Shown here: piece after piece, positions 1-64,000 of the stretch
Numbering within the stretch: the first letter of the stretch is position 1
Layout of the letters: each line of letters begins with the position of its first letter
Source of the DNA: Bdellovibrionales bacterium
GTDB taxonomy: Bacteria; Bdellovibrionota; Bdellovibrionia; Bdellovibrionales; Bdellovibrionaceae
DNA: 64,000 nucleotides
NCBI GenBank assembly: GCA_018266295.1
Contig: JAFEAQ010000015.1
Span: 62,001 to 126,000, forward strand
Direction: 5' to 3'
Program-made: the position numbers and the translations under genes
The notes under the pieces: model-generated
What the model was told of the DNA's origin: nothing
Database searches by the model: none
The model's input: only the letters and a program-made list of their open reading frames with translations

Positions 1-575
1 TTTATAACTTTCCCGGTGCTACTTGCATCAGTGTGAATGAAGAAGCGGCTCACGGTATTCCTGGCGATCGCGTGATTCAAGCTGGTGATCTTGTGAATAT
101 CGATGTGTCTGCGGAGCTTGGTGGATACTTTGCTGATACTGGTGGTTCTTTTGTCGTCCCGCCTGAGACTCAGTTGCAGAAGAACCTATGTGCCGCTACT
201 AAGCGTGCGCTTCAAAATGCGATGAATGTTGCTAAAGCGGGTGCGCGTATTAATCAGATCGGTCGCGCGATCGAGACTGAGGCTCAACGTAGCGGCTTTT
301 CGATTATTGAGAATCTTGGTAGTCATGGTGTTGGTCGTGGTCTACATGAAGAGCCCGAATTTATTGCTGGCTATTATGATTCACGCGATAAACGTCTTCT
401 TCAAGAGAATCAAGTCATCACGATTGAGCCGTTTCTTTCAACGGGTGCTTCCGAAGTCATCGATAAAGGTGATGGCTGGACTCTTGTTACAGATAAGAAA
501 TTTATGTCTGCTCAGTACGAACACACGATGGTGATCACCAAATCAAAACCGATTATTCTGACTTTGCCCGCTTAA
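1..575 (+). CDS. map: Type I methionine aminopeptidase, 5' end outside window
   Basis: Cytosolic metalloenzyme that removes the initiator methionine from new proteins. The reading frame is open back to the window edge (codons begin at base 3), and the peptide before the GTG at 33 already matches the family (PGATCISVNEEAAHGIP), so the true start lies upstream. Visible landmarks in order are the catalytic His in HGIP, metal ligands in NIDVS and FADTGGSF, the His in SHGVGRG, the Glu in TIEPF and the final Glu in YEHTMVI. All five metal ligands are present. The usual DT-x-x-F motif reads DTGGSF, a mild variation. It ends 25 bases before the converging GNAT gene. The family call is secure; only the N-terminus is missing. 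Confidence 0.93.
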   Translation, partial: YNFPGATCISVNEEAAHGIPGDRVIQAGDLVNIDVSAELGGYFADTGGSFVVPPETQLQKNLCAATKRALQNAMNVAKAGARINQIGRAIETEAQRSGFSIIENLGSHGVGRGLHEEPEFIAGYYDSRDKRLLQENQVITIEPFLSTGASEVIDKGDGWTLVTDKKFMSAQYEHTMVITKSKPIILTLPA

Positions 576-599
576 ATAGCTGGGATTGAGAAAGCGTAT

Positions 600-1109
600 T
601 TAAATGCGCTTTTCGAAAATCTTCTCAAAAATCCAAGAGTCGTAGGTTTTGCCTTCGAAGTGGGTTTCGCCGATGATCTTGTAGCCGCGGCGCTGGTAGC
701 GCTCCACGAGATGCGTGGCAGGCTTTGCAGTGTCGAGCTGGATCGACTCGTAACCCTCAGCGGCGGCGATGTCTTCTGCGTAGTTCATCAAAAGATGACC
801 CAGGCCTGTGCCCTTTAAATCTGGGCGTACTGCGAATTTTCCTAAGTAGAAAGATCTAAGGCCGCTGAACCAGTTTTCGTCGCGGCCGTTGATGGTGCCG
901 ATGAGATCGTCACCTTGAAGTAAAACGAATACACGGTAATTTAGAATTTGCTCGAGAGTGTCTGCTTCGTCTTGGTAAGTGGCGGTGTAGTTCAGTCCTA
1001 GATCCGCGAGCTCTTTGTAAGCGGCGTTGAGTAACAGGCGCAGCTTCGGAGCGTCGCTCGGGACTGCAGACCTCAAATGATATCTGTGAGCCCCGTGCCG
1101 AATCTCCAT
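600..1109 (-). CDS. GNAT-family N-acetyltransferase
   Basis: Predicted cytosolic acetyl-CoA-dependent acyltransferase, 169 aa. The acetyl-CoA binding motif A is clear around residues 89-108 (LGKFAVRPDLKGTGLGHLLM, with the R/D-x-K-G-x-G-L-G loop). The C-terminal YQRRGY segment is the usual motif B end. The substrate cannot be read from the sequence. The ATG shares one base with the TAA stop of the upstream acidic protein gene (TAATG), so the two are probably translationally coupled in one operon. It converges on map. Family call is strong, function unknown. Confidence 0.8.
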   Translation of the reverse strand: MEIRHGAHRYHLRSAVPSDAPKLRLLLNAAYKELADLGLNYTATYQDEADTLEQILNYRVFVLLQGDDLIGTINGRDENWFSGLRSFYLGKFAVRPDLKGTGLGHLLMNYAEDIAAAEGYESIQLDTAKPATHLVERYQRRGYKIIGETHFEGKTYDSWIFEKIFEKRI

Positions 1110-1735
1110 TAGTGCATGTCGCCTTTTTTCTTTTTGCCGCCGCCGAACATGCGAGGGCCTGAATCGTCCTCATCCTCTTCGTCGTCTTCCTCAGTTTCAT
1201 CTTCTGGGAAGTCTTCTTCGTCTTGATCGTGCGAAAGAGTTTCGTCGACTTCAGAGCGATCGAGAGCGTCTTCGTTCTCTTGCTCTTCGAGCACGAGAGA
1301 ATCGTCGTCTTCACCAAGAAGTGCATTTGCTTGAGCTTCGAGGTCGGTGTTTTCGGTGGTGAATTGCAGGTAAACTTTCACGCCGTTAAACGGGAATTCC
1401 TGCCACGTGCGCGGGAACTCAGACTCGCCGTCGGATTCAAAGTAGTCCATCATCATCGAAGCCGTGGCATCGATGCAGTTATGGATGCGGTCGACAGCGT
1501 CCTTTTTTTGAGGATCGTAATCCATCGATGCTTCAAAGTTGGCTTGGCTAATACGGCCTGGTTGCGCAAGGCCGACGCGGAGCATTACTTCAGCCGGGTA
1601 AATGCGGCCTTCAATCACAAGCTTGTTGGAACCTAGCAGATCAGAAAAATTTTCTTGGAAAACGGACTCGATTTGCTCGGTGTATTCCTTAGGAAATGCC
1701 GTCCATTTTTTTGAGGTTTTAAGACGTGGTTGCAT
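1109..1735 (-). CDS. Conserved-looking protein with very acidic C-terminal tail
   Basis: 208 aa, family not recognised. Residues 1-130 look like a compact folded domain (a region with GRIYPAEVMLRVGL and a later FNGVKVYLQF). Residues about 145-195 are almost entirely Asp and Glu, and the end is a short basic stretch (GGGKKKKGDMH). No signal peptide, so cytosolic. The start is supported by AGGAGA eight bases upstream. It is coupled to the downstream GNAT gene by a one-base TAATG overlap and diverges from miaB across 82 bases. An acidic tail could mediate binding to basic proteins or act as a nucleic-acid mimic, but nothing in the sequence proves this. Confidence 0.7.
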   Translation of the reverse strand: MQPRLKTSKKWTAFPKEYTEQIESVFQENFSDLLGSNKLVIEGRIYPAEVMLRVGLAQPGRISQANFEASMDYDPQKKDAVDRIHNCIDATASMMMDYFESDGESEFPRTWQEFPFNGVKVYLQFTTENTDLEAQANALLGEDDDSLVLEEQENEDALDRSEVDETLSHDQDEEDFPEDETEEDDEEDEDDSGPRMFGGGKKKKGDMH

Positions 1736-1817
1736 TGCTTTTCTCCTGGCGATCCTCTATAACTCAAAAGCTTTTGTGACACAATGTGAAATTGGACCCG
1801 AGTAAAGGACCCTCCGA

Positions 1818-3230
1818 ATGGAACATACTTCAACACAAGCAACAGGCGCTGACACAGGCGTTGTTGCGAATTCTATTTCTCAAGACCAAAACCAGGATAT
1901 CGGCCAGGGGCGCGGAGTCTACATCTCCACTTATGGCTGCCAGATGAACGTGAACGACACTGAGCGTATGTACAGCTTGCTCGAGATGTCGAACTTCACG
2001 CCGGTTGAAAAGCCGGAAGATGCCTCGGTCATCATCATCAACGCTTGCAGTATCCGTGAAAAGCCAGTGCACAAGGTTTATTCTGAAGTCGGTACTTACC
2101 GCAAAATGAAAGAGAAAAACCCTGATCTTCGTATCGGCGTTGGCGGTTGCGTAGGTCAGCAAGAAAAAGAAAATCTTATCAAAAAACAGCCGATGATTGA
2201 TTTCGTTTTCGGCACGGACACCATCGACAATTTGCCAAACCTCGTGGCGCAAGTTTACGAGCAGGAAAAGCCTCGCGTGGTGAACGCGAAAGTGGAGCAC
2301 AGAGCTCCTTATCACGTTGAGACTCTGGTCCGAAATCCGGGCGTTTCGACCTTCGTGAATATCGCAAAAGGTTGCGATAACTTCTGCAGCTTCTGTATCG
2401 TTCCGTTTACTCGCGGCCGCGAGAAGAGTCGCCCATTGCAACACGTGCTTGCGGATATCCGCGGCCTGGTAAAGCGGGGAGTGAAAGAGGTAACGCTTTT
2501 GGGGCAAAACGTGAACTCGTATCACAGTGACTGTGGTGCGGATTTCGCAGACTTGCTTGAGAAAGTGGCTAAAGAAACAGATATCGAGCGCGTTCGTTAT
2601 ACGACATCGCATCCGAAGGATTTCAATCAGAAACTCGTCGATGTGATGTACGCGAATCAGCCGAAAGTTTGCGAATACATTCACCTGCCGTTTCAGAGCG
2701 GAAATAGCCGCATTCTTGAGCGCATGAACCGTGGTTACACGCGTGAGGAGTATCTTGAAAAAATCAAGATGATCAAGAAAGCCATTCCAAATGTCGTGCT
2801 ATCTACTGATATTATCGTGGGCTTCCCAGGGGAAACTGAGGAGGACTTCCAGGATACGATCAGTATGGTTCAGGAAGTTGGTTTTGAAACTATTTTTGCC
2901 TTCAAATATTCGCCGCGTCCATTTACGAAGGCCGCGAAGTTTGAAGATCAGGTCCCAGAGGACGTTAAAACCGAGCGCTTGAACCGTTTATTTGATGCTC
3001 ACGATAAAATGGCGTTTGACCTTGCCAAACGTTACGACGGACTCACATTACAGGTATTGGTCGAGAAAGCAGAGTCGACTGAAGGCAAAGTCTCAGGCCG
3101 TTCACCGGAAAACAAACTGGTGCACTTCTTGGGATCCGCGGATCTGATCGGTAAAACAGTGCCTGTGAAGATCACGAAAGCCTACCCAGCGGTTCTGCGT
3201 GGGGAACTCGTAGAGGTTCTTCCTAACTAA
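1818..3230 (+). CDS. miaB: tRNA-2-methylthio-N6-dimethylallyladenosine synthase
   Basis: Radical-SAM methylthiotransferase that modifies A37 of tRNAs reading UNN codons. 470 aa, usual length. N-terminal MTTase domain at about 33-150 carries three cluster cysteines (YGCQMN, NACSIREKP, GGCVGQQ). The radical SAM CxxxCxxC motif CDNFCSFC is near residue 190. A TRAM domain closes the protein (about 405-468, with EGKVSGRSPENK). The first 30 residues are a low-complexity extension. GGACC lies ahead of the ATG. The next gene starts nine bases after the stop, so both are probably in one transcript. Cytosolic. Assignment is secure; the family member MtaB is less likely because of the MiaB-type TYGCQMN and REKP motifs. 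Confidence 0.95.
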   Translation: MEHTSTQATGADTGVVANSISQDQNQDIGQGRGVYISTYGCQMNVNDTERMYSLLEMSNFTPVEKPEDASVIIINACSIREKPVHKVYSEVGTYRKMKEKNPDLRIGVGGCVGQQEKENLIKKQPMIDFVFGTDTIDNLPNLVAQVYEQEKPRVVNAKVEHRAPYHVETLVRNPGVSTFVNIAKGCDNFCSFCIVPFTRGREKSRPLQHVLADIRGLVKRGVKEVTLLGQNVNSYHSDCGADFADLLEKVAKETDIERVRYTTSHPKDFNQKLVDVMYANQPKVCEYIHLPFQSGNSRILERMNRGYTREEYLEKIKMIKKAIPNVVLSTDIIVGFPGETEEDFQDTISMVQEVGFETIFAFKYSPRPFTKAAKFEDQVPEDVKTERLNRLFDAHDKMAFDLAKRYDGLTLQVLVEKAESTEGKVSGRSPENKLVHFLGSADLIGKTVPVKITKAYPAVLRGELVEVLPN

Positions 3231-3238
3231 AGGAGACG

Positions 3239-3814
3239 GTGAAGTTGATGAAGCAAACGCAATTGCTCAATGCAGAAAAAGCGGACTCTCAGATTGTTTT
3301 TTCAAACTCTATGGAAGAGGAGAAAAACTTTAAGGAAAAAGATCTCGTGCGCCTGAAACCATTTGGTCTTTCAGTCAGTACGGATTTCGCTCGCCCTTTC
3401 TTGCTCCTCAAAGATGAGGAACATAAATACACTTTGCCGGTGGCGGTGAATCCGCTCGAGGCCGGTGTAGCGCTCAGCCAAGCCAACAAGGCAGTTGCGC
3501 CGACAACTCCGCACAGATTTACGGAGCTATTGTTAGAGACTTTGCATATCGAGATCGAAAGATGTGTGTTTGTTGAGTTGAAAGGGCACTTTCAATTCGT
3601 TCGCCTATTTTTGAAAAACCATCCAACTCAGGATTCAATTAAGATCCGCGCGGATGAAGTCATGTCGCTTTGTTTGCACTTGGATATTCCGATTTATGCT
3701 TCAAAAGAGTATATCGCAAAGAGCCGGGTGATGAATGCGGAGATGGACGGGGTGAGTGCCAATATCCAAGCTCATCCGAGCATTATTCAGAAAAATCATC
3801 CTTACATTATGTAA
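3239..3814 (+). CDS. DUF151 / bifunctional nuclease (BFN) domain protein
   Basis: Up to 191 aa. The core from PFGLSVS (about residue 41) to DIPIYASKE (about 163) follows the DUF151/BFN pattern: a RPFLLLKDEEHKYTLPV strand pair, then PTTPHRFTELLLETL, then the signature helix ADEVMSLCLHLDIPI, which corresponds to the family's PSDAIALALR...PI. Plant members have been reported as nucleases; bacterial function is largely unproven. Start is uncertain: AGGAG at 3231-3235 is only three bases from GTG 3239, nine from TTG 3245 and twelve from ATG 3248. Probably cotranscribed with miaB. A terminator follows at once, ending this unit. Confidence 0.75.
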   Translation: MKLMKQTQLLNAEKADSQIVFSNSMEEEKNFKEKDLVRLKPFGLSVSTDFARPFLLLKDEEHKYTLPVAVNPLEAGVALSQANKAVAPTTPHRFTELLLETLHIEIERCVFVELKGHFQFVRLFLKNHPTQDSIKIRADEVMSLCLHLDIPIYASKEYIAKSRVMNAEMDGVSANIQAHPSIIQKNHPYIM

Positions 3815-3820
3815 GAAACG

Positions 3821-3853
3821 AAAACCGGAAGTGGAAACGACCGGTTTTTTTTT
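3821..3853 (+). terminator. Rho-independent terminator after the miaB-DUF151 unit
   Basis: An eight-base stem AAAACCGG / CCGGTTTT with a 12-base loop is followed directly by a run of nine T. It sits seven bases after the DUF151 stop codon. Typical intrinsic terminator. Confidence 0.88.
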
Positions 3854-3901
3854 ATTATAAAATAAATGTATCATAATACTTTTCCGGTTTTCGAGGTTGC
3901 C

Positions 3902-4423
3902 ATGAAAAATTCTATCTCTGTCCGAGGGTTTACGCCAGAAGTTGCAAGTGATGTGTTCGTCGCTGACAACGCACGAATCATTGGTGATGTGAAGATTGGG
4001 AGGGGCTCTTCGATTTGGTACAACGTGACAATTCGTGGGGATGTGATGCCAATTCGAATTGGCAATGAAGCCAACGTTCAAGACGGGTCGGTTCTGCATG
4101 GCACTTACGGAAAATACGGCTGTACCATTCACGATCGCGTTACGATCGGTCATCAAGTGACTCTTCATGGGTGCACCATCGGCCGGGAATCGCTGATTGG
4201 GATGGGAAGTATCGTGATGGATGGAGCTGTGGTGGGCGAGCAGTGCATCGTGGGGGCGGGCTCCCTGGTCACGGAAGGGGCGAACTTTCCACCGCGCAGT
4301 CTGATTATCGGGCGCCCTGCGAAAGTAAAGCGCGAACTCACGGCGGAAGAGATCAAGGCGCTCAGTCTTTCGGCAGACAATTACCTGCTTTATAAGACTT
4401 GGTACGAGAAAGAAAATCTTTAA
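3902..4423 (+). CDS. Gamma-carbonic-anhydrase-like hexapeptide-repeat protein
   Basis: 173 aa left-handed parallel beta-helix protein of the gamma-CA/YrdA group, usual length. Hexapeptide repeats run from about residue 25 to 150 (for example GRGSSIWYNVTIRGDVMPIRIG). The three zinc-ligand histidines appear in place: one in VLHGT and two in GHQVTLHGC. The C-terminus holds the usual IIGRPAKVKREL helix. The frame is open upstream to 3866, but the ATG at 3902 has GAGG upstream and begins where family members begin. Cytosolic. It may hydrate CO2 or be one of the many homologues without measured activity. Confidence 0.85.
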   Translation: MKNSISVRGFTPEVASDVFVADNARIIGDVKIGRGSSIWYNVTIRGDVMPIRIGNEANVQDGSVLHGTYGKYGCTIHDRVTIGHQVTLHGCTIGRESLIGMGSIVMDGAVVGEQCIVGAGSLVTEGANFPPRSLIIGRPAKVKRELTAEEIKALSLSADNYLLYKTWYEKENL

Positions 4424-4503
4424 AGAAAAGCGTTGCTGTCTTTTCATCGTCCGTGACAGAATAGGCCATCCCAAAATTCAATATCCAACAGCGGAGGCCT
4501 CTC

Positions 4504-5970
4504 ATGGATCAAACTATTCCATACGCACTGACCTACGATGATATTCTGTTGATTCCTCAGTACTCTGAAATTATTCCGTCTGAAGTGACACCGCGAGCTC
4601 TGTTTGCGCGTGATGTTTACCTCAATACGCCGATCATTTCTGCAGCGATGGACACAGTGACTGAGAATCGTGTGGCTCGAATCATGGCTCAGATGGGTGG
4701 TCTCGGGATCATCCACAAGAACATGGATATCGAGAGACAAGCGCTTGAAGTGGAAAAAGTAAAAAAATACGAAAGCGGTATGATCCAAGATCCCATCACT
4801 CTCGGGCCGGATCAAATGGTGCAAGAAGCTCTCGACATTATGGCGAAGTACTCTATTAGCGGGGTGCCAATCACGGTGAACAAAGTTCTCGTCGGGATTC
4901 TTACCAATCGCGATTTGCGCTTTGAAACCAACGTCAATCAGCCGATTAAAAATCTGATGACCCACAAGGATAAGCTCGTAACGGCAGAAGTCGGCACGAC
5001 GCTGGAGCAGGCGAAGAAGATCCTACAAAAACACCGTATCGAAAAACTTCCCGTTGTAGATAAAGATTTTAAGCTCAAAGGGCTCATTACTATTAAAGAT
5101 ATCGAAAAGGCCCAGGCGTATCCGCAAGCAACAAAAGATAGTCACGGACGTCTTTTGGCGGGCGCTGCAGTTGGAGTGAGTGCCGATTCTAAGGATCGTG
5201 TGGATGCCTTGGTGGCGGCGAAAGTTGACGTACTTTGTGTTGATACGGCCCATGGGCATTCTCGCAACGTGATCGAAATGGTGAAGTACATTTCTCAGAA
5301 ATACAAAGACGTGATTATCGTTTCTGGTAACGTCGTCACCGAAGAGGGGACGCTGGCTTTGATTAATGCCGGAGCCGACGTGGTGAAAATCGGAGTCGGG
5401 CCGGGCAGTATTTGTACGACACGGGTTGTGGCGGGTGTGGGGATGCCGCAGATCACGGCTGTGGTCGAGTGCGCGAAAGCAGCGACGAAGAAAAGTAAAA
5501 CGATTATCGCCGACGGCGGTATTAAATTCTCAGGTGATATCACAAAGGCCCTCGCACTCGGTGCGAACTCTGTGATGATCGGCAATCTTCTTGCCGGGGC
5601 TGAAGAGTCGCCGGGCGAGACGATCTTGTATCAAGGTCGTACTTACAAAGTTTACCGCGGCATGGGAAGTCTCGGAGCGATGGCGAAAGGGTCGAAGGAC
5701 CGTTATGCCCAGTACGACATCACCGATGAAGACAAGCTCGTTCCAGAGGGAATTGAAGGAAAAGTGCCTTACAAGGGTTCTGCGACAGGCATCATTCATC
5801 AGTTGGTGGGGGGTGTGAAGTCGGGGATGGGTTACTTGGGCGCTCGCAACGTTGAAGAGTTGCAGAAAAAAGCCCGCTTTGTTCAGATCAGTGCGCAGGG
5901 GCTCCGCGAGTCTCATGTGCATGATGTGAGTATTACCAAAGAAGCACCTAATTACAGACTGGAAAATTAA
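4504..5970 (+). CDS. guaB: Inosine-5'-monophosphate dehydrogenase
   Basis: Converts IMP to XMP with NAD+, the committed step of guanine nucleotide synthesis. 488 aa, usual length. Order: start of the (beta/alpha)8 barrel with TYDDILLIPQYSEI, a pair of CBS domains at about 95-205, then the rest of the barrel. The catalytic Cys lies in GPGSICTTR near residue 302, the phosphate-binding GMGSLGAM follows, and the mobile flap is around DRYAQYD. A strong GGAGG precedes the ATG. guaA begins two bases after the stop, so the pair forms a classic guaBA operon. Confidence 0.97.
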   Translation: MDQTIPYALTYDDILLIPQYSEIIPSEVTPRALFARDVYLNTPIISAAMDTVTENRVARIMAQMGGLGIIHKNMDIERQALEVEKVKKYESGMIQDPITLGPDQMVQEALDIMAKYSISGVPITVNKVLVGILTNRDLRFETNVNQPIKNLMTHKDKLVTAEVGTTLEQAKKILQKHRIEKLPVVDKDFKLKGLITIKDIEKAQAYPQATKDSHGRLLAGAAVGVSADSKDRVDALVAAKVDVLCVDTAHGHSRNVIEMVKYISQKYKDVIIVSGNVVTEEGTLALINAGADVVKIGVGPGSICTTRVVAGVGMPQITAVVECAKAATKKSKTIIADGGIKFSGDITKALALGANSVMIGNLLAGAEESPGETILYQGRTYKVYRGMGSLGAMAKGSKDRYAQYDITDEDKLVPEGIEGKVPYKGSATGIIHQLVGGVKSGMGYLGARNVEELQKKARFVQISAQGLRESHVHDVSITKEAPNYRLEN

Positions 5971-5971
5971 A

Positions 5972-7498
5972 ATGACCGAACGTGGGTTTTTGATTTTAGA
6001 TTTTGGCTCGCAATTTACTCAGTTGATTGCGCGCCGGTTGCGCGAAATTGGCTTTTACTCAGAAATCCACGCCTATAATTATCCGATTGAAAAAATCCAA
6101 AGTGCGAAGCCGTTTGGGATTATCCTGAGCGGTGGTCCAAATTCGGTTTACGAGCCACAATCTCCGCGCAGAGACGTCAAAGAGCTTCTTGAAGTGGCTC
6201 CAGTTCTGGGAATCTGCTACGGGATGCAGCTTTTGACTCACCAACTGGGCGGCGAAGTCACACGCAGTGATAAACGCGAATATGGACTAAACCGCGTTGC
6301 GTGGCGCGAGACCTTTGGGGCAATTCCCTCAGATCAACAAGTTTGGATGAGTCACGGGGATTCGGTGAAAAAGGCTCCTCCGGGTTTCCAGGTCGTCGGA
6401 GTGTCTGACTCTGGCCATCCGGCAGCGATGAAGGGGCCGCGCGCGTGGGGTCTGCAGTTTCATCCTGAAGTCAGTCACACATTTAAAGGGACTGAAATTT
6501 TGCGCGCGTTCGCGCACACTCTTTGTGGAGCCGTACCAACTTGGAATGCGCCTCATATCACGGAAGTTCTCATTAAAGACATTAAAGCACGCGTCGCTGC
6601 GGATGAGCATGTTCTTTGTGGTTTAAGTGGTGGAGTGGATTCTTCGGTTGTTGCAGCCCTTTTGACCAGAGCTCTTGGTCATGATCGCGTTCACTGCGTA
6701 TTTGTCGATAATGGACTGCTTCGCAAAAATGAATTTGAAAAAGTTCTTGCGGCCTATAAAGCCATTGGTCTTAACGTGAAGGGTGTGGATGCCTCTCAAG
6801 AGTTCTTAGAAGCTTTGAAGGGAAAAACGGACCCGGAAGATAAGCGTAAAACCATTGGCCGGGTTTTTATCGAAGTTTTTGATAAATCTTATGATCATAG
6901 TATCAATATTAAATATCTCGCGCAGGGAACGCTCTATCCGGATGTGATCGAGAGCGTGTCGTCTGTTGGTGGCAGTGTCACAATCAAATCGCATCACAAT
7001 GTCGGTGGATTGCCGGAAAAGATGAAGCTTAAGCTGATCGAGCCGGTGCGTGAATTATTTAAAGACGAGGTTCGCAAAATCGGCGCGGAGCTGGGGCTGC
7101 CGAAAGATATGCTGGGACGTCATCCGTTTCCGGGGCCGGGGCTTTCGATTCGCTGCCTGGGAGAAGTCACTGAAGATAAATTAAAAATCCTCAAAGAGGC
7201 TGACGATGTTTTCATTTCATTCCTTCGTGAAAAGGGGATTTATGATGAAATCTGGCAAGCCTTCTGCGTACTGCTCCCGGTGAAAACGGTGGGCGTTCAG
7301 GGCGACGGTAGAACTTACGATCACGTGCTCGCGCTGAGAGCAGTGACGTCGATGGACGGGATGACGGCAGATTGGTATCCGTTCGATTTTGCGCTGATGC
7401 GCGAGATCTCAAATCGTATCACCAACCAAGTGCGCGGAGTAAATCGCGTTGTCTATGATGTGACAAGCAAGCCACCGGGAACGATTGAGTGGGAATGA
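5972..7498 (+). CDS. guaA: GMP synthase (glutamine-hydrolysing)
   Basis: Aminates XMP to GMP, the step after GuaB. 508 aa, usual length. The N-terminal class I glutamine amidotransferase shows the nucleophile in LGICYGMQ (near residue 84) and the partner His and Glu in QFHPEVSHT. The central ATP-pyrophosphatase has the PP-loop LSGGVDSSVVAALL. The C-terminal dimerisation domain ends TSKPPGTIEWE, the family's usual end. One base separates it from guaB, so the two are cotranscribed. Cytosolic. Confidence 0.97.
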   Translation: MTERGFLILDFGSQFTQLIARRLREIGFYSEIHAYNYPIEKIQSAKPFGIILSGGPNSVYEPQSPRRDVKELLEVAPVLGICYGMQLLTHQLGGEVTRSDKREYGLNRVAWRETFGAIPSDQQVWMSHGDSVKKAPPGFQVVGVSDSGHPAAMKGPRAWGLQFHPEVSHTFKGTEILRAFAHTLCGAVPTWNAPHITEVLIKDIKARVAADEHVLCGLSGGVDSSVVAALLTRALGHDRVHCVFVDNGLLRKNEFEKVLAAYKAIGLNVKGVDASQEFLEALKGKTDPEDKRKTIGRVFIEVFDKSYDHSINIKYLAQGTLYPDVIESVSSVGGSVTIKSHHNVGGLPEKMKLKLIEPVRELFKDEVRKIGAELGLPKDMLGRHPFPGPGLSIRCLGEVTEDKLKILKEADDVFISFLREKGIYDEIWQAFCVLLPVKTVGVQGDGRTYDHVLALRAVTSMDGMTADWYPFDFALMREISNRITNQVRGVNRVVYDVTSKPPGTIEWE

Positions 7499-7549
7499 GA
7501 CGTTGAGAGTGTTCATAGGAAAAACACGCACTTGATGCAGCTATGCATG

Positions 7550-7573
7550 TGTCTAAAATATAGACGCTCAAGA
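7550..7573. promoter_or_regulatory. 24-bp palindromic motif, copy A
   Basis: The core is GTCTA-AAATA-TAGAC, an inverted repeat with five-base arms, followed by GCTCAAGA. The same 24-bp block occurs at 8371-8394 with three differences. This copy is 108 bases upstream of the ATG at 7681. It is probably an operator or a promoter element shared by the two secreted-protein genes. Confidence 0.55.
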
Positions 7574-7680
7574 TATCGCCATTTTGAGCTTAAATTCACT
7601 GGTTAAAAAATTATAAATCTCCACCGGAGGCCCTCTATTGATTGATATACTTGTCGATAAGGAACTCTGTGGGGGAGAAT

Positions 7681-8307
7681 ATGAGAATCTTCTTGTACAT
7701 CATGGTGCTAGCCCTTTCTGCAGTTGCTCATGCAGAATCAGCTCTCGAGACTGACGACGGCTTTTTTAAAGACGCGCGGTCTCCGTATGAAGACGATGAT
7801 TTGGATCGTGCTTATAAGAAAAACGAACTTTCGAAAACCATCGAAAGACAGCAAAAAACTGAAAATAAAGTAAAGGACGAGTTCTCGACGACGACTCCGG
7901 ATATCATGCCGGCTTACGAGGCTCAGGCGATGGACAATAAAATCGTGGCTGAAAACAAACGCCGTCAACAAGCGATCTTGTCACGCATTCAATCAAGTGC
8001 CGGTTTGGTTCATAGTTGTGTCGCTAAAAATCCTCGTCAATTTCAGGGTACTCATGCCACGGTGATTTGGATGATCGGTGCTGATGGTCGCATCATGGAT
8101 ACTGCAATCAAGTCGACAGATATTGACGACAGTCAGATTCAAAAGTGTATTCAAGAAGTCGCCGCGAAGCTTGATTTTAGCAGGGCGCGCACGGATCTTC
8201 TTAAGAAAACTCAGGCAGAATACACTTATAAATTTAAAAAGCGCGTCCTAACGAAGACAGCTCACAAGCAAGTAAAACGTCCAGTTCGAAAAACGGCGAG
8301 TCAGTAG
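7681..8307 (+). CDS. Secreted protein with AgmX/PglI- or TonB-like C-terminal domain
   Basis: 208 aa after choosing the ATG preceded by GGGGGAG (the frame opens upstream at 7642 without such a site). Signal peptide at 1-19 (MRIFLYIMVLALSAVAHA). A charged linker covers about 20-110. A C-terminal domain at about 120-190 contains SCVAKNPRQFQGTHATVIWMI, GADGRI and IQKCIQEVAAKLDF, which resembles the AgmX/PglI C-terminal domain related to TonB-type modules. Two conserved-looking Cys could form a disulfide. The tail is basic. Predicted periplasmic, possibly part of an adventurous-motility or energy-transduction complex. The distant similarity makes function tentative. Confidence 0.6.
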   Translation: MRIFLYIMVLALSAVAHAESALETDDGFFKDARSPYEDDDLDRAYKKNELSKTIERQQKTENKVKDEFSTTTPDIMPAYEAQAMDNKIVAENKRRQQAILSRIQSSAGLVHSCVAKNPRQFQGTHATVIWMIGADGRIMDTAIKSTDIDDSQIQKCIQEVAAKLDFSRARTDLLKKTQAEYTYKFKKRVLTKTAHKQVKRPVRKTASQ

Positions 8308-8370
8308 ATCCTGCTTCCTTTGGTTCCGGATTTACCAGAAGAACGGTGTTCGCTAGCGTCCTTCGGCCCC

Positions 8371-8394
8371 TGTCTAAAAAATAGACGATCAAAA
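8371..8394. promoter_or_regulatory. 24-bp palindromic motif, copy B
   Basis: Core GTCTA-AAAAA-TAGAC followed by GATCAAAA. It matches copy A at 7550-7573 in 21 of 24 positions. It lies 77 bases upstream of the phospholipase-D-like gene at 8472. Confidence 0.55.
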
Positions 8395-8439
8395 GCTCTA
8401 AAAACAAGCATAAACAGTTGCTTGCCGGGCACTTCTTTT

Positions 8440-8470
8440 GCTCCAAATGAGGAAAACTCAAGGAGCTTTT
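8440..8470 (+). promoter_or_regulatory. Leader hairpin that encloses the Shine-Dalgarno of the PLD gene
   Basis: Outer stem GCTCC (8440-8444) / GGAGC (8462-8466) with an inner GAG/CTC helix, followed by four T and the ATG at 8472. The ribosome-binding sequence AAGGAG is in the 3' arm. It could be an intrinsic terminator, a translational switch, or both. Confidence 0.45.
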
Positions 8471-8471
8471 T

Positions 8472-9926
8472 ATGCTATCGCAGATGATGGGCGCAGTCTT
8501 GATTTCTAGTCTTATGGTTCAGGCGGCTTCAGCGGCTGAGTCTTACGTCTTTAAAACCAAAGAACCACAGCAAATGGCCATCATCAATACGGGCAGCTTG
8601 TCTTTGCAAAAACGTCTTCAGATGATTGAAAGCGCGAAGCGAACGATTGAAGTAGAGTTTTTCATTTATAATATCGATGAGGCCGGTCGCTTATTCACTC
8701 AGGCTCTTGTTAAGAAAGCCCGTGAAGGCGTGCAGGTCCGCGTTTTGATCGACTACGGCTGGCCGATTGCAAAGCTCGATACTTTCTACGCAACACTGCT
8801 TGAGCAGAACGGCGTTCAAGTTCGCTATTACAATCCAAATGTTTCCTTCGAACTTCTTAAAGGTCAGTTCCGCTCCCATCGTAAAGCTCTCATCGTTGAC
8901 GACAACGAGGGGATGACGGGCGGTCGAAATATCGCTGACGAATATTTCGATTTATCGCCGGAGTATAATTTCATCGACCGCGACGTTTATGTTCGTGGAA
9001 GTGTCGCGCGTGCCATGCGTGAAAGCTTTGAGCGTTTCTGGAGTTCGGAGCTCACGAAAAAGCCGGATCTCGAGAAAGCGCCGGTGGCCTCGCAATACGG
9101 CGTTGATGTTTATGGTCCTCAGGCAAATAGCCGCTATCAATCTGTGAAGGCCCGCTTTGATGCAGGCATGAAGAAAGCAAATGATTATCTCTTGCAAAAC
9201 GATAAAGACCGCCAGGTTTTGGAGTCTCTCAAGGGACTCGCGGCGCTGGAAGACGGCAGTGTTCGTATGCACACTTGCAATGATACGATGTTCGCTGCGG
9301 ATATTCCGGGAATTGGTTCGAAGAGCCGCGTTCTTTTTCAAGAAATTACAGCTCAATTGAATGATGTCCGTAAGAGTATTTATGTTGAATCACCCTACTT
9401 CGTGACAACGAAAAACGGTATGAGCTTCTTAAAGAACTACTTGCAAAAAGGTCTGGATATCAACGTTTACACAAACAGCTTGAATTCAACGGACGCCGTT
9501 TACACCACGGCGACTTTCTATCCACGCGTGGGAGAACTCATCCAGGACGGAATGAAGGTGTTTATTTATAAGGGAGCAAGTCTGACGGGTCAGGATTTTA
9601 TCAGCCCTGAGGTTCAGCAAGCACGCTGGGGTATTCATGCGAAGTCCGCTGTTCTGGATGAAAAAACGATTATGGTTGGGACATTCAATGTCGATCCGCG
9701 CTCTCGAAATATCAATGCGGAGATGGCTGTGATTTGTCGTGACAATCCGCAACTTGCTGCTGAAGTTTTAACCAATATGAAAGAGCATCAAGCGCAGAGC
9801 GTTCAGCTCAATGGTGCTGGCAAGCCGGTGGATGGTTCCAGCGCTTTTGCGAATGTTTCAGTTCCTAAACGCATTATGTATTATCTGTCGGCTCCGCTCT
9901 CAAACGTATTTGATTTCTTGTTGTAG
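8472..9926 (+). CDS. Secreted phospholipase D / cardiolipin synthase-like protein
   Basis: 484 aa with two HKD catalytic motifs, as in the PLD superfamily. Signal peptide about 1-21 (ends VQAASAAES). The first HKD is SHRKALIVDDNEGMTGGRN near residue 137 and the second is IHAKSAVLDEKTIMVGTFN near residue 390. Both have the invariant His, Lys and Asp. The family acts on phosphodiester bonds, mostly of phospholipids, and some members cut DNA. The signal peptide argues for a periplasmic or exported enzyme rather than a membrane cardiolipin synthase, because no N-terminal transmembrane pair is seen. In a predator it could attack prey lipids, which is inference. A palindromic motif and an SD-enclosing hairpin precede it. 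Confidence 0.85.
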   Translation: MLSQMMGAVLISSLMVQAASAAESYVFKTKEPQQMAIINTGSLSLQKRLQMIESAKRTIEVEFFIYNIDEAGRLFTQALVKKAREGVQVRVLIDYGWPIAKLDTFYATLLEQNGVQVRYYNPNVSFELLKGQFRSHRKALIVDDNEGMTGGRNIADEYFDLSPEYNFIDRDVYVRGSVARAMRESFERFWSSELTKKPDLEKAPVASQYGVDVYGPQANSRYQSVKARFDAGMKKANDYLLQNDKDRQVLESLKGLAALEDGSVRMHTCNDTMFAADIPGIGSKSRVLFQEITAQLNDVRKSIYVESPYFVTTKNGMSFLKNYLQKGLDINVYTNSLNSTDAVYTTATFYPRVGELIQDGMKVFIYKGASLTGQDFISPEVQQARWGIHAKSAVLDEKTIMVGTFNVDPRSRNINAEMAVICRDNPQLAAEVLTNMKEHQAQSVQLNGAGKPVDGSSAFANVSVPKRIMYYLSAPLSNVFDFLL

Positions 9927-10022
9927 CCAGCTCTGCTGACGCGAGCGGCTATTTGAGTGTTTATTAGAGTGAAAATGGCCATAAAAATTGAACTTGAAGG
10001 TTGTCCAAGTTATGAATAAATC

Positions 10023-13000
10023 ATGTCTTTTGTACACCTTCATGTTCACTCCGAGTATTCCCTTCTTGAGGCCGCGTGCCGAGTAAAATCCATTGCTAAA
10101 AAGGCGGCCGAGTATGGCATGCCAGCGGTGGCTTTGACTGACAACGGAAACATGTTTGCGGCGGCGGAATTTTATTTTGCCTGCAAAGACAATAACGTGA
10201 AACCTTTGATTGGTCTCGACGCCTACATGGCTCCGGGCTCACGCTTAGAGAAAAAACAAGACCGCGATCAGATCGCGCAGTTCCCGCGTCGTTTGGTTTT
10301 CCTGGCGCAAAACATCGAAGGTTATCGGACGCTCAATAAGCTCTCGACAATCGGTTACCAAGAGGGTTTCTATTGGAAACCTCGGATCGATTACGAAGTT
10401 CTTGAAAAACACAATAACGACATTATCTGCCTCACCGGCGGCTTGAGAGGCGAAGTCGCTGATGTGTTCCTGAACGAAGGCCCTGAGGCCGCTCTTGAGC
10501 GCGTCCGCCGCTTGCATAAGATCTTTGGTGATAGATTCTATCTCGAGATGTGTCGCACGGGTTTGCCTGAGTGGCAGAAGATCAATCCGTTCTTGCTAGA
10601 GGCCTCTAAAATCACGGGCGTGCCGGTGGTGGCGTCGAATGACGTGCATTACATGACTCCGGATGATCAGACCGCGCAAGAGGTTTTGATTTGTATCGGC
10701 ACGAATAAAACTTTAGCCGACGAACACAGATTTAAACTGGGTTCGAGTGAATTCTATTTTAAAAAACCTGAACAGATGCAGAAGCTTTTCGAAGACGTGC
10801 CTGAGGCGATCTCGCGCACTCTTGAAATTGCTGAGCGCTGTGATGTGAAGTTTAAGCTCAAAGACGACGCCGGGAAGCCGATCTATCACTTGCCGACCTT
10901 CCCGACGGAAGACGGCGCCTCTCTAAAAGAAGAAATCGCACGGAAGTCATTAGCGGGCCTTGAAGAGCGCTTCGTTGAAGCTGCCGGCCGCGGCGAGGCC
11001 GTGGCTGAAGAGAAAAAACCTGAATACTATAAGCGCCTCGACTACGAACTTAGCGTTATTGATCGCATGGGTTTCAACGGTTACTTCTTGATCGTCCAAG
11101 ACTTCATTAACTGGGCAAAGGATCATGATATTCCAGTGGGACCGGGTCGTGGATCCGGTGCCGGTTCCTTAGTCGCTTACAGTTTGAAAATTACGGATCT
11201 CGATCCGCTTCCAAATTTCCTTCTCTTTGAACGTTTCTTAAATCCTGAACGTATTTCCATGCCGGACTTCGATATCGACTTCTGTCAGGATCGTCGTCAG
11301 GAAGTGATTCAGTACGTCACTCAGAAATACGGACAAGAATCGGTCTCTCAGATCATCACCTACGGTAAACTCCAAGCCCGTGCCGCGATCAAAGACGTCG
11401 GTCGCGTGCTGGGTCTCACATTCCCGGAAGTTGATGCGGTTACAAAACTCATCCCGGAAAAACTCGGGATTACTTTGAAAGATGCTCTTGAGACAGAGCC
11501 GCGTATCCGCGAAATGATGGATATGAATCCAACCGTGAATACGCTGATGGACCTCGCCCAACGTGTGGAGGGGATGGTTCGTCATGCGGGGATTCACGCT
11601 GCCGGCGTTATTATCGCTGACGGGCAGCTCGTTCGCCATGCGCCCCTCTACAAGGGTGCTGATGGTGAGCAGGTTGTTCAGTACGATATGAAGCATGCTG
11701 AGAAGATCGGTCTGATTAAGTTCGACTTCTTGGGTTTGAAGACGCTGACTCACATCAATCACGCGATTAAGCTGATAGAAAAAAATCGCGGCGTAAAAGT
11801 TCTAACAAAACAAATGCCACTCAATGACAATGGCGTCTTTGAGATGATGTCACGCGGGGATACGGCGGGGATCTTCCAGTTCGAAGGTGAGGGCATCACC
11901 GATGCCACCCGTAAAATCCGTCCTTCCAGTTTCGGTGATATCACGGCGATTACGTCGCTCTATCGCCCGGGTCCGATGGCGAATATTCCTGAATTTACCG
12001 ATCGTAAGCACGGGAAAGCGCCGGTGGAGTATTTGATCGAAGATACCAAAGAGGTCTTGTCTGAGACCTACGGGATCATGGTTTACCAAGAGCAGGTAAT
12101 GGGGATCGCTTCTCGTATCGCCGGATACTCTCTCGGTGAAGCCGATATGCTTCGTCGTGCGATGGGTAAGAAGATCAAAGAGGAGATGGATCGTCAACGC
12201 ATCCGTTTCATGGACGGGGCGAAAGCCAAAGGCTATGAAGAAAAAGCTTCGAATGATCTCTTCGACTTGATGTATAAGTTCGCGGACTACGGTTTCAATA
12301 AATCCCATGCCGCCGCGTACTCTGTGATCACCATGCAAACAGCGTGGTTAAAGTGCTACTATCCAACCGAGTTTTTTGCGGCCCTTCTCAGTACCGAATT
12401 GTCTGATACGGATAAGATCGTCAAATACTCGAAAGATGCGGCAAAGCGTGGTTTGAACGTGCGCCCGCCGCACGTGAATTTCTCTGAATACTTCTTCGGT
12501 GCCCATGGCGATGAAATTTATTTCGGTCTTGGCGCAATCAAAGGCGTTGGTGAAAATGCCGTGGTCGCGATCGTTGAAGCTCGTGATCAATTGCCGGAAA
12601 AGAAATTCACAAGCCTCGATGAGTTCTTTAATACGATTGATTTACGCCGTGTAAATAAAAAAGTTATTGAATGCTTGATCAAAGCCGGAGCCCTTGATGG
12701 CTTCGGCGGCCATCGTGCGCAGCTGATGGCGGGCTATCAAAAATATCTCGATCGCGCTGAAGGTAAACGTAAAGACCGCGAAATGGGTCAGACGTCGCTC
12801 TTTGACCTTGGTCCAAGCGACGAGAGTGAAGTGAAGCTTGAAAACACCAAACCGTGGACTCGCTCGGCGTCTTTGTCGTACGAGAAAGAGGTCTTGGGTT
12901 TCTATCTCAGTGATCATCCGCTCAAAGGCTTTGAAAACCTCGCAGAGATCTGGGTCAGCTGTAAAATTGCTGATCTCGCGCAATTTGCGAAGAGTTTGGA

Positions 13001-13562
13001 TGCAGCTCCTCAGCAGCCGGTCCAAAAGACCAAGGAAAACCGCTGGGGCCGCGATGCCAACAAGAAAAAGGTGGTCGTAGCTGGTCTTATTTCGGATTTG
13101 CGTGAGCTGATTACGAAGAAAGGCACGCGCATGGCCTTTGCGAAGGTCGAAGATCTCTCGGGCTCTTGCGAGCTTGTGATCTTCCCGGACGCGTTTGCGC
13201 GCAATGAGACCCAGTGCCGGGATGAAAAGCCAGTTCTGATTGCTGGATCTTTAGAGGCCGATGAGGGCAGTGTTAAAATCATGGTGGATACGGTGTCTCC
13301 GATGGAAGATATCCTCAAAAAGACCAAACGCATGGTCTTGCACTTGGAGCGTGTACCAGCCACGGATTACGAGCGTCTGCAGGAGGTTCTGAAGGGACAT
13401 CCGGGCGCAACGAATGTCAGTTTTGAAATTGATCTCAAGGAAGTGAATCGCAAAGTTCAATTGGAAGTCGAAGAGCAATACGCTGTCAGCATCAGCAATG
13501 AGTTCTTTGAAAGCATCCACTCGGCCTTTGGTAGAACCGACTTCATTGAGTTAAGAACATAG
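10023..13562 (+). CDS. dnaE: DNA polymerase III alpha subunit
   Basis: Replicative polymerase, 1179 aa, DnaE1 size. The N-terminal PHP domain begins HLHVHSEYSLLEA and continues through VVASNDVHYM. The palm has the catalytic aspartates in PDFDIDFC near residue 414 and the third in IKFDFLGLKTL near 565. The fingers and a C-terminal OB fold follow (about 1010-1090, with KVVVAGLISDLREL). The start is supported by the perfect family N-terminus; the SD is weak (GAAGG well upstream). The gene is first of a likely three-gene unit, since the next ATG is 14 bases after the stop. Confidence 0.97.
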   Translation: MSFVHLHVHSEYSLLEAACRVKSIAKKAAEYGMPAVALTDNGNMFAAAEFYFACKDNNVKPLIGLDAYMAPGSRLEKKQDRDQIAQFPRRLVFLAQNIEGYRTLNKLSTIGYQEGFYWKPRIDYEVLEKHNNDIICLTGGLRGEVADVFLNEGPEAALERVRRLHKIFGDRFYLEMCRTGLPEWQKINPFLLEASKITGVPVVASNDVHYMTPDDQTAQEVLICIGTNKTLADEHRFKLGSSEFYFKKPEQMQKLFEDVPEAISRTLEIAERCDVKFKLKDDAGKPIYHLPTFPTEDGASLKEEIARKSLAGLEERFVEAAGRGEAVAEEKKPEYYKRLDYELSVIDRMGFNGYFLIVQDFINWAKDHDIPVGPGRGSGAGSLVAYSLKITDLDPLPNFLLFERFLNPERISMPDFDIDFCQDRRQEVIQYVTQKYGQESVSQIITYGKLQARAAIKDVGRVLGLTFPEVDAVTKLIPEKLGITLKDALETEPRIREMMDMNPTVNTLMDLAQRVEGMVRHAGIHAAGVIIADGQLVRHAPLYKGADGEQVVQYDMKHAEKIGLIKFDFLGLKTLTHINHAIKLIEKNRGVKVLTKQMPLNDNGVFEMMSRGDTAGIFQFEGEGITDATRKIRPSSFGDITAITSLYRPGPMANIPEFTDRKHGKAPVEYLIEDTKEVLSETYGIMVYQEQVMGIASRIAGYSLGEADMLRRAMGKKIKEEMDRQRIRFMDGAKAKGYEEKASNDLFDLMYKFADYGFNKSHAAAYSVITMQTAWLKCYYPTEFFAALLSTELSDTDKIVKYSKDAAKRGLNVRPPHVNFSEYFFGAHGDEIYFGLGAIKGVGENAVVAIVEARDQLPEKKFTSLDEFFNTIDLRRVNKKVIECLIKAGALDGFGGHRAQLMAGYQKYLDRAEGKRKDREMGQTSLFDLGPSDESEVKLENTKPWTRSASLSYEKEVLGFYLSDHPLKGFENLAEIWVSCKIADLAQFAKSLDAAPQQPVQKTKENRWGRDANKKKVVVAGLISDLRELITKKGTRMAFAKVEDLSGSCELVIFPDAFARNETQCRDEKPVLIAGSLEADEGSVKIMVDTVSPMEDILKKTKRMVLHLERVPATDYERLQEVLKGHPGATNVSFEIDLKEVNRKVQLEVEEQYAVSISNEFFESIHSAFGRTDFIELRT

Positions 13563-13576
13563 GGACAAGGAAAGTT

Positions 13577-14752
13577 ATGAAGAAAGTATTGGTGCTTTTT
13601 GCGGGTCTCATGATGAGTGCGCAAATGGTTTTCGCTCAGAGTAGTGCAGATCTCATTGAAAAAAGCTACAGCGGGACATCGAATGAGAAAACCCCGCAAG
13701 CAGCTCGTCGTGACATCCAAGAGCAGGCTTCAAAGAAAATCTCTGAGGAGCTGATCAAAGAACTCATTGGTGAAGAGCGATACACTAAAAACAAAACTTT
13801 GATTCAAAATAAGATCGAAAAGATTTCAAACCGCTATATCCCGTTTGCGAAACCAAGCGAGCTTGTTCAAGACCCAACGGGGTCTTACAAAATGACGATG
13901 GCGTTAAAAGTGTCTGTGAAGGACTTAAAAACACTTTTGCAAGAATACTCGTTGCTTGCTGAAAATGACACGGTTCCGTTAGTGCTGCCGCTGATTAGCT
14001 TTACGGACAAAGTGGATTTAAAAGCATTTCGCTGGTGGAAACCGGAAGAGGGGAATAGTAAGTCGTTCTTGATTTCTCAGAACCGCCAGTTTGAAAATGC
14101 GCTTCGCTCGGCATTCCAGAAGAACAATTTCTATCTGATTAAGACTCCGGGAATCGCTCTGCAGATCCCGCGGACTTACCAAAACGAACGCTTAAGCCTT
14201 GATGATATGCAGTTCATGAGTCAGTACTTCGGTGCGCCTCTCATGATCGAAGGTCAGGTGCAGTACTCAAAAAGCCCGGATTCCTCAAATCGCTACCGCA
14301 TTGAAGTGAAGCTCCTCGCTTTGCAAGTCAGCAATGGCCGTCCAATCGCCGACGTTTCAAGGAAGTTTGAAACTGAGATGGGTGTTTTCGAATCTGCGGT
14401 TGATAAGAAAGTCCGTGAAACCGTGGATGCGACGGCTCAGGATTTGGCTTCTCAGGTTTACGAAGCTTGGCAACGTGGTGCTCTTGGTACGACGATCCTT
14501 CGTCTGACGTTCCGTGGAAAGATTCCGTTTAACCAACAAGAGGCTTTCAAAGATAAACTCAAGAACCAAGTGCGCGAGATTCGCAATATTCGCGAGCGTC
14601 TTGTGACTTCGGATTCTTTGGCTTTTGAAGTCGATACGAATCTGAGTTCGAAGGATTTTGCTGCAAAATTGAATGGTCTTGAGATCGACGGTAAGCGCTG
14701 GAACTCTGTAGGTTTCAACGACGCTGAAATTAACATGCAAATGCAACGCTAG
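13577..14752 (+). CDS. Secreted protein, possible FlgT N-terminal/middle-domain homologue
   Basis: 391 aa with signal peptide 1-20 (MKKVLVLFAGLMMSAQMVFA). Residues about 38-115 (AARRDIQEQASKKISEEL..., then YKMTMALKVSVKDLKTLL) have the alternating helix/strand look of the FlgT/LPP20 N-terminal domain. A middle domain at about 130-300 includes PLMIEGQVQYSK and a beta-rich stretch. The C-terminal domain is not identified. In Vibrio, FlgT forms the H ring around the basal body of a sheathed flagellum. The next gene, 13 bases downstream, carries a FlgT-C-like domain, so the pair may split that function. Similarity is distant and was judged by eye. GGACAAGG precedes the ATG. Periplasmic. Confidence 0.5.
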   Translation: MKKVLVLFAGLMMSAQMVFAQSSADLIEKSYSGTSNEKTPQAARRDIQEQASKKISEELIKELIGEERYTKNKTLIQNKIEKISNRYIPFAKPSELVQDPTGSYKMTMALKVSVKDLKTLLQEYSLLAENDTVPLVLPLISFTDKVDLKAFRWWKPEEGNSKSFLISQNRQFENALRSAFQKNNFYLIKTPGIALQIPRTYQNERLSLDDMQFMSQYFGAPLMIEGQVQYSKSPDSSNRYRIEVKLLALQVSNGRPIADVSRKFETEMGVFESAVDKKVRETVDATAQDLASQVYEAWQRGALGTTILRLTFRGKIPFNQQEAFKDKLKNQVREIRNIRERLVTSDSLAFEVDTNLSSKDFAAKLNGLEIDGKRWNSVGFNDAEINMQMQR

Positions 14753-14765
14753 GAGATTCTTAACT

Positions 14766-15689
14766 ATGAGACATCTTTTATTTGCTTTTGTTTTTATCTT
14801 TGCTGCCTGTCAAACCATCGACCGCACCTCGCAGGTTGCGCGTCGTGAAGTCAAAGACACTTCTTACACCGGTAAAACTGACAACGGTCAGCCGCGAAAG
14901 CGTGTGATCGTATTGCCGTTCTTGGATGCCTCGGACACGCGCCCAGAGAGTCTGCGTGAAAAAGCTCGTAAGGCCTTCATTCAAGAGATGAATAAATCCG
15001 GCGAAGTCATCGCGGTGGACAGCCGTGATGTGAAGTCTGAAGCCTTAAAGCCTGCGGAAAAAGGCGAGTACGACCTTAAAGAAATCGCAAAACAAGGCCA
15101 GGCCTTGGGTGCAAATGCCGTGCTCGAAGGTAAAATCCTCGAGATCCGCGTGTCCCGCAAAGCTGACAATGTCGGTTTGATTCGCCAAATGAAGAGCGAA
15201 TTTGATGCTGTCGTCCGCGTTCGCGTCGTCAACACCCGCAGTGGCCAAGAGATCTTTAACACTGTGAAGACCGTGAATCTCGAAGAGCCCAACGTTCGCG
15301 TGGCAGAGCGAGTTGAAACGGATAAATACCTTCAGAACAACCCGGAATTGATCGAAGCGATCGTCCGGGATGCGTTCTTGGACTTCGTTCCTCAGGTGGT
15401 AGGCTCTTTGTCGAAAGTCAGCTGGGAAGGCCGTATAGCGGCCCTCAACGGCGATCGCATCTACCTCAATGTGGGACGCGTTTCCGGTATTCAGGTTGGG
15501 GATTTGCTCAAGGTTCTTGAGCAAGGCGATGACGTTTACGATCCAGAATCGGGCAGCCATATCGGTACGGTTCAGGGGCGCCTTAAAGGAACTTTGGAAG
15601 TCATTAGCTACTTCGGTAATGATGGCTCGATCGCTGTGATTCATTCGGGCTCTGGTTTTAAAGAAAACGACCGCGTCGAACTCTATTGA
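14766..15689 (+). CDS. Lipoprotein with CsgG/FlgT-middle-like and FlgT-C-like domains
   Basis: 307 aa. Lipobox FAAC at about residue 16 follows a short hydrophobic signal, so outer-membrane anchoring is likely. Residues about 45-190 (RVIVLPFLDASDTRPESLRE, then LGANAVLEGKILEIRV) look like the CsgG/FlgT-middle fold. Residues 220-307 (GRIAALNGDRIYLNVGRVSG, then GDLLKVLE) match the pattern of the FlgT C-terminal domain, with a beta-rich KENDRVELY end. AGGAG precedes the ATG. It is cotranscribed with the preceding secreted protein. A role in a flagellar outer ring is a reasonable inference; a general secretion-linked lipoprotein is the alternative. Confidence 0.55.
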   Translation: MRHLLFAFVFIFAACQTIDRTSQVARREVKDTSYTGKTDNGQPRKRVIVLPFLDASDTRPESLREKARKAFIQEMNKSGEVIAVDSRDVKSEALKPAEKGEYDLKEIAKQGQALGANAVLEGKILEIRVSRKADNVGLIRQMKSEFDAVVRVRVVNTRSGQEIFNTVKTVNLEEPNVRVAERVETDKYLQNNPELIEAIVRDAFLDFVPQVVGSLSKVSWEGRIAALNGDRIYLNVGRVSGIQVGDLLKVLEQGDDVYDPESGSHIGTVQGRLKGTLEVISYFGNDGSIAVIHSGSGFKENDRVELY

Positions 15690-15704
15690 TACGCATCGTC
15701 AACG

Positions 15705-15734
15705 AAGGAGGCCGTTGTGTCGACGGCCTTCCTT
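15705..15734 (+). terminator. Hairpin after the dnaE unit, terminator-like
   Basis: GAAGGAGGCCGT pairs with ACGGCCTTCCTT across a short loop, 16 bases after the lipoprotein stop. There is no clear T run, so termination is only probable. Confidence 0.45.
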
Positions 15735-15762
15735 GGGTATAACGATATCACTTTTCTATCGT

Positions 15763-15838
15763 GATCTGTTGGCGCAGTTGGTAGCGCGTTTCCTTGACAT
15801 GGAAAAGGTCACAGGTTCAAGTCCTGTACAGATCACCA
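15763..15838 (+). tRNA. tRNA-Val, anticodon GAC
   Basis: Full cloverleaf by hand: acceptor GATCTGT/ACAGATC, D-stem GCGC/GCGC with loop AGTTGGTA, anticodon stem TTTCC/GGAAA with loop TTGACAT (anticodon GAC at 15796-15798), variable AGGTC, T-stem ACAGG/CCTGT with loop TTCAAGT. The discriminator A is followed by an encoded CCA. It reads GUC and GUU valine codons. It stands alone between the dnaE unit and a minus-strand gene. Confidence 0.95.
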
Positions 15839-15941
15839 ATTTCATTTACATGTTCAGCGGTTCCTAAGTTATTTAGTAAGTGTGTTCTGCCCACTGGTCT
15901 TTTTCGCCATCGGGTCCGCCGGGTTGAAACGTTTTTGTCGT

Positions 15942-15966
15942 AAAAAAAGCCTGAGTTTCCTCGGGC
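15942..15966 (-). terminator. Intrinsic terminator of the secreted protein gene at 15975
   Basis: On the minus strand GCCCGAG-GAAA-CTCAGGC is followed by seven T. It lies nine bases after the stop codon at 15975. Confidence 0.85.
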
Positions 15967-15974
15967 CTTTCGGG

Positions 15975-16436
15975 CTACTTTGCTGTTGATTCATTCGCTA
16001 TGCAATTGTAGCGAGAGCTGATGATTCTCACACTGTCTTTGACGACGAAAGCGACAGTTAGAACGCCCAGGGCGGTCTTAGAATTTTTAACGGATTCAAG
16101 TTCAAATTTAATTTGCGGGTTTTCAGAGCGAAGACTTGCTGTTGGAGCGTTATTGTATTCAATCAAGCTATCACCGTAAGAAGAAGCTAAAGGCAATTTC
16201 ACAGTGCTGCTCGCAGCTTTATCACCAGTGCCTGAAGTTCCCATCATCTCGAGCTGAACTCCGTAGCCACCCACTCCTGCATCGCCGAGCTTTACAGTGA
16301 ATGACGAGATACGATTCAAACCAGTTTGCGAATCATAATAGTTAATGTTTCCAGATTGAGTTGGGACACAAGAAATCGACTGCGCTGCGAAAGATGAAGA
16401 GGCCATTAAAAGTGCTAAGATAAAAATCATTTTCAT
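15975..16436 (-). CDS. Small secreted protein, unknown family
   Basis: 153 aa. Signal peptide 1-17 (MKMIFILALLMASSSFA, cut before AQS). The mature part is beta-rich with Cys near residue 23 and another at about 145 in SRYNCIAN, which may form a disulfide. The layout resembles other small exported proteins of this genome (for example 40706-41095), but I see no named family. AAGGAAAGGA precedes the ATG. It has its own terminator, so it is probably monocistronic. Periplasmic or exported. Confidence 0.75.
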   Translation of the reverse strand: MKMIFILALLMASSSFAAQSISCVPTQSGNINYYDSQTGLNRISSFTVKLGDAGVGGYGVQLEMMGTSGTGDKAASSTVKLPLASSYGDSLIEYNNAPTASLRSENPQIKFELESVKNSKTALGVLTVAFVVKDSVRIISSRYNCIANESTAK

Positions 16437-16599
16437 TTTTTAGTCCTTTCCTTAAAGGCCCATTTATAAGTGATGGTTTTATCAATTTCTATTGAAAATA
16501 GAATTCACCATAGAGAAAGTGATTTCAATTTGTCGACTCCAAGGCGGTCGTGATTTATTCAGACATCGTCGTTGTCTTTTGTTGTCTTACGTAAAATAT

Positions 16600-17349
16600 T
16601 TACCAGGCAATTCCGATTTTGCCGCCGATGGCGTTTTGATAAGCCTTATCCGCGCGATCCCAATTGATGTTAATCATACTGTATTCGATCGCAGCTTTAA
16701 AGCCTTTACCTGAGGTCGTAAGACCTATTGAGAAGTAATCATGCACGCCGTGATCATCGTACGGACCAAAGTTGATCGCGCTATTGGTGACAGTCGTTTT
16801 CACGTCATGGGTTTCATGAACGTAAGAGACATACGGAACAACGCCGCTGCTGGTTTTGTAGCCGATACTCGCGCCGACCTGCGTGCTTTTTACTTCAGAT
16901 TTTGCCGAAGCAGTCACCGTATTGTTGGCATCGCTTTCGCTTGAAGTTTTATCTTTTGTCCCATAAGCACCTTGAATCGCAGCGACCCAGGCATCACCTT
17001 GAGCACCATGATTTAAGAATTGCCAGCGAGCTCCAAGGAGAGAACTCTCGAAGTAAAGCTCGAGACTTTTGACGACACTCAAACTCGCATCAAAGCCGAC
17101 ATTATTCACCATGAGCACATCGCCGGCATCGACGTCTTTGTTCACTTGAACGCTTGTGCGGAGTGGGGGATTTGAAGTGTAGTTATTCACCACGGTTACA
17201 TTGGTCGTTGAAGTTCCGGCTGCGGCGACGTGGCCACTCCATGGATCGTCACCAACGATGGGGACTGCGAAGTGATTTGCGCGGAAGTTGATTGTGTGGC
17301 TGCATGCTGAGAGCATCATCAAAGCTGAAATCAAAAATATGTTTCTCAT
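16600..17349 (-). CDS. Lipobox-bearing outer-membrane beta-barrel-like protein
   Basis: 249 aa from the ATG at 17349. The frame runs open further upstream, but the sequence there is not protein-like and crosses the terminator at 17391. Signal MRNIFLISALMMLSAC ends in a lipobox. The mature protein alternates amphipathic strands (SLELYFESSLLGARWQFL, VGASIGYKT, PYVSYVHETH, FKAAIEYSMININW) and ends in GGKIGIAW with an aromatic last residue, typical of outer-membrane barrels. The SD is weak. Function unknown. The gene follows the serine protease gene on the same strand beyond a terminator. Confidence 0.65.
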   Translation of the reverse strand: MRNIFLISALMMLSACSHTINFRANHFAVPIVGDDPWSGHVAAAGTSTTNVTVVNNYTSNPPLRTSVQVNKDVDAGDVLMVNNVGFDASLSVVKSLELYFESSLLGARWQFLNHGAQGDAWVAAIQGAYGTKDKTSSESDANNTVTASAKSEVKSTQVGASIGYKTSSGVVPYVSYVHETHDVKTTVTNSAINFGPYDDHGVHDYFSIGLTTSGKGFKAAIEYSMININWDRADKAYQNAIGGKIGIAW

Positions 17350-17390
17350 ATTTTTGATCTTCTGTTGTGTCGCTAGCCAATGGCAAATGC

Positions 17391-17415
17391 AAAAGGGGCC
17401 CAGTCTAGGCCCCTT
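17391..17415 (-). terminator. Terminator-like hairpin after the serine protease gene
   Basis: AAGGGGCC (17393-17400) pairs with GGCCCCTT (17408-17415), and the minus strand then reads four T. It sits 25 bases after the protease stop. Confidence 0.6.
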
Positions 17416-17440
17416 AAGATTACATTGTAAAAAGAAAGTC

Positions 17441-18259
17441 TTAACGGAGTTTATCGAGACTTTGCTGAACCCAGTCCGCAAAGAAAGGCATATACATCGC
17501 CATGCTGAGACCGTGACACGCCTGACTTTCATCTTTGTTCATCACCGTCGAATTTACCGCGATGATTTTGTACTCGCCACCGACTTGGACGTAGACAGGA
17601 CCGCCAGAGTCTCCGCTGCAAACGCCGCCTCCGGTTCTTTGATCAAAGCCGATGTTTTGATCGCGGATCGCGGTTTCAGTTTTAAAACTTTTAGTAGTCT
17701 TTCTTAAATGCATGGAATCGTGAATGCTCTCACTTGTAACACCATAGCCGATCATTAAAACCTGATCGTTGCTCAGTGGAGCCTTTCCATCATAAATCGA
17801 CTGCGGGAGGTAAGAGCTCGGAATCGGAGATTCGAGTTTTAACATGGCTAAGTCGAACTTGGCCTGATTGTCACCTTTGTAGTCCTTATGAATGAGGATA
17901 TCGACGGAAGGAATAGAGTTCGCCATTGCAGAACAGCTGATGTCCGAATTGAAGACAACATCAACATCCCCTTTTTTAACATCTTTGAGGCAGTGGCCTG
18001 CTGTTAAGATCACGCGATCTGAAATCGGAGTGCCTGTGCAAGAAGTGACGATTTTACCGCGGTGGATGATGAGCAAAACGGCGCGTTTTGAGTCTGGATC
18101 TTGTGCAGTTACTGAGGTGCCATTCACAATACCGCTGGAGCCTGAATCACAGCTCGTAATAGCGTTGGCGATTTCAGATTCATCATTCGAAACATTTTCG
18201 CGAGAACTACAGGCAGTAAGAACTAAGGCTGTCATCCCAATGTACAGAAATAATTTCAC
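17441..18259 (-). CDS. Trypsin-like serine protease lipoprotein
   Basis: 272 aa, S1 family. Signal and lipobox MKLFLYIGMTALVLTAC, so the enzyme is probably tethered to the outer membrane. The catalytic triad is complete: His in LTAGHC, Asp in KFDLAMLKLE, Ser in CSGDSGGPVY. A free-looking N-terminus region (GIVNGTSVTAQ) precedes the domain, as in secreted trypsins that are activated by cleavage. A likely role is attack on prey or environmental proteins, which is inference from the organism type. It ends with a terminator-like hairpin. Confidence 0.88.
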   Translation of the reverse strand: MKLFLYIGMTALVLTACSSRENVSNDESEIANAITSCDSGSSGIVNGTSVTAQDPDSKRAVLLIIHRGKIVTSCTGTPISDRVILTAGHCLKDVKKGDVDVVFNSDISCSAMANSIPSVDILIHKDYKGDNQAKFDLAMLKLESPIPSSYLPQSIYDGKAPLSNDQVLMIGYGVTSESIHDSMHLRKTTKSFKTETAIRDQNIGFDQRTGGGVCSGDSGGPVYVQVGGEYKIIAVNSTVMNKDESQACHGLSMAMYMPFFADWVQQSLDKLR

Positions 18260-18486
18260 GTTCAGATTCCTTCCCCAAACCCCTCTATCGGAGCCGATGA
18301 GACCTTGTTTGCAACCCTAGGGCCAGCATTCAAATCGGCAATAGACGAAATAGAGCCTTGACTCGGCTTTTATGGCACCTGAGGTGTGTGCAGGACTTGG
18401 GCGCTTCTGAACTAATTACTAAAGCTTCTTAGCGCCGTCTGACTTGGGTCATAAATTTTCAATCTAATAATCAAAAGGGGGAATCT

Positions 18487-18657
18487 ATGAAATCGTTGTT
18501 GCTCGTGCTCTTGCAGAGTTTTGTTTTGACTGTGTTCATTACTCTGATGTCGCAAGCTTACATGCGCAAGACCACCACGGCGAATTGTCATGGGGGCGTG
18601 TTTAATATGAAAAAGTGCGCGAGCAGCGCAGAGGCAATGAGCGGTTCTTTGCGCTAA
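18487..18657 (+). CDS. 56-aa single-span microprotein
   Basis: Small gene with a good ribosome site (AGGGGG, six bases before the ATG). The product starts MKSLLLVLLQSFVLTVFITL, a signal peptide or single membrane helix, and ends in a short polar part with two Cys (NCHGG and KKCASS). Its 3' end overlaps the converging amidotransferase gene by 56 bases. No family recognised. The SD and the N-terminal hydrophobic profile support it, but length and overlap leave doubt. Confidence 0.5.
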   Translation: MKSLLLVLLQSFVLTVFITLMSQAYMRKTTTANCHGGVFNMKKCASSAEAMSGSLR

Positions 18658-19621
18658 CGGCTTTTCTAACGATCTCAAAACCCAATTCATTTCCCATCAA
18701 CTCCGGATGAAATTGCAGTAATAGACCGCGGCCATTTTTAAATTCCGTGGCCTCTGTGATGCCGTCTTCGGAGCGTGCCGCAATCTCAAGCGGGCCACCT
18801 TCTTTGAAGATGACGGCTTGGTGGTGATAGCTATTCACCAAAAGCGATTCTGCGGCTGGGAGAACTGATTTTAAAATTCCATTCGTTGTTGGTGTGAGTT
18901 TCACATCATGCCAATCATCGCCGTGATGAACGCTCATACCCACCTCTGCAGGAATGTCCTGCACCATTTTGTAACCTAAGGCCACAGAGCTGAGTTGTGA
19001 ACCACGACAGACACCCAGCAAAAAACCCTTCGCCGATGTAACATAATCTTTGATAAGATTGATTTCAAAGCGATCGCGAACCGTGTTGAGGTTTCGCGAA
19101 TAGGCGTTCTGAGTTTTGTAGAAACGAGGGTCGACATCGTCTCCGCCAAGGGCCACCAGCATTGGAAACTTTTCTGTGATTTCGGTATTCAGCTCAGTGC
19201 TTTCTTGTTTTGTGAGCCCCAAGTTTGCAACAACCGGAAGAATAAAGGACTTCTGATTCATTTTATCGAAGTACTTTTTGAAGTTTGCTACGCGTGGAGA
19301 GTTTTGCGTATAGTCTGGAGCTCTATTCGCGATCATCATAATGCGTGTATCATAATCATTGTTGCCAATTTCTTGGAATTTGATCGTCTTCATCTCGGGA
19401 ACTCGGCCTGCGAAAAGCTCTAAGAGTTCAGAGTTTTGGCTAAGAGCCTTCAAGTAGCGCTCGGAGGCTTCCTCGGGTGTTTCGCCATCACGAACAGGTA
19501 GAACCAGAGGCGCTATAGTATTGGCCGTATGCCATTCTACAAGGCGAATTTTAGCCAAAGCCGGGAGGGTCAGGAGGAGGCTTAAAACGAAAATAAAGGT
19601 CTTCTGTAATAGATGAATCAT
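18602..19621 (-). CDS. Secreted class I glutamine amidotransferase-like (peptidase C26) protein
   Basis: 339 aa. Signal peptide 1-23 (ends LLTLPALA) precedes a class I GATase domain. The nucleophile is in LLGVCRGSQL near residue 200 and the His-Glu pair in LQFHPELMG near 310. MLVALGGDDVDPRFY is the GG-D-x-DP loop that marks gamma-glutamyl-gamma-aminobutyrate hydrolase (PuuD)-type enzymes. The family normally acts in the cytosol, so an exported member is unusual. The C-terminal 15 residues after VRKAVSAK look non-homologous and overlap the microprotein gene. Substrate unknown; a gamma-glutamyl amide or a peptide is plausible. Confidence 0.8.
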   Translation of the reverse strand: MIHLLQKTFIFVLSLLLTLPALAKIRLVEWHTANTIAPLVLPVRDGETPEEASERYLKALSQNSELLELFAGRVPEMKTIKFQEIGNNDYDTRIMMIANRAPDYTQNSPRVANFKKYFDKMNQKSFILPVVANLGLTKQESTELNTEITEKFPMLVALGGDDVDPRFYKTQNAYSRNLNTVRDRFEINLIKDYVTSAKGFLLGVCRGSQLSSVALGYKMVQDIPAEVGMSVHHGDDWHDVKLTPTTNGILKSVLPAAESLLVNSYHHQAVIFKEGGPLEIAARSEDGITEATEFKNGRGLLLQFHPELMGNELGFEIVRKAVSAKNRSLPLRCSRTFSY

Positions 19622-19691
19622 AGTGCTTTTTTACTACAAATTGGATGCCGGGTTCGGGGACCTGTGTCGGCGCACTGAAGTGTCAAATGTT

Positions 19692-19721
19692 TAGACAAGG
19701 CCCAAAAAGGATAGCTAGAAT
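19692..19721 (+). promoter_or_regulatory. Candidate sigma-70-type promoter of the GST gene
   Basis: TAGACA (19692-19697) and TAGAAT (19716-19721) are 18 bases apart and end 24 bases before the ATG at 19746, with GAAGGAG in between. Reasonable match, not tested. Confidence 0.4.
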
Positions 19722-19745
19722 GGGGGCTCTTCGAAGGAGAACCTC

Positions 19746-20351
19746 ATGCTCGATTTTTACACGGCAAAGACCCCTAATGGTTTCAAAGTTTGGATCATGC
19801 TTGAAGAATTAGGAATGAACTATGAACTTCATATGCTGGATCTTAAAACCAATCAGCAGAAAGACCCTGCATATTTGAAAATCAACCCGAATGGTAGAAT
19901 TCCTGCGATTGTGGATCGTGATGGAGATTTTGGCCGCCAGATTCCAGTATGGGAATCCGGCGCGATCTTACAATACCTTGGCGAGAAAACACATCACTTC
20001 GTTGGCACTAATGAGTATGAAAAAGCGCAAGTGAACGGTTGGCTGATGTTCCAGATGTCCGCGATTGGTCCTAACTTTGGGAACTATCACTACGCAAAAA
20101 ACAATAACATCCCGCAAATGATGAACCGCTTTGAGCTCGAGTCAAAACGCATTTTGAGTGTGATGAACACACAGCTTGCGCAGAACTTGTATCTTGCGGG
20201 GAACTTCTATTCGATCGCGGATATCGCTTCTTACCCTTGGATTGCAGCTTACATGAAATCAAAACCAGACTGGTTCGATGCAAACCCCCACGTCAAACGC
20301 TGGGCTGAGCTGATCGGTGCTAGACCGGCGGTTAAGAAAGTAATGGCTTAA
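19746..20351 (+). CDS. Glutathione S-transferase family protein (YfcG/YghU-like)
   Basis: 201 aa. The N-terminal thioredoxin fold starts LDFYTAKTPNGFKVWIMLEELG, where TPNG takes the place of the catalytic N/S-P-x-x segment of Nu-class GSTs. NPNGRIPAIVD holds the cis-Pro glutathione site, and WESGAILQYLGEK is the E-S motif binding the gamma-glutamyl group. The helical C-terminal domain includes FYSIADIASYPW with the capping box. Cytosolic. These enzymes often show disulfide reductase activity. GAAGGAG precedes the ATG. It converges on the PHP gene with a four-base overlap. Confidence 0.88.
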   Translation: MLDFYTAKTPNGFKVWIMLEELGMNYELHMLDLKTNQQKDPAYLKINPNGRIPAIVDRDGDFGRQIPVWESGAILQYLGEKTHHFVGTNEYEKAQVNGWLMFQMSAIGPNFGNYHYAKNNNIPQMMNRFELESKRILSVMNTQLAQNLYLAGNFYSIADIASYPWIAAYMKSKPDWFDANPHVKRWAELIGARPAVKKVMA

Positions 20352-21043
20352 TAGTTATCGAGGAAAAAATCTAAGTTTTGGCGGCGGAGGGACTCAAACA
20401 CGCCGCCTTTGCTTTTTTCGCCGTAGATTTTAGTCTTCCACGATTTGAAGTGCCCACTATGATGAAAGTCGCTGCTCGCAATCAGCGGTAGTCCTGAGGT
20501 CATCACGGCTTCGCTAATATTTTTGCGATAATTGACTTCCCAGGCGTCGATAATGTCTTTGAGCTCTTCACGGCGCGACCAGAGGTAGAATGTTTGAAAT
20601 TCGAAATCACCGGTATGAAACGGGTGGGCTGCGATCGTAAAGCCGCCTTTGATCTTCGCGATCATTAAGATTTCTTCCACTGGCAGATCTGGATCGATGT
20701 ATTCTTCGACTCCCAAAATGAGCACATGCGCTGAGCGGTTATTGACGAACGAGTTTTTAGTGATCTCAAAGCCGGGGATCAGCAGCATTTCATATTCACG
20801 CCAGGCGCGCTCTGCTTCGGTGCGGATTTCTTTCATATAGGTTTCAAAATTTTCTTTTGAAAGGCTATAGTTAAGGCGGTGGGTGACCCGGCCGATCAAG
20901 TTATTGCGTTCACACAGATGATCGGTGATCGCGATGGCGCCGAAGCCTCGCTGTCCGTAAAGATCAACGATCTCGGGGATCGACAGCTTCCCATCGCTAT
21001 GGTGACTATGAATGTGGAGGTCACACTTAATTCCTGCTGCCAT
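20348..21043 (-). CDS. PHP-domain metal-dependent phosphoesterase
   Basis: 231 aa from the ATG at 21043, which has AGGAG seven bases upstream. The longer open frame to 21160 has no such site. The metal motifs of the PHP fold are all present: DLHIHSHHSDG, AITDH, PGFEIT, AAHPFH and SSDFHHSGH. This is the single-domain type, as in YciV or histidinol-phosphatase relatives, with an unknown phosphoester substrate. The start lies inside the end of the acyltransferase gene (17-base overlap), so the pair is translationally coupled. Cytosolic. Confidence 0.85.
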   Translation of the reverse strand: MAAGIKCDLHIHSHHSDGKLSIPEIVDLYGQRGFGAIAITDHLCERNNLIGRVTHRLNYSLSKENFETYMKEIRTEAERAWREYEMLLIPGFEITKNSFVNNRSAHVLILGVEEYIDPDLPVEEILMIAKIKGGFTIAAHPFHTGDFEFQTFYLWSRREELKDIIDAWEVNYRKNISEAVMTSGLPLIASSDFHHSGHFKSWKTKIYGEKSKGGVFESLRRQNLDFFLDNY

Positions 21044-21734
21044 CGAGGATCTCCTTGGACCAGTGATGCCAATATTCACAGTCTTTGACTGCGTCTTTAA
21101 TTTTAACCGGTTCGTGGAACTCAATTTTCGCTTCGATCTTTTTGAGACCGAAAAGACCATAGAGATGAAACGGAAAAAAATCCTGATCTATATAGGCAAC
21201 TGCTCTGAGTGGAAAATAAGAAAGTCTGAAAGGTTGCACGTAGATGTCGTTATCTTGGGCGATTTCAAATCCGCCACGGCGCCAAGAGGTTTTCTCGGAA
21301 ATACAAGTTGTGCCCGAAGGAAAAATCGCCACACGTTTGCCGTCGTTAAGAGCTGCATGAATAGCTTTTCTTGCAGACTTTCTGGAATCGCCGTCTTCGC
21401 GCTTGACGAAAACGGTTTCAATTTTCTTAGCACCCTCTCCGAAGATAGGCCAGCTGCTAATCTCGTGCTTTGCAACGAAAGAGATCTTATTCACTGTCGC
21501 CATGAGCAGGGGAATATCAAGGTAACTAATATGATTTCCCATATAGAGCATGGATTTCTCATTCGATATTTCGCCTTTGACTTCAAGCTCGACTCCTAAG
21601 CGAGCCAGTGTGCTTTGTGCCCATTCGATTTTTAATTGGTCGACACTGATTTCGGGGTGATTGGATTTCTGCAGATACCGATATGTTTCTGTAAAGATGC
21701 CTAAGGAGTTCGTTAAAGGAGAGAGTACTTTCAT
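21027..21734 (-). CDS. PlsC/OlsA-like lysophospholipid (or lyso-ornithine-lipid) O-acyltransferase
   Basis: 235 aa. The acyltransferase HX4D motif is NHISYLD (His68, Asp73), and the second motif is FPSGTT, a variant of the usual FPEGTR. It transfers an acyl chain to a lysolipid at the inner membrane. In the ornithine-lipid pathway a PlsC relative (OlsA) performs the second acylation. The divergent neighbours encode an arginase and an OlsB-like enzyme, so that role is plausible here, though 1-acylglycerol-3-phosphate acylation cannot be excluded. The following PHP gene overlaps its end by 17 bases. Confidence 0.8.
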   Translation of the reverse strand: MKVLSPLTNSLGIFTETYRYLQKSNHPEISVDQLKIEWAQSTLARLGVELEVKGEISNEKSMLYMGNHISYLDIPLLMATVNKISFVAKHEISSWPIFGEGAKKIETVFVKREDGDSRKSARKAIHAALNDGKRVAIFPSGTTCISEKTSWRRGGFEIAQDNDIYVQPFRLSYFPLRAVAYIDQDFFPFHLYGLFGLKKIEAKIEFHEPVKIKDAVKDCEYWHHWSKEILDGSRN

Positions 21735-21847
21735 GAATTCACTCTAAGATAAAACCCACCGCATGAATTGTTTTGATTCCGTCAAGATCGGCGTCCTAAC
21801 AGAACCATAACACGACAACCGCATTTTTTGCTTTCAACCTAAATGCA

Positions 21848-22798
21848 ATGAAGGAAATGAATTTTTTAGGTCTAGGCTTTGAAGTCGGCCAAGAAAAAAC
21901 CGGCGTCGCTAGATCTCACCATTACTTCCGCAGATATTTTCCATTCTTAAGCAGACATGGAATTCGCGTCGCTGACCAAGGCGAAGTCTGCACGACTCAA
22001 GAAGGCAGTCAAAAAATCTATTCAACTTCTAATATTCCTTCGATCGACTGGCGCCCGTATATCGAAGCCTATCACAAAATCAAAAATCTCTATAAAAGTT
22101 CACGCATGCTTTTAAATTGGGGCGGGGATCATAGTGTCGCTCTTTCCACAGTTGGAGCTTTCTGTTCGCAGTATCCCGAGGGATGTGTGGTATGGATAGA
22201 TGCTCATACAGATATTAATCTGCCGGAGCATTCACTCAGCGGTAATTTGCACGGCATGCCACTTTCGATTTTACTGAATGTCCAAGATATCGGAAAAGCA
22301 CATTTCCCTTGGCTTACGCAAAGACTTTCGCCTGAGAAGCTCATTTACGTCGGAGTTCGCGACTTAGATCCTTTTGAAAAACAAATCGTGCGTGAACTCG
22401 GTATTAAAGCTTACACCGCTTCTGAGGTTCGCAGGCGTGGAATGCCAGTGATCGCGCATGAAATTATGTCAGCTGTGAAGAATTATCCGCTTCATGTCAG
22501 TTTTGATATTGATAGCTTGAGTCCCGAGCATGCACCAGCGACAGGAGTGCACGCGGCGGAAGGGCTTGATATCGGCGATCTGCGCTGCTTGGGCGGAGTG
22601 CTCTCAAAGCATAGAAACTTGCGTTCTGTGGATATCGTGGAAATCAACCCGATGCTTGGAACCGCAGGTGAGGTTTCGCAAACGTATTTAGCAGCTTTGA
22701 TATTTTTAATGTCCATATTTAACCAGGGGGAAATTTATGATGGCATTGGTTGGTCAGATCAAACAGTCCACTCAGCTCAGATGGAATCGCGTCCATAA
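21848..22798 (+). CDS. Arginase family ureohydrolase, most like true arginase
   Basis: 316 aa manganese hydrolase that would split arginine into ornithine and urea. The signatures are all present: NWGGDHSVAL near residue 93, WIDAHTDIN near 118, SGNLHGMPLS near 130 and SFDIDSLSPEHAPATG near 218. The SGNLHG-x-P stretch is characteristic of arginase rather than agmatinase. DIVEINPMLG closes the active site region. No clear SD before the ATG at 21848; a second ATG at 21857 is possible. Its last 62 bases contain the SD and start of the OlsB-like gene, so expression is coupled. Cytosolic. Confidence 0.88.
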   Translation: MKEMNFLGLGFEVGQEKTGVARSHHYFRRYFPFLSRHGIRVADQGEVCTTQEGSQKIYSTSNIPSIDWRPYIEAYHKIKNLYKSSRMLLNWGGDHSVALSTVGAFCSQYPEGCVVWIDAHTDINLPEHSLSGNLHGMPLSILLNVQDIGKAHFPWLTQRLSPEKLIYVGVRDLDPFEKQIVRELGIKAYTASEVRRRGMPVIAHEIMSAVKNYPLHVSFDIDSLSPEHAPATGVHAAEGLDIGDLRCLGGVLSKHRNLRSVDIVEINPMLGTAGEVSQTYLAALIFLMSIFNQGEIYDGIGWSDQTVHSAQMESRP

Positions 22799-23573
22799 AT
22801 TTAAAGCTAAAATCAATCTCGGCATTGACGTCGGCGCCTATACGATTAAAACGGCGGAAACTCCGGAAGAACTCATTGAGAGCTTCAAGCTTCGTCATGA
22901 AGTTTTCAATCAAGAGTTCCGCGGCATTAAAGGATCGGGTCTTGATTTCGATAAATTCGACTACCACTTTGACCATTTGATTATTGTTCACCGTGAATTG
23001 CAGAAAATTATCGGCACCTACCGTGTGAATTGCTCGAAATTCTCAGAGGAATCATACACAGCTTTAGAGTTTGAGTTGCAAGCTTTGTTCAACGAGCAAG
23101 GCCCGTTCTTAGAGCTCGGCCGTGCGTGTATTCATAAAGACTATCGTAAGGGCTCGATTATTTCTCTGCTCTGGCGTGGGATTGCCGAGTATATGAATCT
23201 CAGTGGTGCAAATATTTTGTTTGGTTGTTCAAGTTTGAAAATCAATAACGCTCGCGAGGCAGCTCTCGTGCATAAGCATTTGATGGATCAAGGTTTGGTT
23301 TCAAGTAAGTATGCTTGTAAGCCAACAAAGAAATTCACGATGCCGGATTTCAAAACTTGGAACGCGTATTTTGCAAAAGGTCTAACGGACGAGCAGTTGA
23401 AGGAAACGGAAGACTTAATTCCTTCACTGCTCAAATCTTACTTAAAGTTGGGGGCCGTGGTCGCCTGTGAGCCGGCATTTGACGAAGAGTTCGATTGCAT
23501 CGATTTGCTGACAGTGTTGCGCAAAGAAGATCTCGCGCAAAGTCTGGCGGCACGTTTTCAAGTCGCTCGATAA
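22737..23573 (+). CDS. olsB: OlsB-like N-acyltransferase (COG3176-type GNAT fold)
   Basis: 278 aa. The pattern follows the hemolysin-like/OlsB group: LRHEVFNQEF, then FDHLIIVHRELQKIIGTYRV, then LELGRACIHKDYRKGSIISL and IAEYMNLSGANILFGCSSL. OlsB N-acylates ornithine with a 3-hydroxyacyl-ACP to give lyso-ornithine lipid. AGGGGG six bases before the ATG supports the start, which lies inside the arginase gene. The arginase would supply its ornithine and the divergent PlsC-like enzyme could finish the lipid. The alternative is an N-acyl-amino-acid or homoserine-lactone-type synthase of the same fold. Confidence 0.68.
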   Translation: MMALVGQIKQSTQLRWNRVHKFKAKINLGIDVGAYTIKTAETPEELIESFKLRHEVFNQEFRGIKGSGLDFDKFDYHFDHLIIVHRELQKIIGTYRVNCSKFSEESYTALEFELQALFNEQGPFLELGRACIHKDYRKGSIISLLWRGIAEYMNLSGANILFGCSSLKINNAREAALVHKHLMDQGLVSSKYACKPTKKFTMPDFKTWNAYFAKGLTDEQLKETEDLIPSLLKSYLKLGAVVACEPAFDEEFDCIDLLTVLRKEDLAQSLAARFQVAR

Positions 23574-23651
23574 TTTAAATATAGAGGAGGGCTCAAAAGA
23601 AAAACATACGCAGATATAACGGAGTAAGTAGATATGTCTCTGTCAGGCTTA

Positions 23652-23702
23652 CCCTCTGATTATGGTAAACCTATAGGTTGACCTTAATCGGAGGGGGGGG
23701 GG
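23652..23702. repeat. 44-bp imperfect inverted repeat followed by a G10 tract
   Basis: CCCTCTGATTATGGT... (23652 on) is the imperfect inverse of ...GACCTTAATCGGAGGG, meeting at CCTATAGG with almost no loop. Ten G run from 23693 to 23702. It lies between the converging OlsB-like and ttcA genes. There is no T tract, so a normal intrinsic terminator is unlikely. The 78 bases from 23574 to 23651 hold nothing I can name. Confidence 0.6.
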
Positions 23703-23760
23703 ATTGTTTCCGTTCTCACGCGCTAAGACTTAGCGTACACGCCCAGTCGCGTATCGCACG

Positions 23761-23868
23761 CCGGCCATCCGTCCATGAGACCCGAAGGGCAGCGCAGCTC
23801 TAGGTCCTCGATTCCCATGGATGGAGGAAGAAGTGCGGAGCCAGCAGGTCCCCACGCCCGCGCAGAGG
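23761..23868. repeat. Dispersed palindromic repeat, copy 1
   Basis: About 108 bases ending at the ttcA stop. The core 23804-23824 (GTCCTCGATTCCCATGGA plus TGG) is the reverse complement of 53734-53754 in 20 of 21 positions. GCGGAGCCA (23835-23843) also matches, inverted, with the same ten-base spacing. Read directly, the block AGGAAGAAGTGCGGAGCCA matches 53922-53940 in 17 of 19. The left part (TCCATGAGACCCGA) is an imperfect inverse of the core, so the unit is itself a palindrome. Confidence 0.65.
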
Positions 23869-24645
23869 TTAGAAATTCTTGTAGTTCCAGAGTTCTTGGT
23901 CGAGGAGCTGACTTGGGTTGACGTTCCCCAATGCAGTGATGATCGAAGAGCCGATGTTTGGAATATCCTTTTCAAGATCCTGCACAAGCTTCTTCATTTT
24001 CTTGCGTTTTAGAGTCTCCTGGGAGCCGCACAGATTGCATGGTATGATCGGGAAGCCCCAGTCCTTTGCAAGCTGCGTAAGGTCCTTCTCAGCGACGTAG
24101 GCAAGCGGTCTGACCACGATGTTGCGGCCGTCGTCGGATTTCAACTTCGGTGGCATCGTGCCGAGCTGGCCAATGTAGAACATGTTCAGCAAAGTTGTTT
24201 CGATAAGGTCATCGCGATGATGACCTAAAGCCATTTTCGTAAAGCTGTTATCATGGGCAAAATCGTAAAGAATTGCGCGGCGGAATTTCGCGCACAACGT
24301 GCAGTACACGGCGCCTTCCGGAGTTTTTTCTTTTACGATGCTGTAAGTATCGCGTTCCAAGATGTGCAGTTTTATGCCCAAAGATTCAATCCACGCGCGA
24401 AAAGCCGTGGCATCAAATCCCGGCTGCTTTTGATCAAGGATCATGGCTTCGATAGTGAATTTGCGCTCCGAGCGTTTACGGATCTCGTTAAGGAGCGCCA
24501 CGAGGATGCTAGAATCTTTACCGCCAGAAACCGCCACGGCGATCTTATCGCCATCGGCAATCATGTCGAAATCGTTCAACGCCTGAACGATTTGTTTGCG
24601 GATCTTAACGGCTAGGGGATTTTCAAAATCAACGGGTGCGCTCAT
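23869..24645 (-). CDS. ttcA: tRNA 2-thiocytidine biosynthesis protein TtcA
   Basis: 258 aa ATP-dependent enzyme that thiolates C32 of certain tRNAs. The PP-loop is VSGGKDSSILVALL near residue 40. Iron-sulfur cysteines are in CTLCAKFRR and in PCNLCGSQE, the two CxxC motifs of TtcA. GHHRDDLIETTLLNMFY is the family signature. Length is a little short of the E. coli enzyme but complete. The start ATG at 24645 overlaps the mscS end by 17 bases, so translation is coupled. The stop touches the dispersed repeat. Confidence 0.93.
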   Translation of the reverse strand: MSAPVDFENPLAVKIRKQIVQALNDFDMIADGDKIAVAVSGGKDSSILVALLNEIRKRSERKFTIEAMILDQKQPGFDATAFRAWIESLGIKLHILERDTYSIVKEKTPEGAVYCTLCAKFRRAILYDFAHDNSFTKMALGHHRDDLIETTLLNMFYIGQLGTMPPKLKSDDGRNIVVRPLAYVAEKDLTQLAKDWGFPIIPCNLCGSQETLKRKKMKKLVQDLEKDIPNIGSSIITALGNVNPSQLLDQELWNYKNF

Positions 24646-25687
24646 TCTCTAAACTCTTTGGCTGATACTCAATCACTGTACGTGCGAGTTCTATACCATG
24701 AGCCCGGAGAGCATCAATCCCTTTTCGCATCACTTTATCGCCAATCGTGAATTGACCCCCGAAATTGTCGATAAAGTAAATCACCTTCACCGCGACCCAG
24801 CTTTCTGTGGTCTCTTGGATGTAGGCAAAAGGTGCTGGAAGGCCGCGAATATCTGAAATTTCTACAACCGCACGTTCAAGAAGCTCCTTGGCTTTTTCGA
24901 GGTCGCAGTTAAATGGCAGACGGAAGACCTGGCTGCGGACGATCGGGTGGCCATCCGGAGAGAAGTTTGAGATCTGAGCGTTCGCCATCGTGCGGTTCGG
25001 AATGGTGATTTCCTCGTCCGAGAAGCCCACCAGGATCGTCGACCGCCAGCTGATTTCCTTCACCTGACCGACGGCGCGTTGAATCCCCTGAACCACTTCG
25101 AGCCAGTCGCCGATTTCGTAGGACTTATCGATCTGCAAAGAGATCCCGGCAAAAAGATTGCCGAGCGTATCCTGAAGGGCAAGACCGAGGATGATCGAGA
25201 ACGCCGCAGAAGTGGCGACCAGCGGACCGAGATCAAGGCCAAACACATGCGCAAGAGCCCATACCGTCAGAACGATCGATAAAATCAAAGAGAAAATATT
25301 CACCAGCAAAAGCGGCACGCCTGCACGCATTGATCCCAAGAAGAGATACTGCAAAACAAGAAGGCGGCACGTTTTCACAAAGACAATCGAGCCCCAAATA
25401 AAGGTCATCAATGCGATGTAGGGAGTGATTCGGGCCACGTTGGCAAAGTCGCCGCCGGTCAGCGAGTGAAGCGACATGAAGGCAATAAAGCTCAACGTGA
25501 AAATAATAAAATGGCGTGCAAGAGCTGCGAACTGAGCGCGAATGCTGGCGTGCCTTTCGGGGGAAACGGCCGACAGAAAAAACTTATAAAAGATCCAGGT
25601 GATGGCCAGCAAACAGCCGAGGAGAACAAAGGGTTCCCAATCAATGATGGAATAAAGCGCCTGAGTTTTTATAAATTTTTCGTTCAT
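24629..25687 (-). CDS. Small-conductance mechanosensitive channel, MscS family
   Basis: 352 aa inner-membrane channel that releases solutes on hypo-osmotic shock. About four to five hydrophobic helices cover residues 15-180. The pore-lining and beta-domain signature is clear at about 165-240: ALQDTLGNLFAGISLQ, then YEIGDWLEV, then ISWRSTILVGFSDEEITIPN. The soluble C-terminal domain follows (about 245-340). More helices than the three of E. coli MscS suggest a YbdG/YnaI-like subtype. It is the first gene of a coupled pair with ttcA. Confidence 0.9.
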   Translation of the reverse strand: MNEKFIKTQALYSIIDWEPFVLLGCLLAITWIFYKFFLSAVSPERHASIRAQFAALARHFIIFTLSFIAFMSLHSLTGGDFANVARITPYIALMTFIWGSIVFVKTCRLLVLQYLFLGSMRAGVPLLLVNIFSLILSIVLTVWALAHVFGLDLGPLVATSAAFSIILGLALQDTLGNLFAGISLQIDKSYEIGDWLEVVQGIQRAVGQVKEISWRSTILVGFSDEEITIPNRTMANAQISNFSPDGHPIVRSQVFRLPFNCDLEKAKELLERAVVEISDIRGLPAPFAYIQETTESWVAVKVIYFIDNFGGQFTIGDKVMRKGIDALRAHGIELARTVIEYQPKSLENERTR

Positions 25688-25791
25688 GCACCTCAGTAAA
25701 GGGCTAATGACAGGCTTAAGTCAAGCCGACTCGAGGCCAGTTTTATACTTCTGGATCAGAAGAAATCCTCAGGAATGCCGAAAATAAAGGC

Positions 25792-27297
25792 ATGAGAAAA
25801 CATAGTGCCTTCACCTTAGTACTCGCTTCTAGCGTCCTTTTGCTTTCAGCCTGTGCGCCAAAGAATTTCCAAGCTTTGGATGAAATCGCCGGCGACACGA
25901 CAAGTGCTGTTGGCTGCAGTGATTTTGAAAGTAAATCTTGGGATGCTGTAAATAAATACCTTATCGAGCAGCAGTCTATGCCGACTGCAGAAGAGTTAAA
26001 AGATCACTTGAGGGTTTCTTTGAAAAGCATCAAAGCTCCTGCGGAGTCTGTGACGCCAGAGAAGCTTGAAGGTCTCGCAAAAGAAATCGATGCTCTCTAC
26101 GAGATCATGTTGACGGACGCCCCGAAGATGGAAAAGGTGCAGGACGCTCAGACCCTTTTAGAAGTCTTGTCCGCAATGGAAATCGGTGACCGCACAACCG
26201 AAAGTAAAGTAGAGCTTCAAGAAAAAGTAACCACGCAGTTTGCAAAAATCAAAGCACGGGCTGCGGCAATGGGTGTTCAGTGTGGAGCTCCGCCTGCACC
26301 GGCTCCCGGCTCATCGGATCAGCCGACGGAGGTAGATCCGGGAGTTGAAAAGATCACGACCAATTTGGCGCTGCCGGTTTATGGTGCGCGTTTTGCCATG
26401 GCTACGGCTTACCAGACATGTCAAGCTCTCAGCGAGCCGGCGATGTCTGCAAGCACCCCTGACATCGAAGATGCAGCGATCAAGGTCACAGGCAAGCACT
26501 CCGATGGTGTCGGCAGCAAGCGCGAGATTGCAAGTGTGACGGCTCTTCTTCGCAGTCATCCGTACTACAAAAACGTCAACAGTTATGGTGCTTCTTGCTT
26601 GAATGGTCGCGCCTATCCAATGATTTACGATTACGGTGGCAAGCCAGCGGTCACGACGGGCCTGACTTCGTATTTGAATTTCTTTAAAAATGCCGGTAAT
26701 GGGACGTCCGTTCTTGGAACGGATTGTTCAGGCCTGATTTACACGGCGCTTGCGACGGCGGGTCTGCGTATTGCTCCTGGTAAGACCATGAAAGCCACAG
26801 GTGTGAGCGGTGTGAGTTCAACAATGTACGTTGAGCCTCAGAAAAATGGTCTCAGTTGCTTGGCAAAAATCACGGTGACACCAAAATCCGATTTAAAGGC
26901 GGGTGATATCGTGGCAGTTCCCGGTCACGTTCTCATGGTCGACACGGTAGGCGCTGATCCGTTTGGTTTGAATGGTGTCAAAACGGCCGATGGTTGTTCG
27001 AATGTCTCAGCGAAAGATTTTGATTTCGTGATCATTCAAAGCAGTCCAAGTAAAAATGCCGTCGGCATCAATCGTTTTCAGGCAAGAGACTATTTGCCAA
27101 CGAGTGATAAGATGCGTGCAACGCTTGAAAAGTATGCTTATTATTCGTGTTTAGCTCGAGTAAATAACAAGAGCTACACTCCAAATTTAGGCACGGGATC
27201 AGTGATTCGTCATAGCCTCACATCGACTTGCATGGGATCACGTATTAAGATGACCCAAGAGGCATGCGTAGAGAGCTGCCCTCAGCTTGTGAAGTAA
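25792..27297 (+). CDS. Lipoprotein with NlpC/P60-like cysteine peptidase domain
   Basis: 501 aa. Lipobox LLLSAC at about residue 21. An N-terminal helical region (about 40-165) is followed by a Pro-rich linker (APPAPAPGSS). The C-terminal domain carries the NlpC/P60-type catalytic Cys in LGTDCSGLIYTALATAGLR and the His in LKAGDIVAVPGHVLMV. Such enzymes cleave peptide stems of peptidoglycan. In a predator a lipid-anchored member could remodel its own or its prey's wall, which is inference. At least eight additional Cys in the mature part suggest disulfides. No obvious SD: the ATG follows AAAATAAAGGC. Confidence 0.75.
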   Translation: MRKHSAFTLVLASSVLLLSACAPKNFQALDEIAGDTTSAVGCSDFESKSWDAVNKYLIEQQSMPTAEELKDHLRVSLKSIKAPAESVTPEKLEGLAKEIDALYEIMLTDAPKMEKVQDAQTLLEVLSAMEIGDRTTESKVELQEKVTTQFAKIKARAAAMGVQCGAPPAPAPGSSDQPTEVDPGVEKITTNLALPVYGARFAMATAYQTCQALSEPAMSASTPDIEDAAIKVTGKHSDGVGSKREIASVTALLRSHPYYKNVNSYGASCLNGRAYPMIYDYGGKPAVTTGLTSYLNFFKNAGNGTSVLGTDCSGLIYTALATAGLRIAPGKTMKATGVSGVSSTMYVEPQKNGLSCLAKITVTPKSDLKAGDIVAVPGHVLMVDTVGADPFGLNGVKTADGCSNVSAKDFDFVIIQSSPSKNAVGINRFQARDYLPTSDKMRATLEKYAYYSCLARVNNKSYTPNLGTGSVIRHSLTSTCMGSRIKMTQEACVESCPQLVK

Positions 27298-27373
27298 TCG
27301 ACCATAGTCTAGGCGGACTTAAGGCGCTTCCTTTTGTCCCCAAGGTCAATTACCATGTGTTTGCGGGGGGATT

Positions 27374-28111
27374 ATGACTCAAGACACTCAGACTCAGGAT
27401 TTAAAACAACCAATCGGTATCTATATTTTAGCGTTGCTTTTCATGCTTGCTCCACTCGGAAATATCATTGTGAGCTTTGCTGGCAGCGGCGTTGCGAACT
27501 GGTACCATCCTGCAGAGTTTGCTGAGCTTGTAAAAACGATTCCTGTTGCTGACTGGCTCTGGCTTGCCGGCATTTTCATTGCGGGTCTTGCGCTCCTGAT
27601 GAGGCACAAATCGGCATGGTTGATTGCTGTAATGGCATTGCTCATCGTGCTTGCGATGAATACCTACAGAGCCTTCACGATCGACGACACTGTTCTGAAT
27701 CCTGAGTTCGTCCGCGTTCAAATCCTGATTTCAATCCTCGTCACGTTCTCTGTTTTGATCATCGCATTCTATGCAAGATATCCCTACTTGGATCGCCGTC
27801 AGCAATGGATGTTCCCTACGGCTCATCGTTACGATGTGAAGTCTCCAGTCATCGTTCACACCGGTGGCGAACTTGCCGGTTTGACAGAGTCTGTATCCAC
27901 AGCAGGTATCCGCATTCGTCTGGCCAAAGCGACCGACAGCCTCAAAGGTAAAACAGAGGTTGAGTTTACATTCTCTGAACTCCCAGGCTTGAATAAAGTG
28001 AAAGCAGAAGTGATTGAGTTCTCAGGCGACGTTCTTCGCCTTAAGTACAAACACTTCGGTTGGGGTGCTCGCGGCGTCCTTGAGGCTTGGCTTAAGTCCA
28101 AAAAAGGCTAG
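27374..28111 (+). CDS. Membrane protein with C-terminal degenerate PilZ domain
   Basis: 245 aa. Four predicted membrane helices lie at about 15-37, 56-75, 80-98 and 113-135. The C-terminal cytosolic part (about 145-240) begins HRYDVKSPVIVHTGGE and has TESVSTAGIRI, which aligns with the PilZ pattern R-x3-R ... D/N-x-S-x2-G. The second Arg is Lys and the D/N position is Ser, so c-di-GMP binding may be weak or lost. Such proteins often tune motility or surface processes. GGGGGG precedes the ATG. It may share a transcript with 28207. Confidence 0.65.
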   Translation: MTQDTQTQDLKQPIGIYILALLFMLAPLGNIIVSFAGSGVANWYHPAEFAELVKTIPVADWLWLAGIFIAGLALLMRHKSAWLIAVMALLIVLAMNTYRAFTIDDTVLNPEFVRVQILISILVTFSVLIIAFYARYPYLDRRQQWMFPTAHRYDVKSPVIVHTGGELAGLTESVSTAGIRIRLAKATDSLKGKTEVEFTFSELPGLNKVKAEVIEFSGDVLRLKYKHFGWGARGVLEAWLKSKKG

Positions 28112-28206
28112 AAAGTCTTACAAAACCAGGACTTTAGTTAGAGTGAACCCTCAAGTTTTGTTGTTCGAATCCGATACGGGAAGCGTAGTGGAAAAGAGGT
28201 TCTGGT

Positions 28207-30141
28207 ATGAAGTTATTTAAATTTTCCGCGGCATTCACAGCTGCGTTCACCATGGCGATCGGCCCATTAGCGCAAGGAGCAGAGGCAAAGGCTACTGCAC
28301 AAACTTACGCTGAAGCAAAGGCTCGCGCCCAAGCTACCAAGGTTGATTACAACGTTGATAAGAAAGCTGTTCAGGAGTTCCTGAAATACACAGGCCTTGC
28401 AACGAAGAAAAAAATGACGGTGGGTGAGTTCCACGCAAAAATGCGTCCTTTCTATCCTCGCACGCTCCGCGCGCAAATGGATGAATGGGCTCGCATGAAC
28501 CGTAACGAACTCATGCCAGAATTCCAAGCCACCACTTACAAAGACAGTGAAGGTAAAGAGCGCGTTCGTTTGATGATGACGAAAGACGGTCAAACGGTTA
28601 CCGCGTCATACAATCCTGATGACAACGCAAAATTCGTAAAAGTGAACAACGTCTTTTTGACGAAAGACGATATCAAGTATCACGAGCAAGCCATTCGTAA
28701 GATTGTTCATGGCAATAAGCCGATCAAAGATCAAATGAACAAAACAAAGCCAAAGAATCAGTTCAAACAATCGATTCTTTTGAGTTATGAAGAGTACAGC
28801 CGCCTGACTGCAAAAGAGCGTGCGGGTTACTTGTTGAAAGTTCGTTACGTTCTTGAAAACTCTGAACGCGTCATGGCTGCTTACTATGGTAAGACAGCAA
28901 TGAATGAAATGAAGAAGGAATTCTTCGTTCAGTGGTTGATGATGGAAGAAGCTAACGCGGCCGGCACCAAGCAAATCCGTGGTGCGAAACCGGGCGATCC
29001 TTGTATCGTCGCGGGCTATTTGGCGTCTTACGGTAATGACTATTCTTGCGGTGGTACAGGCCCAGGCCGTGCGAAGTTGATCCAAGAGATGGAGCAATGG
29101 GGCGGTGGTCGTTGCACCAACGGAACTGTTTCATGTAATCCACTGGTGTACGGTTTCAACTCAAATGGTTCTGCAATCTGCGTAAAAAACGCGGGTAAAA
29201 ACTCTGAAATCTACAACTCGACTTCTCAAGCCTGCCCGAATGCATCTCCTCTGCGCAAAGGCTCAAAGGACGAACAAGCTGATAAAAAACGTATCATTGA
29301 ATCGTACTTGGCTCAGAAAGATCCAGAGACGCTTAAAAAACTCGGCGTTGATGGTTTGACTTTCAAAGACGGTAAAGTTCCAAAAGAACAATACGACTTG
29401 ATCGCTAAATATCTTGGCGACCTGAATACGTACATCGATAAAGCAACGACCGCATGTTCTGTGGCTCCGCTCAGTGATATTCAAAAGGTTCGTAACGAGC
29501 AGCAATCTGCCTGCCAAGCTTTGGCGCTTCGTAAGATTGACCTCGAGTCTTTCCCTGTAGCTCCGCTTCCTCCTCCTGTGCCGCCAGATACAGGTCTTGA
29601 GTGCGGTGCTGATGAAACTCCGCGCAACTCTGAGCCGGTCAACGGCAAGTGCGTGTGTCGAGCGGGGGATGAACTTGGTACGATCACGGAGGACGGTAAA
29701 GAAGTCCCTGCTTGTATCGCGATTGCTCCAATTATTGATAAAGGCAACGACGGTAAAGACGAGTGTAATAAGGATCAACAGCCAAATCCAAATGCGAAAG
29801 AGGGCGATGATTCTTGTAAGAAAGCCGCTGGCGCTTGTACTTGGTGTAAATGGTTGATCGGCGGTCTCGTGTTTGCGGGGGTTGCTGGACTTATCTGGTG
29901 GTTGACTCGTGATAAAGATAAAGATCACAAGACAACGACAGATCCAGATCCATGTCCTCCAGCTCCATTGATCTGCTCTCCGGTGACGAATCCGACAGCG
30001 ACACCGACTCCAACGGCGACGCCTCCACCGATCCAGACACCGCCAGTGGTAGATCCGGATCCGATCCCGACCCCTGCAGTGACTCCGTTTGTTGAGTCCA
30101 CGACAGGAACATCGACGTCGACCTCCGGTGGCGTCAGATAG
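28207..30141 (+). CDS. Large secreted Cys-rich protein with C-terminal membrane helix and Pro/Thr tail
   Basis: 644 aa, no recognised family. Signal peptide 1-24 (ends PLAQGAEA). A Lys-rich helical region spans about 30-270. A Cys-containing region follows (GDPCIVAGYLASYGNDYSCGG to about 345). From 455 there is a Pro-rich hinge (PLPPPVPPD) and a small Cys-rich module (CGADETPRN...CVCRAGDE). A single helix at about 550-566 (WLIGGLVFAGVAGLIWWL) precedes a tail rich in Pro, Thr and Asp. It may be an envelope-spanning or surface protein. AAAGAGG precedes the ATG. It ends with a strong terminator. Confidence 0.75.
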   Translation: MKLFKFSAAFTAAFTMAIGPLAQGAEAKATAQTYAEAKARAQATKVDYNVDKKAVQEFLKYTGLATKKKMTVGEFHAKMRPFYPRTLRAQMDEWARMNRNELMPEFQATTYKDSEGKERVRLMMTKDGQTVTASYNPDDNAKFVKVNNVFLTKDDIKYHEQAIRKIVHGNKPIKDQMNKTKPKNQFKQSILLSYEEYSRLTAKERAGYLLKVRYVLENSERVMAAYYGKTAMNEMKKEFFVQWLMMEEANAAGTKQIRGAKPGDPCIVAGYLASYGNDYSCGGTGPGRAKLIQEMEQWGGGRCTNGTVSCNPLVYGFNSNGSAICVKNAGKNSEIYNSTSQACPNASPLRKGSKDEQADKKRIIESYLAQKDPETLKKLGVDGLTFKDGKVPKEQYDLIAKYLGDLNTYIDKATTACSVAPLSDIQKVRNEQQSACQALALRKIDLESFPVAPLPPPVPPDTGLECGADETPRNSEPVNGKCVCRAGDELGTITEDGKEVPACIAIAPIIDKGNDGKDECNKDQQPNPNAKEGDDSCKKAAGACTWCKWLIGGLVFAGVAGLIWWLTRDKDKDHKTTTDPDPCPPAPLICSPVTNPTATPTPTATPPPIQTPPVVDPDPIPTPAVTPFVESTTGTSTSTSGGVR

Positions 30142-30166
30142 AAAATGGAAATAGATAGTTGAAAAT

Positions 30167-30198
30167 AAAAAAACCCGAGCTCATCACTCGGGTTTTTT
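30167..30198. terminator. Bidirectional intrinsic terminator
   Basis: AAAAACCCGAG / CTCGGGTTTTTT with a seven-base loop has T runs on both strands. It lies between the converging genes at 28207-30141 and 30220-30498. Confidence 0.9.
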
Positions 30199-30219
30199 GT
30201 TTTTTATTTCAAAAATGAA

Positions 30220-30498
30220 TTACTTTTTCTTTTTTGCCGGAGCTTCTTCTTTAGCTTCGATATCTGTCGCTACCATTTTGTATTTGATAGTTACTTTCGC
30301 GCCTTTTTTGAGTTCGCCATGAACAACGGAAGCAGCGTCTTTAGACACCTCCCATTTTTCACCTTTCTTATCAACTACGATCGTTGAATCTGTCACTTCG
30401 AGAATAGGACCAGTGACTTGATATGTTTTTTCTGCCGCAGCAAAAACAGAGCCGCTGATGAATAATGCAATAAGGGTCGTTGATACAAGACGTAACAT
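30220..30498 (-). CDS. Small secreted OB-fold-like protein (DUF5666-like)
   Basis: 92 aa. Signal peptide 1-21 (ends SGSVFAAAE). The mature part has the strand pattern TYQVTGPILEVTDSTIVVDK, then WEVSKD, then LKKGAKVTIKYKMVA, as in small OB-like beta-barrel domains with a fixed G-x-I-x-x-V repeat. The end is a Lys-rich tail (APAKKKK). AAGGAGA precedes the ATG. Single gene with a shared terminator. Periplasmic; no catalytic residues seen. Confidence 0.7.
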   Translation of the reverse strand: MLRLVSTTLIALFISGSVFAAAEKTYQVTGPILEVTDSTIVVDKKGEKWEVSKDAASVVHGELKKGAKVTIKYKMVATDIEAKEEAPAKKKK

Positions 30499-30635
30499 AA
30501 TGTCTCCTTTGTAGATTATGTTTCACGCTAGACTAAATACCGTCCTGACGAATGTCCATATTTGACTCGCCATTGCTCTCTGCAGGAGCGACGAGGAAAG
30601 AAAGTGATAAGATACATAAAAGGGAAGGGGGAAGT

Positions 30636-31214
30636 ATGAATATCGAGCGTATAAAACCTGAAAATACCCCCATCATTCCTGAGATCCCCGAAGAGAAAAC
30701 CCCCTCAGTTCCGGTGAGTTATCCGGAATCGCTGAAGAAGATATTTAGAAATCGTCAAAACCTCGAATGGGAAATTGGTACGGGCTTTCACAGCGGTCCG
30801 ACGGGACGTCGTAAGGGGTACCAGCTGACGATGTGGTCTTTGGTGGCGTCGATGATTGATGCGCTTTTGCTTGTCGGGATGAGCTGTGTCTTTCTGATGG
30901 TGTTTATTAAGATCATCAAAGTGCCTCTTACTAAGGGGCTGCTGCAGGATTTTGCGATGATTTACGTGATTGGCTCATGGCTTTATATGATCACGACGAG
31001 ATTTTTTATCGGCTCATCCATTGGTGAGGCGGCCTGCGATATTCGTTTAGGTAAACCACAAGAGCGGCTGTCGAGCTGGTATTTTCTAAAAGTTGTTGTC
31101 CGTGCAACTCTGGTTATGGCAACGGGAATTATTGTATTACCGATCATTTCCCTCATTTTTGGCCGAGACATTCCCGGGATGATTTCTGGCCTCAAACTTT
31201 TTTCTTTAAAATAG
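30636..31214 (+). CDS. RDD-family membrane protein
   Basis: 192 aa from the ATG at 30636, preceded by GGGGGAAGT. The longer frame from 30552 lacks an SD. A Pro-rich cytosolic N-terminus (about 1-60) leads to three or four membrane helices. The RDD-type features are an Asp in the first helix (MIDALLLVGM) and a second Asp in the loop ACDIRLGKP; the usual first Arg is replaced. RDD proteins are inner-membrane proteins proposed as ion exchangers or accessory subunits. The next gene starts 49 bases downstream behind a strong hairpin. Confidence 0.65.
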   Translation: MNIERIKPENTPIIPEIPEEKTPSVPVSYPESLKKIFRNRQNLEWEIGTGFHSGPTGRRKGYQLTMWSLVASMIDALLLVGMSCVFLMVFIKIIKVPLTKGLLQDFAMIYVIGSWLYMITTRFFIGSSIGEAACDIRLGKPQERLSSWYFLKVVVRATLVMATGIIVLPIISLIFGRDIPGMISGLKLFSLK

Positions 31215-31226
31215 CGTTTTTCAGCG

Positions 31227-31260
31227 ACTCCCTATAAACTGATTTTATAGAGGAGTTTTT
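31227..31260 (+). promoter_or_regulatory. Leader hairpin with T run, enclosing the deacetylase SD
   Basis: ACTCCCTATAAA (31227-31238) pairs with TTTATAGAGGAGT (31244-31256; one bulged A), followed by TTTT and then GCTATG. GAGGAG, the only SD, lies in the 3' arm. It looks like an intrinsic terminator of the RDD gene that overlaps the ribosome site of the next gene. Confidence 0.55.
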
Positions 31261-31263
31261 GCT

Positions 31264-32607
31264 ATGGCTTTTTCCCGTGCTGTTTTGATATTAGCTGCGG
31301 CCTTTGTGCTTTCTTGCAATCACACAGAGACAAAAAAAGAAGAAGTTCGCGAGCCGTCGAGCGTTACTGGCGCCGCCGCAATCCCGTTAAAACAACTTGA
31401 AGAAACTGACATTGCGCCATTGAAAGCCGTAGCAGACAATCAAGACTCACAGCGTGTGAAGGAGCTTCTCAGTGGGATCCGCATCGCGCAAATTCTTGTC
31501 TCTTCTTTTGATGCCCGTCTTGCGAAGGTTTCAGCGGCAAGCGACGCAGATCAGTTGATGAGTTCTCAGCTCTATTGCCGTTTGCAGGAAGTGCGTCCCT
31601 TACAAGAAGCCATCGAGGATAAATTGCGCGTGATTCTTGCCTCGGCAATGCAAAATGGCCCTGCGGGTAAGGAGTGGTTCTATGGTCAACTCCGTGATTT
31701 TGCAAAGGTCGACACCTTAAATGAAATTGCAACAATGCAAATAGTGCGTGTGCTGGCAGAGGATGAAGTTCTTAATTGCGGCGCGAAGAATTGCTTTGCC
31801 GCGGAAGCTGTGAAATTCCCTGAGTTTCACGTAAATCCTTTTGATGACGAAGCCATGGTGACCTACGTTGGCACTCGCATGGTGCAATATTCGAAAGTAA
31901 CACCGGCAGATTTAAAGCCAGGGACTTGCTTTAGCGAGACCCGTGAGCCGAATCAAGCGGGGGTTTATGACTGGGCTCATCGCAATTGGATCGGCTCATC
32001 ACTGCCGTCAGGGCAGTTTGTATTTACTTATGATGATGGCCCCCATCCCAGCTTCACGAAAGAAATTCGTGATACGTGGGCGCGTGCGGGAATGGCAAAG
32101 CCGGCCTTTTTCTGGCTTTCGAAAAATGTCGATCGTCTCAAATCCGTTGTGAATGAAACCAACTCTCAAGGGTATGTCATCGGCTCGCACTCTGTGGATC
32201 ATAAAAACCTTGGAGCTCTTGCAAAAGCGGGAAATACAAAAGCCCTGGATTACGAGATCAACGGTGCGGTGGCAACTCTCAGTAAGGCGCTCGGCCGTCC
32301 CGTGCGCTATTTCCGTTTGCCTTACGGCTCTGGAGTGAAGAGTGCCCTGATTGGCGCACGTTTTCAGGCATTGAATCTTGAACACTTCTTCTGGCGTGTG
32401 GATTCTTTAGATTGGCAGGATAAGAATCCGGCTTCAATCCGTAATCGTGTGGTGGCGCAAATGAAAGCGGTGGGCAGTGGAATTATTCTTTTCCATGACA
32501 TTCATCCTCAATCGGCAAAAGCCGCGCAACTGATGGTGGATTACATCAAGGCAAATCCGAAATACAAAGCGGTCAATATTTTAGATATCCCTGGGCTGCC
32601 GAAATAG
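31264..32607 (+). CDS. NodB-type polysaccharide deacetylase lipoprotein
   Basis: 447 aa. Lipobox VLSC at about residue 18. A helical N-terminal half (about 40-225) of unknown role precedes the NodB domain. The metal site is complete: FTYDDGP (Asp257-Asp258) and SHSVDH (His309, His313). The catalytic-site loops RYFRLPYGSG and ILFHDIHPQ follow. The family removes N-acetyl groups from chitin-like polymers or peptidoglycan; Bdellovibrio is known to deacetylate prey peptidoglycan, so that is an attractive but unproven role. The next gene starts two bases after the stop. Confidence 0.85.
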   Translation: MAFSRAVLILAAAFVLSCNHTETKKEEVREPSSVTGAAAIPLKQLEETDIAPLKAVADNQDSQRVKELLSGIRIAQILVSSFDARLAKVSAASDADQLMSSQLYCRLQEVRPLQEAIEDKLRVILASAMQNGPAGKEWFYGQLRDFAKVDTLNEIATMQIVRVLAEDEVLNCGAKNCFAAEAVKFPEFHVNPFDDEAMVTYVGTRMVQYSKVTPADLKPGTCFSETREPNQAGVYDWAHRNWIGSSLPSGQFVFTYDDGPHPSFTKEIRDTWARAGMAKPAFFWLSKNVDRLKSVVNETNSQGYVIGSHSVDHKNLGALAKAGNTKALDYEINGAVATLSKALGRPVRYFRLPYGSGVKSALIGARFQALNLEHFFWRVDSLDWQDKNPASIRNRVVAQMKAVGSGIILFHDIHPQSAKAAQLMVDYIKANPKYKAVNILDIPGLPK

Positions 32608-32609
32608 TT

Positions 32610-33098
32610 ATGAAAATCCTCGCAGGGGTCTTCAGTGTATTTTTGTTAGGAATCTCCGTTCATGCGGCGGTTCCTTACGGGCAATTAGAAGGCTTGCGCC
32701 GCCAGAGTGTTGTAACAAGGGTCGCTCTCGATAACCCTGAAGATGCAATGATAAAGTCCTGCGGTCTTAAGCCGGATGTAACGGCTATGCTCGGCTCAAA
32801 ACTTGAATCTGCTCTCGATGAGGCCGCGGAGCAGTGGCGGAAGAAGTCTCTGACCTCAGAAGAGATCATATCGTTAAAGGCTAAAATCTCTGTATGTAAA
32901 AATCGCGGTAGTTGTCAGGTCTATGAGAAATTTCTGTCTTCGGTGAAAGTTCCTGAGAGTGAAAAAACGCAATTCACGGAAATACAAAAAGCATTGTCGG
33001 CGACCTTGGAAAAAATCGACGCTGGCAACTACAAAAAAGCCCTGACAACCGTGCCGGAGCCTTGCAAGGTTTTAAAATCTTTAGACGATAAAAATTAA
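32610..33098 (+). CDS. Small secreted protein coupled to the deacetylase
   Basis: 162 aa. Signal peptide 1-19 (ends GISVHA). The mature part is mainly helical with four Cys (KSCGLK, SVCKN, RGSCQVY, EPCKVL), which could make two disulfides. No family recognised. It starts two bases after the deacetylase stop with no separate SD, so it is likely translated by coupling and may work with that enzyme. Its end overlaps the converging DUF2339 gene by four bases. Confidence 0.7.
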   Translation: MKILAGVFSVFLLGISVHAAVPYGQLEGLRRQSVVTRVALDNPEDAMIKSCGLKPDVTAMLGSKLESALDEAAEQWRKKSLTSEEIISLKAKISVCKNRGSCQVYEKFLSSVKVPESEKTQFTEIQKALSATLEKIDAGNYKKALTTVPEPCKVLKSLDDKN

Positions 33099-34711
33099 AT
33101 CTTTCTGAACATCCAGCCGGAAATATAAAGCAATATCCCCGTGACAAGAAGGCATGCAACCCTGGCACCGGTGTTTGCGCCTGATAAGTCATAGAAAAAC
33201 GCCTTCAGTGAAGATAAAATCAGAATCACCAGCGACGAGCGGGCGAAGGTTTTATCTTTGTTCTTATAGCCATAACCCAACACCCCTAAGGCGTATAGAG
33301 CCCACGCGAAAGACACCGCGAAGGAACCGAAGGGTTTTAAGATCGCATAAAGACTCGCCGCCATAAGCACGTGAGGCGTATAGAGCATGGCCGGAATGTC
33401 CTCTTGCTGCTTTTTGAAAATGCCTGAGAATTTAAAGACTCCTAAAAGACCCACGGACATTAAAAAGCCCGAAGCGGTCCAGACGTTTTCATCTTTCGTG
33501 AGCAGGGAGAATAAAATCATCGCGTAGTTCCAAGCAGCAAGCCCAAAACCGATGGCTTTAAGTATTTTACGGAAAAGCTCCCAGTTTTTTGGCCAAGTGG
33601 CGTTGTGATAAAAATAAAGCGCAATCCCCGCAAGAGCTATGAATAGCAATGGCTGATAAATATCCGGCGTCAGAACAAAATAAACTGCGTGAGTTAGAAT
33701 CAAAGTCGCAGACGATAAAAGAATATCTTCGCTCGGGAGGACTGTGTCTTTCGGGAGCCGGCGTTTGAGCGCGGCATAGATCACGAGAAGGACGACGGCA
33801 AATCCCACAGCCGCAAACGGAGCTGCTTCAGGGTAAAGGCGATCGATGAAAGAGTACTCAAGACCATAGAAAAATAGAATCAAAGGGAAATAAGCCAAGG
33901 ACTGCTCGGTCCTTAGTGGCTGCTTGAGGCTCAAGGTGTGATAGAGAGTGCCGCCGATAAAGATAATCGCCTGCAATCCCAGATAAGTCGCTCCGGCTGA
34001 GAGTTCTCCGGGAGCAGAAAAACCGATGATCGCAGTCGTGAAAAGCGCGAAATAAGCGGCGATCACGTTGATAGGACGCGACTCTAAAATCACGGCAATC
34101 ACCGTGTAAGTGACTGAGACCACCAGGAAATAGTTTTGAATGAGATCTGCTTGAATGGCCCCAGAAAAGAAAAAAGGAATTAAATAAGCGCCGATATTTG
34201 AAAGTAAGAGATATGGAAAAAGTAAAAGGCGATCGTAAATGAGAATGCAGCCAATCGAAATCAGCCCGCAAAAAAGCAAAGACACGAGCGGATCATAGAG
34301 TTTATGAACCAGGCATCCGCCAAGGGCCGTTAGAAATAAAATAATACATCCAGCAGCCGGTAAATAACTTAAATATTCGCGATCCTGAGTCTTGATTTTA
34401 AACGCTGCCACGATAAGTGAAAATCCCAGGGCGGTTGCCAGCACCACCTGACGGAACGGAGTCAGCCATCCTGAATCGACGGCCAGTTTTACCAAATACA
34501 ATGCTGCCATAACGACGAAAGCAATCCCTGCAAGTCCAAGCCAACTCATGCCATTTTGGGAAAGATTTTTTTCACGAACTGTGAGAGGTTCCGTTTCCTT
34601 GGCGATCGTTGGGGCCGGTCCATTTACAGGAATGTCTTTTGCGACCCCGAGCATTTTTTCTAAGTGCAAAATGCGGTTTTCCAAGTGATCGACTTTTGCC
34701 TGTAAATCCAT
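33095..34711 (-). CDS. DUF2339-type polytopic membrane protein
   Basis: 538 aa. An N-terminal coiled-coil-like segment (VDHLENRILHLEKML) and a short linker precede about 14 to 16 hydrophobic helices spread from residue 55 to the end. NGMSWLGLAGIAFVVMAALYLVK matches the usual start of the DUF2339 membrane region. The family is uncharacterised; proteins of this shape sit in the inner membrane. The promoter region to 34792 is short (82 bases, with CGGGAGA before the ATG). Four-base overlap of the ends with the converging gene. Confidence 0.7.
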   Translation of the reverse strand: MDLQAKVDHLENRILHLEKMLGVAKDIPVNGPAPTIAKETEPLTVREKNLSQNGMSWLGLAGIAFVVMAALYLVKLAVDSGWLTPFRQVVLATALGFSLIVAAFKIKTQDREYLSYLPAAGCIILFLTALGGCLVHKLYDPLVSLLFCGLISIGCILIYDRLLLFPYLLLSNIGAYLIPFFFSGAIQADLIQNYFLVVSVTYTVIAVILESRPINVIAAYFALFTTAIIGFSAPGELSAGATYLGLQAIIFIGGTLYHTLSLKQPLRTEQSLAYFPLILFFYGLEYSFIDRLYPEAAPFAAVGFAVVLLVIYAALKRRLPKDTVLPSEDILLSSATLILTHAVYFVLTPDIYQPLLFIALAGIALYFYHNATWPKNWELFRKILKAIGFGLAAWNYAMILFSLLTKDENVWTASGFLMSVGLLGVFKFSGIFKKQQEDIPAMLYTPHVLMAASLYAILKPFGSFAVSFAWALYALGVLGYGYKNKDKTFARSSLVILILSSLKAFFYDLSGANTGARVACLLVTGILLYISGWMFRKI

Positions 34712-34792
34712 CGTACATCTCCCGTTGTTAAATCACGGATGCAGCTTACTAAAGTAAGGATGTTTAGATGATGTTGTTCAGCAAACAGAAAG

Positions 34793-35926
34793 TCAACTGA
34801 GCTGCCAAAGACTCAAAACTTCATAGTGAGTTGTCTGTGGGAATTGATCGACGATGGTGAGTTTTTTAAGTTCGTATCCAGCGGCCACAAGCTTGACAGC
34901 GTCAGCGACGAAGCTCTCGGGGAAGCAAGACATGTATAAAAAATTCTTCGGCTTGCGGGACTCATCAATCAGCGGAGCCAAGAAATCCTTCAACCCGGAT
35001 CTCGGTGGATTCACCAACACTGTATCATAATTTTTGAAATCCTGAGGGTTTCGGTTTTGGAAGTCGCCTTGTTGAACGGTGACTCGCTCTGCGATATCGG
35101 AAAAACCCGGTTGTTGAGAAAGAACCTCCAGGCTTTTTTTAAATCCCGTAAGCGCTTCGCTGTCGATCTCACAGGCGACAAGGCTGCGGTGATTTCCCAA
35201 GGCCGGAAAACTCAGATTACCGATGCCTGAGCCGAATTCCAAAACCCGCTCAGAACCCACTTCGGTGAGCCATGTATCAATGACTTTTGTTAGAGCCGCA
35301 TTTGCCTTAAGGCCCGGTTGCGTGAAGGTGCCGATCGAGCAAAATAGATCCACGGCTTGATCGTCGATGAAACTTTGAAACCAAACCTGCGGTACGGGAT
35401 CTTTTAGTTTAAGAACTCCGTCCACCAAAGTTAGAACTTTGTGGCGCTGACCGATTTCAACCGTCGCGCGGCTCATGAGATCTAAAAGCAAAGTCTTCTC
35501 ATCCAAAAGGGCTTTGACATCCACATTGGCGAAATCAAGCCAGATCCCACGCTGACCCTGGGGGCCTACGCGCAGACGCAAAGAGCCTTTTTTAATCGGC
35601 CACTGGACTTTGCGGATTTCGGTAAGCCATGCCTGTAATGGCTGTGACATCTGCTGACACTGTTCCAGATCAAGAACGCGCTTCTGTTGTCCCGGTGAAT
35701 ATTTTTCGTAAAGTCCTAGGGAGCCGGCCTCCCAAACGAGGTCAGCGCGGTCGCGAAGGCCAGACGGGGCGGGGCTGATAACCTCTAAGCGGCCATTAAA
35801 TGGGATTTGGGCGCTATGAAGCAGGCCGGAAAGCTCTTTAGCTTTGCGTTGATGTTGCTCTTCAAGGGGGATCTCCAAGTATTGGCAACCAGAGCACTTA
35901 TCTTTGTATTTACATTCGACCTGCAT
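34793..35926 (-). CDS. RumA/TrmA-family RNA (uracil-5-)-methyltransferase without TRAM domain
   Basis: 377 aa. The N-terminus has cluster cysteines CKYKDKCSGC and a fourth in LEQCQQM, as in the [4Fe-4S] RumA group. The SAM fold shows VLEFGSGIGNLSFP and ACEIDSEAL, then VLVNPPRSGL, and the catalytic Cys in LYMSCFPESF. It would make 5-methyluridine in rRNA (RlmD/RlmC-like) or tRNA; which position cannot be told. Unlike E. coli RumA it lacks an N-terminal TRAM domain. The frame opens further to 35974, but the ATG at 35926 sits directly before the Cys motif. Start not certain. Divergent from 35977. Confidence 0.85.
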   Translation of the reverse strand: MQVECKYKDKCSGCQYLEIPLEEQHQRKAKELSGLLHSAQIPFNGRLEVISPAPSGLRDRADLVWEAGSLGLYEKYSPGQQKRVLDLEQCQQMSQPLQAWLTEIRKVQWPIKKGSLRLRVGPQGQRGIWLDFANVDVKALLDEKTLLLDLMSRATVEIGQRHKVLTLVDGVLKLKDPVPQVWFQSFIDDQAVDLFCSIGTFTQPGLKANAALTKVIDTWLTEVGSERVLEFGSGIGNLSFPALGNHRSLVACEIDSEALTGFKKSLEVLSQQPGFSDIAERVTVQQGDFQNRNPQDFKNYDTVLVNPPRSGLKDFLAPLIDESRKPKNFLYMSCFPESFVADAVKLVAAGYELKKLTIVDQFPQTTHYEVLSLWQLS

Positions 35927-35976
35927 CTTTGATAGGTATACTCTCAAACGCCCCCTAAAATAAAAGGAATTCAACT

Positions 35977-36402
35977 ATGAAATCCGCATTTCTTGCTTTT
36001 GCCGCGACGATGATCCTGGGCTTTGCAGCCTCTGCTGAAACTCCCTATTCCCGTGAGTGCCGTATCGCCGGCGGGATCCACTGGGATGTCAGTATTCAAA
36101 CGGAATTCGACACACCTCTTTGCTTGTTTGGTTCGGCTGCCATCGGTGCCGCGGATTTTGCTCAGTACAAATGGGGAAACGGTCTTTCTTATTCTTTAAA
36201 CACATTTGAGAGCCAAACAACTCCCCGCGATCCTTCAGGAGTGTGCGACGCTTTTGGTGCTGCTTACTGGACGGCGACTGATACTAACGGCACTCAGTGG
36301 GAACTTTGCAAATTCTTAGATGATTCTGTGATTGAGCTTAAAACTCTAGCGGGCGGCGTGAACGATCCTGCGAATGCGAAACTCGTCCACGCTTTGCAGT
36401 AA
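35977..36402 (+). CDS. Secreted Cys-rich protein with DUF333-like repeats
   Basis: 141 aa. Signal peptide 1-20 (ends LGFAASA). Two similar segments follow: CRIAGGIHWDV...PLCLFGSAAIGAADFAQY, and CDAFGAAYWTATDTNGTQWELCKFLDDSVIEL. The C-x2-GG/A ... C-x-F pattern with an acidic last strand is like DUF333, known mostly from small periplasmic proteins. Four paired Cys suggest two disulfides. AAAGGAA precedes the ATG. Function unknown. Convergent with the 2H-like lipoprotein gene one base away. Confidence 0.65.
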   Translation: MKSAFLAFAATMILGFAASAETPYSRECRIAGGIHWDVSIQTEFDTPLCLFGSAAIGAADFAQYKWGNGLSYSLNTFESQTTPRDPSGVCDAFGAAYWTATDTNGTQWELCKFLDDSVIELKTLAGGVNDPANAKLVHALQ

Positions 36403-36403
36403 G

Positions 36404-37069
36404 TTATTTCGGAGCCGCTTGCGGCTGGAACTGATGAATACAAGAAGCCCTGTTTTTAGAAACGCCGTCCTCGATATGTAAATCGCGGGCGGTGTAACCT
36501 AAAGTCACGTGGGGCATGAACTTCTCTGGGACAAATTCTTGCGGTCTTCCGCCGTTTTTCACGTAAATCTCTTCAATCTTGCCGCGAAGATCGATCAAAT
36601 CTGAACTATCAACCACCACATAATAGACCTTTTCTGGTTTGCCATTGAGTTCTTTTTCGCCGCGGCCAATACAAACCGGTGTGAACTTGAGGTCCTGGAT
36701 TTTCGCCTCTTCGGCGATTTTTGTGATTTCAGCGATGCTGATGTGTTTCTTTAAAACTTTATCATACTCTACCGGAGTTACGACTGTGATATGGGCTTCG
36801 CCGCGGGTGTTGAGCTGAATTTTCTCGGCATCCTGAATTTGCTCATAAAGGGATTTGTAAGGGGCATAGGGAAGATTCATCGCGAGGTAGGCCTTCATCG
36901 GCTTTTCTTCGGTGTGGGGAATGAACTCCGCTTTCTCTATTGTAGATGGCGCGTTAAACACTTGTGTACCTCGCTCAAAGGTGTCAGTGGATTGGGTCGT
37001 CGTTGTTGCACAAGCGGTGAGCATCACTAAGCTTGCAAAAAGAATTCTTTTCAAGGGGAGCTCCTTCAT
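36404..37069 (-). CDS. Lipoprotein with 2H phosphoesterase-like fold
   Basis: 221 aa. Signal and lipobox LVMLTAC (Cys20). The two H-x-T motifs that define the 2H superfamily are present: H93-I-T95 in EAHITVV and H187-V-T189 in MPHVTLGYT, each at the end of a strand. The superfamily includes 2',5'-RNA ligases and cyclic-nucleotide phosphodiesterases, normally cytosolic. A lipid-anchored, exported member is unusual and could act on RNA or cyclic nucleotides in the periplasm or in prey. Substrate unknown. GGGGAGC precedes the ATG. Confidence 0.7.
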   Translation of the reverse strand: MKELPLKRILFASLVMLTACATTTTQSTDTFERGTQVFNAPSTIEKAEFIPHTEEKPMKAYLAMNLPYAPYKSLYEQIQDAEKIQLNTRGEAHITVVTPVEYDKVLKKHISIAEITKIAEEAKIQDLKFTPVCIGRGEKELNGKPEKVYYVVVDSSDLIDLRGKIEEIYVKNGGRPQEFVPEKFMPHVTLGYTARDLHIEDGVSKNRASCIHQFQPQAAPK

Positions 37070-37112
37070 GTTCTTGACCCCATGCTACCCCCTGAAATAG
37101 CCTCTAGCAACT

Positions 37113-40031
37113 ATGAATCATACACTTAAACTTGTTTCGATCTCGTGCGTTTTCGTATTGGCCGCTTTCTTTGTTCAAGCAAAAGATGAAGTTCCAGCCC
37201 CGGCTGAAAAAGTCTTTGTGGACACTCCGAACACGCTTACGACAAATGCCCGTCAAATCACTTTTGAAGGCCCAAAGTCCGGCGAAGGTTATTTCAGTGC
37301 GGACGGCAAAAAAATGATTTTCCAAAGCGAGCGTTATCCGGGAAATCCGTTTTATCAAATGTATGTGATGGATTTGGAAACGGGAAAGACGGATTTGATT
37401 TCCAGCGGAAAAGGCAAAACGACCTGCGGCTGGATTCATCCCAGCATGAAGAAGCTTTTGTTCTCTTCCACGCATCAAGATCCACAGTGGAAAAAGAAAC
37501 AGGACGAAGAGATTGAGTCGCGCAAAAAGCCTGTGAAAGGCCGTTACTCTTGGAGCTTTGATGATCAGTACGATATTTATTCGTCGGATTTGAAAGGTAA
37601 AAACCTCAAGCGTTTGACGAAGTCTTTGGGCTACGATGCGGAAGGTTCTTATTCTCCGGATGGCAAATGGATTGTGTTTGCATCGAATCGCGCGGCTTAC
37701 ACCGAGAAGCTTAGCCCTGAAGATCAGAAGATGTTCCAGCAGGACCCGTCTTACATGATGGATATTTACATTATGAAAGAAGACGGCACGGGTGTAAAAC
37801 GTCTGACCGATGCCAAGGGTTATGACGGCGGTCCGTTCTTTAGTGCCGACGGCAAGCATATCACATGGCGCCGGTTTGCTCCAAACGGGGCGACGGCAGA
37901 GATCTACACCATGAATGTGGATGGCAGCGACCAGAAGGCTGTGACTCATATGAAGTCGATGTCTTGGGCGCCTTATTATCATCCATCAGGAGATTACATT
38001 ATTTTCGCGTCCAGTGTTTTGGGGTACTCGAACTTTGAACTTTTTATTGTCGATAGTCAGGGGACGAAACCACCGGTGCGTGTTACTTTCAATGATGGTT
38101 TTGATGGCCTCGCGAGTTTCTCTCCGGATGGGACGAAGATGACTTGGTCTCGCCGCAATGAAAAAGGTGAAAGCCAGATCTTTATTGCTGACTGGGATGA
38201 CGCTCAAGCACGCCGTCTTTTGGGGCTTCCAGAAAAAGAACTCATGGCTTCAGATTTAAAACCTGAGATCTCGGCCGCTGACGCCAAGAAAGTTGTGGAA
38301 TATCTGGCTTCAGAAAAACTCGCTGGCCGTAAGGTGGGGAGTGATGAAGAGAAGGTCTACACCCAAAAGCTTGCTGATATTTTTAAATCTTTTGGTTTAA
38401 TCGGCGGCGCTAACGATGGATCATTCTTTGATAAATTTGAATTCACTTCAGGTGTGAAGTTGGGCACTGACAACAAAATGGAGTTTGTCGGAAACTTTAA
38501 AAAGGCTCTGCAGATTGAAAAAGATTACAGCGTTTTGTCATTCTCTAAGACCGGCAAAGTGAGTGAGTCGCCGCTGGTATTTGCCGGCTATGGAATCAAA
38601 GCGCCTGCAACAGAAAAGTTCCCGGCGTATGATTCTTATAAAGACGTGAAAGTCGAACGTAAGTGGGTGGTCGTGTTTAAAGACATCCCCCAGGATGTGT
38701 CACCGGAGCTTCGTCATCACCTGAATACCTATGCACGCCTTCAGCACAAAGTGACTGTGGCGAAAAATGCCGGTGCGGTGGGGATTATCTTTGTCGATCC
38801 ATCGGATGAAAACGAAGATTTCAAGAAGCTAAAATTTGAAGGAACTCTGTCGGACTCAAGTCTTGCAGTTCTTAAAATTCAGCAAGCTCTCTTAAAGGAA
38901 CTTCTGAAGTCTGCAGGCCAAGATATGAAAGGCCTTCTGAAGAAGCTTGATCAAGGCGAAGCGGTTGAGCCGATTGCCATTCCGATGACGTATCTGACAG
39001 CGACTGTGAACCTGGACTTTGAAAAGGCTCAAGGGATTAACGTTGTTGCAAAACTTCCGGTGAAGGGCGCTAAGAACGGCGTCTTGATCGGTGCCCATGG
39101 TGATCACTTGGGTCGCGGGGATATTGGGAACTCACTGGCTAAAGGCAACGAGCGTGGGCAAATCCACTACGGAGCTGACGATAATGCTTCGGGTGTTTCC
39201 GGCGTTGTGGAGCTGGCTCATTACTTTGCGGATCAATACAAAAAGAAGCCTTCAAGTTTGAAGAAGGATCTCTATTTCGCAGTTTGGTCGGGGGAAGAGT
39301 CCGGCGTTTTGGGCTCGACAGCTTTTGTTAAGGGCTGGGATAAAGCACACAAACAAAAACTGGCAGATTACTTCTCTGCGAGTATTAATATGGACATGAT
39401 TGGCCGTCTTCAAGAGAAGCTTTATGTTCAAGGCGTTGGTTCAGGCGATCACTGGCCACAGCTTTCAGAAGAGATTTCTATTCGCCAAGGCATGCCGATG
39501 GTCCTGCAAAATGATCCGTATTTGCCAACGGACTCTATGGCGCTTTATGTGGGCGGTATTCCATCGATCAACTTCTTCACGGGTTCCCATGCTGAGTATC
39601 ATTCCCCACGCGATATTCCAAGCACGTTGAATTACCCGGGCCTTGAGCGCGTGATTAAAACTGTTTCAGATTATACGCGGTTGCTTGCAGATAGTTCCGT
39701 CAAGATGGTGAGCTATGTGAAGGTCGGCGGGAATCCTAATAAACAGCTTGAAGGCCGTAGCTTCCGCACGTACCTCGGTACGATCCCTGATTACACACAA
39801 GAAGGTGTGAAAGGCGTTCGTATTTCAGGGGCCTCGAAAGACAGTCCCGCAGCTCAAGCAGGGCTTCTAGAAAACGATGTGATTACTGAATTTGACGGCG
39901 TTAAAATCGAAAATATTTACGACTACGTTTATACTTTGCAGTCCGTAAAGCCTAACGTCGAGACGACGATGAAAATCAATCGTGCGGGGCAAACTAAAGA
40001 AGTAAAGATCACTCCCAAACTGAAGGAGTGA
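37113..40031 (+). CDS. Secreted fusion: PD40 beta-propeller, M28 peptidase with PA insert, PDZ
   Basis: 972 aa. Signal peptide 1-23 (ends FFVQAK). Residues about 43-370 hold TolB-like PD40 repeats (YFSADGKKMIFQSER; SYSPDGKWIVFASNR; SFSPDGTKMTWSRR). An M28 zinc aminopeptidase follows at 390-880: GAHGDHLG near 660, YGADDNASG near 685, WSGEESG near 726, NMDMIGR near 758 and the final His in AEYHSPRD. All metal and catalytic positions are kept. A PA-type insert lies at about 480-600. A PDZ domain ends the chain (896-969). Likely periplasmic or exported protein digestion. SD weak. Diverges from 37069. Confidence 0.88.
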   Translation: MNHTLKLVSISCVFVLAAFFVQAKDEVPAPAEKVFVDTPNTLTTNARQITFEGPKSGEGYFSADGKKMIFQSERYPGNPFYQMYVMDLETGKTDLISSGKGKTTCGWIHPSMKKLLFSSTHQDPQWKKKQDEEIESRKKPVKGRYSWSFDDQYDIYSSDLKGKNLKRLTKSLGYDAEGSYSPDGKWIVFASNRAAYTEKLSPEDQKMFQQDPSYMMDIYIMKEDGTGVKRLTDAKGYDGGPFFSADGKHITWRRFAPNGATAEIYTMNVDGSDQKAVTHMKSMSWAPYYHPSGDYIIFASSVLGYSNFELFIVDSQGTKPPVRVTFNDGFDGLASFSPDGTKMTWSRRNEKGESQIFIADWDDAQARRLLGLPEKELMASDLKPEISAADAKKVVEYLASEKLAGRKVGSDEEKVYTQKLADIFKSFGLIGGANDGSFFDKFEFTSGVKLGTDNKMEFVGNFKKALQIEKDYSVLSFSKTGKVSESPLVFAGYGIKAPATEKFPAYDSYKDVKVERKWVVVFKDIPQDVSPELRHHLNTYARLQHKVTVAKNAGAVGIIFVDPSDENEDFKKLKFEGTLSDSSLAVLKIQQALLKELLKSAGQDMKGLLKKLDQGEAVEPIAIPMTYLTATVNLDFEKAQGINVVAKLPVKGAKNGVLIGAHGDHLGRGDIGNSLAKGNERGQIHYGADDNASGVSGVVELAHYFADQYKKKPSSLKKDLYFAVWSGEESGVLGSTAFVKGWDKAHKQKLADYFSASINMDMIGRLQEKLYVQGVGSGDHWPQLSEEISIRQGMPMVLQNDPYLPTDSMALYVGGIPSINFFTGSHAEYHSPRDIPSTLNYPGLERVIKTVSDYTRLLADSSVKMVSYVKVGGNPNKQLEGRSFRTYLGTIPDYTQEGVKGVRISGASKDSPAAQAGLLENDVITEFDGVKIENIYDYVYTLQSVKPNVETTMKINRAGQTKEVKITPKLKE

Positions 40032-40036
40032 TCTTT
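40004..40036. terminator. Bidirectional terminator-like hairpin across the M28 stop codon
   Basis: Perfect twelve-base stem AAAGATCACTCC / GGAGTGATCTTT with a nine-base loop; it contains the TGA stop. It lies between two converging genes. T runs are short (three), so efficiency is uncertain. Confidence 0.6.
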
Positions 40037-40045
40037 AACCCAAAA

Positions 40046-40705
40046 TTACGGAAGAGTTCCTGTCACAACCATATGGTTTGTGTCGGGTCCTTCAAATCCA
40101 AAAGTCTGGTAGGAAAGAACAACGACCAGGCTTTTCCCGTTCACGAGCGCACGATCAATACGGTAGTCATAACTGCATTCACGAGACTTCGGCTGGCGCT
40201 GATCCTTTTGCAAAGTGATCTTCTGAGAAGAGCTTTCGAGGGATACCTCGATCATCTGGTCTTCTAGATCTTCAATACAATTTGGATTGAGCGTCCCGGC
40301 AGGAAGCTGCTTTAGCTCGATTGTGTAATCCCGGCCGTTCGCGGTCAGAGGTAAACGCAGTGGCGACTGCTCAGAGGCCGGTGTGGCGACGCCCAGATTT
40401 TGGCCCGCAATAATGCCGTTCTTAGTGAGGTCCGCTTTTGCGATCGCTTTTTGAAGAGCCTCGTTCTCATCAAACGATGAATCGTCTTCAATCATCACTC
40501 TGGTATGTTTTGTGATCGTGTTCTTTGCTGTATTCACCACGTAAACATCGGCGAGCGGAAAACCAGACCCGTCCTGAACGACAGAGTCTGCAAAGGCGAA
40601 GTATTTTTGATTTTTAGAAAATCCAAGGTTATGGAAATTCTTAGTGTCCATCGCGTGAGTTAAGGAGCTCGCTAAGAGCCCCAGTGTAAGAATGGTTTTT
40701 TTCAT
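40046..40705 (-). CDS. DUF2259-like secreted protein, paralogue A
   Basis: 219 aa. Signal peptide 1-18 (ends LTHAMD). The mature start NFHNLGFSKNQKYFAFADSV and VQDGSGFPLADVYVVN match the pattern of DUF2259 predicted secreted proteins, and the end CSYDYRIDRALVNGKSLVVVLSYQT plus GFEGPDTNHMVVTG is shared with the protein at 41241-41906. Family of unknown function, exported. The ATG directly follows the stop of 40706 (TAAATG), so the two are coupled. They share the operator-like site at 41174. Confidence 0.75.
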   Translation of the reverse strand: MKKTILTLGLLASSLTHAMDTKNFHNLGFSKNQKYFAFADSVVQDGSGFPLADVYVVNTAKNTITKHTRVMIEDDSSFDENEALQKAIAKADLTKNGIIAGQNLGVATPASEQSPLRLPLTANGRDYTIELKQLPAGTLNPNCIEDLEDQMIEVSLESSSQKITLQKDQRQPKSRECSYDYRIDRALVNGKSLVVVLSYQTFGFEGPDTNHMVVTGTLP

Positions 40706-41095
40706 TTAGTAGTTCTCGTCGCTAAATTTTGTTTTAAGGTGGTTTGAAGAGCAACCGCCAACGCCCCCATTGGCAAATCTGCTGATCTTGTTATCTCTCA
40801 CTTCGTAGGGATAGAGGTTGTTGCTCATGCCATCAGAACCCTGGTTATTAAGAGTCAGCGTTTGAAGAACTTGGCCTTTGCTATTGACCAGTTCAAATGC
40901 GCCAGGACCTTTGATTTGAAAAGAGACGTTCTGAATAACGCTCTTACCTGTAGATGCATCATCATAAGTCAGAGTTGATTGAGTCGTACTGTACGTCGTT
41001 GTGATGAAAGGCTCAGTGAAGTTACACTTGATGATATCTGCGTGGCTGATTGAAGACAGAAGTAAAACTGCTGTTGTAGCGAAAAGTTTGTTCAT
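40706..41095 (-). CDS. Small secreted protein, unknown family
   Basis: 129 aa from the ATG at 41095, preceded by GGAGATTTCC; a longer frame to 41191 has no SD and would cross the operator-like site. Signal peptide about 1-19 (ends SISHADI). The mature part is beta-rich (CNFTEPFITTTYSTTQSTLTY) with a Cys near the end (GGCSSNH). It resembles the small secreted protein at 15975 in style but not in clear sequence. First gene of a coupled pair with the DUF2259-like paralogue A. Confidence 0.7.
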   Translation of the reverse strand: MNKLFATTAVLLLSSISHADIIKCNFTEPFITTTYSTTQSTLTYDDASTGKSVIQNVSFQIKGPGAFELVNSKGQVLQTLTLNNQGSDGMSNNLYPYEVRDNKISRFANGGVGGCSSNHLKTKFSDENY

Positions 41096-41173
41096 GGAAA
41101 TCTCCTTACGTATTTGTTGTTTTAACTGATGGGCCAGTTTTAACACGACGCTTTCGGAGATCTCCAGAAACTC

Positions 41174-41202
41174 TGCCACAATCTGCGGCAAAAATACCGC
41201 AG
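41174..41202. promoter_or_regulatory. 29-bp operator-like site, copy 2
   Basis: Begins TGCCACAATCTGCGG and ends ACCGCAG, with inverted repeat CTGCGG-N8-CCGCAG. 24 of 29 positions match 44155-44183. It lies 79 bases upstream of the ATG at 41095. Confidence 0.6.
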
Positions 41203-41240
41203 CGGCTTTTCCCGTCTAGTGAGTTTACGAAAATGACAAA

Positions 41241-41906
41241 CTAGGGCAGTCGTCCCGTCACAACCATGTATTTTGTATCGGGCCCCTCAAAGCCCGGGCT
41301 CTGATAAGACAACACCACCACCAGGTTGTTTTTGTTTGTGATGACTTTATCAATCTTGAAATCATAGCTGCAGTAACGACCAAAGGGTGGATATCTCTCG
41401 CTATAGAGGATCACCTCTTGCTGGGTGCTGGAGTCTTTCAAATTGACGGTTATGATTTTACTGCCTTTATCGGGATCCGCACAGGCTACGGCGTTGTCAT
41501 CTTGGTCCTCTGAAAGGATCACAGAATAGTCTTTAGAATTCGTCCTGAACGAGGCCTGCTTATCATCTTTTTTCATCAAGCCCAGGTCGTTGCCGAGGTT
41601 TTCCCCGGGGGTGATTTGATAGGACTCGAGGTTTGCCGCTGGCAGAACTCTACGAAGGGCGGCACTTTCTTCATAAGCAGAATCGTCTTTGATCGTAAGA
41701 CTCTTCGTGCGAACAACGATGTTATTAGGAACATTCACAACACTCACAGTGGCGTGTGGAAATCCCGTGCCGTCTTGAACGACCGTGTTGGCGTAGGCAA
41801 AAAAGAGCCCGTCGGTAGAAAAACCTAAGTTTCGAAAGTTGTATAAGTCCGCCGCGCGGGCTGGGATCAAAGCGAATAGACAATAAGCGAACAACAGGTT
41901 TTTCAT
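41241..41906 (-). CDS. DUF2259-like secreted protein, paralogue B
   Basis: 221 aa. Signal peptide 1-18 (ends LIPARA). Same plan as 40046-40705: NFRNLGFSTDGLFFAYANTV, VQDGTGFPHATVSVVN, then CSYDFKIDKVITNKNNLVVVL and GFEGPDTKYMVVTGRLP. The two differ mainly in the central third. They probably arose by duplication with the small gene 40706 between them. AAGGAGC precedes the ATG. Exported, unknown function. It is the upstream neighbour of the copy 2 operator-like site. Confidence 0.75.
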   Translation of the reverse strand: MKNLLFAYCLFALIPARAADLYNFRNLGFSTDGLFFAYANTVVQDGTGFPHATVSVVNVPNNIVVRTKSLTIKDDSAYEESAALRRVLPAANLESYQITPGENLGNDLGLMKKDDKQASFRTNSKDYSVILSEDQDDNAVACADPDKGSKIITVNLKDSSTQQEVILYSERYPPFGRYCSYDFKIDKVITNKNNLVVVLSYQSPGFEGPDTKYMVVTGRLP

Positions 41907-42027
41907 TCAGGGCTCCTTACTTTGTGTGAGGTGCCTAACTTCAACTAAAATGCTCCCGGAAGAAACTCATCCGATAGAAATGTCAGTGACGTTTTCGGGA
42001 TACGCCTGTCTGGTTTTCCATTAGTTC

Positions 42028-42495
42028 TTAAACATCAAGGCTGATGCTGCAAACGACATCAGTAAACTGACTTTGCTGGTCTGGACCAAATCCTGGGCCA
42101 CGCCATACGCGCATCTCGTTACCGTTTTGTTTTTTGCGGTTCGGATCGCGGAGAACTTTGATTAAATCACCTTCATAGTTTTCGCCAACATACTTAATCC
42201 AAATAGGATTATTCAAATTCTGGTACGCCGCGAGTCCCACGATCGCCTTATGACTGTCATCGCTTTCAAAGAATTGTACGATCTCTTCGTGTTTTAATTC
42301 ATAAGCAGAGACTTGGCCGTCCGTTTCCATCATCGTCACTTCGCCACGGTTCGGTGCTGCCATTGTGCCGGTTGTTTCAACCGTCACAGTTACAACTTTA
42401 CCGCCGAAGGTCTCGCCGGCGCATGTAACATAAGCCAGCGCTGGTTTTGCGGCAAAAAGTGCGAGTGTTAAAGCGATGTGTTTTAAGTTTCTCAT
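42028..42495 (-). CDS. Small secreted protein, unknown family
   Basis: 155 aa. Signal peptide about 1-21 (ends KPALAY). The mature part is beta-rich with Cys in VTCAGE near the start and VVCSISL near the end, probably bridged. The sequence GEVTMMETDGQVSAYELK looks like a barrel-type lipocalin-like fold, but this is a guess. TGGAG precedes the ATG. It starts 26 bases after the stop of 42521, so it likely belongs to the regulator operon. Confidence 0.7.
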   Translation of the reverse strand: MRNLKHIALTLALFAAKPALAYVTCAGETFGGKVVTVTVETTGTMAAPNRGEVTMMETDGQVSAYELKHEEIVQFFESDDSHKAIVGLAAYQNLNNPIWIKYVGENYEGDLIKVLRDPNRKKQNGNEMRVWRGPGFGPDQQSQFTDVVCSISLDV

Positions 42496-42520
42496 AAGTA
42501 CTCCAGATTCAAATTTAAAA

Positions 42521-43360
42521 TTAAGGTCTCAACCAGAAGATGAACTCAACGCCACCGACCAGTAATTTTCCAGAAGACGTGCAAGCACCGGTTTGTGGTC
42601 CTAAGCAGCGCCCCCATTCAGGTTCATAAGTCAGATTACCAATAGTTTTGCCGTCTTTATCCAGCACGCCGATTTGAAAGCGATGGAAAGTTCCCCGTGC
42701 GTTTGATGAGGGCGGCGCCGTCAGAGAGCTCTTTGCCACAACTACTTTGCGATACTCATCACCGCAGTCGCCAGTTGTTTCAGTCATCAAGACCTCTTCT
42801 GTTTTATTCAAATCAAAAGTAAGGCCGTCCATCTTGCAAGAACCACTGGAGTAGATAAGATTCATCGTAATGTAATTCACTGGATTAAGTGGATTCCACC
42901 ACTGAGAGGGATTGTAGTTCTTCAAATCAAGAAGTGCCACGATGGGGCCAGAAACTTTGTACTGTTCATCATCAATACGCATAATGCCCAGGTACTCATG
43001 CAATACAAAGGTATAACGATGAATCGTTTCAGTGTCCGCGCGGCGCGTGCGCCAGATGCTGCGATTCACGACGATCAATTGCTGGTCCGGATCGTTGACA
43101 GCTTCAACTTCGCGCCCGTCTTTATAGATTACCTGATCTTCACTGCGAACGGTGGTGGTTTCAATAGCTCCAATGAGGAGCGCCAGGTTCACCTGCTTTA
43201 ACTCCGTGGATGGCAGAGTCTTTAAATGCACAACGAGATCTTTCGCTGTCATGATAAATTCAGCGGCATACGAGTCCCCGGCATTACCGTGGTCCCAGCC
43301 GACAGCGGCGAAAGTCTGGCACGAGAGGAGGGCGGTGAAGAGTACTAAAAACTTTTTCAC
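42521..43360 (-). CDS. Secreted protein coupled to the DUF4423 regulator
   Basis: 279 aa. Signal peptide 1-18 (ends CQTFAA). Contains GNAGDSYAAEFIMTAKDLV and the FVLHEYLGIMRIDDEQYKVSG segment (about 122-142), which has an H-E pair but not the zinc-protease H-E-x2-H. Four Cys lie in the C-terminal half (SCKMD, DCGDE, RCLGP, ACTSS). No family name. Its ATG overlaps the regulator's stop (ATGA), so both are translated together. Confidence 0.75.
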   Translation of the reverse strand: MKKFLVLFTALLSCQTFAAVGWDHGNAGDSYAAEFIMTAKDLVVHLKTLPSTELKQVNLALLIGAIETTTVRSEDQVIYKDGREVEAVNDPDQQLIVVNRSIWRTRRADTETIHRYTFVLHEYLGIMRIDDEQYKVSGPIVALLDLKNYNPSQWWNPLNPVNYITMNLIYSSGSCKMDGLTFDLNKTEEVLMTETTGDCGDEYRKVVVAKSSLTAPPSSNARGTFHRFQIGVLDKDGKTIGNLTYEPEWGRCLGPQTGACTSSGKLLVGGVEFIFWLRP

Positions 43361-44109
43361 TTAGGATTCTCCTGGGTTAGAGGGAAAAGCTGAACATTCA
43401 AACGATACACGGAATCACACGTTCCAGTTTCAAGAAACGTCGAGAGTCTGCGGCGGAAGTCCTGGATAAGATGTTTAGCTTCATTAATTTTATTCGAGTT
43501 GATGGCCATCGTAATACCGGTGATGTCGCGAATCTCAACAGCATCGTGATCCAGCGATTCCAGTGCGCGCTCAATATGCTGGCGATGCGACTGACGAAGG
43601 CGCGAGTTTGGAATATTCGACGGGGTGGCCATGTTTTTACCGGTGAGTTTCCAGTAAGTATTTTCTTTGGCAATAATCCCGAGCTTTTCCATACGATAGA
43701 GAGCTTCCATCGCAACTCCCATCGGGATGTTCAGACGTTTCGCAATGGCTTTGGTGTCCCCTTTAAAGCGCGGAAGTTCTAGTGTCGCTAAAATAGCAAA
43801 ATGTTCCCACGAGCTAATAACTTCGGCCGTTGCCATATCAAATTCATTATAGGGCACATGCTGCGCGTTTGCGCCGCCGCCTCCAGCGAGGCTCCCCATT
43901 AAGAGCATTTGGACTTGAAGGGGGTCTTGAATATCCAGGCGGTCAATGATCTTCATCGCCATTTTAGAAGTCATAGGACGCTTACGGCGAAGCAAAGCTG
44001 ACAACGTAGATGAGTCAATATCCAAGGAGCTTGCGAAGGCTCTCAGAGAGTATTTAGCGTTTTTACGGCTCCTCTCGGCGAAGAGCTTTTGCAGGTAATC
44101 AATCAACAT
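43357..44109 (-). CDS. DUF4423 / TIGR02147-type transcriptional regulator
   Basis: 250 aa cytosolic protein. The N-terminal helix-turn-helix is at about 18-60 (YSLRAFASSLDIDSSTLSALLRRK). A central helical region follows, with VISSWEHFAILATLELPRF, the hallmark segment of the family. A winged-helix-like part (KAIAKRLNIPMGVAMEALYRMEKLG) and a C-terminal domain with ITGITMAINSNKINEAKHLIQDFRRRL complete it. The family is abundant in Bdellovibrio and Fibrobacter. It is coupled by ATGA to the next secreted-protein gene. A hairpin and a 29-bp site lie directly upstream, suggesting autoregulation. Confidence 0.85.
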   Translation of the reverse strand: MLIDYLQKLFAERSRKNAKYSLRAFASSLDIDSSTLSALLRRKRPMTSKMAMKIIDRLDIQDPLQVQMLLMGSLAGGGGANAQHVPYNEFDMATAEVISSWEHFAILATLELPRFKGDTKAIAKRLNIPMGVAMEALYRMEKLGIIAKENTYWKLTGKNMATPSNIPNSRLRQSHRQHIERALESLDHDAVEIRDITGITMAINSNKINEAKHLIQDFRRRLSTFLETGTCDSVYRLNVQLFPLTQENPK

Positions 44110-44112
44110 AAG

Positions 44113-44134
44113 GGCCCGGGTTTAGCACCGGGCC
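44113..44134 (-). promoter_or_regulatory. GC-rich hairpin immediately before the regulator start codon
   Basis: Perfect seven-base stem GGCCCGG / CCGGGCC (44128-44134 with 44113-44119), eight-base loop, three bases before the ATG at 44109. No T run and no free SD. It could limit ribosome access to the regulator mRNA. Confidence 0.45.
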
Positions 44135-44154
44135 AGGGGTGTGGCTATGGAATT

Positions 44155-44183
44155 TGCCGCAAACCGCGGCAAAACTGCCGCAG
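44155..44183. promoter_or_regulatory. 29-bp operator-like site, copy 1
   Basis: Begins TGCCGCAAACCGCGG and ends GCCGCAG. It matches 41174-41202 in 24 of 29 positions. It is 46 bases upstream of the DUF4423 regulator ATG. Confidence 0.6.
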
Positions 44184-44187
44184 TTGT

Positions 44188-44218
44188 AATTTCTCTCTGC
44201 TAAGAATCAGAGGAAATT
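44188..44218 (-). terminator. Hairpin after the gene at 44227
   Basis: AATTTC-CTCTG pairs with CAGAG-GAAATT with one bulge and an eight-base loop. It follows the stop at 44227 by nine bases on the minus strand. No strong T run, so termination is only possible. Confidence 0.35.
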
Positions 44219-44226
44219 TCGTAAAA

Positions 44227-44910
44227 CTATAGCTTTAGCTTAGGACAGCTGGTTTGCAGGAAGGTTTTTAACTGAGCATCGTTGTATTTAAAGATCACAT
44301 CGGAGTCGACAGTGTATCTGAAAACCTGTGAGTTCTTCACCTGACATGTGTTTCCTTTAGTGTCTTTGAAAGTGATCTTACGGCCTGGGTTTTGGCTCGG
44401 GCTTTGACCCAACGTGAAGCCAAGATCCAAAAAGAAGTTATTAGTTTTTGTAATTTCAATACCGCCGTTATTTCCTTTTACGACATTGAAATCCTGTGTG
44501 AACGTCGTATCGGTGATACTCACCAAAATCGCTTTCTCAGTATTGAAAGTGAAAACCTTTCCGCTCGGAGTTGTCACCGCAAGGCGTTTGTTAGCGCCAT
44601 CATAATCGTAAGATAGAGGTTTCACGCCTCGTGGGAAAAGATAAAATTCGCGGGCGCCCGTAGTCTCGGATTCTGGCCCTTGTCCTAAAGAATTAAAAAT
44701 CATAAACAGACCATCATCATCGAAAAGAAAATCGCGATACGTGAGATCGTAGATATTACGAGGGGTCACCGTGATAAAGCAGTTGGTCGTTCCTGGGACA
44801 GCCTGGACGGTTGTATTGTCGAAGACCTCATATTTGTCAGCACAGTTTGGTGCTGCGACAACCTGAGACGCACCTAAAAGAAGCAGAGTCAAAGTCGTGA
44901 AAAGTTTCAT
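44227..44910 (-). CDS. Secreted beta-rich protein, unknown family
   Basis: 227 aa from the ATG at 44910, preceded by GGGGGAATAC; the frame opens to 44961 without a better site. Signal peptide 1-19 (ends ASQVVAA). The mature part has many short strands (NCFITVTPRNIYDLTYRDFLF, REFYLFPRGVKPLSYDY). Cys occur near both ends (PNCADK, TSCPKL) and in GNTCQVK. It is the first gene of the minus-strand run of small secreted proteins from 45 to 40 kb. Function unknown. Confidence 0.7.
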   Translation of the reverse strand: MKLFTTLTLLLLGASQVVAAPNCADKYEVFDNTTVQAVPGTTNCFITVTPRNIYDLTYRDFLFDDDGLFMIFNSLGQGPESETTGAREFYLFPRGVKPLSYDYDGANKRLAVTTPSGKVFTFNTEKAILVSITDTTFTQDFNVVKGNNGGIEITKTNNFFLDLGFTLGQSPSQNPGRKITFKDTKGNTCQVKNSQVFRYTVDSDVIFKYNDAQLKTFLQTSCPKLKL

Positions 44911-45058
44911 GTATTCCCCCTGTTGTCTCAATTTTAGATGAGTCGTCCCGGGAGGGGTCAATGCTCGATTTATTTACCCCACCAAAGCGCGACTTAATTC
45001 GAGTCGTAACAGTCCTGAAACACTGTAGATTTTCATCAATACTTCCGAAAAGTACACT

Positions 45059-45325
45059 ATGAGTTTCAGCTTCAAATGGTCGATTCTATTATTGATTCTC
45101 CTAGGCGCTGTGGGTTGCACTGATGGCAATCCACAAGTCGACTTTCTCACCATGCCGACAATTCAAAAAGTCGTGAAGCCCGGAACTCCAAGCTCGGTGA
45201 ATCTTTCGCCAACAACAACGGTGACGGGGGGAAGTTATCAGCTAAAGGGCCGCGTGAGTTATATCACCACGCAAACGGCAATCAGTGGCGGGAACTATAA
45301 AATCAAAGGAAAGATTTCATTCTAA
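45059..45325 (+). CDS. Small lipoprotein upstream of the fibre gene
   Basis: 88 aa. Signal and lipobox LLGAVGC at about residue 20. The mature part holds two similar short units near the C-terminus, [14 protein letters not shown] and [14 protein letters not shown], beta-strand-like repeats. It ends 13 bases before the fibre ATG, so it is cotranscribed. A plausible role is an outer-membrane anchor, cap or chaperone for the fibre; the sequence shows only the lipobox and the repeats. SD weak. Confidence 0.65.
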
Positions 45326-45338
45326 CCAAGGACCAAGG

Positions 45339-48300
45339 ATGAGTAAATTCAGCACGTTTATTCTTAGTCTTATGTTTTTATCAAGCACAGCGCACGCTGC
45401 TCCGAATACATTCGTCTACGAAGGTGTGCTGGAAGACACGAACGGCCCGATTACCAGCGCTTCGTCATTAACTTTGAAAATCTATGATTCCACACTCAGC
45501 TGTCTTTTGTACGAAGAAACGCAGTCGGTGACTCCAGGGTCCGACGGCTCGTTCAGTGTTCTTGTGGGTTCTGCCGTTGCGGATGCAAAACGTACCGCAA
45601 ATGATCCACAGCTGGCGATGTCGACGGTGTTTATTTCAAGTGGAACGGTTCGTACAGCTGGAAGTGCCAACTGTACGACGGGCTACGCGGCGGCGAGTTC
45701 CGACAGTCGTCGTCTTGTGATTAACGTGAATGGTACAGACCTTTCTCCAGCGGTGGAAATTTCTTCGGCTCCTTTTGCTGTTGCAGCTGGCACGGCTGAC
45801 AAGATTGGTACTTATGATACTTCAAAACTTTTGCGGAGCGACGGTACAGCAGCGGTGACAGCCTTGACTGATGCCAAAGTCACTTTGCTGATGAATCTTT
45901 TAAATGGCACGGTGGTGACTCCGACCTCAAGCGGGGATGTAGCCAATAAAGGTTACGTTGACGGAGTGACTGCGAATTACTTACCGACATCAACCGTGTT
46001 TTCGGGGGATGTCAGTGGTACGTCGAGTAGCTTAAGCGTTGATAAAATCAAAGGGACCCCTGTCGATACAACGGGTCTCGTTGCCAATAAAATCTTAAAA
46101 TACGATGGAACGAAATGGATTGCGGGCGATGACAATAGCGGCTCGGCGCTGAGTCTCACCAGCGGCAAAATTTGGATCGGTAACGCGAGCAATGGTCCGA
46201 GTGAAGTATCTCTTTCTGGAGATGCGACAGTGGCGACGAGCGGCTTGATCACATTAAAGAGCGTTGGCACTGTTGGTACTTACGCAAAAGTCGTAACGGA
46301 TGCTCAAGGCCGTGTGATTTCGGGGACGGGGCTTACCAGCGGCGATGTTACCGGTGCGCTGGGCTTTTCACCGACGTCAGCTACTTCCGGTTTTATGAAT
46401 GGCGGCAACTCGTTTGGGGCTGCAGCTTCGCTTGGAACAAATGACTCTCAGTCTTTGAGTTTCAAAACAAACAGTACGACAAAAATGACGATCACGTCGG
46501 CGGGTAATGTCGGTATCGGCACGACCACTCCGGCAAATCCATTGGATATCGTTGGTTCTGTGAATGGCATGCTGGCCTCGACGGTGACTAATAATAACTC
46601 CTCGGGAACGACATGGTACCGAGTCACGAATGATGCGAGTCACTCCCTGCAATTTGGTGTTGCTGGTACGACTTTTAGCTCGAGCGGTGTTTACGCCCCC
46701 AATACAGCAACGATTTATTCCGATGTGAACTTAGCAGGTTTGAATCTCGGAACTGAGGGCGCTCAACCAATGGGTTTCTTCACTAATAATGCACTTAAAA
46801 TGACTTTGGATTCCTCTGGAAAACTAGGAATCGGCACAGCATCTCCTTCTGCAAATTTAACCGTGGGTGATGGCGCTGCGAATGACGGTATGATCATGGC
46901 CCTGGGCTATGGAACCGTTGGTACAAGCGGATCCTCGCTTTCAGTATCAGGCGCCGGAACGCGCATGATGTGGTATCCGAAAAAAGCGGCCTTCCGTGCG
47001 GGGGCGGTGTCAGGAACTCAGTGGGATGATACGAGCATCGGAACTTACTCGGTCGCGGCTGGCTTAAGCCCCATCGCTTCTGGGTCTAACTCCGTAGCCC
47101 TAGGTAATGGAGCGACAGCCTCTGCGGCTAACGCATTCGCATTAGGGCAAAGTGCCACAGCGACGTCGGCGGCTTCATACGCCATCGGCTCATCAGCAAC
47201 AGCTCAGGGAACTTCTTCCGTTGCGATAGGATCTTCTGCCAATGCATCGGCAACGAATGCAATTGCCATTGGTTTATCGACTTCTTCGAGCGCCACACAC
47301 GCAGTTGCTCTCGGTTCCAATGCGACAGCGAGTTCGACAAATCAAATTACTGTCGGTCCTTTTAATTTACCACTTGGAACTGAAAACGCGTCGACATGGG
47401 TTGCCACGGACCCTCTCTTTGTGATCGGTAACGGCGCCAGCTCCGCAGCTAAATCAAACGCCATGATGGTACTTAAAAATGGCAATATCGGTATCGGCAC
47501 AACAGGCGCACCAACAAGCGGTGCGCGCTTAGAGATCGCCGGCAGCGGAGCTTCTGCAAGCTCGATTATTATTCCGCGCGACACCACTGCAAATCGCCCG
47601 ACCGGCGTGAACGGGATGATTCGTTACGCGACAGATACAAATAAATTCGAAGCCTATGAAAACGGTGCCTGGACAAACATGATCGGCACTGGCGGCGGTT
47701 CAGGCACCGTAACTTCAGTGGCGGCTGGCAGTGGATTGACTGGCGGCACGATCACGTCCTCAGGGACTCTGGCGGTGGATTCAACCACGTCTGGTGTTGC
47801 TAGTAAAATTTTAGCATTAGATGCTTCAAGTGTGGCGACAGTTTCGGGATTAACTATTAAAGGAAACACTACAGGAACAGCCACTTTGCGCGCGCCTGCT
47901 AGTTTCACAAGTTACTCTCTGACTTTCCCGACATCATCAGGCACCAATGGCCAGGTGATGACATCAGACGGGGCGGGGAATCTAAGTTGGACAACTCCGA
48001 GTACACTTCCCTCTGGAACGACCGCTGATAATTATTTAAAATGGACTGGTACGAACTGGGCAGAGGCTTCGGTGAACGTAACGACCATCAAAGGAAATCT
48101 CGGTACGCAACAGTTCCCAACAAACTGCAAGGTGAGCCAGACCATGGTTTGGAATTCGCCGACGGACTCTTTCATGTGCGCAGATACAAATGCCGCGACA
48201 GTATCGACGATGGATAAAACAATCTACGTCAATGCCTCCGGCAGTGATACCGCTTGTAATGGGACGGCCGCTGCAAGTGCTTCAACTCCACCGAATTGCG

Positions 48301-49820
48301 CCTTCCAGACTTTGCAAAAAGCAGTTGATAGCACGCCAGATTTCATCCGCCATAAAATCACCATCGAAGTCGGTTCAAATCTGACATCTCAAGGGAACGA
48401 TACGGCGGTGGCAGTTATTAATAAAAATATAGCCGCGCAAAGTATCACGAACGGTCCCTTCTTAATTATTAAAGGATCTACAGGTTCTGAAATTATCAGC
48501 CAAGGCGCATTTTCAAATGGGACCGGTATTGTTGTTGGACCAGCCGCCAGCGGGGTTTATATCAAAGAAATCGGTATCAGTGATTTCCAAGATACAGGTA
48601 TTCGTATTGATGGTGGTTTAGCCGTTATTGATAATGTCATCTTTAATAACAATCGCCGCGGTCTTTCTGTTTCAAGCGCAGGCCGCGCGATGTTAGGTGC
48701 AAATATCAATATTAACTTATCAAATTCTTCGGGCACTGATGGTTCTCGCGGGATTGAGGTTTATCAGGGTTCAGTTAGTTCCGAAGCGGCGTTGAATATC
48801 AATCTTGGGGCCGCACAAAACAATCGTGGTATTGGTATCGAGTACGGAGATTTGAGTATCGAAGAGCAAGCGACAATTAGCGGTACGGGATCTCAATATC
48901 AGACGGGTGTTGAGGTCGGCAATGGTGGCTCTTTGAGAGTTGAAAATAACTACACCTTGCGTGTGAACATGGGCAACAACTATAGCTCAACCGCCGTTCG
49001 TGTCAGTAACGGTGGTCACCTCAGTGTTAATGGAACTTTGCAGCCAGAATCTGTTTCAAATACGGCATTAGTCTGTGAAAACAATGCGGTCTGTGATTTC
49101 TATGGAGCTTTTTATATTCCGAATACAAGTTCGAGCACGAATGGATATGTCATTGTTAGAAATGGATCTATTTTAAATGCCCAGTTGAGCTTTAAACTTG
49201 AAGCCAACACCATCGGAACCGGTGCGGCGGCGATTCAAGTATCCGAAAATTCGATCTTCAAGTTTAACCCAGTGGTGTCTGGCGGCATCTTAAGAGTTTA
49301 TGGCAATAGCGGTGCGGTTGGGATTCGGGTGACAAATAATAGCCAATTTAAAGTCGAAACATCTATGAGCCACAACTTGGACTTTGTCGGTTTAAACAAC
49401 ATGGCAGAAGTTTCTAATATGAGTTCAGCGACCTTTGCTTCCAACGTGATTGGTGGTAACTCGCTTGCGATGAGTATGGATGATTCTAGTAAAATCACCG
49501 CACCAGCGGGCTATGGTTACGCAATACCATACAAAATCTGCCCAGGGGGCATGACTCCTGTTGGAAGTGGCAATGCTGGATTCTGTATGGACACCTCAAA
49601 CACAACCCAGGCGACTTACTATAACGCCCTCAATACCTGCTCAGGCCGCGGTTTAAAACTCTGTACAAAACAGCAATACGCTATGTATTGCGCTCAAGGA
49701 AACACCATCAGTCCAGCAGTCTGGACGGCAAACATCGAAGATCTCACATGCGGTCCATCTAGTTTAAGCGCAGCCGGAGATGTGATTAATATGAATTACT
49801 ATTTCCGTTGCTGTCAGTAA
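45339..49820 (+). CDS. Giant mosaic trimeric fibre / adhesin (MAT-like)
   Basis: 1493 aa from the ATG after AAGGACCAAGG; the longer frame from 45285 overlaps the lipoprotein and is not signal-like. Signal peptide 1-20 (ends STAHA). Then a beta-sandwich-like N-terminal domain ([14 protein letters not shown]), and tail-fibre-type units near 389, 494 and 715 ([41 protein letters not shown]). YadA-head-type repeats lie at about 565-670 ([19 protein letters not shown]). A right-handed beta-helix-like region covers about 960-1385. The C-terminal 100 residues are Cys-rich ([18 protein letters not shown]). This plan fits the chimeric fibres that Bdellovibrio uses to recognise prey. Confidence 0.85.
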
Positions 49821-49849
49821 TCAGCATTTAACTTCAGAAAGTAAATATC

Positions 49850-49874
49850 GGGGAGTCCAAACTCCCCATTTTTT
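49850..49874 (+). terminator. Intrinsic terminator of the lipoprotein-fibre unit
   Basis: GGGGAGT-CCAA-ACTCCCC, then A and six T, 30 bases after the fibre stop. The rest of the gap to 50069 is AT-rich with nothing I can name. Confidence 0.88.
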
Positions 49875-50069
49875 GCCCAAAAAAGCTGGAGTTCGTATCC
49901 AACTTTTCTTTTTTAGCTAAAATTACAAATCTTGCGTTAGTAGAAAGCCAACATGGGCAACATAAAACCGGAGGTTATTTCAGTAGATATTGGGCTCTAC
50001 AAATACTTCTGATAAGTTATATTATGTAACATTACGTATGTAGTAGACTTTATGGGCTAAGTATATGAA

Positions 50070-50098
50070 CCTTCTGATGATTATCCTATATCAGGAGG
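50070..50098 (+). promoter_or_regulatory. Leader hairpin enclosing the esterase SD
   Basis: CCTTCTGAT (50070-50078) pairs with ATCAGGAGG (50090-50098), nine pairs with one G-T, loop of eleven. AGGAGG, the SD of the gene at 50106, is fully inside the 3' arm. Confidence 0.5.
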
Positions 50099-50105
50099 CT
50101 CTTTT

Positions 50106-51122
50106 ATGCGTCTTTTAATGGTGTTTCTAGGCCTTTTTATCCTGTCTACCCAGACCTGGGCTCAGTATCCCATCTTTAAAGTTCCGGGGCTCAAACCCGC
50201 TGAAAAAATCCCAGCTTTAAATGCGGATCCAAATTCCATAACAGTTTCAGGTTTGTCTTCAGGTGCTTTTATGGCGGTTCAATTAGGCGTTGCTTATTCG
50301 AAGCAAATCAAAGGCGTGGCTGCAATTGCCGGCGGAATTTATAACTGCGCCGAAGGCAATGTTGATACCGCAACAAATGTTTGCATGAAAAATCCCGCAA
50401 ATATAAAGCCTGAAACCTATATGGATCTGGCGAAATCAAGCTTCAAAAAGTCTCTGATTGATGATCCCGCGAACCTAACCCAACAGCGGGTGTTTATTTT
50501 AAACGGAACCGAGGATAAAACCGTGGCTCCCATTGCGGGCCACAAACTCGAAGAATTCTACAAGAGTTTTGGTGCAAATCCGCGCACGGAATACAGTTTA
50601 AAAATGGGCCATGCCTTCCCGTCCAATAAAGGAAAAAACGAGTGCTCAGTTAGTCAGTTTCCATGGCTGAATAACTGTAAATATGATGGCGCAAAAGCCA
50701 TTCTTGAGACGCTCTATGGACCTTTAAATCAGGTTTCAAAAAAGCAAACCACTAGCGGCGAACTATTAACCATCGATCAAACGGAGTTTGCAAAAGCCGA
50801 TGCAAAGATGCTGGATGCCGGAAACCTCTATATTCCGTCTGTATGCCGCGATAAAAAAACGCAATGTCGAATCCACGTGGCGCTTCACGGATGCCTCCAG
50901 GGGCCTAATATCGTGCAAAAAGCCTTTATCGAAGATGCGGGATACAATGAATGGGCTGATAAGAACAAAATCATCGTTCTCTACCCAGCCGTCGGTATGG
51001 GTTCTGGAAATCCGAATGGTTGCTGGGATTGGTTCGGCTATACCGGAGAAAATTACGCCGTCAAAAGCGCTCCGCAAATGACGGCGATTATGAACATGGT
51101 CCAAAGGCTTACAGAAAACTAA
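50106..51122 (+). CDS. Secreted PHB-depolymerase/esterase-family alpha/beta hydrolase
   Basis: 338 aa. Signal peptide 1-19 (ends TQTWAQ). The nucleophile elbow is SGLSSGAFMAVQLG (G49-L-S51-S-G53). FILNGTEDKTVAP gives the likely Asp, and MGHAFP the His. VALHGCLQG is the oxyanion-hole HGC motif of the PhaZ/LpqC group, here in the C-terminal half. Family members cleave poly-hydroxybutyrate or feruloyl-type esters. Export suggests a role outside the cytosol, perhaps on prey storage polymer. Convergent with the lipoprotein gene at 51123. Confidence 0.8.
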   Translation: MRLLMVFLGLFILSTQTWAQYPIFKVPGLKPAEKIPALNADPNSITVSGLSSGAFMAVQLGVAYSKQIKGVAAIAGGIYNCAEGNVDTATNVCMKNPANIKPETYMDLAKSSFKKSLIDDPANLTQQRVFILNGTEDKTVAPIAGHKLEEFYKSFGANPRTEYSLKMGHAFPSNKGKNECSVSQFPWLNNCKYDGAKAILETLYGPLNQVSKKQTTSGELLTIDQTEFAKADAKMLDAGNLYIPSVCRDKKTQCRIHVALHGCLQGPNIVQKAFIEDAGYNEWADKNKIIVLYPAVGMGSGNPNGCWDWFGYTGENYAVKSAPQMTAIMNMVQRLTEN

Positions 51123-51527
51123 TTAGTTATCGTAAGTCCACTCTTTGAAGCCCAGTTTGACTGCGGCTTCGAGATTGCTGCGATCGATTTCATAAACGTT
51201 GGAATTACCCGTTGGCGATCCGCAAACTTGAATGCGCATCATCCCGTCATTTTTATTAAAGCTCGAATAAACTTTGATATCTTTTAGCTCTTTTTGCATG
51301 TCAGGGATAGGAATCGCTTTGCCTTGACCACATTGCAAAGAACCGTCTGGTTTATAGACTTTAACACGGTCCAATTTAGATTCCGGTTTCATGGTTGTAC
51401 CTCCAGAAGTCGCTGCCGCAGCCGCTGCAGGTGTCGCATTTGCAGAATTGTGTGCATTCACGCACTTACCTGTTGCGCAACCCAAAAGCACCGCGCTCAA
51501 AACACCTGCATAAATCCATTTAGCCAT
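51123..51527 (-). CDS. Small lipoprotein, unknown family
   Basis: 134 aa from the ATG at 51527, which follows TAAGGAGGA; the frame opens to 51554 without use. Lipobox VLLGC at about residue 17. A low-complexity Ala/Thr stretch (ANATPAAAAAATSGG) links it to a domain at about 50-134 with SLQCGQGKAIPIPDMQKELKD and MRIQVCGSPTGNSNVYEID. Two Cys probably pair. Exported. It lies 30 bases downstream of bamB, so it is likely in the yfgM-bamB operon. Confidence 0.7.
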   Translation of the reverse strand: MAKWIYAGVLSAVLLGCATGKCVNAHNSANATPAAAAAATSGGTTMKPESKLDRVKVYKPDGSLQCGQGKAIPIPDMQKELKDIKVYSSFNKNDGMMRIQVCGSPTGNSNVYEIDRSNLEAAVKLGFKEWTYDN

Positions 51528-51557
51528 GAAGTCCTCCTTAATTCTGGAAAGCACACT

Positions 51558-52721
51558 CTATTGAAGGTATGGAATCCATTGCGGATAAGTCCACTTGGCT
51601 TCCATTGCATAGACATTGGCTTCGCCTGAGATGAAATAAATGTGGTTGGCTTTGTCATCAATTGATGGAGTCGACATAATTCCGCGGCCTGGGTCAAAAG
51701 ATGAAACGACTTTTCCGGTATTTGCATCCAAGAATCGCAAACGCCCTTGAGATTCACCGAAAACGGCGAGGCCTTTATAGACTTTCACTTGAGTTGGAAT
51801 GCCTTCTTTCACAGAGTAAGTCCAAGCCTTTTGCCCATTACCTTTTTGGAGCGCCCAAACCTCACCAGAGGTTGTGGAGTAATAGATCTTATCGCCGGCA
51901 ATCGTAACAGGGTAGTACCCTCCCCCATCGATTTTCCACTGGACGTCCCCTTTTTGCGCATTCACGCAATAGAGTTTGTCGTCATAACCTGAAATATAGA
52001 TCTGATCGCCATCAATAATCGGCGAAGCATCGATATCGCGGAATTTTTTATTTTTATTCAGTGGCAATTCCCACTGCAAATTGCCGGTTTTAGCATTTAA
52101 ACTCACCAGAGTTCCGTCACTGAAGCCCACAAACAGATTGCCATCTTTCAACGCCGGCTTCGAACCGCCACGAATTGAAAAGTTTGAATTGTCCTGACGT
52201 GAATACAACCAAACTTGGCGGCCGGATTCTGCATCCAAAGCATACACCACGTTGGCGCCGCTTAAGAAATAAACCACACCGGTGGCTGTATCTAACAAAG
52301 GCTCGGCGATGTTTTCAGAATGAGTCGGAAACGTCCAAAGAATTTTGCCGGTTTTAGCATTCACGGAATAGAATAAGCCATCGCTCGCACCAAAGAACAG
52401 GCGATCATTCACTAGAGCCGCGCCCGCCTCGACCCCGTTCAGGATCGGAAGGCGCCACAGTTGGCGGCCGGAATCACGGTCGTATGCCGTCATTCCGTCA
52501 ATCGCATTACCTTGAATCAGAATATTTCCCAAAATCACCGGCGTCATGCGGTTGATTTTGCGAAAAGCGAGATTGTCCTTTTCGGGAGCTTGGCGGACCC
52601 ATACATCGCGAACTGCAAACACTCTTTTTTCTGCCGTACGGCTCATAAGAGACTCAAAGCTGGAACAGCCTGAGAGTAAAACCAACATTGCAACTACAGA
52701 GAAAAAAGCGCTGATTTTCAA
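51558..52721 (-). CDS. bamB: Outer-membrane protein assembly factor BamB
   Basis: 387 aa lipoprotein (lipobox LLSGC at about residue 19), a subunit of the BAM complex that inserts beta-barrels. An eight-bladed PQQ-like propeller is shown by repeated motifs such as TAYDRDSGRQLWRLP, YSVNAKTGKILWTFP, YALDAESGRQVWLYS, VSLNAKTGNLQWELP and YCVNAQKGDVQWKID. Upstream is a YfgM-like gene, the same order as in E. coli. The partner barrel BamA is not in the window. Confidence 0.9.
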   Translation of the reverse strand: MKISAFFSVVAMLVLLSGCSSFESLMSRTAEKRVFAVRDVWVRQAPEKDNLAFRKINRMTPVILGNILIQGNAIDGMTAYDRDSGRQLWRLPILNGVEAGAALVNDRLFFGASDGLFYSVNAKTGKILWTFPTHSENIAEPLLDTATGVVYFLSGANVVYALDAESGRQVWLYSRQDNSNFSIRGGSKPALKDGNLFVGFSDGTLVSLNAKTGNLQWELPLNKNKKFRDIDASPIIDGDQIYISGYDDKLYCVNAQKGDVQWKIDGGGYYPVTIAGDKIYYSTTSGEVWALQKGNGQKAWTYSVKEGIPTQVKVYKGLAVFGESQGRLRFLDANTGKVVSSFDPGRGIMSTPSIDDKANHIYFISGEANVYAMEAKWTYPQWIPYLQ

Positions 52722-52751
52722 AGTACAGTCCTTTGTTTAAAACGACCGAGA

Positions 52752-53558
52752 TTAGCCGGCGTTCTTTTTAAGTTTCAGCAAACGAAGATATTTCTCAGCA
52801 TCTTTGCCAAGACCTGTCTCGCCTGCTTCTGGATTTTTAGTATCCTGAGAGTTTTGGCTGACTTTCTTGTAAAGCTCTTCCGCTTTCGCAAGATCATTCA
52901 TTTTCTCATAGCAAAACGCAGATTTTAAACGAAGAGTGTCGTGCATGAACACGGCCTGAGATTGACCCAAAACTTTGCCCCATTGTTCAACCGCACCTTT
53001 GCAATCGTCTTTATCAGAAAGAATATTGCCGTATTGAGTGAGTACGATCGCAGAGATCAAGTCTTTACCAGAGCTTTTTGCCGCCACTTTTTCAAGAGAC
53101 TGAGCCGCATCGTCGAATTTTTTGTAGTTCACATAGATTTCGCTCAAGTTCAAAGCCGCCATTTGTGCTGCTTTTGAATCCGGATGCTTTTCAATCACAG
53201 ATTTAAAGCCAGCCACTTCAGGACCGTAATCTTTTTCAAGATCTCCAGAAGCTTTCACTTTTGGTGTTTCTTTTTCTTTACCCATTGGCGGACGAAGAGC
53301 TGATCTTTCAGCTTCATCAAAACCACGTTTTTTATCGAGGTAGCTTTTTTCAAAACCAAAGTAAGCTTCTTGAGCTTGCGACTCTTTACGTTCTGACATG
53401 TTGCTCATCAAAGACCAGCCCACACCAATAACGATAAACGCGATCAATCCAACAATCACAGCGCGAGAGTGGCTTTGAGACCACTGGAAGCCCTGATTCA
53501 GGGTTTTAAGAACTTGATCTGGGTTTCTTACTTCGTCTTTAGAAAGCTTTGTGCTCAA
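52752..53558 (-). CDS. YfgM-like single-span membrane protein with TPR-like repeats
   Basis: 268 aa with a TTG start, chosen because GAGG lies eight bases upstream; no ATG fits. The cytosolic N-terminus ends in a single helix at about 35-52 (AVIVGLIAFIVIGVGWSLM). The periplasmic part has helical repeats of TPR type (AAQMAALNLSEIYVNYKKFDDAAQSLEKVA and LAKAEELYKKVSQ). In E. coli, YfgM sits next to BamB and works with PpiD at the SecYEG translocon. The order here is the same, 30 bases before bamB. Sequence similarity is by layout, so the name is tentative. Confidence 0.72.
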   Translation of the reverse strand: MSTKLSKDEVRNPDQVLKTLNQGFQWSQSHSRAVIVGLIAFIVIGVGWSLMSNMSERKESQAQEAYFGFEKSYLDKKRGFDEAERSALRPPMGKEKETPKVKASGDLEKDYGPEVAGFKSVIEKHPDSKAAQMAALNLSEIYVNYKKFDDAAQSLEKVAAKSSGKDLISAIVLTQYGNILSDKDDCKGAVEQWGKVLGQSQAVFMHDTLRLKSAFCYEKMNDLAKAEELYKKVSQNSQDTKNPEAGETGLGKDAEKYLRLLKLKKNAG

Positions 53559-53710
53559 ACCGGTATCCTCTTTAAATAGTTAGAATCATAGATAAACAAT
53601 GGTGATTATTGAATGATGCTGAGGGGTTAAAGTCAAGACGCCTTTTCGTGGTGACGGAAAGGGGAAGTGGCCTCGGATGAAGTGCGTTAGTGTGATGATT
53701 TTGTGGGCTC

Positions 53711-53945
53711 TTGGTGGCTCCGCCGGAGTGTGTCCATCCATGAGAATCGAGGACTCTGTCCTCGAGCTCCAGCTACAACCGGCCATCGTGGCCGTCTGTC
53801 CAACGTACAGTGAAAACAAGTACTCTAGCGCCGAATTTTATTTCCCAAGTTATGTCGGAAGGTCGGCCACGATGGCCGAGCTTTCAGGGGTTCGGGGACA
53901 GAGTCCCTGACTGCAGGAGGCAGGAAGAACTGCAGAGCCACCACC
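53711..53945. repeat. Dispersed palindromic repeat, copy 2 (long inverted repeat, MITE-like)
   Basis: A left arm (about 53711-53800) and a right arm (about 53860-53945) are imperfect inverses of each other: TGGTGGCTCCGC / GCAGAGCCACCA, GGACTCTGTCC / GGACAGAGTCC, GGCCATCGTGGCC / GGCCACGATGGCC. About 65 bases lie between. Its outer segments match copy 1 at 23761-23868. No transposase frame is inside. The stretch 53559-53710 before it holds nothing I can name. Confidence 0.65.
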
Positions 53946-53963
53946 CAAATCCCCGCCCACGGC

Positions 53964-53993
53964 AAAAAAAAGCCCCTGCTTTCGCAGAGGCTT
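53964..53993 (-). terminator. Intrinsic terminator of the amino-acid dehydrogenase gene
   Basis: On the minus strand AAGCCTCTGC-GAAA-GCAGGGGCTT is followed by eight T, 26 bases after the stop at 54019. Confidence 0.88.
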
Positions 53994-54018
53994 CGAATTC
54001 AAACCTAAACTCTTACTC

Positions 54019-55158
54019 TTAACGGTTGTTAACTTCGCGCAGAGTCGAGAACGCACGGCTGGATTTACCAGGGTGACGTTGCTTGAGGCGACCGATTGTT
54101 TTGATGCGTTCTTCCGCAAGACGGTCAGCAGCTACGTGAGTGCCGATATTGTCGCGTTTTGCGATTTCAAACACTTTCATACAGTTGTCATAAACCTTAC
54201 GAGTTTTATCAAATGCGCGATCTGGAGAGTAACCTTCAAGCTCAACGAAAACGTTCATCAAGCCACCGGCATTGATCACGTAGTCTGGAGTGTACAAGAT
54301 ACCCAATTCACGCAATTGATCGCCATGACGAGCTTCAGCAAGCACGTTATTTGCGCCACCTGCGATCACTTTTGTTTTCAATTTTGTGATGGTGTTGTCA
54401 TTCACAACCGCACCTAATGCGCATGGAGCGAAGATGTCACACTCTACAGACAAAATGCCGTCTGGGTTGGAAACTTCACAACCAAATTGGTCGTGCATGT
54501 TTTTAACGCGGCCTTGATCGATATCAGCAACAACAACTTTCGCGCCTTCTTCAATCAAGTACTTCACAAGGTTAGAACCTACGTTGCCCAAGCCTTGAAC
54601 AGCGACTTTCAAACCTTTCAATGAATCAACTCCGAATTTTTCTTTCGCAGCAGCTTTAATCCCCATCAAAACGCCGTGCGCCGTGTAAGGAGATGGATCA
54701 CCTGAACCGCCGAAGCCTTTTGGAATCCCCGTCACCCAAGGAGTCTCCATGAAGATGTGCTCCATATCAGTGACATTCGTACCAACGTCTTCAGCTGTGA
54801 TGTAGCGACCGTTCAAAGAGTTCACAAATTGACCGAAAGCGCGGAAAAGGCCTTCAGATTTAGCCGATTTTGAATCCCCGATGATCACAGCTTTACCACC
54901 GCCCAAGTTGAGCCCTGCAGCAGCTGCTTTATAGGTCATCCCTTTAGAAAGACGAAGAACGTCAACAAGAGCTTCTTCTTCATTCTTATAGTTCCACATT
55001 CTGGTACCACCAAGAGCCGGACCCAAAGCCGTATTGTGGATTGCGATGATCGCTTTCAAACCAACACTTGGGTCGTTACAGAATACTACTTGCTCATGGT
55101 CGCCGTGCTTAGAAATCAACTCGAATGTTCCCAAAAGAATCTCCTTTGTCTGAGACAT
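54019..55158 (-). CDS. Leucine/valine/phenylalanine-type amino-acid dehydrogenase
   Basis: 379 aa NAD-dependent oxidative deaminase of branched-chain or aromatic amino acids. Landmarks: [11 protein letters not shown] at about 46, the catalytic Lys region [19 protein letters not shown] at about 75-92, [13 protein letters not shown], and the Rossmann motif [15 protein letters not shown] near 187. [11 protein letters not shown] and [10 protein letters not shown] complete the NAD pocket. Leucine dehydrogenase is the best single guess from the LGGTRMW start. Cytosolic. Predators that eat protein would gain carbon skeletons from it. Ends with its own terminator. Confidence 0.9.
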
Positions 55159-55240
55159 ATCTTAATTTTGTAACGAAGAGATGATGGGGACTTTTGAGTA
55201 AAAAGACTAGTAGTTATGCTCCGCGATAGTTCCTGTCATT

Positions 55241-56371
55241 TTAGAACGCTTCGCCGATCAAAAAGTAAGCACCACTTTCTTTGTTTGTAACCCCGAAATC
55301 CAGACGTAGTTTTGTTCTATTCTCCGGGTCCAAAGTGTACTGAATCCCCGCTCCACCAGAGTAAAAACTGTCCGCAGAGTTGAGGTCGCTGATCTTTGTA
55401 GCCATGCGCGCCACGCCGGCAAAAATGGCAGGAGTCCACTTGATGTTCTTTTCAAATCGGAGTTCGGTCTGAAACATTCCAAGGGCTTTATCCCGATACT
55501 GACCAGCGTAAAAACCGCGCATCCGTGAGCCACCACCAATGGAATTCAAATATTGAAACGGCACTTGATCGCCCTGAACTTCAGAAGCCACTAATTGAGC
55601 CGCGCCAATCCAACGAGGCGCGATCGTCACATACTGCCGGAGATCAAATTCGATTTTACGAAAACGCTGAAGATCTTTGTTCCCTTCGCGATCCTTTGGA
55701 TCATAGAAGCTCTGATTGATTTTATACCACGACCCTTGGCGAGGTGCTTGCGGGTAGTCCCGTTCATCCCATTCAAGTCCCACATTCAAAGAAAGCACTT
55801 GAATACTTTGAGCGATGTTTTGAATTTCTTTTTCCATTTCGCCACCGACTTCATAGTCGATGACTTTTCGAAGGTCCTGAGCGACGCCTCCACGGATAAA
55901 AAGTCTGTCATAGATATTTTTGCCACCCGTTACGGCCATGATAAAACTATTCTCGGTGTATTTCTCTGGCGAGCTTAAGGAGTTTTCAACGCCACGACCA
56001 TAGTATTTATTCGGGAAGTAGCTATAGAACAAAACGCCCCCGAGCTCCCACTCCCCGCCCGCTAAATAGAGACGGGGAGCCAGGCTCACCATCGCTTGAT
56101 TGTTAAACGTGACCGAGGCCGTCGCCATGATGCTCGACGTATGACCCTCTTTTTCTTTCCAGAGATTCTTAATTGCAAGCAGGCCACCGGCAAATTTGGT
56201 TTCCGGAGTGTAGTAAGCAATCGGCAGCAGGATCAGTTTCTTGGAGTAATCTTCTTTCGCAGGAACAGCCTCACTCAAAGTTTCTGCAGACTCGGGGGAA
56301 TCCGTACTCTCTTGAGCGAAGCTGCTATTTACAAATGCAATCAGTACAAAGGTCAGGATGATTTTCTGCAT
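55241..56371 (-). CDS. Omp85/BamA-type surface-antigen barrel without POTRA domains
   Basis: 376 aa. Signal peptide 1-19 (ends VNSSFAQ). A short acidic linker leads at once into a barrel that begins ILLPIAYYTPETKFAGGLLA. The conserved loop motif of the Omp85 barrel is present as GGGSRMRGFYAGQYRD near residue 275. The chain ends in FLIGEAF with the C-terminal aromatic barrel signal. There is no room for POTRA repeats, so it is not BamA or TamA. It may be a transporter or a patatin-less relative of the D15 group. Outer membrane. Confidence 0.75.
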   Translation of the reverse strand: MQKIILTFVLIAFVNSSFAQESTDSPESAETLSEAVPAKEDYSKKLILLPIAYYTPETKFAGGLLAIKNLWKEKEGHTSSIMATASVTFNNQAMVSLAPRLYLAGGEWELGGVLFYSYFPNKYYGRGVENSLSSPEKYTENSFIMAVTGGKNIYDRLFIRGGVAQDLRKVIDYEVGGEMEKEIQNIAQSIQVLSLNVGLEWDERDYPQAPRQGSWYKINQSFYDPKDREGNKDLQRFRKIEFDLRQYVTIAPRWIGAAQLVASEVQGDQVPFQYLNSIGGGSRMRGFYAGQYRDKALGMFQTELRFEKNIKWTPAIFAGVARMATKISDLNSADSFYSGGAGIQYTLDPENRTKLRLDFGVTNKESGAYFLIGEAF

Positions 56372-56385
56372 CCTTTAGAAATAAC

Positions 56386-57738
56386 TTACTTCAAGATAAT
56401 CTTCCACTGTTTTAACGAGCCTGTATCTTGAGCAAGGCTATCAACGATTTTCAATTTCCAAGTGCCAGCAAGCGCTTGCTCTAACGGACTCAAGCTCGTC
56501 TCGGAAACAAGACTCTCACCAAAAACACCTTTGATATCGCGGGCGCGCCCGCCTTTGTTTTTACGAAGCACATAGCTCTTTCCATCCGGCGCAATCAATG
56601 TCAGTACGAGGTCGCCAGAGTAAGAATGCTCAATATCGACTCCAACAAGAACTTTTCTTCCTGCAACAGCTTCCGGCACAGGAATGCTAGACACAATACC
56701 AGTAGAGTTCTTATCCGGAATTGCAAGACTGCCAGAGGCACTCACAAAAACACTCTCTGCAGGAGGTTGGGGTGAAGGACTCGGTGTTGGGCCTGGCTGC
56801 GGGTTGCCGCTTTCCGGAATGAGGCTACTAACCTGATCAATGCGGGTTACATCTTCGCCGCGACAACCATCTGCAGGACAGCGGTTGGAAACATAGCACG
56901 AGCCTTTAGCCACAAAGTCCGTATCGCCACGAACAAGAATCCCCACAATTTCGCCTGTTTCGGAGTTAAACACGGCGGATCCCGAGTTGCCACCGTAGGT
57001 ATCAAGATTTGTCGTTAAAAATGTCGAGCTGATCTTACGAACCTTACCGCCGGAAGCAACCTTCGTCGGTAAACCCGACGGATGACCGATCACGGTCACA
57101 GCATCCCCAGCTGCGGCGACACGTGAACGTTGCAGCTTTAAAACGTCGTGATTGGCCACAGGACGATCGATTTCAATCAAGGCGTAGTCGGACCCTGCGG
57201 CCTCTTGCTTACGCGAAATAATGCGTTTACAAGAGTAAACTTCCGACGTCGCGACACTGGCCGGATACTTCCCCGCCTGTTTGACGGAATAACCAAAGAC
57301 AAAACGGACATTGGCACAATCAGACGCATCTTTCACACAGTGACCCGCAGTGAGAATGAGATTTGAACCAACAAGCGAGCCCGAGCAAAAGGCCCCGGCG
57401 GGCTGATCATAATAAGGCTCACTGGTGCAGAGCATGTTTTGCTTACCGAAACCATCGCTCGGCAGACTAAAGCTGGACACACCTTGTGCTTTCAGACTTG
57501 AACTCTCAATCAGCGCTACGGTAGAGTCGGCAAGATTTCGATGGAGAGAAGAAGTCACTTCATAGAGGTCTTTGCGATCATCATCGCCATAGATCAGCTT
57601 ATCCCATACTTTCTGGTCTTCGACACCCGCTGTTGTCGTGTCAGTGGACTCTTCTGCAGGCCCTGCACATGCGACCACGTTACATAGGATCAAAATTCCG
57701 AAACTTAATTTTAAAATTTGCGAAAGGCTAAAAAACAT
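56386..57738 (-). CDS. Trypsin-like serine protease with C-terminal P domain, lipoprotein
   Basis: 450 aa. Lipobox NVVAC at about residue 24. The S1-type domain (about 100-310) has His in LTAGHC, Asp in GSDYALIEID and Ser in TYGGNSGSAVF, the last in the V8/Glu-endopeptidase style. A Pro-rich linker (PGPTPSPSPQPPAES) joins a P (proprotein-convertase-like) domain at about 335-450, with SLAIPDKNSTGIVSSI and DIEHSYSGDLVLTLIAPDGK. The P domain usually stabilises the protease or binds a target. Many Cys suggest disulfides. The SD AAGGAGG is in a hairpin stem. A likely extracellular or surface protease. Confidence 0.87.
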   Translation of the reverse strand: MFFSLSQILKLSFGILILCNVVACAGPAEESTDTTTAGVEDQKVWDKLIYGDDDRKDLYEVTSSLHRNLADSTVALIESSSLKAQGVSSFSLPSDGFGKQNMLCTSEPYYDQPAGAFCSGSLVGSNLILTAGHCVKDASDCANVRFVFGYSVKQAGKYPASVATSEVYSCKRIISRKQEAAGSDYALIEIDRPVANHDVLKLQRSRVAAAGDAVTVIGHPSGLPTKVASGGKVRKISSTFLTTNLDTYGGNSGSAVFNSETGEIVGILVRGDTDFVAKGSCYVSNRCPADGCRGEDVTRIDQVSSLIPESGNPQPGPTPSPSPQPPAESVFVSASGSLAIPDKNSTGIVSSIPVPEAVAGRKVLVGVDIEHSYSGDLVLTLIAPDGKSYVLRKNKGGRARDIKGVFGESLVSETSLSPLEQALAGTWKLKIVDSLAQDTGSLKQWKIILK

Positions 57739-57740
57739 CT

Positions 57741-57771
57741 GTCCTCCTTGACAGGATACTTGTGGGAGGAC
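57741..57771 (-). promoter_or_regulatory. Leader hairpin enclosing the P-domain protease SD
   Basis: On the minus strand GTCCTCC (57771-57765) pairs with GGAGGAC (57747-57741), seven perfect pairs, two bases before the ATG at 57738. The loop contains a competing CCTG/CAAGG pairing. The whole SD is covered. Confidence 0.5.
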
Positions 57772-57927
57772 GGATATTTAGTGCATTTCGGTTAGTTACA
57801 TTCTTGGAGCTTTTTGGCACTGGTTCATGAATGAGTGGTTCCGAATGGGAACAGGGATCTGGCCCTTGATCTTAAATCCGCAAAACACAATAGTCATTGA
57901 ACGCGATTTTTCATATGCTTTTAAGGC

Positions 57928-58443
57928 ATGAAACACCTCTTCTTTTTCACTATCTTGATCGGCCTCCTTGGCGCTTGTTCAAAAGGAAACGAGGATGTCG
58001 GCATCCCCGCTCTTGACGGCAATAAACTCAGTGAAATTTCGAAATCTTTTTGCGCTGTAGGAGAAAAATTGGTCGAGCTCAATCTCGATCCGGTTCCATT
58101 GCAATTTGAATTGCTAAATTCTCCGGGAACTATTCTTGCGTTTATTAACGGCACTGGCGCGTGCGCTCTTTCAAAAGATGTGAATGATAACTGGGGCGAT
58201 GGCTGGTTTGGACTGCAAATTCATGCGACATGCCTTCCGAACAGCAGTTTCTGGAAAATCACTGACGGTTACAACGCCAACGATACTCGCTACTATAAAT
58301 TGGATAGCGCGGATCCATCAGGACTTCCGACGATCGATATGTGGGGATCACGCACTCTCAATACCGTTTACGCCCGCGATCACTACGGAATGCGCGTGAT
58401 GAAATGCGCTCCGACAAACTCGAAGCCGCGCTCTGTGAATTAA
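57928..58443 (+). CDS. Small lipoprotein, tandem paralogue 1
   Basis: 171 aa. Lipobox LLGAC at about residue 17. The mature part has four Cys spaced in the same way as its neighbour: SFCAVGEKL, GACALSKD, ATCLPNSSFWK and MKCAPT. Landmarks such as FWK, WFGLQI and YARDHYGMR are shared with 58531-59019. No known family. Together the two form a tandem duplication. Exported and lipid-anchored. SD AAGGC is weak. Confidence 0.7.
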   Translation: MKHLFFFTILIGLLGACSKGNEDVGIPALDGNKLSEISKSFCAVGEKLVELNLDPVPLQFELLNSPGTILAFINGTGACALSKDVNDNWGDGWFGLQIHATCLPNSSFWKITDGYNANDTRYYKLDSADPSGLPTIDMWGSRTLNTVYARDHYGMRVMKCAPTNSKPRSVN

Positions 58444-58530
58444 AAAGCAACACATAGTAAACAAGACGAAGATCATAACTTTCTGAATAGACTTGGCTTG
58501 AAAGAGTGAGTTTTTTTAGAATAACCGTAT

Positions 58531-59019
58531 ATGAAATACTCTTGGGTTTTCTGTCTCATTATTCTAACTGCGTGCTCTAAGACTTTTAACAATAGTCAGC
58601 CCGCCAATTTTGACAAAACGAAACTTGAATCTTTGGCGCAAACTTACTGCGCTTCAGGCGAAAAACTCACTGAATTGGACTTAACTCCCTTGTACTTAGA
58701 CTTTGAAGATCTCTCAGCCCCTGTGTATGGAATTATGAATGGAACAGGACGCTGCGCTCTTACTGGAGATATTCACGATGCCTGGGGTATTGGTTGGTTT
58801 GATGTGACCATCAACTCTTCATGTGTTCCTAATGGCAGCTTTTGGAAAACTAGAAAGAGTGAGTTGCTTTCGCCAACAAAATATTACACCTTTGAAAGCA
58901 TCGATCACCCCGAAGATCCTCTGCTTGAAATGTCAGGAGCACGAGATCTCAACTCGACTTATGCTCGCGATCACGCCGGCCTTCGGCCTCTGAAGTGCAT
59001 TTCAAACAGTGCGCAATAG
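58531..59019 (+). CDS. Small lipoprotein, tandem paralogue 2
   Basis: 162 aa. Lipobox LTAC at about residue 15. It copies the plan of 57928-58443: TYCASGEKL, GRCALTGD, SSCVPNGSFWK, YARDHAGLR and LKCIS. The pair has probably diverged for some time, because less than half of the residues match. 87 bases separate them, with no terminator I can see. Its end overlaps the converging HTH gene by 18 bases. Function unknown. Confidence 0.7.
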   Translation: MKYSWVFCLIILTACSKTFNNSQPANFDKTKLESLAQTYCASGEKLTELDLTPLYLDFEDLSAPVYGIMNGTGRCALTGDIHDAWGIGWFDVTINSSCVPNGSFWKTRKSELLSPTKYYTFESIDHPEDPLLEMSGARDLNSTYARDHAGLRPLKCISNSAQ

Positions 59020-59577
59020 TTGGGAAAATAAAATAATCCCCAGAACCAAAACCGAAACCCCTAAAAGATAGCTAAAAACACGGTAAAATCGGAGGTTTTT
59101 AGTCAGCCTGTGGGTTTCTGCTTCGAAATTGACTTTTAAAGCGCGAATTTCCACTTCCAGAGCCTCGCGATGACCTATTTCTTCGTTGATCTTTAAGAGA
59201 GCTTTTTCGTGCAAAATCTGTGGGTCTTTACCGATGAAATATTGCGGAGTTAAGCCCGGGATTTTTTCCTGCAAAGTCATATACCACTGCAAAGCCCGCC
59301 AAATATGCGGGGGAGCTTCTTCCCCGTCGCGATTCCAACGCGTCCAAGCCGATGGATCAACCATCAAAAGTTGGCAGATTTTTCGCTGAGAAAGGCCTAA
59401 ATCCGTGCGAATTTTCTCGAGATTTCCAAGCTGCTTTTGAATCACCGATACTTGGGCCTCATAAAACATCCGAGATGAGGTTTTAGATCGGACCCCCTGG
59501 TCTAACCCTTCAAAACCATCCAAAAAACCCGATTTATTTGCCTCGCGAGTGGGATTTCTTTCGGTTTCTATTTCCAT
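59002..59577 (-). CDS. Membrane-anchored XRE-like helix-turn-helix protein
   Basis: 191 aa from the ATG at 59577, because GGAGG lies five bases before it; an upstream ATG at 59604 has no SD. A disordered N-terminus leads to an HTH at about 52-85 (LEKIRTDLGLSQRKICQLLMVDPSAWTRWNR). A coiled coil follows (about 115-160, ALLKINEEIGHREALEVEIRALK). A single helix ends the chain (about 168-188, VFSYLLGVSVLVLGIILF). So DNA binding may occur at the inner membrane. Phased repeats upstream look like its own operators. Target genes unknown. Confidence 0.75.
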   Translation of the reverse strand: MEIETERNPTREANKSGFLDGFEGLDQGVRSKTSSRMFYEAQVSVIQKQLGNLEKIRTDLGLSQRKICQLLMVDPSAWTRWNRDGEEAPPHIWRALQWYMTLQEKIPGLTPQYFIGKDPQILHEKALLKINEEIGHREALEVEIRALKVNFEAETHRLTKNLRFYRVFSYLLGVSVLVLGIILFSQLLRTV

Positions 59578-59598
59578 CGCATCCTCCAAATTGACGCT

Positions 59599-59677
59599 TT
59601 GCATTTACTTACAGTCTTGTTGTGTTTTGCAATTTAAGTATTGTGATTTACACATAAAGACGTTGTGAAATACAATT
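59599..59677. promoter_or_regulatory. Phased operator-like repeats upstream of the HTH gene
   Basis: TTGTGTTTTGCAA (59620), TTGTGATTTACACA (59641) and TTGTGAAATACAA (59663) start 21 and 22 bases apart, two DNA turns. A weaker fourth copy TTGCATTTAC starts at 59599, also 21 bases away. They lie 22 to 100 bases before the ATG at 59577. The middle stretch 59680-59880 is AT-rich with nothing I can name. Confidence 0.55.
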
Positions 59678-59884
59678 AATGATGAAATAAGGCCATTGAG
59701 GGGTCAAGCTAAATACTTGATTTCTATGAAAGATTTTAAATTGAGGGGTTAGATAAGGGCTTTTTCGATTTTGCCTCAAGCTTTTAGTTATTTTCTTTAG
59801 TACTAAGTATCTGAAATAACGAGTATTTTTATGTTTGAAATATTCAGAATTTCAACTTTATGCAGTGCATTTACAAAATGACTC

Positions 59885-59933
59885 AACGCATTCATAAAAA
59901 TCACATCCACTCGCGTGATAAATGCAATGCGTT
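59885..59933. repeat. Inverted repeat upstream of the recombinase gene
   Basis: AACGCATT (59885-59892) and AATGCGTT (59926-59933) are perfect inverses; AATCAC and GTGATA nearby extend the arms. The centre is ATCCACTCGC. It lies 120 bases before the recombinase start. It might be a recombinase target or a regulatory hairpin. Confidence 0.45.
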
Positions 59934-60053
59934 ATTCGTATCGGCATTTCTAGGCTTTTCTTTACAAAGGTCTGGGGCTTTTTAATCATCAAATAACGAC
60001 AATTTTCAACGACAAGCATCCTGGGTTTTTCATCGATATTTTGAGGTTTCATT

Positions 60054-60590
60054 TTGGCTAGTTCAGCGGTTCGATACTCACTCAATAAAAACAAGTATCT
60101 TTTGCCGCCTGAAGTCGAAAGGCTCAAAAAGATCATCACGGATTTTCAAGATAAAGACCCCCGCAACTGCCTACTCATCGATCTCGGACTTCGGACCGGG
60201 GCCCGCGCCCAGGAGCTTTTGAATCTTTCAATGGCGGATCTGAATACCTACGATGAAAGTGTTTTTATCCGAGGCTTGAAGAACTCCAATGACCGGGAAA
60301 TTCCGCTTCATTCCGACTTTTTTAAAAGACTGCACAGATTCGCAAGCGCCCAGGACGGCCGACATGTCTTCGGCATCAGTTATCACCGCCTGTATCAAAT
60401 CTGGGAGCTTTACAGACCTGTTCCGAAGAAGTTTCACTCATTGAGGCATACTTTTGCGATCGAGCTCTATCAGAAAACCAAAGATCTGCGCTTAGTCCAG
60501 GTCGCCTTGGGACACAGAAATATCACTAACACGATGATCTATGCTGATTACGTCTATTCTCAGCAAGAACTCAGAAAGCTGATTCTCTGA
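60054..60590 (+). CDS. Catalytic-domain-only tyrosine recombinase
   Basis: 178 aa with a TTG start; GAGG lies eight bases upstream and no ATG fits. All six catalytic positions are readable: Arg in RTGARAQELL, Lys in GLKNSNDREIPL, His and Arg in FHSLRHTFA, His in LGHRNI and the nucleophile in MIYADYV. The N-terminal SAM-like core-binding domain of XerC/D and phage integrases is absent, so the protein is only the catalytic half. It may need a partner for DNA binding. The stop overlaps the next ATG by one base (TGATG). No prophage genes surround it. Confidence 0.82.
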   Translation: MASSAVRYSLNKNKYLLPPEVERLKKIITDFQDKDPRNCLLIDLGLRTGARAQELLNLSMADLNTYDESVFIRGLKNSNDREIPLHSDFFKRLHRFASAQDGRHVFGISYHRLYQIWELYRPVPKKFHSLRHTFAIELYQKTKDLRLVQVALGHRNITNTMIYADYVYSQQELRKLIL

Positions 60591-61483
60591 TGAAGAAGAT
60601 CGTCGCCGGGATTTTAGTTTTAGCGGTTGTTGCCTGGGGATCTTACAATTTTGGCCACAAAGCAGGCCTGGCGGAAATCGATATCGGAAAAGGCGAAGAA
60701 AAAGCCAAAGAAGACCTGATCGCCCTCACGCGCAGTGATTTTGAAGAATATCAGAAGCTAAAAACCCTCGAAGAACGCTATCAAAAGGCCGACGAAATCC
60801 TCGGCAAAGTCGTCACGATCTTTTTAGCCGACCTGGGGATCCGATTAAGTTACAAACCGGTGGGGGCCGGGGAGTTGGGAACCTCCTGCCCGCCCGCTCC
60901 CGTAGTGCGATGTCCGACGCCCCCGCCGCAAGCGCGCGCGGCTCCAGAAGCGCCATCCCCAACACCGAAGTCGAATCTGACGTGGCTGCGTGAGGAGCTG
61001 CGCCTTGTGAATGAAAACAATGCAGAAGACGCCCTCAGAGATCTCAAGAAAATGATCATTCCGGATTTCTTTAGCGCCATTCAATCTGCCCAACCAATGA
61101 CCACTCAGGATGCCCTAGCCATTGAGGGAAAATTTGCCGGCGAAATCAATTTCATCAACCATAAAGAGAACAAATCCGACTGGCTGATAGATTGGGAGGT
61201 TCATTTGCGCTCGCCGACCTCGATGACAGGCCCGATGCTGATCACGCTCACGAATAAGTCCACCGGGAAGGTTTTCAGCCGCACTAAAGGCAATACGCCG
61301 GGCAAGGATTTTATGAAAATCCCCGGGAGCCGAGGACTCCTCGTCAACGTCTATGGCGACGATGGGTATATTCAGATTTATCCGTTTGAAAATAAGAATA
61401 CCTGGCTCGGCAACTACTATGGAAAAGTCAAACTAGGGACTTACCAAATGACCGGCCAGGTTCGTTTGAACCGCGTTCAATAA
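60590..61483 (+). CDS. Membrane-anchored periplasmic protein coupled to the recombinase
   Basis: 297 aa. N-terminal helix 4-20 (IVAGILVLAVVAWGSYNFG) without a cleavable signal, so anchored in the inner membrane. A coiled-coil-like stretch (about 33-72) and a Pro-rich linker (about 100-125, CPPAPVVRCPTPPPQARAAPEAP) lead to a C-terminal domain (about 150-297), beta-rich with GKFAGEINFINHKENKSDWLI and GNYYGKVKLGTYQM. No family recognised. Translational coupling to a tyrosine recombinase is unusual and suggests joint expression. The stop touches the stop of the converging gene. Confidence 0.7.
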   Translation: MKKIVAGILVLAVVAWGSYNFGHKAGLAEIDIGKGEEKAKEDLIALTRSDFEEYQKLKTLEERYQKADEILGKVVTIFLADLGIRLSYKPVGAGELGTSCPPAPVVRCPTPPPQARAAPEAPSPTPKSNLTWLREELRLVNENNAEDALRDLKKMIIPDFFSAIQSAQPMTTQDALAIEGKFAGEINFINHKENKSDWLIDWEVHLRSPTSMTGPMLITLTNKSTGKVFSRTKGNTPGKDFMKIPGSRGLLVNVYGDDGYIQIYPFENKNTWLGNYYGKVKLGTYQMTGQVRLNRVQ

Positions 61484-61984
61484 TTACTTAGAAAGATCGT
61501 AGCAAGAAACTTGGTCGCCGCTTTGTGTGAACAAGTAGATACTGTCATCACCGTTCATTCCGACTAATTTGCCTGTTTGCGCTTCGAAGATAAGTCCATA
61601 AGGGTTATCACCTGGGTAAGATTTCACTTCGATATAGAGCTTGCTGGTTTTGTTAAACTTCATCGTGATAATAGCGAGGTCGTTGTACTCTTCTTGACCA
61701 CCCTTGCCGAAGAGAGCTTTGATTTCAGCAAAACTCAAAGCTTGAGATGTGTATTCGCGCTCAAGCAGGTGCTGATTCACGAGGTTTAACTGGAAATCAG
61801 TCAAAGACTTGACCTCTCTGATATCTAAAGACTCTACTTCTTCATAGTCCACTTTAGAGCCTTCTTCAGCTTCGAGTTGGCAAAGCTCCACAGGCAGGCT
61901 GGATAGTTTCGGCAATGGATTTGCCTCAGCGTTTGCAACCATTGCCATCGTTAAAAGACCGAAAACCACCAATACTGACTTCAT
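61484..61984 (-). CDS. Small secreted protein, unknown family
   Basis: 166 aa from the ATG at 61984, after AAGGAG; the frame opens to 62038 without an SD. Signal peptide 1-18 (ends MVANAEA). The mature part begins with a Leu-rich stretch (NPLPKLSSLPVELCQLEAEEG) and has a central domain with SLDIREVKSLTDFQLNLVNQHLLER and FNKTSKLYIEVKSYPGDNPYG. Two Cys lie far apart. Exported. No family recognised. The stop is directly next to the converging coupled gene. Confidence 0.7.
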   Translation of the reverse strand: MKSVLVVFGLLTMAMVANAEANPLPKLSSLPVELCQLEAEEGSKVDYEEVESLDIREVKSLTDFQLNLVNQHLLEREYTSQALSFAEIKALFGKGGQEEYNDLAIITMKFNKTSKLYIEVKSYPGDNPYGLIFEAQTGKLVGMNGDDSIYLFTQSGDQVSCYDLSK

Positions 61985-62113
61985 CTGAAACTCCTTGGGA
62001 ATGGCAAGGGTTCTACGGGAGTCCCCAAGGGTTATCAATTGCGTAAGGAAAAGCTTATTATGCCTGAATGGAATAGTATTTTTTGCGTACGTTTAGCTTG
62101 GCTTTAAAAAGGG

Positions 62114-62150
62114 AAACGCCCGAGTTGGGGGGGGGGATACTCAGGCGTTT
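62114..62150 (-). terminator. Hairpin with C10/G10 loop after the gene at 62190
   Basis: AAACGCC-GAGT and ACTC-GGCGTTT form an eleven-pair stem with one internal mismatch. The loop holds ten G on the plus strand (62127-62136). On the minus strand CCCTTTTT follows, so it may terminate the gene ending at 62190. Confidence 0.6.
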
Positions 62151-62189
62151 AGGGGGTCATTTGAATTTTTATCTAAGCCGGATCAAATC

Positions 62190-62525
62190 TTAGAATGATT
62201 TGTCAGCAGCTTTAATTTCGTTAGCCAAACGGTTCATTTGCTTATCTTCTGATGGACGGTAGTGAACCATTTCTTTGTCGTAAGTTGTGAAAGCTTTTTT
62301 AGTCGGTGTATTCACACTCGAGTCGAAAGCGCCAGCGACTTCAACCATTTCTTTTTTAGGCATTTGCGCTTGGCGAGTCTCGTTCATTTGTTCTTTGAGT
62401 TCGTTACGCAATTGCATTTGGGCATTTTGATTCTCATTGATCATCGCGTTGAAATCTTCAACTTTAGCAGAAGAGATTGCAGGGATCATCATTGCCACTA
62501 CGAGAGAGAGAAGAGTTGTTTTCAT
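62190..62525 (-). CDS. Small secreted helical protein, unknown family
   Basis: 111 aa from the ATG at 62525, after TTGGAGGA; the frame opens to 62537. Signal peptide 1-20 (ends AISSAK). The mature part is helical and Gln/Glu/Asn-rich (FNAMINENQNAQMQLRNELKEQMNETRQAQ), then KKAFTTYDKEMVHYRPSEDKQMNRL. No Cys. Exported. A terminator-like hairpin follows. Such small helical proteins can be chaperone- or coat-like, but I have no evidence for either. Confidence 0.7.
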   Translation of the reverse strand: MKTTLLSLVVAMMIPAISSAKVEDFNAMINENQNAQMQLRNELKEQMNETRQAQMPKKEMVEVAGAFDSSVNTPTKKAFTTYDKEMVHYRPSEDKQMNRLANEIKAADKSF

Positions 62526-62694
62526 AAGGTCCTCCAAGTTTTAATAATTCGGCTTATACCTAGTACTAAAGCAAGCACGGTGCCAACCCAGATGCGCTAC
62601 GATGGATTTGGAAAACGTGCCAATGTATCACCCCGGGAAACTGCCAATTTGGGGGTACAACTGTTCGGTTTCTAACAGGAAGGGGCTCTCTAAA

Positions 62695-63372
62695 ATGCAG
62701 CCGATGCGAGCTCGTGCTTGCCTCGGTGGTTTTGGTGGAATATTGTCTCACATTGAGATGATTAAAAGCCTATTCCCGACCGACATATACTATGCCCCAC
62801 TAACCACTGACGGCGCCAAACGCCTGAATAAAGACCTCCTACAGGAAAGCCTCAAATTTAGCGAGATTGATGAGGCCGGAATTGAGTGGTCGGCAAAGAA
62901 CTACCGGGGCGGCTATACCTCTTATGGGTCGATTGCTCATCTTCACCAGGTGTCTACAACCTTTGAGGACCTTAAAAAGGCCATCGATAAGCATGTCCGC
63001 AAGTATATTAAGCACCTCGAGATGGACGTCGATCCAAAGCAGATCCAAATGACAAGCTGCTGGATCAATATCATGCCGGAAGGGACCTTCCATACCATGC
63101 ATATCCACCCTCTTTCTGTGATCAGCGGGACCTATTACGTGCAAACTCCGAAAAACTGCAGCGCGATCAAATTTGAAGACCCGCGCATGGTGGGCTTTAT
63201 GGCCTCCCCTCCGCGTGCTGAAAATGCCCAAGAGCGCAACCAGCGCTTCGTGGAGTTAAAACCTCAGGCGGGCCATGTGGTGCTGTTTGAAAGCTGGATG
63301 CGCCATGAAGTGCCGCAGAACCAATCATCCACTGAGCGTATCAGCATCAGCTTTAACTACGACTGGATCTAA
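62695..63372 (+). CDS. Putative 2OG-Fe(II) oxygenase (TIGR02466-like)
   Basis: 225 aa from the ATG at 62695, after AGGAAGGGG. Another ATG at 62758 begins exactly at the family's usual FPTDIYYAPL start, so either is possible; the frame also opens from 62602. Landmarks follow the group: WINIMPEGTFHTMHIHPLSVISGTYYVQ, KFEDPRM, GHVVLFESWMRHEVPQN and the 2OG-binding Arg in ERISISFN. The metal site is H-x-H rather than the standard H-x-D, as in this subgroup. Possible protein or small-molecule hydroxylase. Cytosolic. Confidence 0.75.
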   Translation: MQPMRARACLGGFGGILSHIEMIKSLFPTDIYYAPLTTDGAKRLNKDLLQESLKFSEIDEAGIEWSAKNYRGGYTSYGSIAHLHQVSTTFEDLKKAIDKHVRKYIKHLEMDVDPKQIQMTSCWINIMPEGTFHTMHIHPLSVISGTYYVQTPKNCSAIKFEDPRMVGFMASPPRAENAQERNQRFVELKPQAGHVVLFESWMRHEVPQNQSSTERISISFNYDWI

Positions 63373-63377
63373 GTGCG

Positions 63378-64000
63378 ATGTCGGCGATGTTGGAACTGCA
63401 AAATATCCAAAAGAAATTCGCCGATCGCGAGATTTTAAAATCCGTCAGCTTAGAGCTCGGTGAAGGTGAGTTTCTTTGTGTGCTTGGCCCCTCGGGTTGT
63501 GGCAAATCTACTTTGCTGCGGATCATGGCGGGACTTGAAACATCGAGTAGTGGACAACTAACTTGGAAAAACTCGGATCATAACTTTGCCTTCGTCTTTC
63601 AAGAGGCCCAATTGCTTGCTTGGCGAAACGTTTTAGAAAACACTCGTTTGCCGTTAGAGCTGCAAAAACAGCCCGAAGATATTCAAAATAAAAAATCCCG
63701 CGAGGCTCTTGAAAAAGTTCAGCTGAATAATTTTGAAAACCATTTCCCCCATGAGCTTTCTGGCGGGATGAAAATGCGCGTGTCTATTGCTCGCGCCCTC
63801 AGCTCTTCACCGCGAGTCCTGTTTATGGATGAACCGTTTTCTGCATTAGATGAGGTCACGCGCTTTTCGATGCAAAAACAATTGCGTGATCTTTGCGAAA
63901 AAGAAAAACTCAGCGTGGTGTTTGTGACGCACTCGACTTATGAAGCGGCCTTTCTTGCAGACCGCGTACTCATGATGAACACCAAAGGCGGCGAGTTCAT
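63378..64000 (+). CDS. ABC transporter ATP-binding protein, 3' end outside window
   Basis: Open to the window edge, 207 complete codons visible. Walker A is GPSGCGKSTLLR, the Q-loop VFQEAQLLAWRNV, the signature HELSGGMKMR, Walker B VLFMDEPFSALDEV and the H-loop VTHSTYEAAFLADR. The WRNV and ELSGGM pattern points to the nitrate/sulfonate/taurine (NrtD/SsuB/TauB) importer branch. It starts five bases after the oxygenase stop, with no strong SD, so the genes may be coupled. The permease and binding protein would lie beyond the window. Confidence 0.9.
   Translation, partial: MSAMLELQNIQKKFADREILKSVSLELGEGEFLCVLGPSGCGKSTLLRIMAGLETSSSGQLTWKNSDHNFAFVFQEAQLLAWRNVLENTRLPLELQKQPEDIQNKKSREALEKVQLNNFENHFPHELSGGMKMRVSIARALSSSPRVLFMDEPFSALDEVTRFSMQKQLRDLCEKEKLSVVFVTHSTYEAAFLADRVLMMNTKGGEF

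Follow-up and report, generated by a model that had tools for sequence, protein, structure and literature searches.

A three-part operator-like site shared by a DUF4423 regulator gene and a neighbouring secreted-protein operon in a Bdellovibrionales bacterium

Several of the XRE/434-type regulators HigA, SinR, ClgR and C-proteins are repressors with operators other than the one described here, and the Rgg/PrgX peptide-pheromone regulators combine a helix-turn-helix with a larger helical domain. For the LacI family, one study describes a recognition code in which two transcription-factor residues correlate with two bases, and local regulation allows operators to be matched with their regulators (Camas, Alm and Poyatos 2010, PMC2978694). 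In the literature searched, DUF4423 appears in a single paper, as an entry in a proteome table (Bd3700), TIGR02147 was not found, and neither was an operator, promoter plan or residue-base code for DUF4423. The initial annotation called the targets of the family hardly described. Few regulator families have expanded as much as DUF4423 in these bacteria: it has 40 matches in the genome studied here, and of the genomes of the order 130 of 140 contain it, whereas all 14 control genomes lack it. Here we analysed a stretch of 64,000 nucleotides (the window) from a 4.2-Mb Bdellovibrionales genome, where a DUF4423 gene and a nearby operon are preceded by similar sites.

The regulator and the genes around it

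The regulator passed the cut-offs of both curated models, PF14394 (DUF4423; E 3e-43, 147.9 bits, cut-off 30) and TIGR02147 (E 8e-33, 114 bits, cut-off 50). An N-terminal helix-turn-helix precedes the DUF4423 domain, and its HTH_3 match (E 0.0027, 18.1 bits) lies under Pfam's own cut-off of 23. The structure was modelled from one sequence, with helices at residues 2-16, 22-28 and 33-40 and five helices within residues 1-75; mean pLDDT was 66-89 in ten-residue blocks over residues 1-60 and 49 overall, the model being poor beyond residue 66. A sequence search of solved structures returned only HigA (E 0.097).

The features of the locus are collected in Table 1. The order of the regulator and its 279-aa partner is preserved in related genomes G047, G049, G057, G058, G063 and G106. 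A distance of 46 bases from the nearer site to the regulator had been claimed and is right, the ATG being at 44109. The distance of 79 bases given for the other site also stands, and ends at the start of the 129-aa gene at 41095; the target operon is therefore 41095-40046, and not 40706-40046 as annotated before. No site was found before the 221-aa DUF2259 gene. For the count of signal peptides beside DUF4423 genes the control is not clean, since the partners are among the control ORFs.

Table 1. Features of the locus, in window positions.
Feature	Position	Strand	Remarks
Regulator, 250 aa	43357..44109	-	DUF4423 domain behind an N-terminal helix-turn-helix (residues 33-40 predicted as recognition helix); PF14394, TIGR02147, weak HTH_3
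279-aa protein	42521..43360	-	Signal-like N-terminus, GNAGDS motif; overlaps the regulator's end; operon partner
155-aa protein	42028..42495	-	Signal-like N-terminus; third gene of regulator operon
DUF2259 predicted secreted protein, 221 aa	41241..41906	-	Between both operons; PF10016 E 6e-24
129-aa protein	40706..41095	-	Signal-like N-terminus; first gene of target operon
DUF2259 predicted secreted protein, 219 aa	40046..40705	-	Second gene of target operon; PF10016 E 9e-26
Regulator-promoter site	44155..44182	-	A1 44182-44176 TGCGGCA, A2 44171-44165 TGCCGCG, A3 44161-44155 TGCGGCA; A2/A3 centre 44163; conserved in 4 orthologous promoters
Target-operon site	41174..41201	-	A1 41201-41195 TGCGGTA, A2 41190-41184 TGCCGCA, A3 41180-41174 TGTGGCA; centre 41182
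Proposed -35, regulator promoter	44142..44147	-	TAGCCA; 16 bp after site centre; weak match, placed by family-wide offset
Proposed -10, regulator promoter	44119..44124	-	TAAACC; predicted transcript start ~3 nt before ATG
Proposed -35, target operon	41161..41166	-	TGGAGA
Proposed -10, target operon	41138..41143	-	TTAAAA (or TAAAAC one base on); predicted leader ~36 nt, AAGGAGA before ATG

The shared site in this and related genomes

Direct comparison of 41174-41202 (TGCCACAATCTGCGGCAAAAATACCGCAG) with 44155-44183 (TGCCGCAAACCGCGGCAAAACTGCCGCAG) bore out the identity of 24 in 29 positions noted previously, and C(T/C)GCGG-N8-CCGCAG is present in both. Each site comprises three half-sites in fixed order, TGCGGCA-N4-TGCCGCR-N3-TGYGGCA (A1, A2 and A3); the inverted repeat proposed at first holds for A1/A2, and as a single-palindrome reading of the whole site it was dropped. 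Both sites are intergenic and flanked by genes on the - strand. The joint 29-bp consensus, a pattern derived from the two sites themselves, matched only these two sites in the genome at up to 3 mismatches, and its reversed control gave 0 matches; the search for scattered copies that the initial annotation had suggested thus revealed none elsewhere in the genome or inside genes. The exact 20-bp pattern occurs at three places, both sites and one on another contig. With 2 mismatches the 20-mer gave 11 matches in the window against 7.3 expected, so that specificity resides in the full 29 bp.

The site is kept at the regulator promoter in this and four related genomes. It accompanies orthologues that share 66-70% identity, also where a different gene lies upstream. 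Across 118 genomes, a 28-bp search allowing at most 2 mismatches gave 13 matches, 12 of them in the five genomes (this one included) that have such a regulator. In G047 the site sits before the operon head instead of the regulator's own promoter; A2/A3 are retained, A1 is lost and the promoter match is 2/12. The promoter match in G063 is 3/12. G049, G057, G058 and G063 carry additional sites ahead of secreted-protein genes, among them a G063 ORF resembling the 129-aa protein, and some precede DUF2259-like genes unlinked to the regulator, ~228 kb away; the DUF2259-like sites of G057 and G058 have a poor A3 and a weak -35. For the more distant regulators of G106 and G072, no site was found within 220 bp before the regulator gene.

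Operator plan, promoter position and recognition helix across the family

Altogether 315 DUF4423 genes were examined, and a large minority carry the three-part plan with other letters. Pairwise counts of 7-mer repeats by spacer were discarded: long palindromes and ordinary hairpins enter them many times over, which lifted the counts for almost all spacers. A three-half-site score was used instead. Scores of at least 19 were obtained for 26 of 152 genes (1.1 in shuffles) and for 32 of 107 new ones (0.9 in shuffles), and a related score in a third set gave 13 of 54 against 0.8. At a threshold of 15.5, 57 of 240 genes pass, with ~4 by chance, and the majority show no such site. Of 412 upstream regions of other genes, taken as a control, 18 reached a score of at least 19. 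Ten of these turned out to be promoters of DUF4423 genes that had been assigned to an adjoining or overlapping ORF, and 5 are sites with this form in L015 (one on each strand), L017, L029 and L219, loci included in the sample for their DUF4423 gene; 3 are left without explanation. In these four loci the same geometry is found before adjacent secreted-protein genes. A1 lay upstream at 54 of 56 sites and in the mirrored downstream position at 4, a count biased by the part A1 took in selection.

A sigma70-like promoter recurs at a constant position: counted from the operator centre, its -35 begins at +16. This offset was the best of 121 for -35/-10 (mean 5.79 of 12 versus 3.45 elsewhere, n=42) and again came first of 121 in a separate set (7.0 versus 3.4, n=9 new sites); wrong start codons may shift the stated distances for genes starting with TTG or GTG. 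At this locus, transcripts are predicted to start near 44112 (regulator) and near 41131 (target operon). The constant spacing directly upstream of the -35 suggests activation over repression, although the term operator commonly stands for a repressor's site.

Half-site letters vary with the recognition helix. With the rest of the protein corrected for, site similarity tracked four helix residues (0 of 2000 permutations), and the strongest of 568 residue-base pairs was residue 33 with base +4. A rule derived from the first two sets (Q33-A, S33-C, P/V/A33-T, H33-G) and fixed before the third, its sole test, was correct in 9 of 10 new regulators; 17 of 5000 permutations did equally well. Related proteins are not independent; at mutual identity below 35% the rule was not significant (n=9, 1180 of 20000). 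The first rule written in advance, which pairs an acidic residue 38 with C at +6, failed by itself in the held-out set (6/9 vs 7/18, p 0.17) and held in the next (4/4 vs 1/6, p 0.024). We take residues 32, 33 and 38 of the regulator to correspond to base-contacting positions of phage 434 repressor.

Proposed mechanism and comparison with known systems

The neighbouring DUF4423 regulator very probably docks at the repeated motif. The annotated proposal that the regulator binds both sites gains support, since the site tracks orthologues and its letters vary with the paralogue's recognition helix. We consider it likely, judging from sequence comparisons, that the 250-aa protein, a putative XRE-like helix-turn-helix and DUF4423 transcription factor, binds at both places and thereby controls two operons, its own and the adjacent one for secreted proteins, most likely as an activator. 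With A1 forward, A2 reverse and A3 forward, a dimer would most likely occupy A2/A3, where a centre-to-centre distance of 10 bp puts both half-sites on one helix face, and A1 would be held by a further subunit or dimer. The A2/A3 centre would lie ~51 bp upstream of the predicted transcript start, adjoining the -35 on its upstream side without overlapping it, and from this position the regulator most likely recruits RNA polymerase. The regulator would then activate the secreted-protein genes and also its own operon (positive autoregulation), with the DUF4423 domain presumably sensing a signal. For the sign of regulation taken separately, we lean towards activation.

Were the regulator instead to repress from both sites, blocking upstream polymerase contacts in negative autoregulation, it would act as XRE-type regulators commonly do on their own genes, and the geometry of its own promoter does not by itself give the sign. 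However, the site overlaps neither -35 nor -10, and distant paralogues, whose -35 boxes are weak, keep the operator-promoter spacing constant, which steric repression does not need; we hold repression to be unlikely. It is quite improbable that another factor of this genome reads the sites. Adjacency alone is no proof of binding, and the genome holds many DUF4423 proteins, but the motif occurs where the orthologue occurs, and its letters change with the helix of the adjacent paralogue, tying the site to the DUF4423 protein.

The repeats might also act as RNA, with A1/A2 or A2/A3 hairpins forming the upstream gene's terminator or an attenuator. Such hairpins are possible and mutually exclusive, the sites lie ~40 nt past upstream stop codons, and a terminator-like pattern on the + strand overlaps 44166-44181. 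On the gene strand, however, no T run follows the hairpin, and a terminator scan gave no - strand match at either site; Rfam gave no match at E<=0.5, upstream genes vary among orthologues, and sequence is kept within the genome beyond what pairing needs and tracks the recognition helix. Being upstream of the predicted start, the site would also be missing from its own transcript. An RNA element was rejected on these grounds and seems very improbable. The chance that two GC-rich intergenic stretches are merely alike is negligible: once 2 mismatches are allowed, the 20-bp pattern turns up in the window about as often as expected by chance, and in most genomes the 18-bp core does not outnumber its reversed control at 1 mismatch, but the uniqueness of the 29 bp, conservation in orthologues and family-wide recurrence contradict coincidence.

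Many DUF4423 paralogues in predatory bacteria and relatives of these share this plan, and each would read a half-site of its own, chiefly by way of residues 32, 33 and 38 in the region of the recognition helix (own numbering). On a wider proposal we are evenly divided: the DUF4423 proteins of predatory bacteria would be a numerous group of activators insulated from one another and each coupled to secreted-protein genes of its own, with one operator-promoter chassis (A1-A2-A3, -35 at 16 bp after the centre, -10), a nearly one-residue-one-base code (the residue-33 rule, D/E32 for G at +5, E/D38 for C at +6) and transcripts often beginning at or close to the ATG. A shared plan and code would allow the targets of many DUF4423 regulators to be predicted from sequence, and would connect these regulators to the secreted proteins encoded beside them.

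By both curated models, the regulator is a member of the DUF4423 (PF14394)/TIGR02147 family of Bdellovibrio-like bacteria. XRE/434-type regulators (HigA, SinR, ClgR, C-proteins) head the Foldseek list for the model and their recognition-helix positions correspond, although all matches are weak (best E 0.28, for a model of mean pLDDT 49). Rgg/PrgX regulators stand low in that list and resemble the DUF4423 regulator in domain layout only. The LacI-family code (PMC2978694) follows the same logic of local operator-regulator pairing, but in another family and on another operator, whereas the DUF4423 plan has three half-sites, a promoter at a fixed offset and a probably activator-like arrangement.

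Paired sites and their relatives

The regulator of the window scores over the curated cut-offs of both the DUF4423 and the TIGR02147 model. The initial annotation had described a pair of 29-bp operator-like sites, before the regulator and before the second operon, and sequence comparison reproduced the reported identity of 24 of 29 positions. In gene direction, each site reads as three half-sites, A1 (forward), A2 (reverse) and A3 (forward): TGCGGCA-gttt-TGCCGCG-gtt-TGCGGCA at the regulator and TGCGGTA-tttt-TGCCGCA-gat-TGTGGCA at the second operon. The genome-wide motif search proposed there was carried out, and within three mismatches of the joint consensus a third copy is absent from the 4,222,407 bases.

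Features of the window around the paired sites
Feature	Coordinates	Strand	Remarks
Regulator gene, 250 aa	44109-43357	-	DUF4423/TIGR02147 match
Gene behind the regulator	43360-42521	-	Signal-like N-terminus
Gene behind the regulator	42495-42028	-	Signal-like N-terminus
DUF2259 gene	41906-41241	-	
Second operon, first gene	41095-40706	-	
Second operon, second gene	40705-40046	-	Again DUF2259
Inverted repeat GGCCCGG...CCGGGCC	44113-44134		Across predicted -10 and start of the regulator's own promoter
ORF, 1511 aa	45285-49820		Repeated low-complexity stretches

Searching 118 related genomes at the protein level recovered relatives of the regulator in G058 (69% identity), G049 (70%), G057 (69%), G047 (57%) and G106 (53%). 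G063 has a copy split over two frames (66-67%), whose upstream DNA is identical to JAGIAF010000316.1 (Bdellovibrio sp. BIN15). The two-frame gene in the BIN15 metagenome assembly (L036/L042, 2110-2846) reflects either an assembly error or real decay. In G058, G049, G057 and G063 the regulator-promoter site is found 40-60 bp ahead of the regulator. In G047 a 1994-aa gene comes before the regulator, and the A2/A3 half-sites stand before that gene, at the head of the operon (L040, 3594-9624); in G106 and G072 the site was not found in the 220 bp examined. G058 (L037, 10361-10510) and G057 (L039) have a further full site ~180 bp ahead of the one at the regulator. The stretch between the two sites holds an inverted repeat and no clear gene, and is possibly the remnant of a lost gene (a 113-aa gene stands there in G049) or a small RNA.

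Across the 118 genomes, the 28-bp pattern with at most two mismatches occurs at 13 places: two each in the window's own genome, G058, G057 and G063, four in G049, and one, inside an ORF, in G066. The exact 18-bp core occurs at nine (two in G058, two in G063, three in G049, one each in G027 and G040); with one mismatch allowed, it showed no excess over the control in most genomes. In G027 the core lies 64 bp ahead of a different DUF4423 gene, 33% identical and with a similar helix, and the G040 place, which follows a DUF4423 operon, may be unrelated. Unlinked sites in the orthologue genomes lie upstream of genes with signal-like N-termini. In G049 these are two secreted-type genes. As judged by eye against the window sequences, the gene in G058 and G057 is DUF2259-like (in G058 ~228 kb away from the regulator) and that in G063 is an ORF similar to the 129-aa protein of the window.

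The three-half-site plan across DUF4423 genes

The same arrangement, in other letters, was found in upstream regions among 152 distinct DUF4423 genes, using a score (maximum 21) that counts only agreement among the three 7-mers, with spacers unconstrained and no sequence specified in advance. The maximum was reached by 8 genes (0.0 in shuffles) and at least 19 by 26 (1.1 in shuffles). The plan and a first specificity rule were fixed in writing before new genes were fetched; of these, 13/107 reached the maximum (shuffles 0.0) and 32/107 at least 19 (shuffles 0.9). In a third set of 56 genes, two of which had too little upstream DNA, 13/54 exceeded 15.5 (vs 0.8) when the score included the promoter match, and 9 (vs 0.5) when only the site was scored. 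The site centre is frequently CACTTTG. A recognisable site was present in 57/240 DUF4423 genes, about a quarter, so the plan is not demonstrated for the remainder.

Among control regions upstream of other genes, 18/412 also scored at least 19. Ten of these are DUF4423 promoters read from a neighbouring or overlapping ORF. Five further rows, spread over four DUF4423 loci, hold sites built in the same way, and at each locus the site stands, on one strand, before an ORF whose N-terminus is signal-like. The last three are unexplained. A DUF4423 subgroup shows a different operator layout, with upstream CGGGACA-N3-TGTCCCG palindromes (L154, L157, L166, L169, L174, L290, L291, L312), doubled 28 bp apart in the first five of these loci. 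In another subgroup, with the helix IPSSRLSDY, some members carry a gapless palindrome, AATTACCGGTAATT, ~81 bp before the gene (L023 and L152).

A signal-like gene directly after the DUF4423 gene, as at the window's regulator, recurs in many loci (L007, L020, L153 and L163 among them). By a crude signal test without a clean control, the immediate downstream gene has a signal-like N-terminus for 133/160 DUF4423 genes with enough downstream DNA, and in 70 of these partners a GN(G/A)G-like motif lies close to the mature start. A module of regulator and 'GNGG' secreted protein seems to have multiplied in these genomes.

Promoter geometry and predicted transcript start

Fifty sites scoring at least 13 among 259 genes were thinned to 42 below 60% identity and aligned on the A2/A3 centre. 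TTG appeared at +16 to +18 and TA(A/T) at +39 to +41, neither being part of the search criteria. The mean -35/-10 match at offset +16 was 5.79 of 12, compared to 3.45 (sd 0.42) elsewhere (discovery sites 6.5, held-out sites 5.1), and with nine new sites this offset again ranked top of 121 (7.0 vs 3.4). It was also the best of 65 (5.05; offset +15, 5.0) for 19 sites taken from orthologues of the regulator, from the G027 relative and from their targets, which are related and not independent, several with poor individual promoter matches. Because the match is best at this offset, the operator sits directly upstream of the predicted -35, ~51 bp before the predicted start. Activation is the preferred reading of the regulator's role there, since this place is fixed and does not overlap the promoter.

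For 21/56 representative sites, the distance from centre to start codon is 50-57 bp, which would place the transcript start at the codon or beside it. ATG is the start codon in all 21 genes, and none has AGGA, GGAG or GAGG in the last 18 nt; of the remaining 35, whose start codons are less certain, three have a Shine-Dalgarno-like motif. Many DUF4423 transcripts are therefore probably leaderless. The window's regulator promoter is of this short-leader kind (predicted leader 3 nt; 44119-44109), while its target operon is not (predicted leader 36 nt, with AAGGAGA).

Recognition-helix residues, half-site bases and known systems

An association scan of 71 regulator residues against eight half-site base positions in 46 representatives (<55% identity) ranked residue 33 with base +4 strongest (z 9.9), a lead it kept when all 56 were included (z 12.4). 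Among 55 cases, the pairings were Q-A 5/5, H-G 3/3, V-T 4/4, P-T 24/26, S-C 6/7 and A-T 6/8. The rule was correct in 48/53 overall, compared to 34 for a constant guess of T, and none of 20,000 permutations did as well. Stated ahead of the third set, it was correct in 9/10, including both H33 cases, for which the prediction had rested on one example. Below 40% mutual identity it held in 18/22 (0/20,000 permutations); below 35% (n = 9) it was not significant, 1180/20,000 permutations doing as well.

The first rule stated that an acidic residue 38 goes with C at +6. It missed significance in the set held out for it (p 0.17), reached it in the third set (p 0.024) and had p 0.0008 in the pooled data. 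D/E32 accompanied G at +5 in 8/9 versus 2/46, a post hoc association with no third-set test case. Site similarity also followed four helix residues after removal of rest-of-protein similarity (partial r 0.37, 0/2000 permutations). The predicted recognition helix spans residues 33-40; Gln-Ade and hydrophobic-Thy contacts are chemically sensible, and residues 33, 34 and 38 correspond to 434 repressor contacts. At the four loci with extra sites (L015, L017, L029, L219), the helices SPSALSE, SPSALSE, APSALSE and EPSALSQ accompany TGTTCC, TGTTCC, TGTTCC and TGTGTC, in agreement with P to T, as noticed afterwards rather than predicted.

In the openly licensed PMC papers searched, DUF4423 is mentioned a single time, in a table, and TIGR02147 not at all; the matches listed there for regulons in Bdellovibrio, for operators of paralogous helix-turn-helix proteins and for expanded families include nothing on the DUF4423 family. 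No DUF4423 member was found described in this literature with such an operator plan, such a promoter geometry or such a residue-base rule; the mechanism class is ordinary. A direct precedent for the approach is the LacI family (PMC2978694, reached through PMC4052901).

Follow-up and report, generated by a model that had tools for sequence, protein, structure and literature searches.

Predatory bacteria of the Bdellovibrio group grip their prey with long mosaic fibres. The mosaic adhesive trimer (MAT) family of such fibres was described in B. bacteriovorus HD100, where all 21 members carry a conserved N-terminal domain (N-domain) of ~130 aa behind a signal peptide, and where the surface element bound by this domain still awaits identification (PMC10769870). 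The tip of one member, Bd2740, has been crystallised and has a C-type lectin fold (PDB 8OKS). A lipoprotein that works with a surface fibre is known from Salmonella, where the inner-membrane lipoprotein SadB helps to display the trimeric autotransporter SadA on the cell surface (PMC3953254). The word lipoprotein does not occur in the text of PMC10769870, and no link between lipoproteins and MATs was found in the open-licence PMC literature.

The window, a whole stretch of 64,000 nucleotides from a Bdellovibrionales bacterium, contains a small lipoprotein gene directly followed by a large fibre gene (Table 1). The preliminary description of this DNA had the lengths and coordinates right (an 88-aa lipoprotein, 13 bases, and a 1493-aa fibre from the ATG at 45339 to 49820), and the 13-base gap with its AAGGACCAAGG stretch suggests that the two genes may lie on one transcript.

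Table 1. Features of the lipoprotein–fibre locus, in positions of the window.
Feature	Position	Strand	Evidence
Small lipoprotein gene, 88 aa	45059..45325	+	ORF; two-repeat MAT-linked lipoprotein family
Lipoprotein signal peptide and lipobox LLGAVG/C20	45059..45118	+	Sequence
Lipoprotein repeat unit 1, residues 56-68	45224..45262	+	Shuffle test, z=5.7 for the repeat pair
Lipoprotein repeat unit 2, residues 76-88, C-terminus	45284..45322	+	Shuffle test
13-base intergenic gap with AAGGACCAAGG ribosome-binding stretch	45326..45338	+	Sequence
MAT fibre gene, 1493 aa	45339..49820	+	ORF; MAT-N profile
Fibre signal peptide, cleavage at about AHA/A	45339..45398	+	Sequence
Conserved MAT N-terminal domain, Bd3182-like 'YEGxLxD' class	45399..45833	+	Alignment, profile
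YadA-head-type repeats, shaft	47061..47408	+	Pfam PF05658, E=8.9e-10
Repetitive beta-helix-like shaft	48291..49478	+	By eye; no family match
Tip domain, Bd2740-type C-type-lectin-fold family, eight cysteines	49530..49817	+	PDB and profile search

The Window Fibre Is a MAT

A profile of the MAT N-domain matched the window fibre (G000:C15:107336) at E=9.7e-49, the fibre being itself one row of that profile. The same profile found exactly 21 places in genome G036, equal to the published number for HD100. G036 was identified as HD100 from its MATs: one of 922 aa has all seven Bd3182 residues named in PMC10769870, and two others correspond to Bd2740 (627 aa) and Bd2734 (843 aa). The window N-domain was 36% identical to that of Bd3182. 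A scan of genome contigs with MAT N-domains found only four loci.

The view that the 1493-aa protein is a chimeric fibre was thus borne out, since it shares with the HD100 MATs a signal peptide, a conserved beta-rich N-domain, a mosaic shaft and a variable tip; it differs from them in a new combination of base and tip, in the YadA-head repeats and in the long beta-helix-like stretch. Most parts described earlier were recovered, namely the tail-fibre-type GIGT repeats (at residues 389, 494, and 718), the YadA-head-type repeats (PF05658, E=8.9e-10) and a Cys-rich C-terminal tip, the final 93 residues holding 8 of the 16 cysteines of the fibre. For the region called beta-helix-like (about residues 985-1380), a repetitive stretch can be seen by eye and no Pfam match backs the label. 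The S74 motif was absent from the window fibre. A YadA C-terminal membrane anchor barrel was not found with Pfam, in which only the YadA_head repeats matched, and the C-terminus is a lectin-type tip where YadA-type autotransporters have their anchor barrel.

Several MAT genes of the source genome are cut by contig ends (C4, C8, C11, C15, and C19); breaks of the assembly at MAT repeats are the probable cause, so that the seven N-domains counted in this genome are a lower bound. Behind other MATs of the source genome, with an overlap or no gap, lies the gene of a further large exported protein (RCC1-like, glycine-rich or repetitive; L032:2-2308, L033:5206-6999, and L035:2-1756), which suggests further two-gene fibre units.

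A Tip and a Base of Different Classes

Searched against the PDB as a single sequence, the last 106 residues of the fibre gave 8OKS as the sole match, a weak one (E=0.072). With a profile of eleven aligned relatives, 8OKS was the top match at E=3.6e-11, which places the window tip in the Bd2740-tip sequence family. The homology covers the last ~96 residues and includes a conserved Cys pattern and a Trp; identity between the window tip and a Bd2740-type tip is only about 28%. The proposal of a C-type-lectin-like ligand-binding tip stands in so far as the tip is homologous in sequence to the crystallised one. The window tip differs from that of Bd2740 in being carried on another N-domain class. 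The C-termini of the window's N-domain class were of S74 chaperone type in the examined relatives with complete ends, and the examined MATs of the Bd2740 class had lectin-type tips; the window fibre is therefore a natural recombinant of base and tip.

A Family of Two-Repeat Lipoproteins Linked to MAT Genes

The linker between Cys20 and the repeats of the window lipoprotein is rich in Pro, Thr, and Ser. The residue directly after Cys20 is Thr and not Asp, which, under the E. coli rule, fits sorting to the outer membrane, where the protein is probably located. The two strand-like units noted earlier are real: residues 57-66 and 77-86, spaced by 20, were more similar to each other than in all 200 shuffles (z=5.7). 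Searches of PHROGs, Pfam, NCBIfam, and PDB with the lipoprotein returned no family and no counterpart. The NCBIfam model 'spanin2' matched three members of the family described below (best E=0.002) and was dismissed as similarity of signal-peptide type.

The window lipoprotein belongs to an undescribed family without a counterpart in Pfam, NCBIfam, or PDB, in which a lipobox and a loose linker precede two short C-terminal repeats with a spacing of 19-22 residues. All of these parts are present in the window lipoprotein, and its gene lies beside a MAT. A search of 119 relatives with the window lipoprotein as the sole query returned a small number of full-length matches, most of them directly upstream of MATs and two of them orphans. 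Matches to profile A2 at E<1e-6 from outside the profile (eight genomes) were directly upstream of MATs in six of six cases. A broader profile, A3, with 19 rows, recovered further lipoprotein classes. Of 60 family-wide hits from outside the profile, 49, in 20 genomes, had a same-strand MAT as their immediate neighbour; most of the 49 lay just before the MAT gene, and overlap with it was frequent. The chance expectation for such adjacency is 1-2%, and the figure of 49 of 60 is descriptive because the hits include orthologues. The remaining 11 were orphans with no MAT nearby.

In HD100, all eight members detected were linked to MATs. Six were upstream of a MAT, including those before Bd3182, Bd2740, and Bd2734, the seventh was directly downstream of a two-MAT cluster, and the eighth was divergent and about 0.9 kb away; 13 of the 21 HD100 MATs had no lipoprotein immediately beside them. 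Within the taxonomic family of the window's source, a member was detectable in 54 of 61 MAT-bearing genomes, and among five MAT-less genomes the only one was a contig-end fragment (Fisher p=0.002), with a family profile that misses divergent members. MATs occur through the whole class, also outside the family of the window's source, and in 10 of 30 genomes outside that family the best MAT was preceded by a lipoprotein scoring against the family profiles. Those lipoproteins were mostly larger (about 190-260 aa), and most of the 10 had the same two C-terminal repeats, a few of them weak.

The preliminary description had called for a search for other fibres preceded by a small lipoprotein and had named the lack of such partners as what would speak against the pairing; the adjacency in 20 genomes and the linkage of every HD100 member answer both. 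Its suggestion of a general rule holds for most MAT classes and fails for the SLTYQGRI class, the largest, with most of the 21 MATs of HD100, which has no own lipoprotein beside each gene. SLTYQGRI MATs seem to share a single lipoprotein with its gene at a fixed locus. The locus of this likely partner is conserved; some genomes have MATs next to it, others none. In genome G031, 18 MATs are present and no lipoprotein was detected, and G045 is without the shared lipoprotein class and has a low-complexity block at that locus instead; both are counter-cases to a strict pairing rule. The G045 block (L212:400-1350; G045:C1, about 3168.9-3169.85 kb) is rich in Ser-Phe and Ser-Ile-Tyr-Leu codons and could reflect either an insertion or an error of assembly.

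Lipoprotein Classes Follow N-Domain Classes

Sixty-three adjacent lipoprotein–MAT pairs were aligned, and 51 non-redundant pairs entered a Mantel test. Lipoprotein and N-domain distances were correlated at r=0.83 (permutation maximum 0.15), a result that alone is no proof of contact because linked genes share history. The correlation was also present among six paralogous pairs of HD100 (r=0.87, p=0.01) and absent from five G045 pairs alone (r=0.06). Repeat spacing was 19-22 residues in nearly all 63 pairs despite greatly differing sequences, and repeat similarity exceeded that of shuffles at p<0.05 in 70% of the 63 lipoproteins.

The window lipoprotein and its N-domain are both nearest to the Bd3182 class, and the tip is of Bd2740 type. 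The idea that the lipoprotein is a partner of the tip was therefore abandoned: it goes with the base. Mainly from the window fibre, it would appear that the lipoprotein stayed with the base when the tip changed.

AlphaFold was run on two natural in-frame pairs of lipoprotein and N-domain, the stop codon being read as Gly to put both in one chain, a device that implies nothing on translation. In both pairs, the N-domain was confident (pLDDT mostly 85-96) and the linker disordered, and one repeat per pair, a different one in each run, was ordered as a strand or hairpin (pLDDT about 63-81). Contacts and docking were unreadable from the output, so binding is still inferred. The first model had no Foldseek match with E<0.001, which agrees with the published statement that the domain lacks a PDB homologue.

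Proposed Anchoring of the Fibre

Being matched in class to the N-domain and encoded with it, the lipoprotein is a natural candidate for the surface element that the N-domain binds. We consider that these lipoproteins are cognate outer-membrane anchors that hold the MAT fibre via its N-domain, with a probability of about 0.6; encoded beside many MATs and matched to them, they are a strong candidate for the part that holds these fibres on the predator surface. The lipoprotein and fibre genes of the window would form one unit, with the lipoprotein held in the outer membrane by a lipid on Cys20. The two short C-terminal beta repeats, borne on the loose linker, would bind the N-domain at the outer surface of the predator and thus hold the fibre on the cell, the C-type-lectin-fold tip pointing outward, presumably for use on prey. 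Each N-domain class would have a lipoprotein class of its own, and the MATs of the SLTYQGRI class would have in common one lipoprotein from a fixed locus. More tentatively, and with the odds somewhat against it, the system may resemble a plug and socket, in which lipoprotein sockets are matched to base classes and tips are freely exchanged while the pair of socket and base stays fixed. Fibre anchoring would, if this were true, be distinct from autotransporter barrels and from pilus-type assembly. The family would supply a genetic candidate for the element left open in PMC10769870, and its eight HD100 members include the neighbours of the well-studied Bd3182, Bd2734, and Bd2740.

The main rival to anchoring is a role of the lipoprotein in export or assembly, as a periplasmic chaperone or pilot that aids trimerisation of the MAT or its crossing of the outer membrane and has no place in the finished fibre. 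It is in our opinion unlikely, at something like one chance in a few. We know of no mechanism by which MATs cross the outer membrane, which counts in its favour; a lipoprotein gene that comes first, often overlapping the MAT gene, would fit an early need, and one lipoprotein for many MATs would fit a catalyst. Cognate gene pairs of a lipoprotein and a trimeric adhesin with such a role do exist (SadB–SadA; PMC3953254). As in Salmonella, a lipoprotein gene here adjoins the gene of a trimeric surface fibre; however, SadB is an inner-membrane protein with a MATH-like fold (PMC3953254), whereas the window-type lipoproteins are far smaller and without a Pfam family, and MAT fibres are without the YadA anchor. 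The SadB Pfam family found no match among 19 lipoprotein members at E≤0.1, nor did any Pfam lipoprotein or chaperone family match. Moreover, a mature part made of a loose linker and two 13-residue units would be small for a chaperone, and matching to the N-domain class suits anchoring at least equally well.

It is improbable that the linkage reflects shared regulation of surface proteins only, with no physical partnership. The orphans of the census would agree with it, but genome-wide the members adjoin MATs and hardly occur elsewhere, MAT-less genomes are without them except for the single fragment, and the lipoprotein and N-domain classes co-diversify in the Mantel analysis. Small lipoproteins that are encoded next to another protein and matched to its class are typical of immunity and exclusion functions, yet it is highly improbable that the lipoprotein covers the tip or stops self-binding and so shields the predator against its own fibre. 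Such a blocker would be expected to track the tip, whereas the window lipoprotein follows the base class even though its fibre has a tip of a different class, and lipoproteins of the Bd3182 class accompany S74-type ends.

MATs are redundant, and deleting one of them therefore has almost no effect. If the lipoproteins do anchor the fibres, removal of one that is shared, such as that encoded behind the two-MAT cluster of HD100 at about 3.191 Mb, might disable many MATs at once, and this might make the role of MATs in prey recognition testable.

Related Lipoprotein Loci

A 782-aa LamG-like fibre protein that was not detected as a MAT adjoins a two-repeat lipoprotein (L279:2854-5202) and is possibly another fibre type with the same partner. 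Two further loci, in two genomes (L069 and L070), have a TolB-like gene in common in front of the lipoprotein, and a MAT follows the lipoprotein in one of these genomes only; thus, the MAT appears to have been gained or lost while the lipoprotein stayed. Lipoproteins of ~210 aa (L144:1127-1759, L214:1479-2117, and L215:1199-1831) combine an extra domain with the same two C-terminal repeats, and are divergent from a MAT of another class.
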